Positions 1 to 64,000 of a DNA stretch of 64,000 nucleotides are shown in pieces (within the stretch, counting starts at the first letter, position 1; each line of letters starts with the position of its first letter). Origin of the DNA: Owenia fusiformis (taxonomy: Eukaryota > Annelida > Polychaeta > Sabellida > Oweniidae); assembly GCA_903813345.2 (NCBI GenBank), contig CAIIXF020000003.1, forward strand, positions 20,786,931-20,850,930, in the 5' to 3' direction. The notes beneath the pieces are model-generated. The model saw nothing but the letters and a program-made list of their open reading frames with translations. It searched no databases and was not told the origin of the DNA. The position numbers and the translations under genes are program-made.

Positions 1-250
1 GATGGCCACCGAAAAAATAATGAGGTCTAGGACATTTTTTTACCATGTAACATGTGTGAACATTTGAAGTACATCTGTTAAGTGGTTTTTGTGGAATCGC
101 GATGACAATATTATCTTAAAAAAATTTCAAGATGGCCGCCGGAATGCAAGATGGCCGCCGCAAAGTTAATCAGCTCTAGAACTTCTTACCATGTAACATG
201 TGTGAAAATTTGAAGTAAATCCGTCTGATGGTTTACCTGGAATCGAGATG
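1..250. repeat. Tandem dispersed-repeat units, two imperfect copies
   Basis: Two related units lie head to tail. Each begins with a GATGGCC(A/G)CCG-type motif, runs through TACCATGTAACATGTGTGAA and ends with a GGAATCG(C/A)GATGACAA motif. Unit 1 covers about 1-128 and unit 2 about 150-250. A third GATGGCCGCCG motif lies between them. They look like non-coding repeat DNA. The AAGATGGCCGCC core resembles a YY1-like site, but repetition alone explains it. Confidence 0.6.
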
Positions 251-965
251 ACAAAAAAGTGAGATATCAGAATGCCACCTTGTCTAACCCCGTTTTGGTG
301 CCTTTTGCCCCTGTTTACATCAATAGAAGAGGTGTTTTCTTTAAGAGGGAAGTCTGTTCTTTCAAACGGTATAATCATTTCATGTGGGAAAGTACCGGAC
401 AACAGAACTTTTTTTCAGAGGGTCCAGATCAGGGACTACAACTACATACAATGATTCTCGAATGTTTAATTAAGAAATATAGACCGAAGAACAGGTGTAA
501 TATCGTCGAATACACCCGCAGGGCTAGGCACAAACGTCTTCTATACCCCAAACGACCGAAGGGATGTGTGCGATAGATGTATTTCAATAAGTTCCCAAAA
601 ATATTTGGTGTACTAAAATTGCCCTTCCGATGTATAGGCATACAACCCGGGCATACGACTTGGCAACAGAAGAAATATGCGAGGCCTATATAGGCCTACA
701 GCCGCCTACATGTACTGACTTATACATTATACATGCATATGATAGATTATAGGGATTTTTTCAATTTTGGGCCTATTATTTCAAATATTAGGTCCCATCT
801 TTACAAACAAAGGGAAACGTTTTTTCAATTTTTTCACAACGGTTTTTCCCTCCCCTGACCACCCCCCCCCCTTCTTGCTGGGGCCGACCCTGTCCTGTGC
901 CCATGTGGACAATCTTTGCATTCATCTCTTAGGCTTGGTTATAATGGGCGAGAAATTGGAATATG
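251..965. other. Unassigned upstream sequence
   Basis: The open frames here (for example 259-576 on the + strand) match no family I recognise, show no conserved motif and overlap one another. A C-rich run lies at about 865-880. Nothing supports a gene. Confidence 0.4.
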
Positions 966-967
966 AT

Positions 968-1047
968 AAGATGTACCAATATGTTTTGAAATCACAACAT
1001 TGTTGATGTTTGACACAAGAAACGTGATTTCAAAACATATCGGTATT
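968..1047. repeat. Small palindromic element
   Basis: ACCAATATGTTTTGAAATCAC at about 974 is mirrored by GTGATTTCAAAACATATCGGT ending at about 1043, giving arms of about 21 bp and a short loop. It sits roughly 70 bp upstream of the GST start codon. It is probably a tiny MITE or foldback remnant. Confidence 0.6.
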
Positions 1048-1072
1048 GCATTCCCGGGGAACTTGATCATGA

Positions 1073-1108
1073 TCACGTGACAATTCAGAATATTTGTGGT
1101 CACGTGAC
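1073..1108 (+). promoter_or_regulatory. Pair of TCACGTGAC E-boxes upstream of the GST ATG
   Basis: The palindrome-centred 9-mer TCACGTGAC occurs at 1073-1081 and again at 1100-1108, each followed by AA. The second copy ends 8 bases before the ATG. CACGTG is the class-B E-box bound by USF, MITF/TFEB and MAX-type factors, and TCACGTGAC fits the lysosomal CLEAR-type core. The motif match is direct; regulatory function is inferred. Confidence 0.45.
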
Positions 1109-1667
1109 AAACAAAATGGACTCTAATCCCGAAGACTTGTTTCTGTGGTGGGGAAGCGGGAGTCCTCCTTGTTGGAGGGCTATGATAGTTTTAGAGGAGA
1201 AAGGCCTGAAGTATGGAAGCAAGCTCTTATCATTTGCCAAGAAGGAACACAAGTCGCCAGATGTCTTGAAGTATAATCCAAGGGGACAGGTATGCATGAC
1301 CTTGCCTAAACATCGATGAAACTTTCAATATAGTTTCGACTGAGTGCGAAATAATGCACGTATGATCGGAGTCCTGCCCTCGTATAATGCTTGGGCTGAA
1401 TTGTGGGGATGATGTAAAGTATGTGCTTTGTACTCTTTTTGTCATTACGACGGCCTTAAGTTGAATACATACCCGGGAATACATATAACGGCTTATCCTG
1501 TTCCCGGACTATAGTCCTGTACGGAGCCAATACATTTGCCTGTACGATTACAACTTGGGAGAATTATCTACGCCCCTTCCACTTAAGAAACCTACCTCAA
1601 TGCATTCTAGAACTCAAAATGTAACTTCTAATATATTGGAACCGCCGATTGTCTGGGTTAGTTGGCA

Positions 1668-2018
1668 GAACGAGGTCTTTTTGTTTCTTATGGCTCTTTT
1701 GGTCGAAGTTCGATTAAGATGGCGGTTATAACGGAATTTCCCGAACTCTTCCGTAATAGCACGAACTTGGTTTTTCGTTACTTCACTTCCATGTAAAATG
1801 GATTTGTTTCCGGTAAGAAACATTGTTTAACCATTCGGTATACAGTTAAGAGCATAGGATGTCGACATGGCAGTAAATATTGAAAATATTGTCCGAAATT
1901 TTCGAAATTCCCTCTTACCCGAAACAAATCCATTTTACACGGAAGTGAATTCCGTTATAACCGCCATCTTAATCGAACTTCGACCAAAAGAGCCATAAGA
2001 AACAAAAAGACCTCGTTC
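1668..2018. mobile_element. Foldback/MITE element inside the GST gene
   Basis: The left end starts GAACGAGGTCTTTTTGTTTC and the right end is its reverse complement, finishing CCTCGTTC. The arms run roughly 70 bp almost perfectly, with further arm similarity inside (the GGATTTGTTTC and GAAACAAATCC segments). Total length is about 350 bp and there is no coding capacity. The right end abuts the codon before KSKGNK of the GST, so the insertion removed the natural 5' part of that exon and probably its acceptor. No clear target duplication could be assigned. Confidence 0.75.
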
Positions 2019-2476
2019 CAAGTCCAAGGGCAACAAGTTGGTTCCAGATGATAAGGCTGAAAAGGCTCTTGTGCTACAAAGACAGCACGAGGTGATAATT
2101 TTATATCAATTGTAACATTTGTCTAGTTAAGATAAAAACAGACAAGGCAATGCAAAATGACATCACCTGCCATTTGTTACACATGCCCAACGTCAAACAC
2201 CGTCAGCAAAATGCTGTTGACTATAACAATATGTCTCCACTTGTGGTGGTGACATAAAAAGGATCAATTAGAAAGACTGCATCTGATCTGATTTGCACAC
2301 ATTTAAATTATTATTTCATTTTTTCATGTACATTTAGGAATTGATTAAAATTTGACATTTCAACCTAATTTCAATGATTCAAAGTACTTTGCATCTTCAT
2401 ATATCTGATGCTTGGTCCAATGTCACTTTGAAATCCAGTGTAAAGTGCTCCTAGTCTTAATTATTCATATACATGT

Positions 2477-2557
2477 ACGAGGGGTGATTAATAAGTAATT
2501 GATGCTTTTTACACACTATTTATTAAAAAGTGTCCATTACTTATTGATCACCCCTTA
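2477..2557. mobile_element. Short mariner-derived MITE
   Basis: An 80-bp hairpin between TA dinucleotides: TA-CGAGGGGTGATTAATAAG on the left and CTTATTGATCACCCCT-TA on the right. The termini match those of the large mariner at 12901-15601 (CGAGGGGTGATTCAAAAGTA), so this is a non-autonomous relative. It sits in the GST intron before the exon at 2642. Confidence 0.75.
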
Positions 2558-3902
2558 TATATATAATTATTATTACAATATATAGGGGTATTCCTACATG
2601 TACATGTATTTATATTAACCAGTTTATGCTTATTACTCTAGGCAGCTCTTCTTCATAAGAAAGGGGTTGAAGATGTTGTGTTTGTTATGTTCAGCTCAAC
2701 ACCTGATAAACTTGACAAGGTAACTAGTACTAACTACACTTAAAAGTGACAGTTCACAATTTCATATTTTGTATCGTCTTTGTTTTGCACGGAGTTTCTT
2801 GAGATCTAGAAAGGACATGGTTAGAAGAACTCTCGTTTGATATTTTCTTTTTCTTGTTTCATCTCATTTTTAATCACCATGCATTTGTATCTGTTCTAAT
2901 CAAAGGTATTACGAATTTATAAGGACTTTTTCATGCGGGTATTTACCTGAAATGAAATTTGATATTTTATTGTTCACCAGGAGAGGCTTAAGAAGAACAA
3001 AGCATCTCTGTCTGATGAACTAACAATATGGGATGGATATGTTAAGCAGGTACTTATAAAAGAACTTCAACATTATTTATTCATATATAACAAAGAGTTG
3101 TTTAAAATTACTGAGAGTGCAACTCAGAAAGCACAAATGTCAAAGGAAAAACGACGTGAACCAGATAAATATAGGACGTGAAATCCTATAATATGATGCC
3201 AAATGGCCTCTTTATTCTAAACTCCCAAATTGAGTTTTTATGACTTAACTTTCGATTTTGAATTGTAAAAAAGAGGTCTCTGGCTAATTCTATTGCCACT
3301 CGAGCTACACGTCAATATTGTTTTTTAGGCAAACTTTACGTACTATATCTAGTACATTCAGCCTTCACCTATACTTTAAATTACGTAGTCATTATTCTTC
3401 ACCTATGTGTCTTATTTAATTGAATGCTTATTTCACTATTATATGTCAAAGTATGTTGCACTAAATATTCGATTTTTAGACTGGAGCCTATGTTGCCGGG
3501 AAGAGGTTTACAATGGCAGATGCGATGTTTTTCCCATCATTTGCATTCCTTGTACGTATGGGACTAAAGCTTAACCCAAAATACCCCCATCTCGCTCGTT
3601 ACTATGACGACACGAGAAATCGTGAATCCGTGAAGAAAACATGGCCACCACATTGGAAGGGGTCGGAGGGTAAAGATATATTGAAGGATGTATAATTAGC
3701 TAGAACTGCAGTCATTTACTGCATATTCACTGTTCAATAGAGATCTTGGAATGTCAGCATAGATGTTTTATATAATAGACTATTACATGTATTTTATGTA
3801 TTATCAATCTATCCGTTTCCGATGCCTGTACAATCATGTTGCACAGAGTAATTAATTTAATGCAAACATAGCTATTTATATTGATATACATTTTTATATA
3901 GA

Positions 3903-4451
3903 ATGCCCAACAGTAGTGAACTTCTGGAATGACATGTCAATTTTTTTCAATAACATTCATTTAAACAATAGGGAAATACTACTAGGCATCACTAATAATC
4001 CAGAAAATGACAACAAATCTGCACTAAACTATTGCCTACTCTACGCAAAAAATTACATTCACTCCTCCAAAGTGGGTAACTCGATAATCAACATAAATGT
4101 GTTTAAAAATATCATAAGAAACAAAATAAAAAACGAATTAAGAATATCAACAGAAAATCAGACTAGGCCACTCTTTATTAGAAAATGGAATTCTATTCTT
4201 AACAAATTAGAGATACCGTTTTAACAAAAAACTGTACTGTACCTTGTATTTTATTACCGTATTGTATTTTTATATTTCTATGTACCTGTATGCTATGTTC
4301 ATGTTGTACATGTTCCAATTATTGTATTTTTATAGTTCCGCTATCACAAGGTAGCTCTTTTGACTTCTCAAAGTACCCAAAGTTGTGCTTATGTGTGCGC
4401 ATTGTGATGTATTGTAGATTGTAAATGAAAATTAAAGATAATAAATATATA

Positions 4452-4482
<31 letters not shown>

Positions 4483-4483
4483 G
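3903..4483 (+). mobile_element. 5'-truncated LINE 3' end with poly(A)
   Basis: A frame from about 3916 to 4224 encodes the extreme C-terminal segment typical of non-LTR retrotransposon ORF2 (FWNDM..., ILLGI, LNYCLLYAKNYIH, IRNKIKNE, FIRKWNSILNKL, then stop). It is followed by an AT-rich 3' UTR, AATTAAAGATAATAAAT and an A tract of about 28 bases ending near 4482. Flanks GATATACATTTTTATA before and GATATATATTTTTAAA after the tail look like a target-site duplication. The reverse transcriptase core is absent, so this is a dead 5'-truncated copy. Confidence 0.75.
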
Positions 4484-4489
4484 ATATAT

Positions 4490-5605
4490 ATTTTTAAACC
4501 CGAATGATCTAGTAAATAAAGTATATAAAATTATAATATATAGTTGTTTTACTATGTGTAATGCCTTCTCCGTTTTATACTAACATAGCTAAGTGCTCTC
4601 GTCATCAACACCTCTCATCATCCAACGCTTTACTAATTAAGGGCGGAGTAGGTTTATTCTTCAAGACTTTGGATGTTTGAGTAATATGGTGCATAAGAGA
4701 TATGATGAAAATCAAAAAGTATACTTGTACATGCATGAGTGTCAAGTAATCATTATGACTGCTTGTTAGGCAGAGTGAAGATAATTAATCAAGAACATCA
4801 TGATAAATCGTGACATCTCAAATCTTCTCAGCCCTGAGATGTTTCAGGTGAAACAGAAAGATGCTATGCGTATCAGAATGAATCAAGAAACTTATTTAAG
4901 AAATCCGTCTCAAAATACACCAATCGTTGAATTTCTAAATATTTATAATGAGTTTCTTCATCTAAGATTTTGTCATGTGGGCAAAGTTCTTCACCAGTTC
5001 TTTACACTTTGCAATGTTATATACTAACGCCAACATTAACACTACTTATATACATATATTATCTTAGATGGTAGTGTAAACTATGACCCCAGGGAGGACA
5101 CTAATGTTTCAGTATTGGTTTAATGTTCGGCACATTATAAAAGGCCATCATGACCTACAATTATGAATTGTGTCTTCTTGGAGATATATTTATATATATA
5201 ACAGTTTGTAAACAAATAAAAAATATACAGATGTATACAAAACATATTTACATAAAAACGATTCACCATACTATTGGAATACATATTTGTGAAAGATTGA
5301 AATACACTCGGTAGACACGTATGTAAAGTGAATATTCCGGTTATTGTCTTTTGCTAATGAGCACATGGGCCAAATGATCAAATGGTATAGTTATTAATTA
5401 ATGATTGATTTGGCAATAGGGATCACTTCAGAATGACAAGTTATATTCATGTTTTGTACAATATTTTTTTTCTGCGATCCTTCGATCATCATTAGTGCGA
5501 TCTAAATGACAAGCGCAATAAATTAATCGGTGGTAACAGGCTAAGTGAGTAAATCGAAGGATTGACATTTACCAGGAACAAGAATACTAACTTCAAAATC
5601 TGAAA
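4490..5605. other. Intergenic DNA between GST and sulfotransferase
   Basis: AT-rich DNA with no recognisable exon. A 75-codon frame at 4800-5027 has no family resemblance. The sulfotransferase promoter is presumably near 5550-5600, but no clear TATA or initiator could be defended. Confidence 0.4.
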
Positions 5606-8009
5606 ATGAGACGCTTGTTCTCCAGTCGTTCAAGAACCAATGGTGGATTAATGATACTTCTATTTCTGGCCTGCCTTTATATGACGATTTATCTTAGTAA
5701 GTTACTTTTTATATTGACCTGTTGACCTCACAAGTGAGTTTTTATTTTATACGTCGTATGAGATTCTATCAAGTTTAAATTTACCGAAAACAAAGTGCTT
5801 TATGATAATGAATATTAAGATGTTTAGATTATGAACTTATATTTAAATCGTGTAAATTATTATAATTTCTTAGTGTTAGTCTTGTTTGTTCTTGATTAGT
5901 TTCACATATAATCAAGATCACTGAATGATAAAATACATTTTAATGAGATTGTTTTGCCTTAGTGTTAGTCTTGTTTGTTCTTGATTTCAGGTAGAACTAG
6001 CTCCACCCAGCAACAAAACATTAACATCAATTTGTTCCATGATCGTGATTCCGTCCGTACACCAGCACCATTAAACCAAAACGACTTGTCACTAAACGAG
6101 GACGACATATCACATTTTCCTATACAGCTTCCCACCATTGATGACTGTTCTCCTCCAAAGTTTGACGGAAACTGTAGACCTCTAGGGTTCAACTCGGGTC
6201 CTATCCCACTGACTGCCTTGGCAAGCTACCCAGGGTCTGGCAATACATGGATGAGGCATATCATAGAACAGATAACAGGTCAGATCTTTATCCGGATCAC
6301 TATATGAAGTTGCTAGTGTTGTATGGCGCAAACATAATTCCCATGAATTCTCACATTACATTTAGCTCCTACACAAATCCCACAACTTATGTCACGTTCA
6401 ATTGATCGAGATAAAGGAGGTTGGGGTTTGTTTTCACTGTTGCTATGATTATTGACCCATCTTCTTCAACATTTGCTGATTTCTTGACATGTCTACATGA
6501 GTGAATATTTTTTGCTCATATTTTATTGCTAAAAAGTGAAAATGTTGCAATATACCATAGAGTCATACTAGGGTTTCATCTTGGAACTAATGAAGAACTA
6601 ATGAAGAACTGATGTAGCTCCATCAGCCATGATTAGTTTTATAACTGAAATGTAGAACTTTATTTTAGGAATCTATACAGGGTCCATATACAACGACAAG
6701 AGTTTACAAACTTTCAAAGGGGAAGGGATAACAAACAGTTCTGTAGTGGTCGTGAAAACACATCGAAGCCCTCGCAACAGCCTGGATGATTTCACCGTTT
6801 CGTTTGATAAAGCTATTGTGATCCTGAGGGATTTGGCCAACGCAATGGTCTCAGAGTTTGTTCGACATTTTTCCAAAAGCCACAATAAAGAAATAAAAGA
6901 TTTGGATGGCTTTTTCAATGAGCATGAAAGAGGTGGGTGCATACTTTTTTTGTCCATGTTAGTTCAACAACATCATTGCTAAATACCATTCACTTTTCCT
7001 TTGACAGGGTAATATATTTTCTCATCCTTGGCAATGGGTTATTTAATGGAATATGTGAAAAGTAAAGAATGTAAAATCAGGGTTAAAAGAAATTTGATTT
7101 CATACACATGAATTTTTTTCTAATTATCTCTTTATCATGTCTTTTTCATGTATTGTATGTAACATTGTATGATTGATTTTTAATTTAATAAATTGAATTG
7201 AATTATATCAAGCCCTTCCAATTTCAAATTTTACTTCCTAGAAGATAACTTAATTTAATTTAAAGTACTCTGACATTCAGAGTACTTTACATCAGAATAA
7301 TGAAAAGTGACCTCATGGAAGATCTTATGACAATGGAGAACATTATCAATTTACGTATATGTTGCCAATAAATGTTCGGCTTGAATGTCTCACGTGATCG
7401 TTTATAAAAAACACATCACAGCATACATATCACTTGTATCGAGACTCAGGGTCACTAAGTGAAACTAGAAGGCTGTTAAAGTTGGCCGAATGATGGTTGC
7501 AACACAATCAACTTTATTATCATCTCACTTTAGGTCACTGAAATAAGCAATAGTTCAAGATGCCAATTTGCTCAAACAGGAAAGGACACAAATGCTTACA
7601 TATCGTAGTAGTTCATACTTTTATACTTTCAGATCTCTGGACTTTTACTATTCTTCAACCAGATAGATGGCAGAAGTTGTATAAGTTGTGGCTACATGAC
7701 TTTAAAGGTGATGTTCTCCTTGTTAAGTATGAGGATCTAGTGGAGGATTTGAGGCCACAACTTTTAAGGATTGTAAAGTTTCTGGACATTGATGTAACTG
7801 ATGACGTCATCGATTGTGTTGTATGCAATTCAGACGGACGCTTTCGAAGGAAACATTCAAACAAAACGTTTACTCCTTTTTCTATAGGACGGAGAAAAAA
7901 CTTGAATTTTTTCATAACTCATATTAACAAAAAATTGCCAGAATATTGTAACAAATCAAACGTCCAGTGTTCTGGGTCCTTGCACTATCCTCACTATAGT
8001 ATAACTTAA
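5606..8009 (+). CDS. WSCD-like Golgi sulfotransferase, 4 exons, 339 aa
   Basis: Predicted type II membrane sulfotransferase that uses PAPS as sulfate donor. Exons: 5606-5696, 5991-6278, 6669-6932, 7633-8009. All three introns are phase 1 and the joined frame is 1020 nt, ending in TAA. Residues about 1-11 are basic and cytosolic. About 12-30 (GLMILLFLACLYMTIYL) form a signal anchor, followed by an acidic stem rich in N and Q. The PAPS 5'-phosphosulfate loop is SYPGSGNTW (about 109-117). The 3'-phosphate loop lies around AIVILRDLANAMVSEFVRH (about 175-193). The C-terminal part has the KYEDL motif followed by a leucine-rich helix, as in WSCD1/2-type proteins. The WSC domains of the vertebrate WSCD proteins are absent, so it is a shorter relative. 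The substrate (glycan or protein) cannot be told. The ATG is the first in frame before the anchor. Confidence 0.85.
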
Positions 8010-8126
8010 AAGGCGTACGCCATTATGAATAGCGAGCGTAAATATGTCAACGGGTCAATTTTTTATGAGAGGACCATATGTATTGTGAAGAATGAATATT
8101 ACAAATAGTTTCATGGAAGTTTCGAA

Positions 8127-8132
8127 AATAAA
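8127..8132 (+). promoter_or_regulatory. Polyadenylation signal of the sulfotransferase gene
   Basis: AATAAA lies 118 bases after the stop codon and is followed by a GT/T-rich stretch (TTCGTGCGTGTTTTTT), the usual arrangement for a cleavage site. Confidence 0.6.
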
Positions 8133-8789
8133 TCTGATTTTTATAAATATTTCGTGCGTGTTTTTTATCTCGTGCTTTAGAAAGCTCCAGTACTCTTAAT
8201 ATTTATTTTAACGTTACATGATACTTATCTATTTCCCTTGAATACTTATAAAGAGGCACTTACATTGAATACCTGTACAATATCGTTCATAGAAAATTTT
8301 GATAATTCTTCTTTATCTTATAATTTGTCGAAGAGCAAAAGAGTGCAATTGCACCTCAAAACGTTCCGACCTGTAGGGGAGAATTCCTTTTGCATGCATT
8401 CCTAATTTAGTCTAGGATGTGTTTTTGTCTCAATATATTGTTCTCTAAAAGTTCCTCGATCGACCATGTATGATAACAATTGAAGAAATAGACAAACATA
8501 CATGCACTTCTAGTTTCTGTACCATTAAAAAGTAGATGTATCGCATAAATGTTAAAACAATAATTAAATTTTTTATCGTTTTTGTGTCCTCGCTATATTT
8601 TTGTTATCATCATGCATGCAACGAAATAAGCAATAACCTTTTTAAACCTGTATTAGTGTGTGAAAATTAAAAGCTGTTAAAACACTTCAAATTCAATGTT
8701 CTTAATTTGATAATATATACATTTTTGAACCGCTCCTGACACTCCCTTTTTGAGATTGGTTGGATACATTTGAGAAAGTTTTAGAGGAA

Positions 8790-11700
8790 ATGAAAGCACT
8801 AGTCATCCTCGTAAGCTGCCTGTGTTTGTGTCTAGCAGAGAAAGTCCGATATGATGGGTACGTGTTTTCGCTTTGGTTGATAAGTATGCTTGTATTGATG
8901 GTACCTAATGCAGGACCATTCCAATTTATTTCTTAAATCGGTCTAAAGACCATGCATGAATATACCAACCCAACACATCCTATTCATGGTCCGTTCATCA
9001 TTGGCTTATTTAAGAGTTGTGGAAGTAGTAACTAAATTATGCAATTTTAGGACTGTTGGGTCCTAGACTTTTTGGGTACAGTAAGATTGCCTTTGCTTGT
9101 ATAATCCGTTTGTTTGTGGTGCACGCACACGGACATGACATACTAAATAGCATCTGGTTAGACCCCAGTCGTATGGGTTTTCTGGACGAATGAGAGCATT
9201 TGCTTTATTTTACTTTTACCATTCATCCAATCGAGATGGCGGATATGGATATGGAAATTTCAGGGGGGGGGGCTCCAATATTTTGCCTGTTAATGCCGTG
9301 GTCACATTTGCTCCGATTGCCCCGATTTCCATTACTGGCGCTCGACCGTCCGATAAGTATTTTGTTCAAAATTGCATTCAGTTTCGAACAAAATACTCAT
9401 TGGCCGAGCGTCGGAGTTGAAGATGTGACCATACCTTAAACAAATCTGGAAAATACTGACTGGAAACGCGTCCATATCCCAAGAATGCACCGCGATATTG
9501 ACGAGATGAAAGCTAAAATTCCAGAACAAAAAAGATTGGGAATTTAGTGAGGTATGTTCCCCTTGTCTGTGTTATAGATAATAGTAATGTCAAGTGTAAT
9601 ACTATTACATGAGATTTTCGTAACACTCCCTCCATAAGTCTAGCAGCCGGAGATTTTCATTTACCTGTTAACGTTTGAATCCTCATTTTCTTTCCCAATT
9701 ATATTCATACTAGATATTACAACAATCGACAGATGTAATCAAGCAAAGACATTTTTGAAATGACCTTATATGGAAGCCGTTTAGTTTATTACCGATGGGC
9801 TTTCATTATCTATTGAATGCCCATGGTTTACCACATATTAACTTTACATCAACTATTGGAAATGAAAGACAACTGGCTACACCGGGTGAGCGGAAAATGT
9901 AACCTAAACAAATGTATGTAAATAACTCACAGTCATTCATTTGGCACAATTAAACCATGTTCAATGTTCTTATTTTCTACTAAGTTTCATTGGTCTCCAT
10001 GATCACGATTTTTGGACATAAATCCCACCAGCTTTTATCGATCTACACTTAGCATTGAAACATTGAAACAAAAAAGAAAAGAAGAAAGATTTGAGGATTT
10101 CATCTATCTGTGGTCATGTAGTGAACAACTACATGTATATACACCGGGTACGTTCAAGTTATCCAATCCAAGATATACAAATGTCATTCATGTACATTAT
10201 GAATAAACTTTTCCATATATTATTGCACAATGGTCTCCCAATTTCTTATTTTTGCCGTTCTACTGACGAAATGAAGCAGTGAAATGGACTCTAACTTTAT
10301 TTAGGTTACCTTTTTAGCTCACCCTGTATAAGGAAGGCAGAGAATGGTGGTCTAAGATGTGATAAAGGTGTAAGTACAACTTGACCTGAAATTCGATCGC
10401 CTCACTAATAAACACAAAGAGTCGTGAGATATCTTATACAAGAGACATATAACTTGATATAAGTCTCTGTTTATACACATCGCACAATTGTAAACAGACA
10501 AATGTCATAATTCTCCTGGGCCTCATATTGTGGATGAATTCGCAGTGAAACATGGATCGAGCACAACTGAAGCATTTCAACGAGAACGGCTATGTTGTAA
10601 TGAAAGGGCTACTGGACAGCGAGACTCTTGATTCAGTACGAGAGGGTTGTGATCAACTCACAAATGAATTGGTTCAAAAACTAATAAGCAAAGGAAAAAG
10701 ATCGGAAGAATTCAAGGATGAGCCATTTGAGACTCGCTTGTTGAAGGTCGTTGGGGATAACATTGAATATGCACCGTTGATTTACCGATATGAACTTCAC
10801 AAAGGACAGTTCTTTAAACTATTCGGTAACGTTCGTGTCCTCGAAGTTGTACGTCAGATTTTGTCCTCCGCTGAGGACATACGTATATTCCCAAATTACA
10901 GCATCAGACCTAAATTCCCCAATTATGAACCGCATGACGTTGTATGGCACCAAGATGCGGGATTGAGCCCCGATGGGAAGCCGAATACGGCACCCGTTTC
11001 TGAGCGTATGGATGCATTCGGTCGTGACGCGACAGTTAATTGCTGGGCTCCCTTGGTACCTGCAACAGTTGAGACTGGATGTATGAAATTCATTCCAGGC
11101 AGTCAGAAGCTCGGACTTCTGGAGCACAAGCTATTAGGTCGGTATCGAGAAACTGCAAACTATGGAACCGAGTCAAAATATTCAACTTACGCCGCCCAGG
11201 TGCCTATCGAGGTCATAAAAGAGCACGAACCTGAGATCATCGATGTTGAATGTGACCCGGGAGATGTTGTTTTCTTCTCCAACATCTTAATCCACCGTGG
11301 TGGCTTTAATCATTCCAAAATCGTGCGTTGGTCAGTTGACTGGAGATACCAGGATGCGGATAAAGAGACACATCGCGAACAAAAGGGTCACGTCATGTGG
11401 TCCACGGACCCAACGCAGGCTGTAGCTAATGCAGAACAATGGGAACAATTGAGCCTTGTGTAAAATATTTCTACAAGCTTTTGCAGGGACATATTCGCGT
11501 AGATTATATTCTTTATCTCCAAGGAGATGCATAATACATAATACCTTCGTATCATATTTACTTAATTATAGTGTTAAAAATCTTGAAATCATAGCAAATC
11601 TCAGCTGCAGGACGACATCATGTCGAGGAGAAATTACCTTCCTTCGCATTGTCCATTGTTATAGTCATCATTTCTTGTGAGCGGCATTTGGCGTATGTTA

Positions 11701-14700
11701 CAAAAAAATGTTACACTTATACTCTAGTATACATGTACCTTGCATTTGATGTCCATGAGCAACCCATTTGGCCTATTAGTAAGAATTATGTTATTTGTTT
11801 TTATTTGTCTGTTCCTTATTAATTGTTAGTCGGATGACTGTTAGATTTTATGCATTTCTAGGGGCTAGGTATAGTAGAGTATGCATTGTACTTGTACAAT
11901 CTTGTACTTGTACAATTTTGTAAAAGTATGATTTAGAATTGATGATTATCGTACATTTAAAACCCTGAAAGTCAATGGGAACATTAAAACAATAAAATCA
12001 CCTACTTGATATTCAATACTGAACAACCGTCTTTATCAATTGATATGATACATATAGGCATGTATTTGTAAGCAATCAAGGTTAATCAAAGTATGTCGCC
12101 TGCTCCAATATTATCACGTATATGTTTGACGTGGTTAAACTCATGTAATCATGCAGGCCTTGAGTAACATACACTCCCCTCCATAAGTTTGGCAACCTTT
12201 GCTCCTCCATTGAACTACGTGTTAAAGCCTCTTTATCTTTGAATTTTTTATTTACTTAACCTGCAATGTAACCTGCAAACTTATGGAGGGGAGTGTACAT
12301 GCCATTTCCAAGGCGTCTCTATACATTGGCAAAATATGTCTTCTTTTTATAGTGAAGGAGCAATAATTTAACATTAGTCATTAGTATTATGAATGTTTTT
12401 AGTTCATAAAATACATAACTTTGATTGATACAATCAATGAATTTACGAAATTTGATATAATTCGTAGAAAAAGAAAAAAATGAATTGAAAAGCAATCTAT
12501 TTTCCTTTTTATGACCGCCATTTTTGTTTCAGACAATATTTTAAAATTTCAATGATTGTATCATTAAGAACAATATAATATTGGACAACTTTTTCCGAAA
12601 AATCCAAAATTTCAGTGACCTTTCCAAAGCTCCTACTTTTAGCTATTTTAGTCACATTTTCAGAGGGCTGAAACAGTTATTTCATCATGTTTAGTGTCAT
12701 TCTGACCTTGTACATTGTGATCCTGCTCATGTAAATGGTATGTGGAACTAATTAAACTGACTGGATGTCAAAACAGAACTAGTTTTTTCCAGCATGGTTT
12801 TGTCACTTCCTGTTTTGTCATTTCCTGTTAAGTATCCGCAATGATCCATAGTTTTATTATTCGACAAGTTTTATCATAGCTAGAATAATGTTAACATGTA
12901 CGAGGGGTGATTCAAAAGTAATGGACAAAATTTAATAGGCATACTAAATTTCACCCAATCAGTCTAATCTTTTCACAGTGAATAGATCAATTAATTCTCT
13001 ACTTTGTGTCGAATTCTCATTTAAATGCATTTGAAATTGTTTCAGCTATGCGTAACCATGGTAACAAGGGTAAGCATGGGTGGAATTGGTTTTTTAATAA
13101 TAATTGAATGTTTTTGTCATTTTTGCTTGATTTCGTTTTAATGACTCAATTACCAAACATGATATGTCTAACAAGCATGGTAATGCAATTGTCAAGCAAG
13201 ACTCACATGCCCATGTGTTTGCTGTTGAGTTCTAAATTCAGCAACCAATTGTGCTATGACATCACAATGATATTTCTAAGAATAATGAGTCACAGTGAGT
13301 CAGAAAGTAGATCAGACTCTTAGACTCACACACATCCAAGAAATGTCTACTTTACAACAAATCAAAGTTAAGCAAAGGATTGTTATTGAATATTTGGTAG
13401 CTACTGGAGAGACAAGGCAGGCAGTTGTCAAGAAAATAAAAGAGACACATGGAGACAAGGCCTTGTCAAGGCAAGCCATTGAGCGATGGTACAAACACTT
13501 TAGTGAAGGGGATACGAGAGTCTTAGATCTAAAGCGATCTGGAAGGCCCAAGACTGGCCGCACTGATAACACTATTCACCATGTAGAGTCCATCCTAAAT
13601 GCAGACAGGAGATTGACGCTGAGAGAAATAAGTTCCATTACAGATGTGTCCTACTCTACAGTACAAAGGATTGTAAAATGCGACCTAAATATGAAAAGGG
13701 TGTGTGCCAAGTGGATTCCTAAGCTTCTTACCGAAGAACAAAAGCAACAACGTGTCGAAGTTGCGCAGGATTTTCTGAAGCAATACAACATTGAAGGAGA
13801 AGGATTCCTAAAGCGTATAATCACTACTGACGAATCATGGCTATACTTTAGAGATCCAGAAACTAAACTACAATCTACACAGTATATCAAAAAGGGTGAG
13901 CGGCGCCCAAAAAAGGCTAAAATATTTTTCACATGCTGTCCGACAGTCAAAAAATCAATTTTTAGAAAAAGTTCAAATCTCTCAATAAAATCATTTGGTC
14001 TACTTACTCATATTTACATGACTTATTTTTTGAAGTCAAATGTGTCCATATTCGCCTAGTAAGTAGGCAGATTCTTGAAATTGGATCCAAATACAGTAGG
14101 AAACTCGGCCATTTTCTTGAGAAGAGTTTCTTCTCACCCTCTGTTCAAGTGACGTCAGAGTTCCAAGAATCTTCCGGAATTCCATGAATTCCATGAATGA
14201 ACTATAGTTTAATTTTTGAAGGGGTGATAAATATCCCAAAATTATAAATAAACAGATTCAAATGTGATAATCCAGTTTACAAACTAATCTAAACATATGT
14301 TATTTCACATAATGTAATAAATGTAATTGACAATCTCAAGTATGATGGTCAAGTTTACGAAATATAATGACTTGTCATGTCATGAGATTTTTTCAAATCA
14401 TCCACCATTTTGAAATTTAGAGGATTAATCAGAAGAAAATGTAATTGGACACGATTCTGCTCAGCTCTCTGACGAAAGGACGGAGGTGTAGATAAGTCAT
14501 AGACCAAATTTATCATAAATGGGTGAAAAACTCAGGAATACGGCCAAATGAGAAAATAAATGGATTTTTCGACCGTCGGACAGCATGTGAAAAATATTAT
14601 AGGCAAAGCAGATCCTCTGACAAAGTGATGATTGTTCCCTTCTTCGATGATGGCGTGATCCTGACCCACTATGTTCCTCCTCATCAGACTATCACAGGGA

Positions 14701-17700
14701 AATACTTCACCAAGGTAAACATGATATTTTCATCCGTTTTAATCATTGTCAATTTAAAAGGAGAGAATGAAGTCATAATAGCTTTAAGCAAGATTAATAA
14801 TTTGAAAATAGATAAATAAATAAATAAATAAATAAATGAATGAATAAATAAATAATGATATTTCACTTTCAGGTTCTAAAATGCAATCTTGGACAGGCAC
14901 TTCAAAAGAAAAGGAAAGACACAAGAGACAATCGTTTGTTACACATGGACAATGCCCCAGACACAGGTCCAAGCTAGTTCAGGATACTCTTGCAGCATTC
15001 ATGGACATGCCTCAACTTCCACATGCTCCATATAGCCCTGATACTGCTCCTTGTGATTTATCTTTTTCCCACCCTTAAGATGGCATTAAAGGGACAATCC
15101 TTTCAGACATTAGCTGAGCTGCAAATGGCTGTACAAAAGCAGCTGAACACCATGGCTGATGATGGATTTGGGCATGTGTTCTCTGCATGGGTGCGCCGAC
15201 AGAAGAAAGTAATTGAACTTGGAGGAGAATACATTGAGGATTGAATATAATTCAAATGGATGATCATCAGGAATAATAAGGAATGATATGGATTATTATT
15301 GAACTTACTGCGATATGCTTTTCATATACATTTTGCATTGCAAAATATATTGCACCAGCAAACTTTTCATTGAAAATCCATTTGTTATTATGATGAAAAT
15401 AGCCTTAAAAATGGATTCCGGGTGTATGCACCATGGTCCAAGAGAAGTGCTCTATCTCAAAATGTATTTGCATTTAGTTAATAAAATTTTAACATCTAAT
15501 AGATAATAAAATTAATCTTTATTTGTACAAAGTTTCATTCAAATCTGGTAAAGGTAAGCGTGCCTATAAAATTGTGTCTATTACTTTTGAATCACCCCTC
15601 GTATGCGGCATGATTTGCAAAATGAAAATTGTTGTGCTATAACAAAAATGTGATTGCATTGCTTTAGATCTATAGAACTTAGTATTTATAAAACTGGGAT
15701 AGTCAACTCATGCAAATGTCATCAAATGTTTTGTAGACACAAGGTGTTGAGGCTGGTACCAGTCACAGAGGATCAGATAGAAACTCTTCACATCTGGCAC
15801 AATGAGGCACACAAACGCGGGGTGAGAATCTATATATTTCAAACCACCATTTTTTGTGGAATGATGTACTAATTGATATTCGAACATGACTGTATTCACG
15901 CCTTCTATAAACTGTGGACAAAGTCAATGCTTCAGCTGGGTAATATTCGAGATCAATACCCCAGCTCTGTACTAGTGTTTCGTTCAATGCACTCAATGGT
16001 CAGTTCAGACTGTTCCGTTCTTTTCTTTTTTATATGGATATCCGCTGTGATTTCTTTGTTTCTGGGCAATATAGAATTAATTTCAATAATTATCAATGTA
16101 GTAGATATGCGTGAAACCAATAAAATAGGCCGAAATGTCAATAAAAAAAGTCGGGGTCAGGAGGTAAGTAAACAAATTGGAACAGCTAAACGATCAAGCG
16201 GATATAGAAATGAAAAAAGTTGAAATGAACATTGAAATTGACGATTTTGCTATATTCTGGTGAGTTTTCATGTTCGAATCGTAGTATAGACCTCAGAGCA
16301 GGGCTACTAGTTTCGAATAGGCCTACACCCCTTAGGTCTTGGCACAAAAGCTTTCGAACCTCTCACCCTTCGGTCGGTCGGGGAACAGAAAACGTTTGTG
16401 CCAAAACCTGTGGGGTGTAGGCCTATTCGGAATTAGTAGCAAAATATCACAGGCGACCTTCATTATGTATTGTATTTTCATCAAGAGGTGATTTCGACAT
16501 TTACGTGAAAATATTCATAGATCTACATATTCAGAGTTACTGAAATTCAAGCCACAAGGAACTCAAACAATAATATATGCGGCTTTTGATTGTGTATCTT
16601 TATTCCCAAATGAAAGAAAATGACAACGGGAATAAATGAGAAAAAAGCTTGTATTCGTGAATGCAAATAACATCTGTCGACAACCAGATTAACCTACTAT
16701 TTTAGGTCCATCTCATTTAAACATATATACTTCCTGCCACTATTTCATTCAAATGAGTCGGTCAAAGCATAGTAGGTTAGTCCGGTAACCGACAGCCGAA
16801 AGTTGCATTCACTAATACAAGCTTATACAGATAATACCACAATATAGATCTTAAGTTCGTATACACATGTGATTTCAGCTCATTTTCTGGGGCGAACCAG
16901 GCCTGTTGAACCAGGCTGTTGATGTGCAGTTTCCACCTGAGAAGTTCGCCGCTTACCGAACACGCCTCAATAACCTTGGTTTCCAACCCATCGTTCTCTT
17001 TGATAATGTCCAAAGGTAATTACGATTTAGATATTTTCAAAATAAAGTTTCGTGGCGACTGTATTATTGTTTAACAATGTACTTGATGCCGTGAGTGAAT
17101 ATTTATAACTGGAATTCAGAATTACGATTGTTGAAGTCCGTACCAGTCGTTCAATGAAACTAGTCTGCCATTTGTCAATATTAAGATTAAGCTACACGTT
17201 TTAACAAAACTTATACGTGAATGTTATGTTATATCATGACCTCAGAGATTCTTATCATTCCCTCAATTGTTTTTTCACTTCATACTCCCTTATACTTTTA
17301 TTCCCGTATACTCAGTTGGGCAACGGACTACTGTTTAGGGGAAGAACTTAACCTCTATTACTAGTAATAGTAATCCACAGAGGACCATAATTCAACACGT
17401 TAACTTCCCTATTAATTATTAACATCACCCCATGCAGACAGATGCAGCCTACAATTATATTCGTATGATGTGGACTCCACATTCACCGGGAAAGTAGTAT
17501 TAACATTTTGTCACCTATAATGGAAATTCATTTTTTACTGCTTAATAAATGATGAATGGCAGTCATATTAAGTTCTATAAGTATGGGAACAGCATGCCGT
17601 CTTGATATTTCAAGGTTACTCGTTGAAAAATGATGACGGTGATTGAAATGACGATGTAAAGATAAATCGCAACGAAATATTTGTAGATATCTTTGAAAAA

Positions 17701-20700
17701 CTAAGAAATATACATCTCATATTGAATTTTTCAAAACAGAAAAAACATGCATAAATAGTAAAGCATGTAGGTCCGATTCCCCCTGGTAGCATTAACATTG
17801 GTCTCGTATAAGTCATACAAGTACTATTTGAAACCCAACTATTATTCAAACTTATGATCGGACATAAGTTTGAGGAGTACTTCAATGTATGATATTGATA
17901 AAGTAACATCATACTTACGTCCGATCACAAGTTCGAATGATAGTTGCATTTCGATTATTATCGATTATTAATCGTATGACATGTATGAGACCAATGTTAA
18001 TGCTACCAGGGGGAATCTGACCTGCACGCCTTATTTTTATATAATATGTTTTTCTGTTTTGAAAAATTCGACATGTAATGTATATTTCTTGGTTACGGTT
18101 TTATCTTTACATGGTAAGTTCGATCACCGCCATCACTTTTCGAATGAGTCACCTTGAACTATCAAGACGTCATGCAATTCTCATACTAATAGAACTCAAT
18201 GTAACTGTCCTTGACCATTTATCAAGCTGTAAAAATTAATTTACTTCATGGGTGACAAAATGTTTCTTCTTTCCTGGTGAATGTCGAGTCTCGTATCATA
18301 CGAATGTAATTTTAAGCGATCTGCCTGCATGGGATGTAACATGTTGAGCATGAGATTACGCGATGTATGAGAATTTATCATATTTTATCAACGGTGACTT
18401 TTTAGTGAACTTGACAACCAGGAAGCGGCAAGGGTTACCAGGCAACAGCAAACGCCCACCTTGAATTTCTTCACCGATTACCGAACTGCAGCCGAGGTAA
18501 TATAATGTCATTGGCTTACTTCTTAGGTCTTAAATATCATTAAAGGTTTATGTTTGAACATGAAATTAATCATCATCCCTTTCCAAATATCTTTTTAACT
18601 ATTTACTTACCCTACAGATATTGTGATTGGAATATACAATTCAGAATGACGCCATGAGATGTTTTCCGATTCAATATATGATCAAATGAAAATGTACAAT
18701 TGTAAAATAAGAAAGTATCATTAACAAATATATAAAGCCAAATATAAAATGTCAGTATTATTTGCCATTCACAAATGAAAAATCTATAGTTTGGTTGCGA
18801 TTTGGAGATTATTTGGATTTGTGTTTTTGTAGATATTTCAATGGCTGGACCAAACAGCTGCAAACTGCCCCGCTGGCGCTACCTGTACAGTGACAAACAT
18901 TGGCACCTCATGGGAAGGAAGAGAACTTAAAGTTTTCAGAGTAAGCAATAATATTGTCGACAGTTTAATTTCCAAGATTTGCCAAAATGATGGTGAGCCC
19001 CTTAATATAATACACTAACGTATAGATTGAGGCCGTTGTCAGGCACGATAAAGTTTTTCAAAACAGGTAATGTTGGCATCTCTTTTCATAACACAATCTT
19101 TCTGGAGGGGGCAGGGGTGTTGATGACCCCTGCCAAATGAAAATCGCCCATTAGAAATTAGAATGCGTGTAAAAGAACGTCACACATTTTTGGCATTATA
19201 TTTGACACATGCAAAGTCGAAATGCATGTGAAACCTTTCCCGTCAGAATGATCGTTTCTTACCATTGCACGGTATCAAACATATCACTACTTTACTTTAC
19301 CAACTATGGTCTCTTGAGATATGCAATGAAGCGTCTTACTGTAACTGCATTTGGAGGAAGAAGGCGTTATGAATAATACTTAAGTTCGATATGTGATATA
19401 TTCCATCTAAAAACAAAAACAAAACAAGAAGACCATCTGATATAAAATGCGGTTAATAATAATTTCAGATATCCAACGGACCCAACAAGAGAGCCATCTG
19501 GATTGACTCCCTTATCCATGCACGAGAGTGGATATCTGGAGCAACAAACCTTTACTTCATAGATCAGGTAAACTATAAACTACATTCTAAAGTACTCATC
19601 GTTGTCAACGAAATCTAACCTTTACAGATAATTGGGAGCTTTGCTGTATATTTTCATATTTGTCATAGAATAACACTATATCAAATATGTCGGCACACTT
19701 AGTACTTAGTACTGAGAAGGCAGATGTGTAACGTAACGCCGAGTTCGCGGAGTACTGGCCGTCGGCGTACTGATATTATTTTTCTCCTGTTTTGACTTTA
19801 CAATTTTACACATTTGCTCTCCTATTGGATAATACTGACGTCACATTATTGAGTTGGATTCAATCGTGTTTCATTTACTCCAAATTGATGTTCCGTAGAA
19901 AATATGGACGTTAATTTTAATGAGCCTTACATAAGACTTTTTTAGTTGATTTTAAGACGTTTCCCGATTGCAAACTCTTCTCATGCGCTCTGTTGTTACG
20001 ATGTCCAAATTGTGTTTCAGTTAGTGAATAACTATAACAACGCTGCCAACAGAGCCATGGTTGATGCTTACGACTGGGTGTTTATGCCAATCATCAACAT
20101 TGATGGATACCAATACACATTTGATACAGTATGTACGGCTATATCTTTTCAAAAACTCTCAATTCAGATTATTATCGTTGATTGCCGCTGAACGGATGTC
20201 CAAAACCCTCTAATTTTTCCTTGAAATCCCATTATACGAGGATTTCGAACTGTGAATTCTGATGGAACGCAATAAATGGATCCGATAGTTAGCCAAATGC
20301 TCCAAAATGTGTTATATATTCATTTTATGTATAATGTCGAAATTCATACAAGATATGAATCTTTGCTTTGATCACAGGATCGTATGTGGCGTAGAACACG
20401 CTCGGACAGAGGGGACATTCTGGGATGTGTTGGTTGTGATGCCAACAGGAACTTTGATTTCCAATGGATGAGTATGTGTCCCCTGGTTTTACATTTGTAA
20501 GCGCGGTCATTAAGAGAAACCCCACTTGGTTAGGAATTCCTAGAGTACATTCTTGTTCTCATAATGGTTTTATGGTTTCAATAATTAGTTTAGGAATTCC
20601 TGTTTTTTGTTGTTTGATCGTAATTGAACCACCAAATTAAATATAATATTCCAAGATTTAAAAGTATCTGTCAGGTAGGCCAAAGTTAGATCATTTGATT

Positions 20701-23371
20701 TGTTCGTCAGTATTTAATTGCTATAGCCTATTTCACTGCTCAGTATCGAGCGAAAGTAACGACCGTCACCTTCGCATCAAAGATGGCGAAGGTTACAGGC
20801 ATTACATTCACTTGATACTAACCAATGCAGTATATTTGCGTCAATTTTTTTCAATTCCATATGACAAAGATTATATGTCGTTACTTGTTTTGCATTCTTG
20901 CGAGTAGCAATTGGAGCAAGTGACGACCCATGTTCCAACACCTACGCTGGAGTTGCACCCAACTCAGAGCCAGAAGTTGACGCCGTACGGGCGTACATCA
21001 TGCAGAACCCGTCATATTATGGCGCATTCATCACCATGCACTCCTACAGTCAGCTCTTCTTACTTCCATATGGCTACACCGTAGATTTCCCTCAGGATTA
21101 CGATGAGATGGTATGTATCAGATGATAATTGCGCGTTATTGTTATAAGCACTCATATTATCTTACTATATTCTATTTCGTTTCTATATTACACAATGCAT
21201 TCTAAATATTAATACCACCAGTCATTAGAAACACAAAAACCGTGTGTTATAAAGAGCCCCCCTTCACACTAAAAACATTTAGAAATTTAATAAATATTTA
21301 ATATACAGGAATTAATAAAAAGCTCATGCGATAACGAATACAATAACAACTATTGATACAAGTGATGATCCAAAAGTTTTGGACGCCCCGCTCTAACTTT
21401 GCTATTATAAAATATAATTACATGAAACTTTCAGATAGTAAAGATCAACATCTTAACAACCTTGTGTATCAGTTTCCCTAGAAAATAATTTATTAATATC
21501 GTATGATAGTATTGTAAGATGCATATGTTACAAGTTATTGTCGGACTATTTTCTTGGGTCATGCACAGTAATTTCAGTGTAGTATTTTTCCACAGATGAG
21601 AGTAGCTGATTTAGCCACGGAGGATCTGTTCAATGTTCACGGAACAGTGTATGAGTCCGACTCCGCATCTGTCATATTATGTAAGTCAAACTTTGACATA
21701 AATGTGATACAATACTTCTGTTACAGGGTGTTCCATATGTTTCAGGAATGATGCTGTATTTTATTGGTTTTCTTTTCAATCTAGCTGATTTTTTGACAAA
21801 ATGTGTCCAAATATGTTGTGAATAAGTTAGAAAAGTTTCATATCATGAAACGCAGTAGACTGAATAATATGGTTGCGATAGTAACCTAGGGGTAGGGTAG
21901 GTGGAGCAGGTGCAACAACGCGCAAAATATGACATTTTTGTAAAAATAGTAGTTTTTGTATAAAGTATGAATTTGTCATAGTCGCATCAAACTTGTTGGA
22001 AATTAAAAAGAATAAAGGTGGATTCCTGGAAATTAAAAATGTTATCACACCCTTTATTAGCCATCATCATTATTTCAGCATCTATTCCTTCCCCATTAGT
22101 AAGTGCTCTCACTGTTCTTGGAAATCCACATTTTGGATAATCGGTCTCAGTTTCCCTTTCAGATTTGAATCGCTTGTACCACTCATACACTCTAAAGGTT
22201 ACCATCATTGAGTCCCCATGTGCATTCGTCAGGAGTTTAATTGTGTCTGCTGCAGAAAACTGTTATTCCCACATGTCATGTCTTGTCACAGATTGTTGTG
22301 TGTTGCCTAAGTCGAAGGTTTTCCTTTGCTAATGACTTTTTCACTTTTCAAGATGGCCGCTTGTCCAAAATGACCTGTGTTTATTCTCTTTTGTGACTCA
22401 TGACATGACAGTTGTTTAAATTGTGATGTGATCAAGGGTGATGACATTTTTTTACTTTCTTGGAATCCACCTTCATTTTTGTTTAATTACTGACAAGTTT
22501 GATCCAACTCTGACAACTTAATACTTAGTCACACTTCGTACAAAAAAGACTATTTTTACAAATATTTCATATATTTTGCGCGTTGTTACACCTGCTCCAC
22601 CTACCCTACCCCTAGGTTACTATAGCAACCATATAATTAAGACTACTGAACTTCACAATATGAAACTTTGCCAACTTATTCAAAACATTACCCAGATGCG
22701 AGTTGCAAACTTGTCAACAAATGCTCTGTTTAACGTCCATGGAACTACGTATCGGTTTGATTCAGCGTCAGTCATTCTCTGTAAGTATGTGTATTCATAA
22801 TGCCCATACGATTCAATTGTCTATCGGAATATATTATAATATGTAGTAAATCAATCCAGGGTGAGGGGGGAGGGCATGGGGTCCACCCCCTTCCCCGAGC
22901 CCCAAGAAAATTCGGGCCCAAACATTTTGAAGGGCCTCAATTAGTGGGCCTTTTTGGGCATGACTTAACAACTTATTCCTGAATTGAAATTTGCCCCCCT
23001 CCTCCCTTCTTAGCTTCTGGATCCGCCAGTGATAAGTGACGTGAAATTTATTCGATATGAATATAAATTGACGTAAATTGACGTTCTGGATGTTTACATC
23101 TTATTAGAATTATTTTCAATGTCAGTACCATGCTCGTAATCACGACGTTCAAACATCACAAACATTTCATTCATTCTCATATATAGATCCATCTTCCGGT
23201 ACCTCAAGAGACTGGGCCAAGGGTGTACCGCAGATCAAGTATGTCTACACATTTGAACTGAGGGATACGGGTAACTATGGATTTATCCTCCCTCCAGAAC
23301 AGATCATACCCTCTGGGCAGGAGACCTGGGAAGCAGTCAAAAGGATTGCCCAAGAGATAACTTTTCCTTGA
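8790..23371 (+). CDS. M14A procarboxypeptidase (CPO/CPA-like), 11 exons, 420 aa
   Basis: Secreted zinc carboxypeptidase that removes C-terminal residues. Exons: 8790-8857, 15737-15821, 16879-17015, 18406-18496, 18833-18940, 19469-19567, 20021-20128, 20378-20471, 20908-21110, then either 21596-21680 (10a) or 22696-22780 (10b), then 23187-23371. The joined frame is 1263 nt with every junction in phase. Residues 1-16 are a signal peptide (MKALVILVSCLCLCLA); about 17-115 form the activation propeptide. Catalytic residues by family alignment: zinc ligands H180 and E183 (IHAREW) and H308 (MHSYSQ), R237 (MWRRTRS, CPA Arg127), N255/R256 (DANRN), Y360 (CPA Tyr248; codon split across the exon 10/11 junction) and general base E383 (YTFELRDTG). 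R367 sits at the CPA residue-255 position, which sets specificity; the Arg there suggests preference for acidic C-termini, as in carboxypeptidase O. A TATA-like AATATATAC lies near 8711. Confidence 0.92.
8858..10500. other. Carboxypeptidase intron 1, first part
   Basis: Non-coding apart from the MITE at 9291-9439. A terminal-repeat-like fragment, ACACTCCCTCCATAAGTCTA at about 9624, resembles the end of the MITE at 12171-12297. No exon could be supported. Confidence 0.4.
9291..9439. mobile_element. Palindromic MITE, family A copy 1
   Basis: Hairpin with outer ends TAATGCCGTGGTCACATTTG and GATGTGACCATACCTTAA. The inner core has TTTTGTTCAAAATTG facing GAACAAAATACTCATTGGCC. Same family as 45874-45991 and 55662-55806. 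Non-coding; it lies in carboxypeptidase intron 1. Confidence 0.75.
10552..11463 (+). CDS. Phytanoyl-CoA dioxygenase (PhyH) family protein, intronless, 303 aa
   Basis: Single-exon gene for an Fe(II)/2-oxoglutarate-dependent oxygenase of the PhyH superfamily. The double-stranded beta-helix iron site is H133-x-D135 in VWHQDAG, with distal H248 in NILIHRGGFNHS. R259 (IVRWSVDWRY) is the expected 2-oxoglutarate carboxylate ligand. The full-length domain runs from about residue 5 to 285 with no peroxisomal PTS1 (it ends LSLV), no signal peptide and no membrane segment. A CAG at about 10542 just before the ATG could be the acceptor of a 5'-UTR intron. It lies on the same strand inside carboxypeptidase intron 1. 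Lack of introns fits a retrocopy or a horizontally acquired gene, but the frame and active site are intact. The substrate is unknown. Confidence 0.88.
   Translation: MDRAQLKHFNENGYVVMKGLLDSETLDSVREGCDQLTNELVQKLISKGKRSEEFKDEPFETRLLKVVGDNIEYAPLIYRYELHKGQFFKLFGNVRVLEVVRQILSSAEDIRIFPNYSIRPKFPNYEPHDVVWHQDAGLSPDGKPNTAPVSERMDAFGRDATVNCWAPLVPATVETGCMKFIPGSQKLGLLEHKLLGRYRETANYGTESKYSTYAAQVPIEVIKEHEPEIIDVECDPGDVVFFSNILIHRGGFNHSKIVRWSVDWRYQDADKETHREQKGHVMWSTDPTQAVANAEQWEQLSLV
11991..11996 (+). promoter_or_regulatory. Candidate polyadenylation signal for the PhyH-like gene
   Basis: AATAAA about 530 bases after the PhyH stop, with no better signal between. The intervening 11464-11990 is AT-rich and non-coding, consistent with a 3' UTR. 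Confidence 0.4.
12171..12297. mobile_element. Small TA-flanked MITE
   Basis: TA-CACTCCCCTCCATAAGTTTG on the left is answered by CAAACTTATGGAGGGGAGTG-TA on the right, about 125 bp in all. Termini and TA flanks fit a Tc1/mariner-type non-autonomous element. Related ends occur near 9624, 30308 and 30606. Confidence 0.75.
13920..14599. mobile_element. Foldback element nested in the mariner transposase
   Basis: Inverted ends AATATTTTTCACATGCTGTC and GACAGCATGTGAAAAATATT, flanked by TA at 13918-13919 and 14600-14601. Dropping the element and one TA leaves the transposase frame continuous (KKA then RQSRSSD), which shows it inserted into a TA target. No coding capacity is recognised inside. Confidence 0.85.
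14715..14872 (+). other. Possible intron within the mariner transposase, with an AAAT microsatellite
   Basis: The transposase reads YFTK up to AAG|GTAAAC at 14714 and resumes as VLKCNLGQ right after TTTCACTTTCAG at 14872. The 158-base gap has consensus GT-AG ends and includes an AAAT/AATG repeat (about 14812-14855). A spliceosomal intron is the simplest reading; an unrelated insertion is the alternative. Confidence 0.55.
16303..16442. mobile_element. Palindromic MITE in carboxypeptidase intron 2
   Basis: The arms start CGAATAGGCCTACACCCC and end GGGGTGTAGGCCTATTCGG, with further pairing GGCACAAAAGCTTTCG/CGTTTGTGCC inside and outer flanks CTACTAG/TTAGTAG. About 140 bp; non-coding. Confidence 0.75.
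17449..18312. mobile_element. Large (~860 bp) imperfect palindrome in carboxypeptidase intron 3
   Basis: Two inverted arms of roughly 400 bp meet near 17885. Matching landmarks: ATTCGTATGATG/CATACGAAT at the outer ends; CATTCACC/GGTGAATG; CGTCTTGAT/ATCAAGACG; TTTTCAAAACAG/CTGTTTTGAAAA; and CCCCCTGGTAGCATTAACAT against its complement. Arm identity looks like about 80%. There is no recognisable protein. It behaves like a foldback element. Confidence 0.75.
21596..21680 (+). CDS. Carboxypeptidase alternative exon 10a
   Basis: 85 nt, between a TTTTTCCACAG acceptor and TTAT|GTAAGT. It encodes MRVADLATEDLFNVHGTVYE followed by SDSASVIL, plus the first base of the Tyr248-equivalent codon. It corresponds to the loop and strand running up to the S1' pocket (roughly CPA residues 220-247). 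It begins in phase 0 and ends in phase 1, exactly as 10b does. It differs from 10b mainly at the V-Y-E-S positions (10b: T-Y-R-F), aligned with CPA 237-240. Confidence 0.9.
21811..22692 (-). mobile_element. Deleted mariner with ~220-bp inverted ends between exons 10a and 10b
   Basis: The left arm (21811-22026) and right arm (22462-22692) are inverted copies sharing long identical stretches, for example CACCTACCCTACCCCTAGGT and ACAACGCGCAAAATAT. The loop holds a minus-strand remnant (about 22400-22040) of a mariner transposase N-terminus: an ETIKLL-type helix, then VYEWYKRFKSERE, matching the helix-turn-helix part of SETMAR-like mariners. There is no catalytic domain. The right arm ends within a few bases of the exon 10b acceptor, so the polypyrimidine/branch region of 10b is transposon sequence. 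Confidence 0.8.
22696..22780 (+). CDS. Carboxypeptidase alternative exon 10b
   Basis: 85 nt, between an AACATTACCCAG acceptor and CTCT|GTAAGT. It encodes MRVANLSTNALFNVHGTTYR followed by FDSASVIL plus one base. Length, phase and most residues equal 10a, so it arose by tandem exon duplication. The frame is intact and both splice sites are consensus, which argues for selection. Its acceptor is purine-rich compared with that of 10a. N-L-S is a potential N-glycosylation site absent from 10a. Confidence 0.88.
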
Positions 23372-24590
23372 AACTTTAATGTAACGATATTCTGATATTG
23401 TAAGAATATAATTATCAGATCTTTTTCAAACCATTTTCTGATGTTGAATGCGCCTTTGTCATACTATGGTTATATATCCTTCAATGATAAGTGAATATCT
23501 CTATATCGACTCCATATCGAATATAATTGAAGCTATATATTTTCATATGTGTAATGTTAAGTCACAGGAAATGGGTATTTTTTGTTTAAATATTTCCAAA
23601 TCAAAACGCACCTTGTAAGAGAGGACGCTCCTGAAGATTTAAACTACCCAATCACGAATTATACCGGTAATTATTATCACTAATATCGGGTAACATCTGC
23701 TAATCAAGACTTTATTATTTTTTTACGTGATTGTTGTTTTTTTACATCCCGTCGACTCGCCTTATTTTTTGTCAGCCTCACCTTTAAAGCAGAATCAGAT
23801 CCAGCAATGATCCGTCATCTGCATCATGATCTTGACGAAAATTGTTTCAATTTCAGATTATTTTGGGCCCATGTCATTCTTTGTCGTATCTATTGTAATT
23901 GTAAACTTATTTGAGAAAAACTAAAGATTTTTACAATGCAATATATTGTCTATTTCACTAATTTATAACATATCAAGGATCTTTTGGGAGATATTTGAGC
24001 TGCGCTTGCAATGGACACATCTATTAAATATCGGGTGTCCCACAAAGTGAATCGCAATCGACGACACAAAAATTTCTATAAAATTTCTATATAGTAATAC
24101 TGGGTCTGTTCCTAATTACGTATGCCAGTTAACGCGCGTAAGGTAGAACACGAGGATGATACGATTTGAGCGAACTGTTTCGAAAAGATCTGGTCTAGTT
24201 ATTTTTATATTGTGAATGTCTGTAACAACATCCTAGACAGTGAACTTGACAGTGACATTCATAATTAAACCTACACAAACTCCTAAATGTAGTATGTATA
24301 ACGCGCGGGTACATTTACCTGAGATACGGTATAACGCAAATTCAACTTCCTTGTGTTGTATCTATGGTTTGCCAACCTACCCTATGTATGCACGCGTTGC
24401 TTACGGGTGTGTAGGCGTTAATTACGCCCATGCAGACATGAAATTACGCCCGTGTAGGCGTTATTACGCCCGTTAAGAATATTATCTTATATTCCGAAGA
24501 ATTAAAGCTACATTCATGCGATACCCTAAAAACACAAGTGCGCCAGCTTTTTGCGACGTGTCGGTAGATTTTGAAAATAATGTGGTCGTT
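23372..24590. other. 3' flank of the carboxypeptidase gene
   Basis: AT-rich and non-coding. A few GTTA(T)TTACGCCCGT-like repeats occur at about 24395-24475. No exon or clear AATAAA could be assigned; the carboxypeptidase 3' UTR must lie in the first part. Confidence 0.4.
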
Positions 24591-25050
24591 TTTGCGGTAG
24601 ATTTTTGAAAAAACTGTAGTTTTGCGGAAGATTTTGAAAAATGCGGTAGTTTTACGGTAGATTTAAAAAAGACGGTAGATTTAAAAAAATGATTTTGTGT
24701 GACTTCAAATTTTCAGAATTTCCAAATAGTAACGGTAGGTTTTACGGTAGTTTGACCAAAAATATTGTCAATTTCAGCAGAAATACGATAGATTTCTAAA
24801 TATTTACGGTGTATTTTACGGCCATTCTTATAGAAAAAATTATAATAACATATTTTAGGGTCGATTTCGGTAAAATTACGGTAGATTTTTTACGGTCGTT
24901 TTTACGGGAAAAAATGGTATTTTTTTACGGTAACCCTAGTTGGTCATTTTTTACGGAAAAACGACCGTAAAAATCTACCGTAATTTTACCGAAATCGACC
25001 TTAAAATATTTTATTATAGATTCCCGTAAAAATACGGTAGGTTGGCAGGT
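24590..25050. repeat. ACGGTAGATTT-rich degenerate satellite with a hairpin
   Basis: Many irregular copies of a (T)ACGGTAGATTTT(T) motif occupy about 24590-24930. From about 24855 the motif block is mirrored by the complementary ACCGTAA/AAATCTACCG block at 24960-25010, so the right half can fold into a stem of about 60 bp. Confidence 0.65.
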
Positions 25051-26314
25051 GTCATATGCACGTTTTTCTGAGCCACGGGGCTTCTCTAAAATTACTAATG
25101 GCAAAATGTATACGAAGTTGGAGAACGTGGTTCCTATTTTCTTCTTTTCTAAGATCTAAATAATTAATATGTGATAAATTAAACCAATGGGATTTGTTAG
25201 TGTTCTTTGTTGTGTTCTCACTGGTCTTTGAAAACGTAACTTTTTGTTTAAATTGTCAGCGTTTGAAATGTCAAATACATTATGGATTATTTTTCATCGA
25301 AGTCGCTTTCAGCCGTGGAGTCACGTTCGATATATTAATTGAATTGCATCTAAAAACGTAACTGGGAGATGAAATGACTACAAACAATGCAGATGTTGCT
25401 ATAAATACATGATAAATGTACTGTTAGCTCCCATTAGAACAATATATTATTCATTATCGGGAACTCTCAGGACTTGATCACGAATTCTCTTTTTGATACC
25501 GTATCGTACGTATGTATTGACGACCTTTTATGGATATAAAGGAGGACATATTCTTGATGGATGCATAGATGTAGCAAGTTCAAATTTGAGATCGCCAGAT
25601 GCGTTTCGCTAATGTAATGTATCTGCATTTTTGTTTTCATTTACCCCTTTTTGTTCGAGAGTGATTAATGATTACTGATTACTGAATTGTTATTTTGGTC
25701 ATTGCCATTAGATTATTATAAAAATAAAGGACAATTAATTTGATTCTATTGTACAATAATTCTAATTTCTTGCCGGTTTGTAATATTTCCAAAATAAAAC
25801 ATTTTAACATTGTATCAATTTTAATAAGCCGTTACAAAATAAACTGAAATTCGTCAAGTGCCTAATATTCTCATATGAATGAGCAACGAAAACGGGTATC
25901 TTTGACAATATCTAAAAAATACTATGTATTGCAGTCACGTGTGACGTATTTGTAGGGCTGTATATTTAAATGTAATTGTTTGTGAAGAGGTTACATTTTT
26001 CGTAACCTTAGCTCATTAAATGGTATCAAAGACAACATCAACATTTATAACTGACAAATGAAGCCATTAATAGTAATTCTCGTCTACTTTGAATTAATGA
26101 TTGTACCAGATATGTCTTTAATAGAAATACATTGTATTTCATTTTAGATCAAATATTGATGATGACTGATTCCACTTGATCAACTCGAGTATTGCAAACC
26201 GTACAAAAGCCAAGGTTATCATAATTATGACGACGTATTCATATCCATTCGTCTATCTACGTTTAATATAAAGCGAAATTATTTTATAAGAATGTATTAT
26301 TCACCTGGTAATGA
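25051..26314. other. Intergenic AT-rich DNA
   Basis: No exon, RNA gene or clear repeat could be recognised on either strand. Confidence 0.35.
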
Positions 26315-28085
26315 AGTTTGTAAGTCTCTCGTCTCTAAACAAGTTCATGGTTATTACTATAGTAATTAGTTTCTAATCTCTCAACCTATTGATCAGTTTT
26401 ATAAACATTAATGTGAGTTTCTTGTCTCTAAATAAGTCAATTATCATATATCAATGAGTTTTATCAACATAAATGTGAGTTTCTTGTCTCTAAACAAGTT
26501 AATTATCATCAGTTAGTTTTATCAACATTAATGTGAGTTTCTTGTCTCTAAACAAGTTAATTATCATATATCAATTAGTTTTATCAACATTAATGTGAGT
26601 TTCTTGTCTCTAAACAAGTTGATTATCATATATCAATTACTTTTATAAATATTAATGTGAGTTTCTTGTCTCTAAACAAGTTAATTATCATATATCAATT
26701 AGTTTTATCAAAATTAATTTGAGTTTCTTTTCTCTAAACAAGGTAATTATCATATATCAATTAGTTTTATCAACATTAATGTGAGTGTCTTGTCTCTAAA
26801 CAAGCTGATTATCATATATCAATTAGTTTTATCAACATTAATGTGAGTTTCTTGTCTCAAAACAAGTTAACAATCATATATCAATTAGTTTTATCAACAT
26901 TAATGTGAGTTTCTTGTCTCTAAACAAGTTAATTATCATATATCAATTACTTTTATCAACATTAATGTGAGTTTCTTGTCTCTTATCAAGCTAATTATCA
27001 TATATTAATTAGTTTTATCAACATTAATGTGAGTGTCTTGTCTCTAAACAAGCTAATTATCATATATCAATTAGTTTTTATCAACATTAATGTGAGTGTC
27101 TTGTCTCAAAACAAGTTAATTATCATATATCAATTAGTTTTATTAACATTAATGTGAGTTTCTTGTCTCTAAACAAGTTAATTATCATTTATCAATTACT
27201 TTCATCAACATTAATGTGAGTTTCTTGTCTCTTATCAAGCTAATTGTCATATATCAATTAGTTTTTATCAACATTAATGTGAGTTTCTTGTCTCAAAACA
27301 AGTTAATTGTCATATATCAATTAGTTTTATCAACATTAATGTGAGTTTCTTGTCTCTAAACAAGTTAATTATCATATATCAATTAGTTTTATCAACATTA
27401 ATGTGAGTTTCTTGTCTCTAAACAAGTTAATTATCATATATCAATTACTTTTATCAATATTAATGTGAGTTTCTTGTCTCTAAACAAGTTAATTATCATA
27501 TATCAATTAGTTTTATCAACATTAATATGGGTTTCTTGTCTCTAAACAAGTTAATTATCATATATCAATTAGTTTTATCAACATCAATGTGAGTTTCTTG
27601 TCTCTAAACAAGTTAATTATCATATACCAATTAGTTTTATCAACATTAATGTGAGTTTCTTGTCTCTAAACAAATTAATTATCATTCAATTAGTTTAATC
27701 AACATTAATGTGAGTTTCTTGTCTCTAAACAAGTTAATTATCATATATCAATTAGTTTTATCAATATTAATGTGAGTTTCTTGTCTCTAAACAAGTTAAT
27801 CATCATATATCAATTAGTTTTATCAACATTCATGTGAGTTTCTTGTCTCTAAACAAGTTAATTATCATTCAATTAGTTTTATCAACATTCATGTGAGTTT
27901 CTTGTCTCTAAACAAGTTAATTATCATATATCAATTAATTTTATCAACATTAATGTGAGTGTCTGGTCTTTATGATAACATATTAATTAGTTGAATCAAT
28001 ATAAATGTTAGTGTCAAGTTTATAATCAAATATTAATTAGCTTTGTCAATATCATGTTGCTGTGTTTTCTCTAAACAGGTTAATG
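26315..28085. repeat. Minisatellite, ~62-bp unit, ~28 copies
   Basis: The consensus unit reads TTCTTGTCTCTAAACAAGTT, then AATTATCATATATCAATTAG, then TTTTATCAACATTAATGTGA, then GT. Copies are highly similar in the middle and decay at both ends. Each unit holds CTTGT-CTCTAA-ACAAG, an inverted repeat that can form a small stem-loop. The array ends about 250 bp before the TATA box of the lectin gene. Confidence 0.92.
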
Positions 28086-28333
28086 GATATATATACGATT
28101 ACGGGACATGAACATACAATGCAGATAATATGTTAGAAATATGGTGTAATCGGAAATTATATTGACTCGTTCCCCTGAGTTGCTAACAGGAGAGACGAAT
28201 TGAGTATTGTGTCGAATGTATTTAAAACACGAACAGAGAGCTGTGAACTAGAAATACTGTTAATGGAATAATTTTTATTAGAATTGCAACAAGGAAATGA
28301 TAATCCGGGGCGTGACTTGCATGCTGAATGTGG

Positions 28334-28393
28334 TATATAAAGTCGGTGACGATATTAAATTGTCATTCAGTAGTTCTTGAAAAATATCGTTGT
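28334..28393 (+). promoter_or_regulatory. Core promoter and 5'-UTR exon of the lectin gene
   Basis: TATATAAA at 28334-28341 is followed 29 bases later by TCATTC (28363), a good initiator. A consensus donor GTAAGT occurs at 28394-28399, so a short non-coding first exon of about 31 nt is likely. The next plausible acceptor is TACAG at 29452-29456, six bases before the lectin ATG (29462). The link between promoter and lectin exons is inferred from order and spacing. Confidence 0.55.
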
Positions 28394-31300
28394 GTAAGTA
28401 AGCTATTATTCTGTTTCAAAATACTTACTAGGTTTGCCTATATTAGTTGGTTTGGGTAGTACAATTAACAAATGAAAGGTAGTTTAAGTCATTGATAAAG
28501 GGATTTTTGGGGCTACATTGTGTCTATTAACTTGCATCGCTGATATCATAATATGATGTCGCAGAGCCAACGGGGGTTGTGTAATTTACCGCCCTTATCT
28601 AGATTGATTCCCACCTACCGAACATAACATTTCGGGTTTATTTTTCATTTTTTCAATTATTGCTATCATTTTAATTTCAACTGATGATAAATGCAGACAA
28701 ATATCTTAATTAAACAAAAAAACAAATTTACAAAAATAATCACTCAAAAACCGCAAATTAGCAATCTGACAAAATAACAAGATTAAACTTGCAAAAATTA
28801 CCATGGCAACGACCGATATCTGATTTGGCGCCAGACTAAAAATCTAAAATCATGACAATACATCTGAAAAAAGCTATGTAATCTACCATTGGATAAATGC
28901 AAAAGAGAATTAAAATCAGATCTTGCATGGTGGGTAGATGGAAATCCACCACAATTCCACAATCCCGAACCAACAGGGTATATGATACGTACATGTACTT
29001 AGCATTGTTTTGCAAAGCTTTTTATGGGAGCTCATCAACTATGAAATGGTGTATTGTTTGAATGGGAGCTGGTTCTAATAACAGATAGGAATGCATAAGA
29101 GAGCTTGTATAGGCCGTACGCATACGTATACCTTATTGGATTCAGGAAATCATAGTAATGCCATCGATGTATAAACACGGCTATTATTTGTGACAGTTGG
29201 CAGAAGGTTAAAGATGGATGGTAATAACACTCGGCATTCCTCGACAAGAGCCGATGATCAACAATAAGAGAACATACATACGTAATATTTCTGAGAAGCT
29301 TAAAAATAAAGTAATATGAAACCATGGGATGAATTCGAGTGATAAAGAAGTACTAATGTGCGAGACTAGTATGTCAATGCGATTTTTAGACGCCCATAGG
29401 TTCTGAGTAAAGTCAGTTTTTAGACGTCAATAGGTTCTGAGTATAGTCACGTACAGTAAGAATGAAGTTATGTCGGCTGTATACTCAGTATAGCACAGCC
29501 TCATGGATCGCTTGGAATTGGAAAATTTTGTTTATCAAAATCTTGATAGCCGACTCAGTGGCTGACACAGTGCCTGAATGTGTACTCTATAGAGATGTTT
29601 GCGTTTGGATACCAAGTAAACGCCTCAATTGGGCAGAAGCACAAGAATTCTGTGAGCGCAATGGACCATCAAGTCAGCTGGTCAGAGTAACTGATAAATC
29701 ATTTACGAAGGTAGCTGAACGTCTTTCACTCTCAAGGTTTGTATTTAATTAATATTCTCATACTTCAATCATAACTTGGGATATTGGGTATTTCTATCAA
29801 TTATCACCCATTGTTATGCTCTAATGGATTTTGTATTCTGTGCTGTGTAATGAATTCTGGTGCTTCCCTTTCTGGCACGTGTGCTTGCATATTTATGGAA
29901 TGAAATTACAGTATATATGTCATATTTTGCTTCACAAACCCCGTGCCGTTATCTTTGGAACGCACAAAGGCTTATCGGGAAACGTAACCCCGATAAACAA
30001 TTACAGAAACCGAAGTGCCGAAGGAGGAACGACCGATAGGCATTTCAAGACGGTAAGAAAGATCACACAGCATGGGAAATACAATAAATGTAAATTATGA
30101 GCTAGCGTTCAACACAATTTTAACAACCCAGCCCCACACATCGTCCATGAATCCTGACACCACCAATCCTCATCATATTAATTTTCTTCAACAACGAACT
30201 GCACTGTTTCATAAACAGCGCTGAACGGTACTTTTTGAGTTGGCAGTGTACTACAATTCGAAGACAATGAGAAGGTTTATCTCACTACACAATACATTTC
30301 GAAGAACATACACTCCCCTTTAGCCTTGCCCAAGACGGTATTTTTTACTTATCTGATCTTGAGTTATAACCGGTGTGAAATAAATTATGGTCCCTTGATT
30401 GGGGATTATGGTCCCCTTTCCTTACAGCCCTTACTGGCCCTGACTGTGTATAAATAATAAGGAAAATAATTGTAATTAGGTCACCATATAAATCAATAGA
30501 GAATAGGACCAAAATTTTATACGACCACCTACCCTTTTACACCGGTCATAATAGAAACCAAAATAATTTTTTCTCGTAGAGACCGATTTGGGCAAGGCTA
30601 TTAAACTCACCTCCATAAGTTTGACAATTAGAGAATCTCATTGCACAGTTCATAAACGACGGTCAATATTTGACTTTTGGATTGTCAGGACCAAAACCTA
30701 ATCAAACTTCAAAATCAAAGATTTATATTTTTTAATAGATTGCGCTGCTTAATAGTTAATATTAATATCTATATATTTTGAGCACGTCCTACGGGTAATA
30801 TTAATTATAAACTGAAACAAAGAAGTAAATTCAGCAATAAAACCAGATCGCAACTCTACATAATCTGCTACTGTAACAACAATGCAATGTTAATTGAATC
30901 ATATACCACCTACATGTATAAAACACCTTAGAAAGAAAAGCAAGAGCATGCCAATAAATAAGTAAAACTTGTAACAGGATACAGTCTATTCTAATCACAC
31001 AGAGCACAATTAATTATGAATATGAAAAGGGAATCGCTGATGATTATATCAAAATAACCTGATATCTGATTATGTATGGATGAAATTATTTCTGTTTATT
31101 TTGTTTTGATTGAAATTGCATCAATTCATTTCAGATTCCGTAACATAATTCATCCATTGTGGATAGGTGCCACAGACAAATCCAACGAGACTCAATTCCA
31201 ATGGGCTGATGGGACAACAGTTAATTATACAGGTAGGTACATACATCCCATAATTCATTCATGGTGGATAGGTCCCACAAACAATTGCAAATCAAATGAG

Positions 31301-34300
31301 ATTCACTTTCAATGGGTTGATGGGACAACAGTTAATTTTACAGGTAGGTGCATATATCCCATTATTCATTCATGTTGGATAGGTCCCGCAAACAAATCCA
31401 ATGAGGCTCACTCCCAATGGGCTGATGGGACAACTGTAAATTATATAGGTAGGTGCATATATCCACTAATTTATACATTGTGGATAGGTCCCACACACAA
31501 ATCCAATCAAACGTTGTATCATTCTTAACGGTATATAAGATCACACAGATAAACTATGTGTTATATATCAAACTATTGAAAATTTAATAAGACTTTAATA
31601 AGACTATAAAATCATGTTATCACTTATAACTTATTTTCAATGTTGTAATAAATGTGACACTTTCTGATAGTGATATCACAATTCACAAAAATACATTTTA
31701 CAATCTAAAAATAAAGAAATATCTTGAATGGGATATGTCCACGGACAGTGGGAAGTCCTCCATATATTACTTATATTATATACACCAGGTAATGTTAGTA
31801 AAAATTAAAAAAAATATGAAAAAATATGGTCACCTGTCCTCTAGATTCAATTTTTGAATGAATCGTAGTGTGACGGTACGCGCTTCATATGATGCAAATG
31901 AATCAAGAAAGTTTGAGGAAATTAAATATTTTATCTGTTTTCTACAGAAAAGGATTATCTCAACAAAGACGTACATTATAAATCAGGTGTGAAATCGGCA
32001 ACAACTACAGTATGAACTCAGTGCTACTTTAGAAACGGAGGAAACGTAATTTGTAAGTCTTTAACTTAAAACTGATTTATTTCTTTTTGCTAGACTAGTG
32101 GTCTATTGAACAGAAAATATACGCGATCTTTAGGGTTTGACGGCTACAGTAGCATAATGTACAGATTATTCGATATCATGCTATTCTTGAAACATTTATA
32201 CGCAAAAATAACTGGGTCGCTCACCTCTTATGCCTATATGTGTTCAGTAATCATCAATTCTCGTGAGTAAAATTTCTCCAGGCCATTGAAAGATCCGCTC
32301 AGTAAATTGACAATTTCTACTGCGCATGTGTCATAAAAAACCCGCGAACTATTGCGTTTTCTACCTTTTTTCCGGCATTTTTGGCATCATGAAGTAATTC
32401 TCGAAGAAGAGTTGTCTAAGCAGTTCCTGCTTGACCTATATCTACAATGCAAACATTATGACCAGCGGCAACTAAATCCTTGACATTTTCCCGTGGTAAA
32501 TTCACAAACTGAGCCGTGTTTCCGGGTGCCGTTGTGCGCATGCGCGCCTTCGCGTGATTTGCTTTATTCTCGCGAGATTAGGCGCTCCGTCCCCTTAAAT
32601 TTTTATTTTGAACAACTATTATGATTCGGTGCATTATCTGACCAATAAAGCATATTTGGAGGTATGAATTTTTTTCTGTTTAGTGTTTTCTACAGGCCCT
32701 ATGTGTCTCAGGATATTTGTTTAACGAAAACTAGACAAATAATTTATTTTAAAAATACATATTTTTTATTTTAGATGGAAGCTGCGTTACCTGGTGTATA
32801 TAATATAAGTAATATATGGAGGACTTCCCACTATCCGTGGATATGTCTGCCTCTATGTGTAATAATATCTCTCAATCTCAGAAAAAGGCATTGTTGTACA
32901 TTATGTATGCCTTCTTGAAACCTTTGCTACATTTTCGATATATAATGTGTAATCGAGCTATAATCATGACACAGTTCCATTTTTGCATAGAAAACCTGAT
33001 TTTCAGGCCTTTTAATCAATTCATACAAAATTTAAATTAAATGCTGGTTTCTTCAGAGAAAATCACAATATTGCCACAATTTTATTCTTAATATAAAGAA
33101 GATTGTCTAAGCAACAAACAACGGTGATATTTTGACGAGATATGAGTCTGCGAGTAAAATGATGCGAAAATGGTGGAGAAATAAAGAATTGTATCCAACA
33201 CTTTTAGAAATTATTAAACTTTCTACAATTTCAAGAGCTGTTTTAAGTAATGCGTCACATTTCCTGTTTAAAGACTAAAATGAAAAATAGAATTGTTTGG
33301 TTTAAAATTTTACATGCGTGTTGTAGAAAGGACAAAGTTGAGTACGGCAAGTGATTTTAGACTGTCATATCTTTTCACCACAAGCACTTTCTCAATTTAA
33401 ATATAAGATTTGCCATTAACACAATATGTTATCTTTGAAGTAAATTCTCAAGGATAATAAAAAGATCAATCAAACATTCAATCGGAAAATTATGAATAGG
33501 GTCCCCATGTCAACATTTTTTCAAAATGTTGAACTTTTTATTTACTCAAAAGAGGATCTTCTTTTCTGATTTTTATTGCATGAAAATATTATTGAACAAG
33601 GGGTCTAGAATTTTTATAAAAGTTGAATGGATTGAAAGTCTAGTTTTGAAGATATCAATTTTCGATAACCAAAATCATGCTGAAAATCATGGGATTTTGG
33701 GTTTTTAACTTTATCGCATTTGACATTTCAATTCCCACCCCCTTTTAGAAGTTTTTAATAAAAGTGTAGAAAAATCTTGATATATTTAAATTGAGAAAAG
33801 CGAGATCATCTTTTAGAAGAGTTATATAATATTTTATATTTATCTTGGGGACTTCACTTGAAAGAAAACATATTGTTTTGATAACCACTGTATTTATGAC
33901 AAGGAAGTACTCATGGTGAAAGATATCACTGTCCAAAATCACTTGCCATACTAAACCGAGTCTTTTCAAATTTTGTAATACCTCATTTTATGACAATTGG
34001 CCCATATCTGCTCCTTTGAACAGAATTTATGCGAGTATATTGACGCACGGAGAATCATATAATCCTATACTTCTCATTGTTATAATTAGACTGTTCTTAT
34101 CTTGTCATGGTTACTAAATGCAATGTATATTCCTAGTCATACTACCTGTACTAATGGAATTGATATATAATATGCATTGGGATATTAATACCCGTTGATA
34201 TGTAGAAACAACGTATTGTAATACTATACACACAATGGTATGAAAGATACAATTGTGCCCGAGGGATTCTGGTTCACCATACATATAATGATCTAGAATG

Positions 34301-37300
34301 ATAAATCAGAACTGCCGACCATAAAGCACAAATATCTAACGGGAATGACAAAAGCGTACTCCAGAACACAGCAATAAAACAAACCTTCCTTGATATCAAT
34401 TTGAAGAAATTCAAAACTGTCATTCCTAGAGTTTATTTCATTTCGTGTTTTTATCTAAATAGTTTAAAAATAGTTTTTGTTCTCCAAACTTGAACTGATG
34501 TTTTCATTCTCTTATATTATTACGTTCTGTATCATTAAAGAACTCGATCCTAGAATTCCATAAAAAGGTCGTCATATCAAGAATTCGTAAGGGGTAAGCG
34601 TAAGAATGAAATCATTACATGTTCCTCTCAACAATACAACTTGCTATCACATGCTATCAAAAGTGGAGTGCCACAAGGATCAATACTAGGTCCCCTTCTC
34701 TTCTTACTATATATAAACGACCTACCCGATAATATGAATACCGATTGCTTTATATATGCAGATGATACGTCTATATACTTCCCGTTTAGTACTAAAAATC
34801 CTTCAGAAATTGATAACAAAGTAACCCAAACAATAGAAAGAATTGAATCATGGTCTATTAAATGGAAACTCAACTTTAAACCTGAAAAAAGTGTCGAAAT
34901 AATTTTTCATAATTCCAGAATTAAACTTGGCCAAGTGAACAATTCCTTTATGAATAGTGCTTTAATAAAAAGGGAAACATCGCATAAACATTTAGGCTAT
35001 ACCTTTGATGAGCACATGTCTAACAAACATCATATAATTGCCATAAGAAATAAAGTAAACAAGCTCCTGAATCCTCTCAGATCACTGCAAAAGAAACTAA
35101 ATTCCAATGTCCTCGAAACAATTTTCATGTCTTTCATTCGACCACACTTTGAATATATGGCGCAATACTCTACGATTCCTCTACTCAAAGTGTCTCTAAC
35201 ATATTAAATAAATTATTCTATCAAGCTGCTCTTATATGCAGTGGATGCTTACATGGTAGCAGTTCAATTAAGGTAAAGAATACACTCACATGGCCTGATC
35301 TAGAAACAAGGCGGTCAATGCAAATAAATAAATTCATGTTTAGAGTTAAAAATAATCTCACTCCAAGCTATGTGAAAGACATCTTTGAACCTCTGAGGAT
35401 TCAAAATCCCCGAGAACTCCGATCAAATCCTGATTTCAAAATACCTGCCAAAAGCTCAACCAAATTTAGAAACTTTTCTGTCCTCAATGCTATACCCACT
35501 GGAACAAGCTACCGAAGTATATTCGAGAAAGCAAAACAATTACCAGCTTCAATAACTTACAAAAAAATAAAATCCCTAAGCCCTCCTTTTTACCAACTAC
35601 TAAATTACAGTTAAAAAGAAATCAAGAAATAATTCTCAATAGATTCAGAGTTGACTTGCTCACTAAAGCTCAGCTATATGGCCATAATTTTACTTATATT
35701 GAAACACCAAATTGCGCTTGTGGTGTGCCTGAAACTCCAAAACATTTATTCTTTTATTGTCCAAATAAAGCACAAAATAGGTACACTTTTCTTGCACTTG
35801 TAGAGACTTACAAGCCTTTAGCTATAAGGAACAAAAGCCAATTTATAAATTTTCTGAAACATGGCAGTGACGATTTATCGCTGGCACAAAATAATGAACT
35901 TTTTGCTCTTGTTGCCAATTTTTTACTGGAGAACTCTTAACATAATCGTAATTCTCTATGGGACCCTCCAAGCAAGTATTAACTATGCCTACTATTCCCT
36001 CACTGAGACTATGATACATGACCCCAGCCTGTCCTATTTCCCATTTCTTATCCAATTGCTGCTATTCTTCCATATTACATGCATTTACATTTGTAATTAA
36101 ATTTATGTATTTTCTAGCTTAGCCTATATAATGCTTTATAAGCGATTGGCAAGCCATTCTTGTAAAACATGATTATGATGAAATAAATTGATAATGTATA
36201 AAAAAAACGAAAAATACAACTTGCTGACATATTTTCCTATTAGTGTCATAAAACCTTGCTGCAAACTTGTCGTATGTGATATCTAAAGGTACGCAAGCAA
36301 TCGTCACGTTTTAGGTTCCATGAACATGTGACATATAACGTCATTGAACACATTCGAGTCATCTCAATATACATTTACACTACAGACTTCAGGGGGTAGA
36401 AACGCCTCCAGTATTTTCGTCTGGTACAAACCGAGATATTAATTGGAAGCAGACCTCTATTTTTGATTCAGGGAGAGGTAGTTGTAATTTTACTCGGTAG
36501 CCTGTGATCGTTTTACAATGTTTCCTTATCTAGAAATAGGCTCATCAGTACATTGAGGAACCCACAATTCTTCTAAAATGACAGGTTGTGTTTTTGTCAT
36601 TTTGTTCCAATGGGGTTCGGATAGATGTTTCATTTCATTCCGAATATATTTCATTTCATTTGAGTTACATATCTCACACAGACACCATAGGGCATATACG
36701 TGTGGCAAGTGGTGACCATTCAAAAGATGACCATTAAATTGACGATGTGTAAAGTTTTCAGAATTTTTTGATGACTGGTTTAAGAGAAACGTGTGTTCAA
36801 AAAGTTAACCATATCGATACCAATCTTTTAAAATTGCGAGGATGGTTCACCGTTCAAAACTAATTTGAATCAGTTCTCTTTTTCTTCAATCACCAATTTA
36901 GTATCTACATTTTATTTTCTCATTTGTATATTATTATAATAATATACAGATCGTCCAACAACACAAGAACAGCATGAGTACCCAAAATCTTGTGTAAATG
37001 ACCCTGTGTTTGCAAATTAGTACATAAAGCTTCAAATGATATTTATGGAAACACTTGTAGTTACTCTCTAGATATCATACAATGTTAGAGGCAAAACTAG
37101 TTTTATTAGTAAAACCGCACGAATTACTCTATTTAATGGATTAATACCTGTAATATGGACATAAACGTCCATAGAGATGAAGTTTAGCTAATAGTATTTT
37201 GATGAACTTATGATGTACACCATTTCAAACTTATATAGTACAGTCTTACGCCATGCAGCAATATGACATAAAATCGATGCATGGTACATTATACGTCAAA

Positions 37301-40300
37301 CATTTCATTTTATAGGTGATTACCTAGTGTGTATTTTATTGCAATATTCCCTGGGCTTGGGGGTTATTAAAAGATGCACAAATATATCTTTGAAGATGAA
37401 CAGGCATTCACCGAAAATAGAATACTGATGCTCATCACTCTCAAGATCTTCAATATGCCCTTAGAATAATGATGCTCATGACTCTTAAGATCTTCAATAT
37501 GCCCTTAGAATAATGATGCTCATCACTCTTAAGATCTTCAATATGCCCTTAGAATAATGATGCTCATCACTCTTAAGATCTTCAATATGCCCTTAGAATA
37601 ATGATGCTCATCACTCTCAAGATCTTCAATATGCCCTTAGAATAATGATGCTCATCACTCTTAAGATCTTCAATATGCCCTTAGAATAATGATGCTCATC
37701 ACTCTTAAGATCTTCAATATGCCCTTAGAATAATGATGCTCATCACTCTCAAGATCTTCAATATGCCCTTACAATAATGATGCTCATCACTCTTAAGATC
37801 TTCAATATGCCCTTAGAATAATGATGCTCATCACTCTTGAGATCTTCAACTTGCCCTTAGAATAATGATGCTCATCACTCTTGAGATCTTCAATATGCCC
37901 TAAGAATAATGATGTTCATCACTCTCAAGACCTTCAATATGCCCTTAGAATAATGATGCTCATCACTCTTAAGATCTTCAATATGCCCTTAGAATACTGA
38001 TGCTCATCACTCTCAAGACCTTCAATATGCCCTTACAATAATGATGCTCATTACTCTCAAGACCTTCAATATGCCCTTACAATAATGATGCTCATCACTC
38101 TCAAGACCTTCAATATGCCCTTACAATAATGATGCTCATCACTCTCAAGACCTTCAATATGCCCTTAGAATACTGATGCTCATCACTCTTAAGATCTTCA
38201 ATATGCCCTTAGAATAATGATGCTCATCACTCTTAAGGTCTTCAATATGCCCTTAGAATAATGATGCTCATCACTCTTGAGATCTTCAATATGCCCTTAG
38301 AATAATGATGCTCATCACTCTTGAGATCTTCAATATGCCCTTAGAATAATGATGCTCATGACTCTTAAGATCTTCAATATGCCCTTAGAATAATGATGCT
38401 CATCACTCTTAAGACCTTCAATTTGCCCTTAGAATAATGATGCTCATCACTCTTGAGATCTTCAATATCCCCTTAGAATAATGATGCTCATCACTCTTGA
38501 GATCTTCAATATGCCCTTAGAATAATGATGCTCATGACTCTTAAGATCTTCAATATGCCCTAAGAATAATGATGCTCATCACTCTCAAGGTCTTCAACAT
38601 GCCCTTAGAATAATGATGCTCATCACTCTTAAGATCTTCAATATGCCCTTAGAATAATGATGCTCATGACTCTTAAGATCTTCAATATGCCCTAAGAATA
38701 ATGATGCTCATGACTCTTAAGATCTTCAATATGCCCTAAGAATAATGATGCTCATCACTCTCAAGGTCTTCAACATGCCCTTAGAATAATGATGCTCATC
38801 ACTCTTAAGATCTTCAATATGCCCTTAGAATAATGATGCTCATCACTCTTGATCGAGATCTTCAATATGCCCTTGGAATAATGATGCTCATCACTATTGA
38901 GGTCTTCAATATGCCCTTGTCGTCTCTAGACCCTCTCTATTACTATTCCCAAAATTATGAGATCCATTTCAAATGAGACAAATGTTCAAAACAACGAAAA
39001 GGGTTAATAATACATTTACTGTCAATACTTATTAAAACCAAGCGGGGGAAACCCCAAGGGTTCAGAGACATATGTCCAGGGGATAGAAACGCGTCCAGTA
39101 TTCATATCAGGTACAACTGGAAATACTGGACGCATACCTCCATTTTTGATCCAGAGAAAGGTAGGTGTAATTTTACTCTGTAGTAGCCTGAGTGTGATCG
39201 TTTTACAATGTGTCCATATCAGTACATTGGCATCCTCCTAGCAGGTGTCCAGAATCCGTACCTCCTTCTTCCCCCTTCTATAACCAATTTGGAAGCGGCC
39301 CGATTAAACTGAATCACGTGATCTAATTATGACTTATACATGATCAGATTGCGAGTTCTCAATCGGCCGGAAATGCTAACTGCTTATCGCAGGGGGTAAA
39401 AAGAAAGAATATATTCTGTATTTTGAAGCCCTGTGATCGGAGGATGTTACATTGGGGGAACATCCAAATCTAATAAAATGACAGCTATCCATCTAGTTTT
39501 TCTGTAATGTGGGGTTAAGCACAGAAATATTTTGATTTATCGTTGTATAACTATGATATTTAGAGGTCTTAAAAAATGTTGTATATGCTATTTTGTTCCA
39601 ACAAGGTTCGGAAAGATATTTTATGTCATTCTCAAGAATTGGTAGAAAGGAAAACAATTGCACTTAAAACAAAAATGTTAACAAAAAACAGTTATACAGA
39701 ATATATATAAATAATTTTCGCATTAAATTGTTGTCAATCAGTCAACATTACATAAAGGATCGTGTTTTTTACAGAATGTTTTCAATAATTGGTTTAAGAG
39801 AAAAACATTGTTGAATTCATTTCACCATATTGATACCAATCCGTTGGATTTGGATTTTTTCATAAAAAATGTTTGCCTTTCCAAAAGCGCCATCTATGGA
39901 ATAACTAGATAAATACAATTTTCATCAAATCGAGGAAGAACTTCCAGAACTGATAATAGTATACCCCCTTTTCTAGATTGGTTCACGGGACAGCCAAATG
40001 ATGATGGATTGGGAGACGACGACTGTGTGGAACTCAGGAACAAATTCCCCAACCCATCCGGTGGTTGGGCAGACACAAAGTCATTTCACTGGAACGACAT
40101 TAGTTGTACTGTAGAGAACTTCTTCATCTGTGAACAGGATAAAGGTACTCGTAATTTGCATCCTCCTAAGCAGGTGTCCAGAATCAGTACCCCCTTCTTC
40201 CCCCCATCTAATTACGCGCCGATGACGTATACATGATTGCTGTCGCAAAGCGAATCAAATTGCGAGTTCTTAATCGGGGAAATGCTAATTGCTTATCGCG

Positions 40301-43300
40301 GGGGGGGGGGGGGGTAAAAGAAAGAAGTATTCTGGATTTTGAAGCCCTTGGCCTGTAATCGGAGGATGCGTAATTTGAGTTAAAGAAAAACATCCGATAG
40401 TCAATAAGTGATATTATGATCACATTTATCGCCGTACATTAAAAAGTGGCACCATTCTTTGTCTCACGATTCCATAGGCTCTCAAGTCAGACCAAAAACA
40501 ACTTGCCAAAGGCTGTACAAACATAAAATAATTCACAGTTTTGTTCTTGGCTATTGCGATATCATGTTAGCCTCATATCCTATGTGTTTTCCCAGCTGTC
40601 ATTATAATTGATAGTAGCATAGAATGCAATACACATTCTACTTACCATGCTTTATATTGACTGAACTGAATAATAAACTGTTATACTTTAACAGAGTTTA
40701 ATTTCTGTATGCTTGAGTCTCAGATGTTCATTTAGATGGAAATAGCAAGTCCCCATAGCACCCACCCATCGCGTCAGCATCAGCAATACTATTCTTCTTC
40801 GACATCCCTGGGATTTTTATATTGTTCTACTGTATGTTTGGCAAATAGTAGCGAGCCACTAAATAAATATAATAATTTCAAATAATACCATATATTAATA
40901 CATTAACCGTCAGTATGGTGACAGGTGTACCATTATTGTTGAACGATGCCTATAGCTACAAGAAAGATAGCAAATGAACAATACTGCGCGATTGTGTAGA
41001 TATTTATAAATATTTCTGTGTTTCATTATCTAAATACCCTTATCAAAGTTTAATACCACGGCCTCCCTTTTTTCTGTTTATATTTGAAGAATTCAAAATT
41101 CGTAGTTTCCACTCGAGTTTTATGTAACTGAGGTTAAATTTTGAACATGGAAGCACGTACTTAAACAGGCTATCCAATTAGAGCAAGGGGTCGCCACATT
41201 TCAGAGGGACAGGGTTGTGACTCAGGCGAGTACACATATGGTGCAATCAGATCCTTTTACAACTGTCCTCAAATCACCGATGAACAAGTAGCCACACCCC
41301 GGTGTTGATTAGTTATTATCAATTCTTCTTTCCTTTTTTAGATCTTTATAAGATGTCTTCACATATCGACTGCTTACCTATACTACAAATCAACTTTAAT
41401 GAAACAATGGTGATAGTGACACTGAGATATATGTTCTTCAACCCATCCATGTCACGCTGTGTGGACATTAATAGAAACAACAGTGAAATGTCACTGACAA
41501 ACTCAACTTATAGAATGTAGGTCAATCGTGTTTTACCATGATTTCCATGTTAATTTACATCTTAAAAATAATTCAACGAATTTAGTACCATAATAAGAAA
41601 TTGTCCTGCTGTAATAACATCATTAAGGATACGAATTCGTGAAATGGCAATTCAGATAATCCAAGTATTGCACATTACCTTCAGTATTTTGGGCATTCTT
41701 GGACTATCGAAGCAGATAGCGTTCCAAGATACATTGTAGTTGTTATTGTTCAAATGTTCATTTCAAAAACGAAACAGTTCAAACAGAAACAGAAATATCA
41801 GATTTTCAAACACAACATACCGAAGAATTTGAAAGAATAATTATTTTTTTATTCAAAGAAGTAGAAAACAATAGCATAAAAAACTAAATATATATGGTTG
41901 CAAATCTATAATATAATTTCATCAACGTTTACATTTTTCAGATGCAAATCTGTCAATGGTACTAGAGAGGCAATAGATATCTACATGGTAGATGTATGCT
42001 TAACGCTAGTGACAGAATCACAGGAAAACCTCTCTTTACATTCATCGAATACGTCATCTTATAAAGACGTAATATTTACATTTTGCTCAGTAGAAGGTGA
42101 GTTTGATCAGATTAATACAAACGAAAGAGAGATAGCACACTATGCTCATGAAAGTTCCACAGCGTTTCTATAGATTAATTCTTTATATTTCGCATCCAGG
42201 TAGCATAATAAATTTGTTTAGTGGTTTTGTCACGTGGTTCCGCTGTTATTCTTCGTTTTTCAATCTATGTCCCTTGAAAACAGCCAATAGATTGTGTAAG
42301 CATGTAAGCTTGTTTTCTATAAAATATAAATGTTTCAAACGTCTCAAAGAAAACAGTAAACATTTGTAATGTAGAAAAATAATATTGAAAACCTCTACCA
42401 TCTTTGGTCAAATGGTATTTCAATTTATTCCATAACTGGAACACTAGTGATGTCCGATCTTGAAAGATGATCCCCTGCATCAAAACGAAAAATGGAGAAC
42501 CAAAATTAGTTTGATCCAGGAAATATCAAGTACTGATCCCCCCATATATTTGCCGATTCCTACTTCTTATCATATAAATATATATAAAGGTTGTCCCAAA
42601 AAGTGTACCCATAATAAAGAATGTAAAGAGAAGTTGATTTTTTACTTGATAAAAATCATTTTTCTATAAGCAGTTAAAAATTCATGAATCACAGTACTTC
42701 TTTACTTTACTTTAAGTTTTAAATAAATAATAAATAATCTCGATCATGATTGATGCAGACAAACTAAATGCAATTCCAAAAATGGAAAAATGGACGATGA
42801 TACTAAAAAAGTTTTTATCTAAAACTAAAGAGAGTTACCAAATAAAACGTTCAAATATAAATGATAATTGAATTGTCTGTCACATGATCGAATTTTACGA
42901 ATATACTCTTTAAGGGGGTTCTCAATGTCTGTCTCGATACAGCATTGGAATATTGGTGGTGTTACTAAAACAAATTTTCTCTAACACTAAATAACAGGAT
43001 CTTAAGAGGTTCTGGACAAATCATTTGATTCTGGACTTGTCATATTTTTTTTTTAACGAAATCACATCCAAGGGTTGAATTTTTATTAGCTATTTAGAGA
43101 GTGAGTCCTGCCTAGTATTAATTTCAATAAAAAAGTTAAAATAGAACCCTATTTGAGAGTCAATCTAATACTTACATTACATTGATAAATTAAGGCAAAT
43201 CCTGAAATATTTTTAAAGTGCATTTTTTATGAAATATTATCCAGCAAGTATTTAAATGAAACGGTCTTATTTAAATACAAATCATAACATGATGATATTT

Positions 43301-46300
43301 TTCATGAAACATTTTTCAATGAAATTCAATTGAAGGGTCAAGATAAAACGAGCTAATTTAGGTGAAAACCCTTACATGATGATGTGTTTTCATAACTTCT
43401 TTCATAAAATTCCATCAAGGGGTGAAGATAAAATGATCGAATTTAAGTGATTTAAGGATCACGAGAATATGTTTTCTTTGATATTTTCTATGAAATCCCA
43501 TCCAATGGTCAAGGTAAAATTTTGATTTTGATTTTGATTTGGTCACGTGTTCGAAAGATCCATATAAGGCCCATAGAACCATATAGGAACGTCATTTTGA
43601 ATGTCATGTGATAGATCCATATAAGGCTTTTAGAACCATTTATGGAAAGATGAGGGGAAGCCCCTGACACCTGTTTCACGATTTTTATGCACTTCATTAT
43701 TGTACCGAAGTTTGCCGATTCGATTCGTCGTATTTCGGAATCCTGGTGACAATTTTATACTCCATTGGAGTATTTTTGACCTACTTCTTATGACGGAAAT
43801 TCCCGAACCTTGTTCGGATTAATCCGGATTTTCTGACCTACTTTATCTACCGAGATTTCACGAGTTAACATTCGTCTCATTCCGGAATCCTGGTGACAAT
43901 TTTATACTCCATTGGAGTATTTTTGATCTACTTTTTCTGGATTTTGCCCTACTTATTATATCTTGACAACAAGCAAATCAAAAAGTTCGACATGAACGGG
44001 TCTCGATCAACTAACCTAGACAATGGAAGCCAGGCACGCTAACCATGAGGCCAACGAGCTATCGATATGAAAGAACAAAAGTATTATATATTTATACCGA
44101 GCGCCAATTCAAAATGATCCTCACTTTTGTCTCCACTTAAATACGACTCGTCAGTTGTATCCAGAATAGTAGAACGCCTATGGCGCTAGTGAATAACCAA
44201 GTCCCAGGTGAGTGGTTCGTATCCCTCCGTGATATACTATTTTTGTTTTATTAAATACGACAGAAAGGAGCAAGGTGTAGGTTGAAAACAAGACGTTAGT
44301 TTGTTTCAAAACAGTTTGGAAACATTAATCTCTGATAATTTAAGGTTTTCCACTCCTGAAGGGCCTCTAGATCTATGAAATTCAATAATCCACTCAGTAA
44401 AAATACGATTTCTCTGCAACCTGATGTCCAATCAAGATCATTCAAATATATATGTGTTCCTGACACGTTTGGGCGTCCGGGAATAAAATTTCTTGTGAAA
44501 ACTACAAAAGTGTTCCAGAGACCCTTATCTACTTGGCTAAGGTTTTATTTGAAGATACATTGCCTTATTAAGCAGGTAGAGGGGCATACAGAACACAGAA
44601 GCAAATGCTATGTTGAAAATTTTCTATATTTCAATTTGAACCTGTGTTTACATGTCACGTAGGTCAGTGTTTTATATGGGGATTATATGTACTTTCCTTG
44701 TTTACATGAACGTTAATCATTACATGAAATCTGCATTCTTCTGGGTTTAAGGTACAGCTGGAAAGTAACATTTTGGTAAAAAATTGCTATACCTGCACAT
44801 GTTATTTTCTGGTACAAAATAAAGTATGAAGCCATGTGTCAATTTCCTTGCTTTTTTCAGGAAAGTATCATTACATTGTCTTCTTTTAAAATATCTGGTA
44901 GGCGTTCAATGGGAACTCCAGGAAATTCTGATATTTCACACTTTCTATTTTTCCAAATTTTCTTTCAAAGTTTCCAGACAACACAGGAGCTACCATTGAC
45001 CTGTTTCCAGATATTCTAAAAGAAGATAGTGTAATGATACTTTCCTGAAAAAAGCAAGGAAATACACATATGCCTTCAAACTTAATTTTGTACCAGAAAA
45101 TAACATGTGCAGCTATAGCAATTTTTTACCAAAATGTTACTTTCCAGTTGAACCTTAATCTGGGTTTGTATTGTCTTATTGGGGCTTTTCGACTTTAAAA
45201 CAAACCCTACCTAAATGGATTGTGTCTCGGGAACGTTTTTGTAAATAGTTATTATAAACAATTCTGAAAGAATATCACATATTTTTGTCTTCCCGATTTC
45301 AGTCATGAATTACGTCAATTTCTCGTGCAAACATTGGGTAGACGTTGTCATAACCGGATGCCTGCGAACGTGTCAGGAACATATAGATACTCGAATGATG
45401 TTGATTGAACATCAGGGTGCAGAGAAATCGTAATTTTACTGAGTGGCTTCACGAAAAAATAAGCAGCACTTTAGGCCACCTAAATACAACTCGTCAGTTG
45501 TATCCAGTTGGAATCCCAGCGTAATGTTTTTAATTATATGGTTGTGCTTTGATTTTACGCTGAAAACATTTATAACTACGTCAACTTTATATTAAAACAT
45601 TTATTATCTTTTCAGTTGTATTAAAATGTAAAATATGATGTATGTCAGCTTATTGCTTTCTGGAGAACAATCAAGGTTTAAATTTGGTACAATGAATCGG
45701 ACACTCATGTAAATCGACATGGTTATAACATTGAACTCAATGCAGTAAATTAGTTATTTCTATGAATCACAGCGGGATTGGTTTCATTTTATATGATTGC
45801 CAACTCTGGCGTTTTTTGTAAATGCTTTTGACCGCTGTAAATGTGAAACTGATACAGTATTATTCAATTGTTTTATGTCTTGGTCACATTTGCTCCGATT
45901 TTCACTACGGCGCCCGGCCGATTGAGTATTGTGTTCAGAAATGTATTCAATTTTGAACAAAATACTCGCAGCAAATGTGATCCAGGCATTACGCAGCGGT
46001 ATTTCGAACATACTATTGTTGCTTAACCACGACCTAGCCAATTTTAAAAGCATACTCCTTATTTATATCCAAGTAAACGATCAATGTCTAGGTATTTGGC
46101 GTTTGATGATACTATGGCCCTTGGCGAATTATGATTAGATGAACCGAGGTCAACATTAATGTTTCTTGTACAAGGTCATCCCAAGGTCAAAGATAAATAT
46201 TTAGGTATTTTACGTTTCAAGACCTTTGGACAAATTCGATTCAACGATGTATTAAAGTTAAAATGTATACAGAGATAAAATAGGTTATCTCCTATCGTTT

Positions 46301-49300
46301 CCTTGTGTATACGTTTATGTCTCTGCGTAATAACGCAGATGCGAGCAGGTAGTTACCAATCTCACCAGAAGGTGCTCGTTCGGGTCAGATAGCATGGCGG
46401 GTATGGTAGAAAGTTCCCTTTAACTTAAAGTACATCTGTTTTCGTGGTTCAATTTTCATATCACCCTTAAAATGTATCTAATAGCAATGTAAATTAAAAT
46501 ATGTCCAGTGAACGAAAATGCAATACAAGAATAGATATTTCACTTTTTGTGATTTTGTAACAATGGGGTTATTTTTTGTATATGTAACATGGTCATTTTC
46601 ACATTTTATATTATTACTGTTCATATTAATCAATCCCTATTCATCTCAATATAACAGGTCCCTGAGTAGGTTGTTTGCAGTTTTACTCTTTTAATACCAT
46701 GTTCACTTTTCACCTTTTATTGAAACCAGTTATTCAACTATGCAAACTGTGTCAGTTTTATATATCTATTGTTCCCCTATATGGTCTTTCTCACTCACAT
46801 GTAGCTGAGTTTGCATTGGGTGTTGGCTTGTCAGTAGTTGTTGTAAGAGTTCATGTTGTACATTACAGAGCATTGTATTTTAAACATTGAAGTTTGAAAT
46901 ATACTATTTTATATATATTTTAATTTGAAGTTCGAGTTATTTTATTGCCACCCACGGGCCTTCCACACGCCCATTTACATATAACGCTTTGAAACAACTT
47001 TAAAAAGTGAGCAATGTCAGTGTTGTGATAATAGAGAATTTTCGTTATAAGTTGTTTCAAAAACTTATACGTATACTTATAGTTTAAAGGGTCTTGTCGA
47101 ACTAAAATCAATTCAAATTGATTTTCATAATCTGTACCAAGTGGGGCATAACTATTCCCGATATAGTCAAGCTCCATCATCAACTAGGGACTGTGAATAC
47201 AATGTCCTTTGCTAGTGTCAATTTAGTTCAACGTCGTTAAACTCAATAACGGCGTTATTTATTATTAAGAATTTTCTTGGGGCCATTATTGAGTTTAACC
47301 TCCTTACTATTCTTTCCATTGATGCAAGTTTTGGATCCACCGAAACCATTTTTCCGCGATAACATGCAACTGATACTTGACAACAATATAAAAACACATA
47401 ACATCAAGCGATTAAACACAATATTATTGTATTAAATGGTCATTTATACAAGTAAAATGAGGTTAAACTTACCAATCTCTAAAATGACATTTCCGCATGT
47501 CCGCCATTGTGTCTGTTCGTCCCGGGTTAAAATTTAAACTATTGAAACGAAATTGTTGTCAAATAGATTGATAATTATCACGCGATTACTCGGGATAAAA
47601 TAACTATTTTTGAGGATAGCAGGTATCTTTGATTGATTTATATAGCGCTTGTATACACAAAAAAATAGTTATTAATTGCAAACCTACTGTTCGTTGATGC
47701 AGTGTCGCAATGACGGTTAATTCCTGATACGATTTGCAATTTCGATGTTACCGGAGTTGACCGATATTTTCGTAAAATTCCAAACCTGTCTCCAATATTT
47801 TCGTAATTATGCATCAATATGGTCTAAGGGGGGTACGGGATGGTGTGTATGTATTTATAAGGTATGTATGCATGCTTGAATCACATTCTTTATGTAATAT
47901 TACCATGTTTTCGGAGTTTAATTAGTTCCGCATGTCGGAACCTGCTGAACGACTAAAATAACACATCAAGGGCAAAATGATCATGGAGGTTAGACCTAGC
48001 CGGGGCCATAAGACATGTCAGATAAGAAACGAGGCCCAGGCTAGGTCTAATGTTGTTGGACTAGTGTCAATTATGAACACGATAAACTAAATGCTAGTTG
48101 ACGGGTCCTTGTAGTGTACGATAAACAAGACCCTTTAAAGTGAATCACTACACGAACGAGTCGATCATTTAAATTATAAGGTCAATTTTTAAGTTTTTAC
48201 GTATAAAAGGGCCTTTATACGCAGATTATAAACTTACAGAGTTGGATCTCCGCATAGTATATGTGTGGACCTACTGACCAGAATGGCTTATTAAAATTAA
48301 TCGGCTGAATAGGCATAGTATCCAATCAAATAGCTCGACTCATTCATTAGCTGAACTAATTCTCCCTTCGTTATTTCTACAAGGTGATTCAAAACGATCA
48401 TCTACAAAAAATATATTTGAGAGTAGATAAATCTGTAAAACCCGTGTGCTATATCAGCCTATTTGATTCTAGAAAACACATATGACACAACTAAACATGC
48501 TTTACATCAAGGGGGTACGGATGGTATTTATTACCGTCCTAGGAGATATTTCCCGACGAATTAGGAAATTATGAAACACCTTGTTTATTGGGTTTATAAG
48601 TATAAGTATATGTATAAGTAAAAAACTTATAACGAAAATTCTCTAATAACGCCCCTCATACCTATTTATTACAGGTCGTGTAGACCATTGTTGCCTGATT
48701 TATAGCAAAAACATTGACTTTTGCACGTTGATGATGATGATGATGATGCGCCTTTTATAATAGATCTCATATCTTAGAAGCGTATCAGTTCAAAAAATAC
48801 TAGAAGACCTTACATATTTTGCCATGCACTGCGCCTATTCATTTGGCAATTCAGTTGTAAATTTTATCTTGAAAAAAATAAATCTTCCAAATTTGTTGAA
48901 TTTTCTTGCAGAAATCGCATACCCCCCCCCCCCCTCCATCCATTTTGTATGATCACAAGGCGTGATTTAAGCTGCTGATATTCTTCTTTAAACGAGTCGG
49001 ATTTTCAAAATCTATAAGTTGGACTCCCTTTATAGAAGCTTTGAACTGAATTTGCACTGCTTAATGCTGAAATTTTATTGTTTATCCATACATTTTAAGA
49101 AAAAATGTATAAAAAAAGATGTTAAAGCCAAATGTTGCCCTAAAAATTCAGAAAATGTAAAAAATTTCGAATTTTCTATGTACAGGCCTTGTTGCCCCTT
49201 TAAGAAGCTTAATATGTAAATTATCTAATCAAACACTTCGTCCACCATTTTGAAACACTAATCAATCCAATCTGTGCTAGCGATTCATAGGGCGAGCCAG

Positions 49301-52300
49301 TGGGATATTTCCAGGGTTCGTACACACCTGGAAATGTCAGGGAAATTGACTTGATTTTCCAAGTGCTGGAAATGTCAGGTAATTTTAAAATTAGGTCAAA
49401 AGGGCCAAAGATGACCGGGAATTTTGAAACGGTAGACATGTCAGGGAAATGTCAGGGAAATTTGTATCAGTGTTGAAAAAATAATGTTCCAGAGATTAAT
49501 GTTTCCAAACTGTTTTGAAACAAACTAACGTCTTGTTTTCAACCTACACCTTGCTCCTTTCTGTCGTATTTAATAAAACAAAAATAGTATATCACGGAGG
49601 GATACGAACCACTCACCTGGGACTTGGTTATTCACTAGCGCCATAGGCGTTCTACTATTCTGGATACAACTGACGAGTCGTATTTAAGTGGAGACAAAAG
49701 TGAGGATCATTTTGAATTGGCGCTCGGTATAAATATATAATACTTTTGTTCTTTCATATCGATAGCTCGTTGGCCTCATGGTTAGCGTGCCTGGCTTCCA
49801 TTGTCTAGGTTAGTTGATCGAGACCCGTTCATGTCGAACTTTTTGATTTGCTTGTTGTCAAGATATAATAAGTAGGGCAAAATCCAGAAAAAGTAGATCA
49901 AAAATACTCCAATGGAGTATAAAATTGTCACCAGGATTCCGGAATGAGACGAATGTTAACTCGTGAAATCTCGGTAGATAAAGTAGGTCAGAAAATCCGG
50001 ATTAATCCGAACAAGGTTCGGGAATTTCCGTCATAAGAAGTAGGTCAAAAATACTCCAATGGAGTATAAAATTGTCACCAGGATTCCGAAATACGACGAA
50101 TCGAATCGGCAAACTTCGGTACAATAATGAAGTGCATAAAAATCGTGAAACAGGTGTCAGGGGCTTCCCCTCATCTTTCCATAAATGGTTCTAAAAGCCT
50201 TATATGGATCTATCACATGACATTCAAAATGACGTTCCTATATGGTTCTATGGGCCTTATATGGATCTTTCGAACACGTGACCAAATCAAAATCAAAATC
50301 AAAATTTTACCTTGACCATTGGATGGGATTTCATAGAAAATATCAAAGAAAACATATTCTCGTGATCCTTAAATCACTTAAATTCGATCATTTTATCTTC
50401 ACCCCTTGATGGAATTTTATGAAAGAAGTTATGAAAACACATCATCATGTAAGGGTTTTCACCTAAATTAGCTCGTTTTATCTTGACCCTTCAATTGAAT
50501 TTCATTGAAAAATGTTTCATGAAAAATATCATCATGTTATGATTTGTATTTAAATAAGACCGTTTCATTTAAATACTTGCTGGATAATATTTCATAAAAA
50601 ATGCACTTTAAAAATATTTCAGGATTTGCCTTAATTTATCAATGTAATGTAAGTATTAGATTGACTCTCAAATAGGGTTCTATTTTAACTTTTTTTATTG
50701 AAATTAATACTAGGCAGGACTCACTCTCTAAATAGCTAATAAAAATTCAACCCTTGGATGTGATTTCGTTGAAAAAAAAATATGACAAGTCCAGAATCAA
50801 ATGATTTGTCCAGAACCTCTTAAGATCCTGTTAAATTAAGTTTCCTTGTGAAACTGATAATGATGAATACATCGTCTGCCAGATAACCAAATGCCAAGAC
50901 TATTCCTTTATCACTCATAGAGTTATTATGTGTTTAACTGGTTGCAATTTTTTGAAACACCCTGACTTTGTGTGTCGCCCCTGGCAACTACCATTTAAAT
51001 TCCGAGTCATCTTCTTCATCGAATAATTTGGAATAAAAAAAATGTGACGAAACTGTGTGCTACAATAAACCTTAGTGTCGTTATAATTGTATCTCAATCC
51101 TAATCTATTCTTAATGTTTAAATATTGACGTATGTTGTCTTCTTTTAGATGCTAGTTTTCCTTTGGAACAATGTAACAAAAGCCTACGCATGCGCATCAT
51201 TATCGAAACATCATCAACACAGTTGGGTGAAGGACACCCCATAATCGTTATGCTATATTTGATGACCGGGTCTAATAATACTCATTATCTCAGAATATCA
51301 AACTCTACCAGGGTAGAATTGCAAGGGAGAATTAGAAAATTAACACGAGTTTTTATGAGATACACTTTCACTGATACATTCAACGAATGGTATGAATGGG
51401 CTAATATTGAAATTGGAATGCGATCCGAATACAATGAGAGATTACCATCACTTATTGTGATTAAATACGTCATAAATCAGGAAAATAGTGTACCGGTCCC
51501 TATGTTACAAGTGATATTAATCAAACAGGCAACAAACGCCCATATAATACCAACATTTGATCATGGAGAAATAGTTAACGATTTTCGAGATGAAGGAAAT
51601 GACAACAATACTGTTGGATCAACTCTTATTTTCAACGTTACAGAACAGGAAATCGACAAACAATATCATCTCCGGATTGGGTTTTCAGGAAAGGAAATTA
51701 ATTCTACAAGGAATATGGTTTTTACTTTTTATTTAACAGACACTACATTGGAATTAAGTAGAGAGCACAAGGCCGATGCAAACAGGATACAAGTCACAAT
51801 ACAGTCTGTGATCTTAATAACATTCCTGTTAACACGTGGTGAGACTTTTAAAATAGGAATCAAACAAGGTAATGTCCTCATCTAACACATGTTTATTAGC
51901 TTTAATGTCAAGATACATTCCTCTCACGAAAGAGAATTCCTAAAAACGGTCTTAATTGGTATATTAATGATATACATGTTCATTAATCAAACTTACAAGA
52001 TTTAATGTTTTTCACAAATCATTTCACAAGTATTCTCAACTTTATCATAGAATTTTTCATCCTAATGTAACTAATTTGGATAAAACATAACGATGCATTC
52101 ATATTGATTAACTTGCAGCCATCGCCCCTTTCGGCTGATGTCAAATTATTATAGTTGTTGACTACTCAGTATCATCTGTAATTCGTGAAAAAGAATCAGG
52201 TTCACTAGCAGGACGAGTAACATCGGATATATAAACGGATTCGTCTAACAATTAATGGAATAAGTCTGATCTGATTTTCAGTGAAAAAGGGTTGAGATGT

Positions 52301-55300
52301 TCATGATGATTTTCTGACACTGAAGAAAGAAGTTCTGATAATAATGATGATATAATAAGTATTTTTAAAGGATGTTTCATTTTCAGACTCTTTCTCATAG
52401 GCAGCTCATTGAACCGATGTCAGAGTAAATATAGTCTCCCTGAATATATGGTCTGGTGAACCATACACACAATCCAATCACCGTTAGCATAGTGGTTAGA
52501 ACAGTATTCTGACTGTTCCCTAGGTGTGGTCCTGTTTTTTCTCTTTACCATATTCTGCATAAAATAAAACTATTCGTTTCCTCGTTTTCATGAGACCATT
52601 TTTAATATTAATGCACGTGCAGGAGACTATAATTTCTAGTTAATTCTGTCCCTGGGACAACTTATTCTTAATTTTTTAGATGACCAAGCGGACTATATTT
52701 TCTGGTTGCCAACTAATCCTTATTTTTTATATCTCCAAGGGGACTATGTCGTCTACTTACATTTGTGACTATAAAAACTGGGTAGTATAGTCCCATTTGT
52801 AGTATATACATTTTCAATAACTTATATTAGAATACGTAATTGCACTCGATCCACTGCCTTGAATCATAACTAGAGAGATAGCACCAAATATCTGTCTGGA
52901 GGAAGTGATAGGAAGACGGGCGGAGAGCTTTGTTCAGTGTGTTGAACCTTCTGTTGATGCTCTATCTGGAGCACGGCTAGCCTACCACTTGTCAAACTGT
53001 GTTTCAATTGAGTTACCACTGACACCCAATATCGTTAAAATGGATAGCTGTCTTGAACAGTATTCACTCTCCCTAAACACATCCCCAAGGCAGCGAACCA
53101 ACACCATTGAAATAGCAGAGGTGGGAATCATCATCCGCTTTAAATCCGACATTCCTAACATCATGCTATAACGTACTGATATTGAAATGTGCTCAAGTAT
53201 GAATTATGGCGTGGCGAGAGACATGACCGTGAAAAGCCATTTCTTGGCTACCCCTCTGATTGTTGATGAAACGGGTACGAGCATGCAAGATGCCTTGATC
53301 CACACAAATCAGGAATCGGAGGTTCCATTCGATCACGCAGTTGGCCTATTCTGGAACACAACTACATCAATGATGAGATTGGTAGTAGTATGCTGGGTCA
53401 GCTTGCTTGGAAACCGTGCAGAATGCCCGTGTGGCTCCTGTAACAGTTCAGCTACACGATGAAGATTAAACATAATATGTGTGCAATTTTACATTCGTTT
53501 TACTGGTACAATCATTTAAGCTCCAAAAGACGGACTGTTTGATTGGCCAAGGAAATGAAACCCTGTCGTCCCTGTAGATCCAGAAGATCACACGTCACAC
53601 TTTACCTCACACGTTCTTATTCGCACATTGTGTTTGATAATTCCTGGAGCAGCGAAAGCTTATAGGCCATAGACGATATGAGATTCTGACTATGGGCCAC
53701 ATCAATTTCTGCATCTGCATAAAGAGCTGGTTGTACTAGCTATCCTTGTTTAGACCCTTCGTAATGTCAAAGAAGCCCCTACAGATTGATTCGTTCATCG
53801 ATAGTATAGGGCAACAGTTGTGGCTTATATCTTTGACCATCTAAACAATCGTGGCGATATGCCCACCACTGCTCGAGATACATTAGTTACAAAGGGAAGC
53901 CAGTTGTGGAAAACCCCGTGGAAAACATTCAAGTGGTCAGTGGTGCAGATGAACTGTCAGTAAAATAATATTCAAGACTAGAGGAATGTTAACGTCAAGC
54001 CGGGATCTTTCAAGGCAGGATCTTTTTTCAACTTCCATCGCTGAAAAATCCTCACGATTCAGAAGGAAGAGATGGCAGAAAATCTTTAAGACATTTTATA
54101 TCAAACTGAATGAAATATTGTAGCCTGAATGTGTGCTCTCATTGATGTATAGGCTATTATTGTGACAAAAAACATATCAATCTAGATATTCTCGCGTGAT
54201 TCAACTGATTGAAAAGGGATAGCAATATCTATCTGGTTTTTATATTATTTCCATGCAATATCCAGCCATCAAAAACAAAAACAGCACCAAACCCCAAGAT
54301 TATCCAAAAAGACAATTAAATCAAATATTACGCGACAGACAAATATGGTGGTATGGTCTTAATGTCAGCGTATTTGGCTGGATGTTCTTCTTATCGATCA
54401 GGTGAAATAATTCAAAAAGCAGCTTTATACAAGAAAGGGTATAAAGAAGAAAAACACCCCCAACTTCCTGAGAATGGAGTGTCAGCAATACTATTTTGGA
54501 AGACAAACGATGAAACTTATGCGCTCGATTTCAAAACGTAACCACATGCCACACGGGCCTAGTGATCCAATACGAAAATAATAAAATTACGTTTCATATC
54601 GATCAAAGGATTGGTATCGATTTGAATAACTGAATTCAGCAATGTTTTTCTTTTAAACCAATCATTGAAATCATTCTGTAAAAAAACACGGTCCTTTATG
54701 TAATGATGACTGATTGACAACAATTTAATGCGAAAATAATTTATGTATATTTTATATAACTGTTTTTGTTAAAAAAATTTGTTTTTTAGTGCAATTGTTT
54801 TTTGTGCCTTTTTTCCATATCTTGAAATGAAATAAAGTCTCTTTCCCAAGATTGTTTGAACAAAATAGCATACAACATTTTCTTAGACTACCCAATATTA
54901 GAGTTGTACAATTATAACAAAAAAACGAAATAGATAAAAACTAAGATAAACCTTTAATTTCATTAACAAGATACTTCTTTTAAAACAACCAAACTTTCCC
55001 TTGTATAATTACAATATTGAGAGACATGTCAGAGAGACATGTCATTTTGTTCCAATGAGGTTCTTATAGATGTTTTATTTCATTCTGAACATATGATACC
55101 AAGAACAAAAGAAGTGTCCGATGTGTTTTCTAAAACAATATAGAGAAATATTCAAATCATATTGTTACCATTCAAAAGATGACTATTAAATTGACAATGT
55201 GTAAAATTTTTCAGAATTGTTTGATGACTGGTTTAAGAGAAACGTGTGTTCAAAAGGTTCGCCATATCGACACCCATCCTTTAAGGCTACGGGATGGTTG

Positions 55301-58300
55301 TATTTTAAATACATAGAATTCGTATCGTTTATTCAAAGATGTAATTTAAGAGTCAATACTCTGTCCGATTGGTCCTCGTCAGTGACTTTATAAAATATAA
55401 CAAAAAGAGTTATCCAAAATACAAAATAGCCATAAAAGTAATGCAAAACGTATCCATGTTTTCAGTCCTTGTTTCATCTGGTATTAGCGTGTAGCCTAAC
55501 AACGCTTCTGGTATTATTTTAACCGAAGCAAAACATCATTCACTTTCCTTTATATACAAAGTGGCTTTGAGTTTGTCCCTTGTGCAAATCGAGACTTGGA
55601 TGGTGGGATTTGAATATACTTGTACATTGGAATTCATACATCCAATGATTTCATGATGAGTTATGCCTGGGTCACATTTGCTCCGATTCATCGGCCGGCA
55701 CCCGGCCGATTGAGCGTTTTGCTCAATATTGTATTCAATTTTGAACAAAATACTCAATCGGCCGGGCGCCGTAGTGAAAATCAGTGCACATGTGACCAAG
55801 GCATTAAGTATATTGATTATATTAAGATCATGAATTATATCACATGCGTTAAGGAATATTCTTTGAATAATCACTGTTAAACAGTATTGCTGGGTATTAC
55901 ACTAATTTAATTGTTTGTACACTTGAAAGGTTGTTGTAATTTATTTCAGTTGATACGTTGATTGTAGACTTATCTCTTTACTAGAATTAAGATTAATCCT
56001 AATGTTTACCGTAAGTGAGTTGATGAAGTTAAATTAAGTAACTCAATTCCAGTGTAGAGGTGTGTGATTTTTACTAAACTGTTCTCTTCGCTGACTTTAC
56101 GACAATAACATTTGAAGTTAGGCTATTGAAGTTTCGGAAACGTCCAAATTAGAAAAGGACGTCTGCAATTTCAGAATTGTTGATTAATGATTGTAAATAT
56201 CATAGGTTTAAAGAAATAAAGTCTAAACTTTCAGAGTTTTCGGAACAACGTTTAGATAGTTAAGATAAGCGATGAGTTTGCAAACCTCTAGTTACAAAAA
56301 CATTATTTTTAGGGGCACATTGGAATACTACGGAGATTAAAAGTCGGATATTTCACTGCACAAATAACATGAACAGACATACATTACCCTTCTTGGTGGC
56401 TTGGATTGAGAGTCTGATATTCCTGTTCAGTTTTTTTAATCATATGTGATGTGAGGAAAGTAAATGTAGTTAGTTATATTAAAAAAGGGTGTAGCCTATA
56501 TAATAGATTGAACACAAAACTCATATTTGCCAACATAATAGTGTAAGTATCAAGTTATCAATTTATCAAATTCAACTGAATAACTTTTTGGCGGCAATAT
56601 TGTTTTCTGTTGGCCATTTTAGACGTTTTCGGTAGTACAGTATGTTGTCTGATTCGCACTTGTCATTCGTAATTTTGTAATTTGTATTTCTGGTAGTCAT
56701 TTTAAACCTTTTTCAATAAATCTTGTCATTGTCATTGAAGAAAATCCACGAAACTTGTACATCCTTCACCAGAGACAAAGCACAAATACGGTATAGTTCA
56801 CCCGTGTAGCTCAGCGATAGCGTATGTACCAATAAGGCAATAGGCCCCAGATTTGACCCCCGTTTCAGACAAGACTTGATTTGCTTGTTTGCGTAAAGTA
56901 CTTCAGGGTGTTTGACTGAGTATCTCACAACTCGTACAAAAGGCTGCTGTGTGAACGTGTATGTCTGAGTATGGGTGCACATGAAAGAACACAGGGCTCC
57001 TTCAGGGAGGGGTTACGGGTCTGTTTTCCAGGTTAATAACATGCATTTAATTACGACCGTACATGTTTGGAGTATACCCAAGAGGTATTGCTCACTTTCA
57101 TTGGTGGTAAATAAAAAATACAATATGGAGGTATTAATTATATAAAATGTATAAGAGTACCCTCTAATGTATACATGTATATCTTTATTACCCTTTATGG
57201 AAAAGGAGATTTTTACATTTATACAATGTACATCTAATATGTATATACGAATTAGAACACGTCATGTGTCAATGATATCCTCCGATCGCAGCTGGCCAGA
57301 ACTCATCGCACTGACAAGATTCATCGAAAAACGTTTTTATATAGCTCGCAAAATCAATATGGCCACCACAGATTAATCAGTTGATCGAACTTAGTCATTC
57401 GAAACATGGCTAGTAAAGGTAAATATAACGACACGCATCGTGAATACCACGAGTATATAAATGTGACATAGGATTATTATATATATGTAGGTGTATTGAT
57501 ATATATTCATATATCTATCTTTATACCACTCTAAGTCCAATTACAGTTGTATAACATGCGTCTATAACAACGATATACAGTGGAGAGTGGTATATCGTCA
57601 TCGTACCCTACAACTCCTCCGTATACACTTCAGCGTATACCACTGTAGAAGTGCATTCTGGGAACTAATGCATAAAAAATCATGAAAATTTTCACGATTT
57701 CCTAGAATCAAGTGACGTCATAAATGGTTCCAGTGTAAAATAAATTATGGTCCCCTGGGGATTATGGTCCCCTTTCCTTACGGCCCTTACTGGCCCTGAC
57801 TGTGTATAAATAATAAGGGAAATAATTGTAATCAGGTCACCATATAAATCAATAGAGAGTAGGACCAAAATTTGATAGGACCACCTACCCCTTTTACGGC
57901 ATGATTTGCCAGAATCAAGCCACGTCATAAATGGTTCGAGATAAACATCAGCATTATTGAGTTGGCTATGGGATATATTTATGGTTTCTAATTGTTATGA
58001 GTGTGTTCGAATCAACTGTAATTGAACTAAGAGTGGTATAATAAGATTATATAATCACACTACCCTACCTCGATAGCGCATGCGCGAATTTTTGGGCTTT
58101 CAATCAGGTCGCTTTTGAGTATATCGACTGCTTAGTGAAAAGGTTAATACGTTTGGTGCTCGGAGTGAGTCAATATTGCTATTCGCTGAACTTCAGTGGT
58201 GCAATAGTGAAGTCCATGTTCCAAGTTATATGATAGTTGAAGAAATAATGTAAATAATATCGTTTTAAATTTTAAAATATTTTATATGTCATAGTACACG

Positions 58301-61079
58301 GTACACAGCTGCAAAAGTTGATCAATACAGGGTACAAGGAATGTAAATTGTTCAATAGTACAGGGAGCGAGAAAGTAAGCTGATTATACAGACATACTAT
58401 GTCCCGATCTCATGTATATTTACGTTGCAAACAGTGAACATAATACTTAAAAGGCCGCCTGTTGATGCTTTGAGGTGTCATCAATTGTTATTTAATCCAA
58501 ATAAAGTAAACATTATTTAGTAGATTTAGACACGGGCTTTCAGGTCGTAAATGCATTTTAGTCATTAAATTAACAAGAACGCTAGATTATACGTGTTACT
58601 AGGGTATCAAATTGAAATAAAATAACGAAATTAAATATAAACACGTAAGTGATAAATGACTATTGGCTATCAGGATTAATGACTATCCGCTATTCAGAAT
58701 AATTAAAATTGCGTGAACTACATGTAAAGAATCTTTCTTGAATGGTCTAATTCACTACCGTCCTCAAAAACCGATCATTTAAAATAGTTTGTTCAAAATA
58801 CCATCATGCCACGACATTTTGTTCTTCACGATTTGCTGTAGAGGTGATATGACGTCGTATTTCTCTATTATTGTAAAAAAACTAATACCAGATCGATGTA
58901 GTCTTATATGACGTGTTGAATGTCAGATGTTTTTTGATGGTATCTGCTCCAGTGATTTTGCATTTAATCATGAAACGCTCACCACAAGACACCTCGAAAC
59001 AAACATTATCCTCCTTGTGACAAGAGGAAAAATGTTTCACAATATGTTATGCCTTACGGCAAAGTAAAGATACATTTCCGGGACGACTATTTTGCATCTT
59101 AAGATTTTAGAAAAACAATTAATTCACAAAAGTACATTTGAATAACATACTGGAAAACGTATCCACATATAACACGCTGACAAGCAGTTTAAATAACAGT
59201 TTACTGGGGTTTTGTTACATATCAATGTAACATTTTCGAAGGGAAACTTACATGCTCCCTGTACGTTGACAGATTTACTGAAATGTATCGTGTATTGCAT
59301 TAAGTTTTGCTTCACTGCGCCCACTATATTCTACAAACTGCTTGATGAATCAATTCTATATGTCTGGTAGAACACTAAAAATAAATGTAAAATGTATTTT
59401 ACGTTCAGAAATATGGAATTAAACCCACGTCCTCCATTTGCAACTTAGCTGTACCCTGTCTCCCTTTTAAACGTGGTCACGTGGTAGGGTAGTGTGATAT
59501 TCTGTATATCGTGCATTTTATACTCTCGTGAGAATATAATATATTCACTCGTTCGCTACGCTCACTTGTGAATATATCATATACTCACTCGAGTATAACC
59601 ACGATATACAGAAAGAACCATTATATAACCTCATAATATCTATCTGCAATGTTTCTAAGAATAAGAAAGATAGGATTATTATTTAGGAGTATATAAATGT
59701 GAAACATTATTATTTCTCTGTAGTGATAATCAGCATGTGATTGGTCAGTCATGTACCATGTGACCAAAAATACCACAAGGTTCGATTTGAAAGGTTATTT
59801 TTTGAAAAATAAATACAGGTTTTCAACGAATGTGACGTCACATGTATAGACTACTTTGAAAACGTGGCATTATTTATCAAATTTTCGATTTTTGAGACAC
59901 TATTGTTAAAGTGTTGATATGTATGACAGGCCCGTAGCCAGGATTTGCCAAGGGGTTCACTTTTTGAAAAATTCCATGGGGGGTTCACTTGTGACAATTT
60001 TGGTCCAAAAATGGCGAAAACTGCATGAGTTTGAAAGAATTTTTGGCCAGGGGGGGGGGTCGCTCGAACCCATCGAACCCCCCTGGCTACGGGCCTGTAT
60101 GAAATAGTAAAACAAATATTGAATTCTGTTTTCGTGCAATACCTGTATACATTTCCGGGGAATGTATTCCACTTGCCCTTCGGGCGGCGTCGAATACGCT
60201 CTCAGAAATATATACAGGTATTGCACACAGTCATTCAATATTTGTATAGTAATTATTATTATATGGTTACACAGGTAGTATAATGTATTTTGAAGAAATT
60301 GATTAACCAGAGGAAGGTGAAAGGAAGGTTAAAGCTTTTAAAGAACTCTTATTTTAATTAGCCATTTCCATTCGGATTTATGGTTGGTTAGTTTTAATTG
60401 ATACAAACGAGTTCATTTTTCTGAGATATCAGTGACCATTTATTGTAACTCGCATTTGTTACCATTTGTTGAGTTCTTAGATGACGAGCAGACTGCGTAG
60501 TTAACATGCCAACGTGGGAACTATTTTCTTTTAAAATAGTCATGTTTTGATATCAATATTAAATTATTCCCTAATAAATATCACGCGTTCTCAAATTATA
60601 TTAACGAGGCGACATGTACACTCCCTGTCACGTTTCTAATTAACTCATCTGTTTTTCAGCCACTGATGACAAAATTACAGAAGCAGTGTTGAACCTGGAC
60701 AGAACGAGTATCGGTGACATAAGAGAGCTGCCTATCAGGGAACCTAAAAATGCTCAATCTAACGCAAAGTATATACTTAAGCTCATAACGCTTACGGGAT
60801 CACACGTCAGACTATATCTAAATTCGTCATCCTGTTACCTTTCATGCATATCAAGTGATTATATAAGCCTCTGTGGAAACACAGATAGGAACGTCAGCGG
60901 TGCGGATGAGCACGTGTTTGATTGCGTGGGTCTAAATGAAAAGTCGGCATTGGATGAAAACTCTAATCAGACATCTTCCATGCAAATACTTACCTCGGCG
61001 TCGAACTCCTTGAATATCCTCATTAGCACTGGACAGGGAGGAGACAAGTCTAATATCTATGCAACATATGAAGTGATAG
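28363..61079 (+). CDS. Large C-type lectin receptor-like gene, 3' end beyond window
   Basis: Coding exons in order: 29462-29736, 31135-31232 (extendable, see below), 39977-40144, 41342-41516, 41942-42096, 51149-51868, 60660-61079. The joined frame is 2011 nt, 670 residues, with no stop, so the gene continues past 61079. Junction phases agree throughout (mostly phase 1, the modular type). The N-terminus has a hydrophobic stretch (about residues 15-34) suited to a signal peptide or anchor. Then comes one C-type lectin domain, followed by about 490 residues with many N-x-S/T sequons and scattered cysteines that I do not recognise. No membrane segment is clear before the window ends. It could be a secreted lectin, an adhesion molecule or a receptor; the function is not determined. 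Confidence 0.75.
29462..29736 (+). CDS. Lectin gene exon 2: signal region and first half of CTLD
   Basis: The ATG has A at -3. It encodes MKLCRLYTQYSTASWIAWNW, then a hydrophobic KILFIKILIADSVA, then the start of the C-type lectin fold: PECVLYRDVCVWIP (N-terminal cysteine pair of a long-form CTLD), LNWAEAQEFCERNG (alpha-1 with the conserved Cys) and SQLVRVTDKSF (alpha-2 lead-in). It ends AAG|GTTTGT in phase 2. If the upstream part is not coding, the exon could begin at an AG near 29547. Confidence 0.75.
30370..30546. mobile_element. MITE family B copy 1
   Basis: Short inverted ends CCGGTGTGAAA and TTTTACACCGG enclose a sequence shared almost word for word with 57730-57900 (AAATTATGGTCCC, CCTTACTGGCCCTGACTGTG, AGGTCACCATATAAATCAAT). 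Non-coding; it is in a lectin-gene intron. Confidence 0.75.
31135..31232 (+). CDS. Lectin gene exon 3: WIG segment of CTLD
   Basis: Acceptor ATTTCAG|A completes an Arg codon. The exon encodes FRNIIHPLWIGATDKSNETQ, then FQWADGTTVNYT, and ends ACAG|GTAGGT in phase 1. W-I-G and the W-x-D-G-T motif are the conserved beta-2/loop elements of CTLDs. It joins to the next exon as NYT-DWFTGQPND, which reads as a normal CTLD. Confidence 0.85.
31233..31510 (+). repeat. Three partial tandem copies of lectin exon 3
   Basis: The exon 3 sequence plus the start of its downstream intron is repeated head to tail: copy 2 at 31233-31343 (111 bp), copy 3 at 31344-31448 (105 bp) and a truncated copy 4 to about 31510. 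The reading frame stays open through all of them (HSWWIGPTNN..., HSCWIGPANKSN..., LWIGPTHKSN) and stops at 31528. Copies 2 and 3 each end in AG|GTAGGT, like the real donor, in the same phase. Copies 2-4 lack a 3' splice site, because the intron start (GTAGGTRCATA) replaces it. Confidence 0.85.
31740..32850. mobile_element. ~1.1-kb element with ~65-bp inverted ends
   Basis: GGGAAGTCCTCCATATATTA at about 31750 is mirrored by TAATATATGGAGGACTTCCC at about 32812. Pairing extends across ACACCAGGTAA/TTACCTGGTGT inside and GATATGTCCACGG/CCGTGGATATGTC outside. No transposase is seen. It contains the CpG-rich block at 32340-32600. Confidence 0.65.
32533..32580. promoter_or_regulatory. NRF1-like and TCTCGCGAGA palindromes in a CpG-rich block
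   Basis: TGCGCATGCGC at 32535-32545 matches the NRF1 palindrome and TCTCGCGAGA at 32568-32577 matches the BANP/Kaiso-type CGCG element. Both are typical of TATA-less animal promoters. The surrounding 32330-32600 is visibly richer in CpG than its neighbours. A minus-strand frame starting ATGCGCACAACGG within the NRF1 site stays open for about 42 codons, but no gene is recognised. Confidence 0.4.
32900..34580. other. Intron DNA of the lectin gene, nothing recognised
   Basis: AT-rich with only short, unconvincing open frames on both strands. Confidence 0.35.
34585..36210 (+). mobile_element. 5'-truncated LINE (CR1/Jockey-like) with A-rich tail
   Basis: The fragment starts inside the reverse transcriptase fingers/palm region. 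It has [20 protein letters not shown] (about 34660-34720) and the catalytic YADDTSIYF (about 34757). The thumb region follows (NFKPEKS, HKHLGYTFDEHMS, FIRPHFEY), then a stop or frame break near 35207, more ORF at 35318-35614, and a C-terminal CxCG...HLFFYCP knuckle at 35713-35765. The coding part ends at 35940. An A-rich tail (about 36196-36215) follows AATAAATTG. It sits in a lectin-gene intron; stops and frame shifts show it is dead. Confidence 0.88.
36390..36850. repeat. Segmental repeat related to lectin exon-4 flank, copy 1
   Basis: GGGGTAGAAACGCCTCCAGT and GATCGTTTTACAATGT occur here and again at 39078-39225. TTGTTCCAATGGGGTTCGGA, CCATTCAAAAGATGACCATT and ACTGGTTTAAGAGAAACGTG recur at 55060-55260 and in degraded form at 39590-39850. 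This points to old duplication of the DNA around the CTLD exon. Confidence 0.65.
36950..37020 (+). CDS. Possible alternative terminal exon in the lectin intron
   Basis: After the acceptor-like AATAATATACAG, a phase-1-compatible frame reads D-RPTTQEQHEYPKSCVNDPVF-AN then TAG. Spliced after exon 3 it would truncate the lectin domain. It lies directly after a copy of the segmental repeat that also precedes exon 4, so it may instead be the decayed remnant of a duplicated exon. Confidence 0.25.
37420..38919. repeat. Minisatellite, ~44-bp unit, ~34 copies
   Basis: Unit: ATGCTCATCACTCTTAAGAT, CTTCAATATGCCCTTAGAAT, AATG. Variation between copies is limited to a few positions (C/T in CTCTYAAG, G/C in TTASAATA, CATSACTC), and runs of adjacent copies share variants, indicating stepwise local duplication. 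It lies in the intron before lectin exon 4. Confidence 0.93.
39065..39450. repeat. Direct repeat upstream of lectin exon 4
   Basis: 39226-39450 (CATCCTCCTAGCAGGTGTCC, TGCGAGTTCTCAATCGG, GAAATGCTAACTGCTTATCG, TTTTGAAGCCCTGTGATCGG) is repeated at 40155-40385, just after exon 4. The two copies bracket the exon 930 bp apart. 39065-39225 matches 36390-36530. Confidence 0.75.
39977..40144 (+). CDS. Lectin gene exon 4: Ca-binding half of CTLD
   Basis: Acceptor TTTTCTAG. The exon encodes DWFTGQPNDDGLGDDDCVEL, then a long loop, then SFHWNDISCTVENFFICEQD and K. The WND motif and the last two cysteines of the domain are present. The sugar-selectivity triplet reads QPN, neither the mannose-type EPN nor the galactose-type QPD, so Ca/sugar binding is possible but its preference cannot be assigned. 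Ends AAAG|GTACTC in phase 1. Confidence 0.88.
40155..40385. repeat. Direct repeat downstream of lectin exon 4, with G run
   Basis: Second copy of the 39226-39450 segment, containing a long poly-G run at about 40301-40313. Direct repeats on both sides of one exon are the footprint of a tandem exon duplication in which one exon copy has been lost, or a substrate for exon deletion by recombination. Confidence 0.72.
40386..41341. other. Lectin-gene intron 4, remainder
   Basis: Non-coding AT-rich DNA; no repeat or exon recognised before the acceptor at 41341. Confidence 0.35.
41342..42096 (+). CDS. Lectin gene exons 5 and 6: N-glycosylated module of unknown family
   Basis: Exons 41342-41516 (AG|ATCTTTATAAG to AGAAT|GTAGGT, phase 2) and 41942-42096 (TTTTTCAG|ATGC to GAAG|GTGAGT, phase 1) encode about 110 residues starting DLYKMSSHIDCLPILQINF. 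There are six sequons (NET, NNS, NST, NGT, NLS, NTS) and five cysteines. Alternating hydrophobic stretches (MVIVTLRYMFF, IDIYMVDVCLTLV, VIFTFC) suggest a beta-sandwich ectodomain. I do not recognise the family. Confidence 0.65.
42097..42991. other. Lectin-gene intron 6, first part
   Basis: AT-rich DNA with short meaningless frames. It ends at the left boundary of the large inverted-arm element. Confidence 0.35.
43985..44057 (-). ncRNA. tRNA-like Pol III box pair, left arm copy
   Basis: Reverse-complement copy of the sequence described at 49763-49832, lying in the left arm on the minus strand. Same A-box-like and B-box-like motifs. Confidence 0.35.
44178..44232 (+). ncRNA. tRNA-derived (SINE-type) Pol III promoter remnant
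   Basis: TGGCGCTAGTG (A-box-like) and GTGGTTCGTATCCC (B box, close to GGTTCGANTCC) are about 33 bases apart, the spacing of tRNA-derived SINE heads. No complete cloverleaf could be drawn. An inverted copy lies in the right arm at about 49592-49646. Confidence 0.4.
44385..45450. mobile_element. Nested inverted-repeat element in the centre of the large structure
   Basis: The outer arms CCACTCAGTAAAAATACGAT and CGTAATTTTACTGAGTGG continue through TTTCTCTGCA and GATCATTCAAATATATATGTGTTCCTGACACG-type pairing. Inside, 44752-45165 is a second ~410-bp hairpin with ~170-bp arms (CTGGAAAGTAACATTTTGGT facing its complement, and CCTTGCTTTTTTCAGGAAAG likewise). Confidence 0.75.
45874..45991. mobile_element. 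Palindromic MITE, family A copy 2
   Basis: Ends CTTGGTCACATTTGCTCCGA and AGCAAATGTGATCCAGGCAT. The core is CGGCGCCCGGCCGATTGAGT with the mirrored TTTTGAACAAAATACTC. Part of the right arm is deleted compared with the copy at 55662. Confidence 0.72.
46347..46585 (+). repeat. Dispersed repeat, family C copy 1
   Basis: Shares with 61550-61770 the ordered blocks GCGAG(C/T)AGGTAGTTACCA, TTCGGGTCA, CATGGC(G/T)GGTAT, AATATGTCCAGTGAA and TTTTTGTGATTTT. Both copies are in the same orientation. Non-coding. Confidence 0.65.
47033..48654. mobile_element. ~1.6-kb element with inverted ends
   Basis: AGAGAATTTTCGTTATAAGT at about 47035 is mirrored by ACTTATAACGAAAATTCTCT ending near 48645. A second internal pair is TTTAAAGGGTCTTGT (about 47085) and ACAAGACCCTTTAAAG (about 48128). 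No protein is recognised inside. It lies in the centre of the 7.8-kb structure. Confidence 0.65.
49763..49832 (+). ncRNA. tRNA-like sequence in the right arm
   Basis: TAGCTCGTTGGCCTCATGGT resembles the D-arm/A-box of tRNAs, CCTGG...CTAGG could form an anticodon stem with an oversized loop, and GTTGATCGAGACCC is a degenerate B box. The acceptor stem is not evident, so this is a tRNA pseudogene or SINE head rather than a functional tRNA. Confidence 0.4.
51149..51868 (+). CDS. Lectin gene exon 7: 240-residue ectodomain module
   Basis: The long open exon starts after TCTTTTAG as DASFPLEQCNKSLRMRIIIE and ends AAACAAG|GTAATG in phase 1. It has six sequons (NKS, NNT, NST, NNT, NVT, NST) and only one cysteine. 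The beta-rich pattern, with repeated hydrophobic strands such as HPIIVMLYLM and NMVFTFYLTD, suggests one or two immunoglobulin/fibronectin-like folds, but no diagnostic motif is visible. Uninterrupted 720-nt coding and phase agreement at both ends support it as real. Confidence 0.75.
51869..52880. other. Lectin-gene intron 7, first part
   Basis: Non-coding. A weak tRNA-like string (TTAGCATAGTGGTTAGAACA at about 52486) lacks a convincing B box. A GGGGACTAT-type motif repeats loosely at 52620-52790. Confidence 0.35.
52880..53990 (+). pseudogene. Possible decayed coding remnant of unknown origin
   Basis: Base composition is less AT-rich than its surroundings. Open frames at 52905-53171 and 53187-53462 follow each other, and another frame continues the coding-like character (for example INDEIGSSMLGQLAWKPC near 53360). 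This looks like an old protein-coding or retrocopied sequence with frame shifts and stops. No family was recognised; it lies inside a lectin-gene intron. Confidence 0.3.
55020..55300. repeat. Segmental repeat related to lectin exon-4 flank, copy 3
   Basis: TTTTGTTCCAATGAGGTTC, CCATTCAAAAGATGACTATT and ACTGGTTTAAGAGAAACGTG match the copy at 36590-36840. No lectin exon is readable after it. Confidence 0.65.
55662..55806. mobile_element. Palindromic MITE, family A copy 3 (best preserved)
   Basis: Ends ATGCCTGGGTCACATTTGCT and GCACATGTGACCAAGGCAT. Inside, CGGCACCCGGCCGATTGAGC and ACTCAATCGGCCGGGCGCCG face each other around AATTTTGAACAAAAT. Nearly the whole 145 bp can fold on itself. Confidence 0.8.
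56811..56875 (+). ncRNA. tRNA-derived SINE head or tRNA pseudogene
   Basis: GTGTAGCTCAGCGATAGCG is a good A-box/D-arm (TAGCTCAG). AGATTTGACCCCCG, 31 bases on, is a degenerate B box. No proper acceptor or anticodon stem, so not a functional tRNA. Confidence 0.4.
57335..57418 (+). promoter_or_regulatory. Possible internal promoter and tiny first exon
   Basis: TTTTTATATAGC at about 57334 precedes AACATGGCTAGTAAAG|GTAAATA at 57403-57425. The ATG-led MASK frame ends in phase 1, compatible with splicing to lectin exon 8 at 60660, and would give a product without signal peptide or lectin domain. The support is motif-level only. Confidence 0.2.
57730..57900. mobile_element. MITE family B copy 2
   Basis: Matches 30370-30546 across AAATTATGGTCCC, CTTACTGGCCCTGACTGTG, TCACCATATAAATCAATAGA and ACCACCTACCC. 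Terminal repeats are more decayed (CCAGTGTAAAA and TTTTAC). Confidence 0.72.
57901..59490. other. Lectin-gene intron 7, unassigned stretch
   Basis: AT-rich, no exon recognised. Small open frames (for example 59124-59324 on the minus strand) have no family features. Confidence 0.35.
59499..59612. mobile_element. Palindromic MITE
   Basis: TTCTGTATATCGTGCATTTT pairs with CCACGATATACAGAA, and ATACTCTCGTGAG with CTCACTCGAGTAT, around a centre TCGTTCGCTACGCTCAC. A looser palindrome of similar style is at 57560-57640. Confidence 0.7.
60115..60243. mobile_element. Palindromic MITE
   Basis: AATATTGAATTCTG and GTGCAATACCTGTATACATT on the left pair with TATATACAGGTATTGCAC and CATTCAATATT on the right, around a TTGCCCTTCGGGCGG centre. 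Confidence 0.72.
60660..61079 (+). CDS. Lectin gene exon 8: 140-residue module
   Basis: Acceptor CTGTTTTTCAG; the exon reads A-TDDKITEAVLNLDRTSIGD onward and ends GATAG|GTAATA in phase 1, compatible with exon 7 and with further phase-1 exons beyond. It contains a cysteine cluster (SSSCYLSCISSDYISLCGN, later FDCVG) and sequons NSS, NVS and NQT. No membrane helix. The family is not recognised. Confidence 0.7.
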
Positions 61080-61431
61080 GTAATATTATGAATGATGCTT
61101 TTTGCTTTTCATTAATTTGCATGTAGCCTGTTATAATTGACGTTTGATTTCAAATTCAATGTGTTTCTTGGACTCTATAATACACGAATACACGATTACA
61201 CTGAACGAGTTTCTAGGAGATTCGTCAACATTAATGAAAGATTTGATGAGTTTGATGCAAGATGTTACAACGTGTATCTGTTTAAAACATTTCAATCAAG
61301 GTACTTTTGGGAGACAGTTTAGGCCTGATATTGTCAAATTATCATCAACCTTTCGCTAGTATATAATATAATATTAGTTGATACATGTATTAACGAACAG
61401 TATACACGTACACGAATATGGCACATATAAT

Positions 61432-62209
61432 GTATCCCATACTTGAGTGGGTTTGGAGTAGATATCACCCGGGAATATATTTCATATCTGAGGAGCGGGT
61501 AGGATATATTGTATATGTCCCGCTCCAGGCCAATTACCCAAATGCGAGTAGGTAGTTACCAGTTTCACCACCAGGTGGCTGATTCGGGTCAATTAACATG
61601 GCTGGTATATAAGAAACTTCCCTTAAACTTGAATATTATCAATTTAAGTGGCTCAATTTTCATATAACCCTTATGTGTCTGATACTTATACTCATGAAAA
61701 TATGTCCAGTGAAGCAAAATATTATCTGACCACTAAAAGAAAAGATATTTCATTTTTTGTGATTTTATAGCATGGGGTCTATGGGGAATCTCCCCGAGCT
61801 AGAAGTCAGATTTTCAAAGAAAATTAATTTTTCAAAGTTGATAAACACTTTTTAAAACCACATTTCTAGATGTAATTTTACATGTAGATTTCAAATATGA
61901 TATTACTTTGACGGAATTTTGAATTTTTAATGACGTAAATCAAGATTATTTCTACTCACATCTGGGTTATTGCGGGTAGATATGATATATCCATCCCGCC
62001 CCGGGAATTTTTCAAAAGTTTAAAAATCAAGTTTGAAATTTAATTTTTTTTTTCAGTTTAAATGTTACAATTTCATTGTATTGAACTAAAGGAATATTAC
62101 GAAATTGTTAATTGTAAATTGTTCTTTTACTATAGGCCTATTTTGTCATTTGAAAAGGTGGAAAAGGTTATATCTACCCCAAACCCACTCAAGTATGAGA
62201 TACACCTGG
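61432..62209. mobile_element. ~780-bp inverted-ended element carrying family C sequence
   Basis: TGTATCCCATACTTGAGTGG and GTTTGGAGTAGATA at the left face TATCTACCCCAAAC and CCACTCAAGTATGAGATACA at the right. The interior includes the family C repeat (61550-61770), suggesting family C is the body of this non-autonomous transposon. Confidence 0.68.
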
Positions 62210-62636
62210 TCCAGTTATGTATGGTCGGGTTTGGATAGAGGGTATATACATCGGGAAATATTTATATCTCCCCTTGGTCCCTTCGGTCCCTCGGGGAGAT
62301 AGATTTATCCCATAGTTGGACGTGTTACAGGTACATACGTCATAATCGCCGCTCGCATATTTGTTCATAATGCACATAATGACTGAAAACGACAATGGAG
62401 AAAAAACACAGACAATCGGGATCTGTTTGATGGTTTAAAAAAGGGAAGGAGCATACACTTTTAATCAACCAAAAAGTCGAGAAAATAAATGTGGGAATAT
62501 TTGAGAGAGCAGGAAAATCCGCCCACGGCCAAGAAAACAAAACTGGACATGAATATTCTAAAATATTTCAACCATTGAACAATGTGAACCAGATGACCAA
62601 GATTGGTTGAAAAACATATTATCCTATAGTCGGTTC

Positions 62637-62736
62637 AGGACATTGGGATTATCCCTATATATATTTTCCCTCGGGATCTGCGGCCCTCGGGCAGATATAA
62701 TATATTTGCCTCGGGATAATCCCAATATCCTGAACC
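62637..62736. mobile_element. Palindromic MITE
   Basis: AGGACATTGGGATTATCCC faces GGGATAATCCCAATATCCT, with internal CCCTCGGGATCTGCGGCCCTCGGG symmetry. A looser relative (ATATCTCCCC/GGGGAGATAGA) is at about 62255-62305. Confidence 0.7.
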
Positions 62737-62749
62737 TCATATAGGATAA

Positions 62750-64000
62750 TCTCTATATGTCCCTTAGGATAAACCAAAACCTATATCCAAAACCTCCTAG
62801 TACATATAACCCTTATATATATAATCAGTATTCTAAAAGCTATTGCTTTGTTTAAGTTTTATACAGGTATCCAGATCTCTGCCTTATGAACATATGTTTC
62901 AAGGATTATAACTCGATGGTCTTGGTGTAGTTTTTATTTGCAAACAAACTGAAGACACAAAAATTCAAAGGTCTCGCGTAACATCGAAGTGAATTCTACT
63001 TGAATTGATTTTCAATTGATGGTCAAATGGAATGATTGATTATTTTACCTAATTGTTTGCTTTTTCACACTATCTAATGACCATTTCTTGTAAGTTTTTT
63101 GTATCTACTTTATTTTATACGATTTCACACTGTGGTTACGTCTAAACGTATTAACTTCCTAAGTAAACAGTAATAAATAATAAACGACTATAAAGGTATT
63201 AGGTTAACCAAAAAGACAAACTAACCTAGAAGTTACGTATATCATATAAAGCAAACAAGAAAAAAGATAGAAACAAGCAAGCATCTCTTGGAAACTCTCT
63301 CAAAATATTGACATTTCTTTACCTACGCAATGTTACGGTGAGTCATATAATGTTCAACTTTGTTCTCTGGGTGGGCCTCTTTTGTTTTGTATTATATGTG
63401 CCTCTAGATCGAATGATTGAACACAACAGACAATTAAAAGAGACTAGGGATTGAATCAAAATGTTTGTGTTCATGAATTCTATACATTGATAAGATCCCT
63501 GTTCAGTTGGCATATCAAAAATTATCTAGAAAGAGATAAGGTAATTTGTTAATCAAAATTGATTGAGTCTTTATACAAAATAAACATAGCGTCGGAACAG
63601 CGTCGTATGACGAATATAGACCCGACCCCTCGATGCAATTACAATATATCAGAAATATAAACGATAAAAGTTATACGCAGGTATAGGATTACTAATACCC
63701 TTTGTTATATGATGATAATTCAAACATTTAATATGGAAATTAATGGATCTGTCTGTTATTCAACATTACAAGTGGTGAAGTATTTTAAGAGCAATGATTT
63801 AAGTGGACGGATTAAAGAACCTATGTTTCGCTGCATACTGGGTCTATAGAGCAGCTTTGTGATACTCTATAGCATTCTATTATGAAAGAGATATGTTTTA
63901 TCATAGAGGAATCCGATGAATTTTTTACCCTAGTGGTATTTGATTTCAATTCATACCGATATCAATATTTAGAATCTACTTCCAGAGCATTTGTACAACA
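62750..64000. other. Terminal stretch, nothing recognised
   Basis: AT-rich DNA after the last visible lectin-gene exon. It presumably belongs to the next intron. No exon, RNA gene or clear repeat was found. Confidence 0.35.

Follow-up and report, generated by a model that had tools for sequence, protein, structure and literature searches.

The window analysed here is a stretch of 64,000 nt of Owenia fusiformis DNA. On its plus strand lies an M14A procarboxypeptidase gene, which, exon 1 excepted, is intact around a pair of exons, 10a and 10b. Exon 1 with the signal peptide was looked for and not located. Exons 2–9 span positions 15737–21110 (15737–15821, 16879–17015, 18406–18496, 18833–18940, 19469–19567, 20021–20128, 20378–20471 and 20908–21110). 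They were delineated by splice sites and continuous frame, by Pfam and by alignment to the solved CPA2, CPA4 and CPA1, and encode the activation peptide, His69, Glu72, His196, Arg127 and Asn144-Arg145. Residues 220–247 together with the first base of Tyr248 are specified twice, by exon 10a at 21596–21680 (MRVADLATEDLFNVHGTVYESDSASVIL) and by exon 10b at 22696–22780 (MRVANLSTNALFNVHGTTYRFDSASVIL), with an intron of 1015 nt between them (21681–22695). The last exon, exon 11 (23187–23371), supplies the remainder of Tyr248, Arg255, Glu270 and the stop codon. Both spliced isoforms match the Pfam profile Peptidase_M14 over positions 2–286 of 286 (307.9 and 309.2 bits), and Propep_M14 is matched with 47.4 bits. 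Assignment to M14A was made by the Peptidase_M14 profile and by the zinc ligands, Arg127, Asn144-Arg145, Tyr248 and Glu270, all of which are present.

Exons 10a and 10b are both 85 nt long and run from phase 0 to phase 1, and each has an open frame between an AG acceptor and a GTAAGT donor, precisely as the sequence-only reading had described them. Adjacent and homologous, with equal phases and intact splice sites, they represent a tandem duplicate. The two differ at 30 of 84 nucleotides and yet at only 7 of 28 residues; by codon position the differences are distributed as 7/4/19. Neutral simulation started from either exon never gave so few residue changes (seven or fewer in 0 of 20,000 runs, the minimum being 10), and the pair is therefore old and held by purifying selection. 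A stop codon was gained in 54–57% of these simulations. By the NG86 method dN is 0.20 and dS is saturated and not computable, and 8 of the 11 comparable fourfold sites differ. The test covers the two exons jointly; for either copy alone its result is only marginal, as neutral accumulation of 15 changes in one copy is rejected at P 0.05–0.06, with P 0.26–0.28 for 12 changes and 0.001 for 20. Scores against a family profile were 69.3 for 10a and 70.9 for 10b (best of 30 shuffled 6-kb sequences, 3.4); the profile included both of them, and four paralogue exons outside it scored 12.0, 40.3, 54.5 and 68.1. The 10a and 10b regions have one match each in the assembly, where no second allele of the locus was found, and no third copy of exon 10 was found within 15000–26000. 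A duplication unit extending into the downstream intron was considered and rejected, the likeness of the flanks being not above that of shuffles (P 0.87).

Exon 10 is 85 nt long and single in all 14 paralogue loci where it is recognisable. The sample comprised 19 M14 loci and L036; besides the 14 loci with one exon 10 it contained L002, L018 and L019, which are other parts of three of the same 14 genes, and L016 and L017, which have no recognisable exon 10. M14 matches on C1, C6, C8 and C11, at 9.5 Mb of C2, in the rest of C12 and in the 5' part of the gene at 29.89 Mb of C2 lie outside this sample. Since the single-exon paralogues share the 85-nt length, the frame-breaking property is inherited, and the duplication itself specific to this gene. 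The copies are identical at 21 of 28 residues, and either of them shares only 5–13 with any of the 14 paralogue exons. This closeness, the substitution pattern of coding selection and the lack of any further M14 match between 10a and exon 11 make it very improbable that 10b is a stray, never-used copy, for example a fragment of a lost neighbouring paralogue, even though M14 genes do adjoin elsewhere in the genome (two on C9, for instance, with matches some 4–5 kb apart).

The frame argument of the earlier reading was reproduced: inclusion of both exons, or of neither, shifts the frame, with a stop inside 10b in the first case and in exon 11 in the second. In terms of coding frame the full protein thus requires an mRNA with a single exon 10, and the term “obligate”, applied earlier to mutual exclusion, holds in this sense. 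It implies no splicing mechanism, because all 14 single-exon paralogues have the same 85 nt and the same phases. Nonsense-mediated decay, for which the rule is 50–55 nt, would not clearly act on the frameshifted products: upon double inclusion the stop is only 47 nt upstream of the last junction, and upon double skipping it is in the last exon. As to other routes to exclusivity, through regulators or competing RNA structures, Rfam gave no match at the gathering threshold in 20800–23500. From frame and conservation we infer that 10a and 10b are mutually exclusive in mRNA; they are old intact alternative copies, probably used singly.

Nearly the whole gap between the two exons, about 967 of 1015 nt, belongs to a single copy of a young multi-copy transposon, which the earlier reading had missed. 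This inverted-repeat DNA element with its left flanking TA occupies 21722–22688 (no strand assigned; TA at 21722–21723, element from 21724), and many similar copies are present in the genome. Its 118-nt inverted repeat has a left arm at 21813–21930 and a right arm at 22571–22688 (plus strand), 89% complementary, and the right arm stops 7 nt upstream of exon 10b; outside the match the intron retains 41 nt on the left and 7 nt on the right. The ends of the family were defined from 12 other copies (of 16 loci cut, four were left out: L020 and L028, both of them the window itself, and the pair L029 and L031, which repeat the copies L027 and L021). TA is found on both sides in 11 of these 12, the left flank being masked in the remaining one. 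Flanking TA and terminal inverted repeats are defining features of mariner-like transposons, and the family has both, with only the left end retained in the window copy. No Pfam family, and thus no transposase domain, was found in the one minus-strand frame (91 aa) scanned. The window copy departs from the family majority at 17 of 883 positions (1.9%), because of which the transposon is far younger than the exon pair.

The left end of the copy is complete, and on the right about 89 nt of terminal repeat are absent, 89 nt being the extra length that 10 of the 12 other copies have there. A natural right end, with an empty intron of exactly 48 nt, was initially assumed and then withdrawn, as the 12 other copies extend 76–91 nt further. 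The flanks without the transposon do make up a 48-nt intron, which is to be taken as a lower bound on the earlier one, since the 12 other copies carry more of the right terminal repeat and this piece occurs nowhere else in the window; loss of the transposon end may have removed host DNA as well. The 7 nt left of exon 10b begin with TA (chance about 0.09), which hints that host DNA was retained up to the target site and nothing else was lost. The earlier intron was thus at least 48 nt long, maybe just that, and possibly short enough for steric exclusion, which in an excerpt of PMC7969005 is placed at less than about 50 nt between 5' splice site and branch point. In the rejoined flanks a simple scan found TTGAC as the only branch-like motif, at a distance of 16 nt from the 5' splice site and of 32 nt from exon 10b. 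At its present 1015 nt the intron no longer hinders 10a–10b joining sterically.

With the transposon match ending 7 nt before 10b, the original neighbourhood of its acceptor is lost, and hence the branch point and most of the polypyrimidine region must, as read from the sequence, be transposon-derived. The predicted branch point should lie inside the right arm, which offers CTTAT, a branch-like motif at a distance of 18 nt from the exon. Among 42 family acceptors that of 10b is the 13th weakest, i.e. weak and not abnormal, and that of 10a is of middle rank; the set includes probable false exon-11 calls (two each in L006, L010 and L014) and nothing from L012. A hairpin making the 10b acceptor unusually paired was rejected, the probability being 0.74 against 0.50–0.76 at nine other acceptors of the gene.

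Taken together, these observations favour, with reasonable though not full confidence, an old selected duplicate in alternative use, into which a transposon was later inserted and altered the acceptor neighbourhood of 10b. Exon 10 would have been duplicated in tandem long ago, after the split of this gene from the sampled paralogues, and selection would have retained both copies as alternatives, a single copy per mRNA giving the full enzyme. A TA-flanked transposon entered between them much later and lost its right end up to 7 nt from 10b. Exon 10b, if spliced, would now rely on transposon-derived sequence, and the insertion would have lifted any earlier short-intron block on 10a–10b joining. 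The transposon may therefore disturb the choice between 10a and 10b.

It is possible, albeit on the unlikely side, that the former alternative pair now yields the 10a enzyme alone, insertion and end loss having destroyed the acceptor neighbourhood of 10b and left this exon as a young undecayed fossil. This has the same history as the favoured account, which is compatible with a live or a silent 10b today, and their probabilities overlap. Only 7 nt of original sequence precede 10b, its acceptor is poor in uridines (6 of 18; 5 to 12 across the 42 sites) and belongs to the weaker third, and intactness says little, as about 1.9% since insertion corresponds to 1–2 expected changes in 84 nt. In OGDH reporters inserts downstream of distant branch points repressed exon 4b (PMC7969005, excerpt). 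However, 12 other family sites score no better, including those of exons 4 and 9 of this gene and of one exon 11, and the arm itself provides the CTTAT motif. The recent dead duplicate, named earlier as what would speak against alternative use, is contradicted by the age of the pair and the selection on it, but with a young transposon 7 nt away 10b may have been silenced recently.

Somewhat more doubtful is that the pair is losing its rule, the 48-nt intron, its branch point only 16 nt into the intron, having been too short to splice until the insertion lengthened it about twentyfold and substituted its own sequence next to the 10b acceptor. With the same reserve one may imagine release of frame-breaking double inclusion, silencing of one form, or choice by a transposon-borne branch point in the 118-nt hairpin arm. 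That co-inclusion is now frequent, giving a truncated frameshifted product and unproductive splicing in place of isoform choice, seems improbable. The present intron length, a GTAAGT donor on each exon and the stop in 10b would permit it, and some antisense insertions in OGDH induced both exons (PMC7969005, excerpt), but coding selection on the pair is hard to reconcile with a mere poison exon.

The proposal that the exons remodel the S1' side of the enzyme was not borne out: residues 241–247 and all seven pocket positions compared (203, 207, 243, 247, 253, 255 and 268, as listed in an excerpt of PMC9925722) are identical in both isoforms. Of these positions only 243 and 247 fall in exon 10, with Ala and Leu in either form. 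Replacements are found at 224, 226, 228, 229, 237, 239 and 240, three of the seven in the VYES/TYRF stretch. The two enzymes would thus have the catalytic residues and all checked positions of the specificity pocket in common, and the differences at 224–229 and 237/239/240 are expected to affect contacts at the surface, at the rim or with partners, and not the primary specificity. Both isoforms have Arg255 (in SRDW, where CPA2 and CPA4 read SIDW) and for this reason likely favour acidic C-termini; in Xenopus Cpo.1 Arg255 accompanies cleavage of a substrate with C-terminal Glu (PMC9925722, excerpt).

Choice between tandem exons is known in channels (PMC9741552, excerpt) and myosin heavy chain (PMC9013439, excerpt), and our literature search found no M14 carboxypeptidase with such a choice. 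Among the closest systems are the mutually exclusive exons 4a/4b of vertebrate OGDH, where likewise an internal coding exon was anciently duplicated in tandem and the enzyme exists in two variants. The intron between them plays the central part there: elements inserted into it in reporters alter the branch points and which exon is chosen, and in OGDH itself it stays short (PMC7969005, excerpt). The intron described here is 95% transposon. Duplicated exons also give two protein isoforms of U2AF1 (Ab/3), although gene and protein differ (PMC5224494, excerpt), and two mRNAs, AOXA and AOXB, of the oyster alternative oxidase, a different enzyme of another marine invertebrate (PMC5589949, excerpt). 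If the favoured account is true, one gene makes two proteases with a common pocket that differ elsewhere, and the young transposon between the exons is a natural testable case of an insertion breaking or rewiring exclusive splicing, effects demonstrated earlier with OGDH reporters (PMC7969005, excerpt). Within M14A, carboxypeptidase O and its Xenopus paralogues acquired new specificities by gene duplication, unlike the exon duplication inside one gene seen here, with the checked pocket positions unchanged (PMC9925722, excerpt). A basic residue at 255 is shared with carboxypeptidase O, most fish and mammalian members of which lack a complete activation peptide, while four frog ones retain the prodomain (PMC9925722, excerpt). 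Assignment to carboxypeptidase O was not adopted, since the activation peptide is present in the Owenia gene and CPA2 and CPA4 outscore CPO.

The M14A procarboxypeptidase gene occupies the forward strand, where its exons 2 to 11 compose one open frame with AG and GT at all introns; a search for its signal-peptide exon gave no confident candidate. Two enzymes can be composed from it, isoform a with exon 10a (21596–21680) and isoform b with exon 10b (22696–22780). This exon pair is real, and the boundaries proposed for it by the sequence-only reading proved exact. In profile searches both isoforms matched Propep_M14 and positions 2–286 of the 286 of Peptidase_M14, while isoform a could be aligned over almost its whole length with the solved procarboxypeptidases A2, A4 and A1. 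The zinc ligands, Arg127, Asn144-Arg145, Tyr248 and Glu270 are all present.

Of the 84 bases in complete codons 30 differ between 10a and 10b, 19 of them in third positions, and the encoded peptides differ at 7 of 28 residues. Residue changes as few as these were registered in none of 20,000 neutral simulations started from each exon, although for single copies the test is weaker: 15 neutral changes in one copy were only just disfavoured and 12 were not. Synonymous sites are saturated, and the duplication is therefore old. Since the two exons share 21 of 28 residues, whereas each has only 5 to 13 in common with any one of the 14 paralogue exons compared, exon 10 was duplicated within this gene after the sampled paralogues had diverged from it. 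Among these, L015 (68% in exon 11 and 53% in exon 9) is the closest, and it has a single exon 10.

In each of the 14 paralogue loci where exon 10 could be recognised, AG precedes it and GT follows base 85. Judging from these boundaries, the frame-breaking length of 85 nt is inherited and did not evolve for exclusivity. With the two kept copies it nevertheless acts as was suggested earlier, so that a full enzyme is obtained only if they are used singly. Inclusion of both exons places a stop inside 10b, 47 nt upstream of the last junction, and skipping of both places it in the last exon. Nonsense-mediated decay depends on the position of a stop relative to the last junction and may leave both products in place; exclusivity, if real, must therefore arise mainly by splicing.

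Most of the 1015-nt intron between the exons (21681–22695) is filled by a transposon copy (21722–22688) belonging to a multi-copy family, for which DNA searches gave at least 40 matches per query, this copy included, among the best 40 of 199 and the best 40 of 221 candidates scored. All 12 other copies read start with CAGGG, finish with CACCCTG and measure 1034–1067 bp; TA flanks them on both sides, the left flank being masked in one. The copy in the intron kept its left end, while the last ~89 nt of the right end are absent and were found nowhere else in the window. At 17 of 883 positions (1.9%) this copy differs from the majority sequence of its family, much as the sister copies do (14 to 32), which makes the insertion recent relative to the exon pair. 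Another mariner-like element, with an open frame matching Mos1-type HTH_48, lies upstream of exon 2 (13289–14059).

The transposon joint is 7 nt upstream of exon 10b, and only TACCCAG is left of the original acceptor neighbourhood. Any splicing of 10b must now rely on transposon-derived sequence for a branch point at the usual distance; a simple scan placed candidates at 18 and at 41 nt from the exon. Among 42 acceptor sites of the family that of 10b ranks 13th weakest and that of 10a 23rd. The transposon carries a 118-nt inverted repeat (89%), and its predicted hairpin arm stops 7 nt short of 10b, yet the computed pairing at this acceptor was nothing exceptional. Intron 3 together with exon 4 (17016–18496) gave a very low folding energy (−566 kcal/mol over 1481 nt), which suggests that the gene holds another large inverted repeat.

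Without the transposon the flanks amount to 41 + 7 = 48 nt, plus any host DNA lost along with the right end. The right-hand 7 nt start with TA, as expected if the loss ended at the target site, TA making up 0.089 of the window dinucleotides. By a simple scan the 48 nt contain a single branch-like motif, at a distance of 16 nt from the 5′ splice site and with 32 nt separating it from the exon. If these 48 nt were the former intron, joining of 10a to 10b would not have been easy, since this distance is under the limit of roughly 50 nt cited for vertebrate OGDH with its mutually exclusive exons 4a and 4b (PMC7969005). According to the same paper, elements placed upstream of the OGDH branch points reduced the upstream exon and in some cases led to joint inclusion of the two exons, while those placed downstream repressed the downstream exon. 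By analogy, 10b may have been lost or weakened here, or both exons may now be spliced.

Residues were numbered back from Tyr248 along an ungapped stretch of the alignment to solved procarboxypeptidases, in bovine numbering. Exon 10 spans residues 220–247, and the isoforms (a/b) differ at 224 D/N, 226 A/S, 228 E/N, 229 D/A, 237 V/T, 239 E/R and 240 S/F; residues 241–247 are the same. PMC9925722 names 255 together with 203, 207, 243, 247, 253 and 268 as shaping the pocket. All seven are common to both isoforms (Leu203, Gly207, Ala243, Leu247, Thr253, Arg255 and Thr268). Contrary to the remodelling of the S1′ side proposed by the sequence-only reading, exon choice therefore leaves the S1′ pocket unchanged at these positions. 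Arg255 predicts an acidic C-terminal preference for both isoforms, and the differing residues might rather affect contacts of the rim, an inhibitor, the substrate protein or the prodomain. Arg255 is encoded in exon 11 (23187–23371) and also in that of L015, for which a CPO-like preference for acidic residues is predicted likewise; in every other paralogue exon 11 examined this position is Asp or uncharged.

Mutually exclusive exons as such are already known; we had not met them before in the M14 family, nor an intron between them filled by a young transposon. Judged by titles and in part by the beginnings of abstracts, the papers listed (20 of 178 in the widest search) held no M14 carboxypeptidase with such a pair, and a search combining mutually exclusive exons, mariner, intron and branch point returned cancer papers alone. 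The carboxypeptidase of PMC12751375 is an S28 serine enzyme, and in PMC7318467 metallocarboxypeptidase comes up as an enriched GO term.

Paralogue L008 (G000:C3:29.28 Mb) has a single exon 10 (5626–5710) and, downstream of it, two candidate last exons with open frames, 11a (6816–7048) and 11b (7819–8015), each with matching acceptor phase, Asp255, Glu270 and its own stop, and with AATAAA within about 55 nt past the stop (7102 and 8052). These features make them probable alternative terminal exons, which would be another case, beside 10a and 10b, of exon duplication in the C-terminal half of this family. The region that holds the gene of the closest paralogue has part of an exon 5 equivalent repeated 3.8 times in units of 117 nt with 94% match (L036:188–630; G000:C3:8036200–8037200). 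Three units finish with AAG|GTAGGT, and AG follows about 41 nt further on, which would allow them to serve as tandem exons separated by tiny introns; read-through is equally possible, because a unit equals 39 codons and one frame is open through the units read. Upstream of the carboxypeptidase gene, on the same strand, positions 10549–11463 hold an intronless open frame of 304 aa, which by eye we take to resemble a phytanoyl-CoA dioxygenase family protein.
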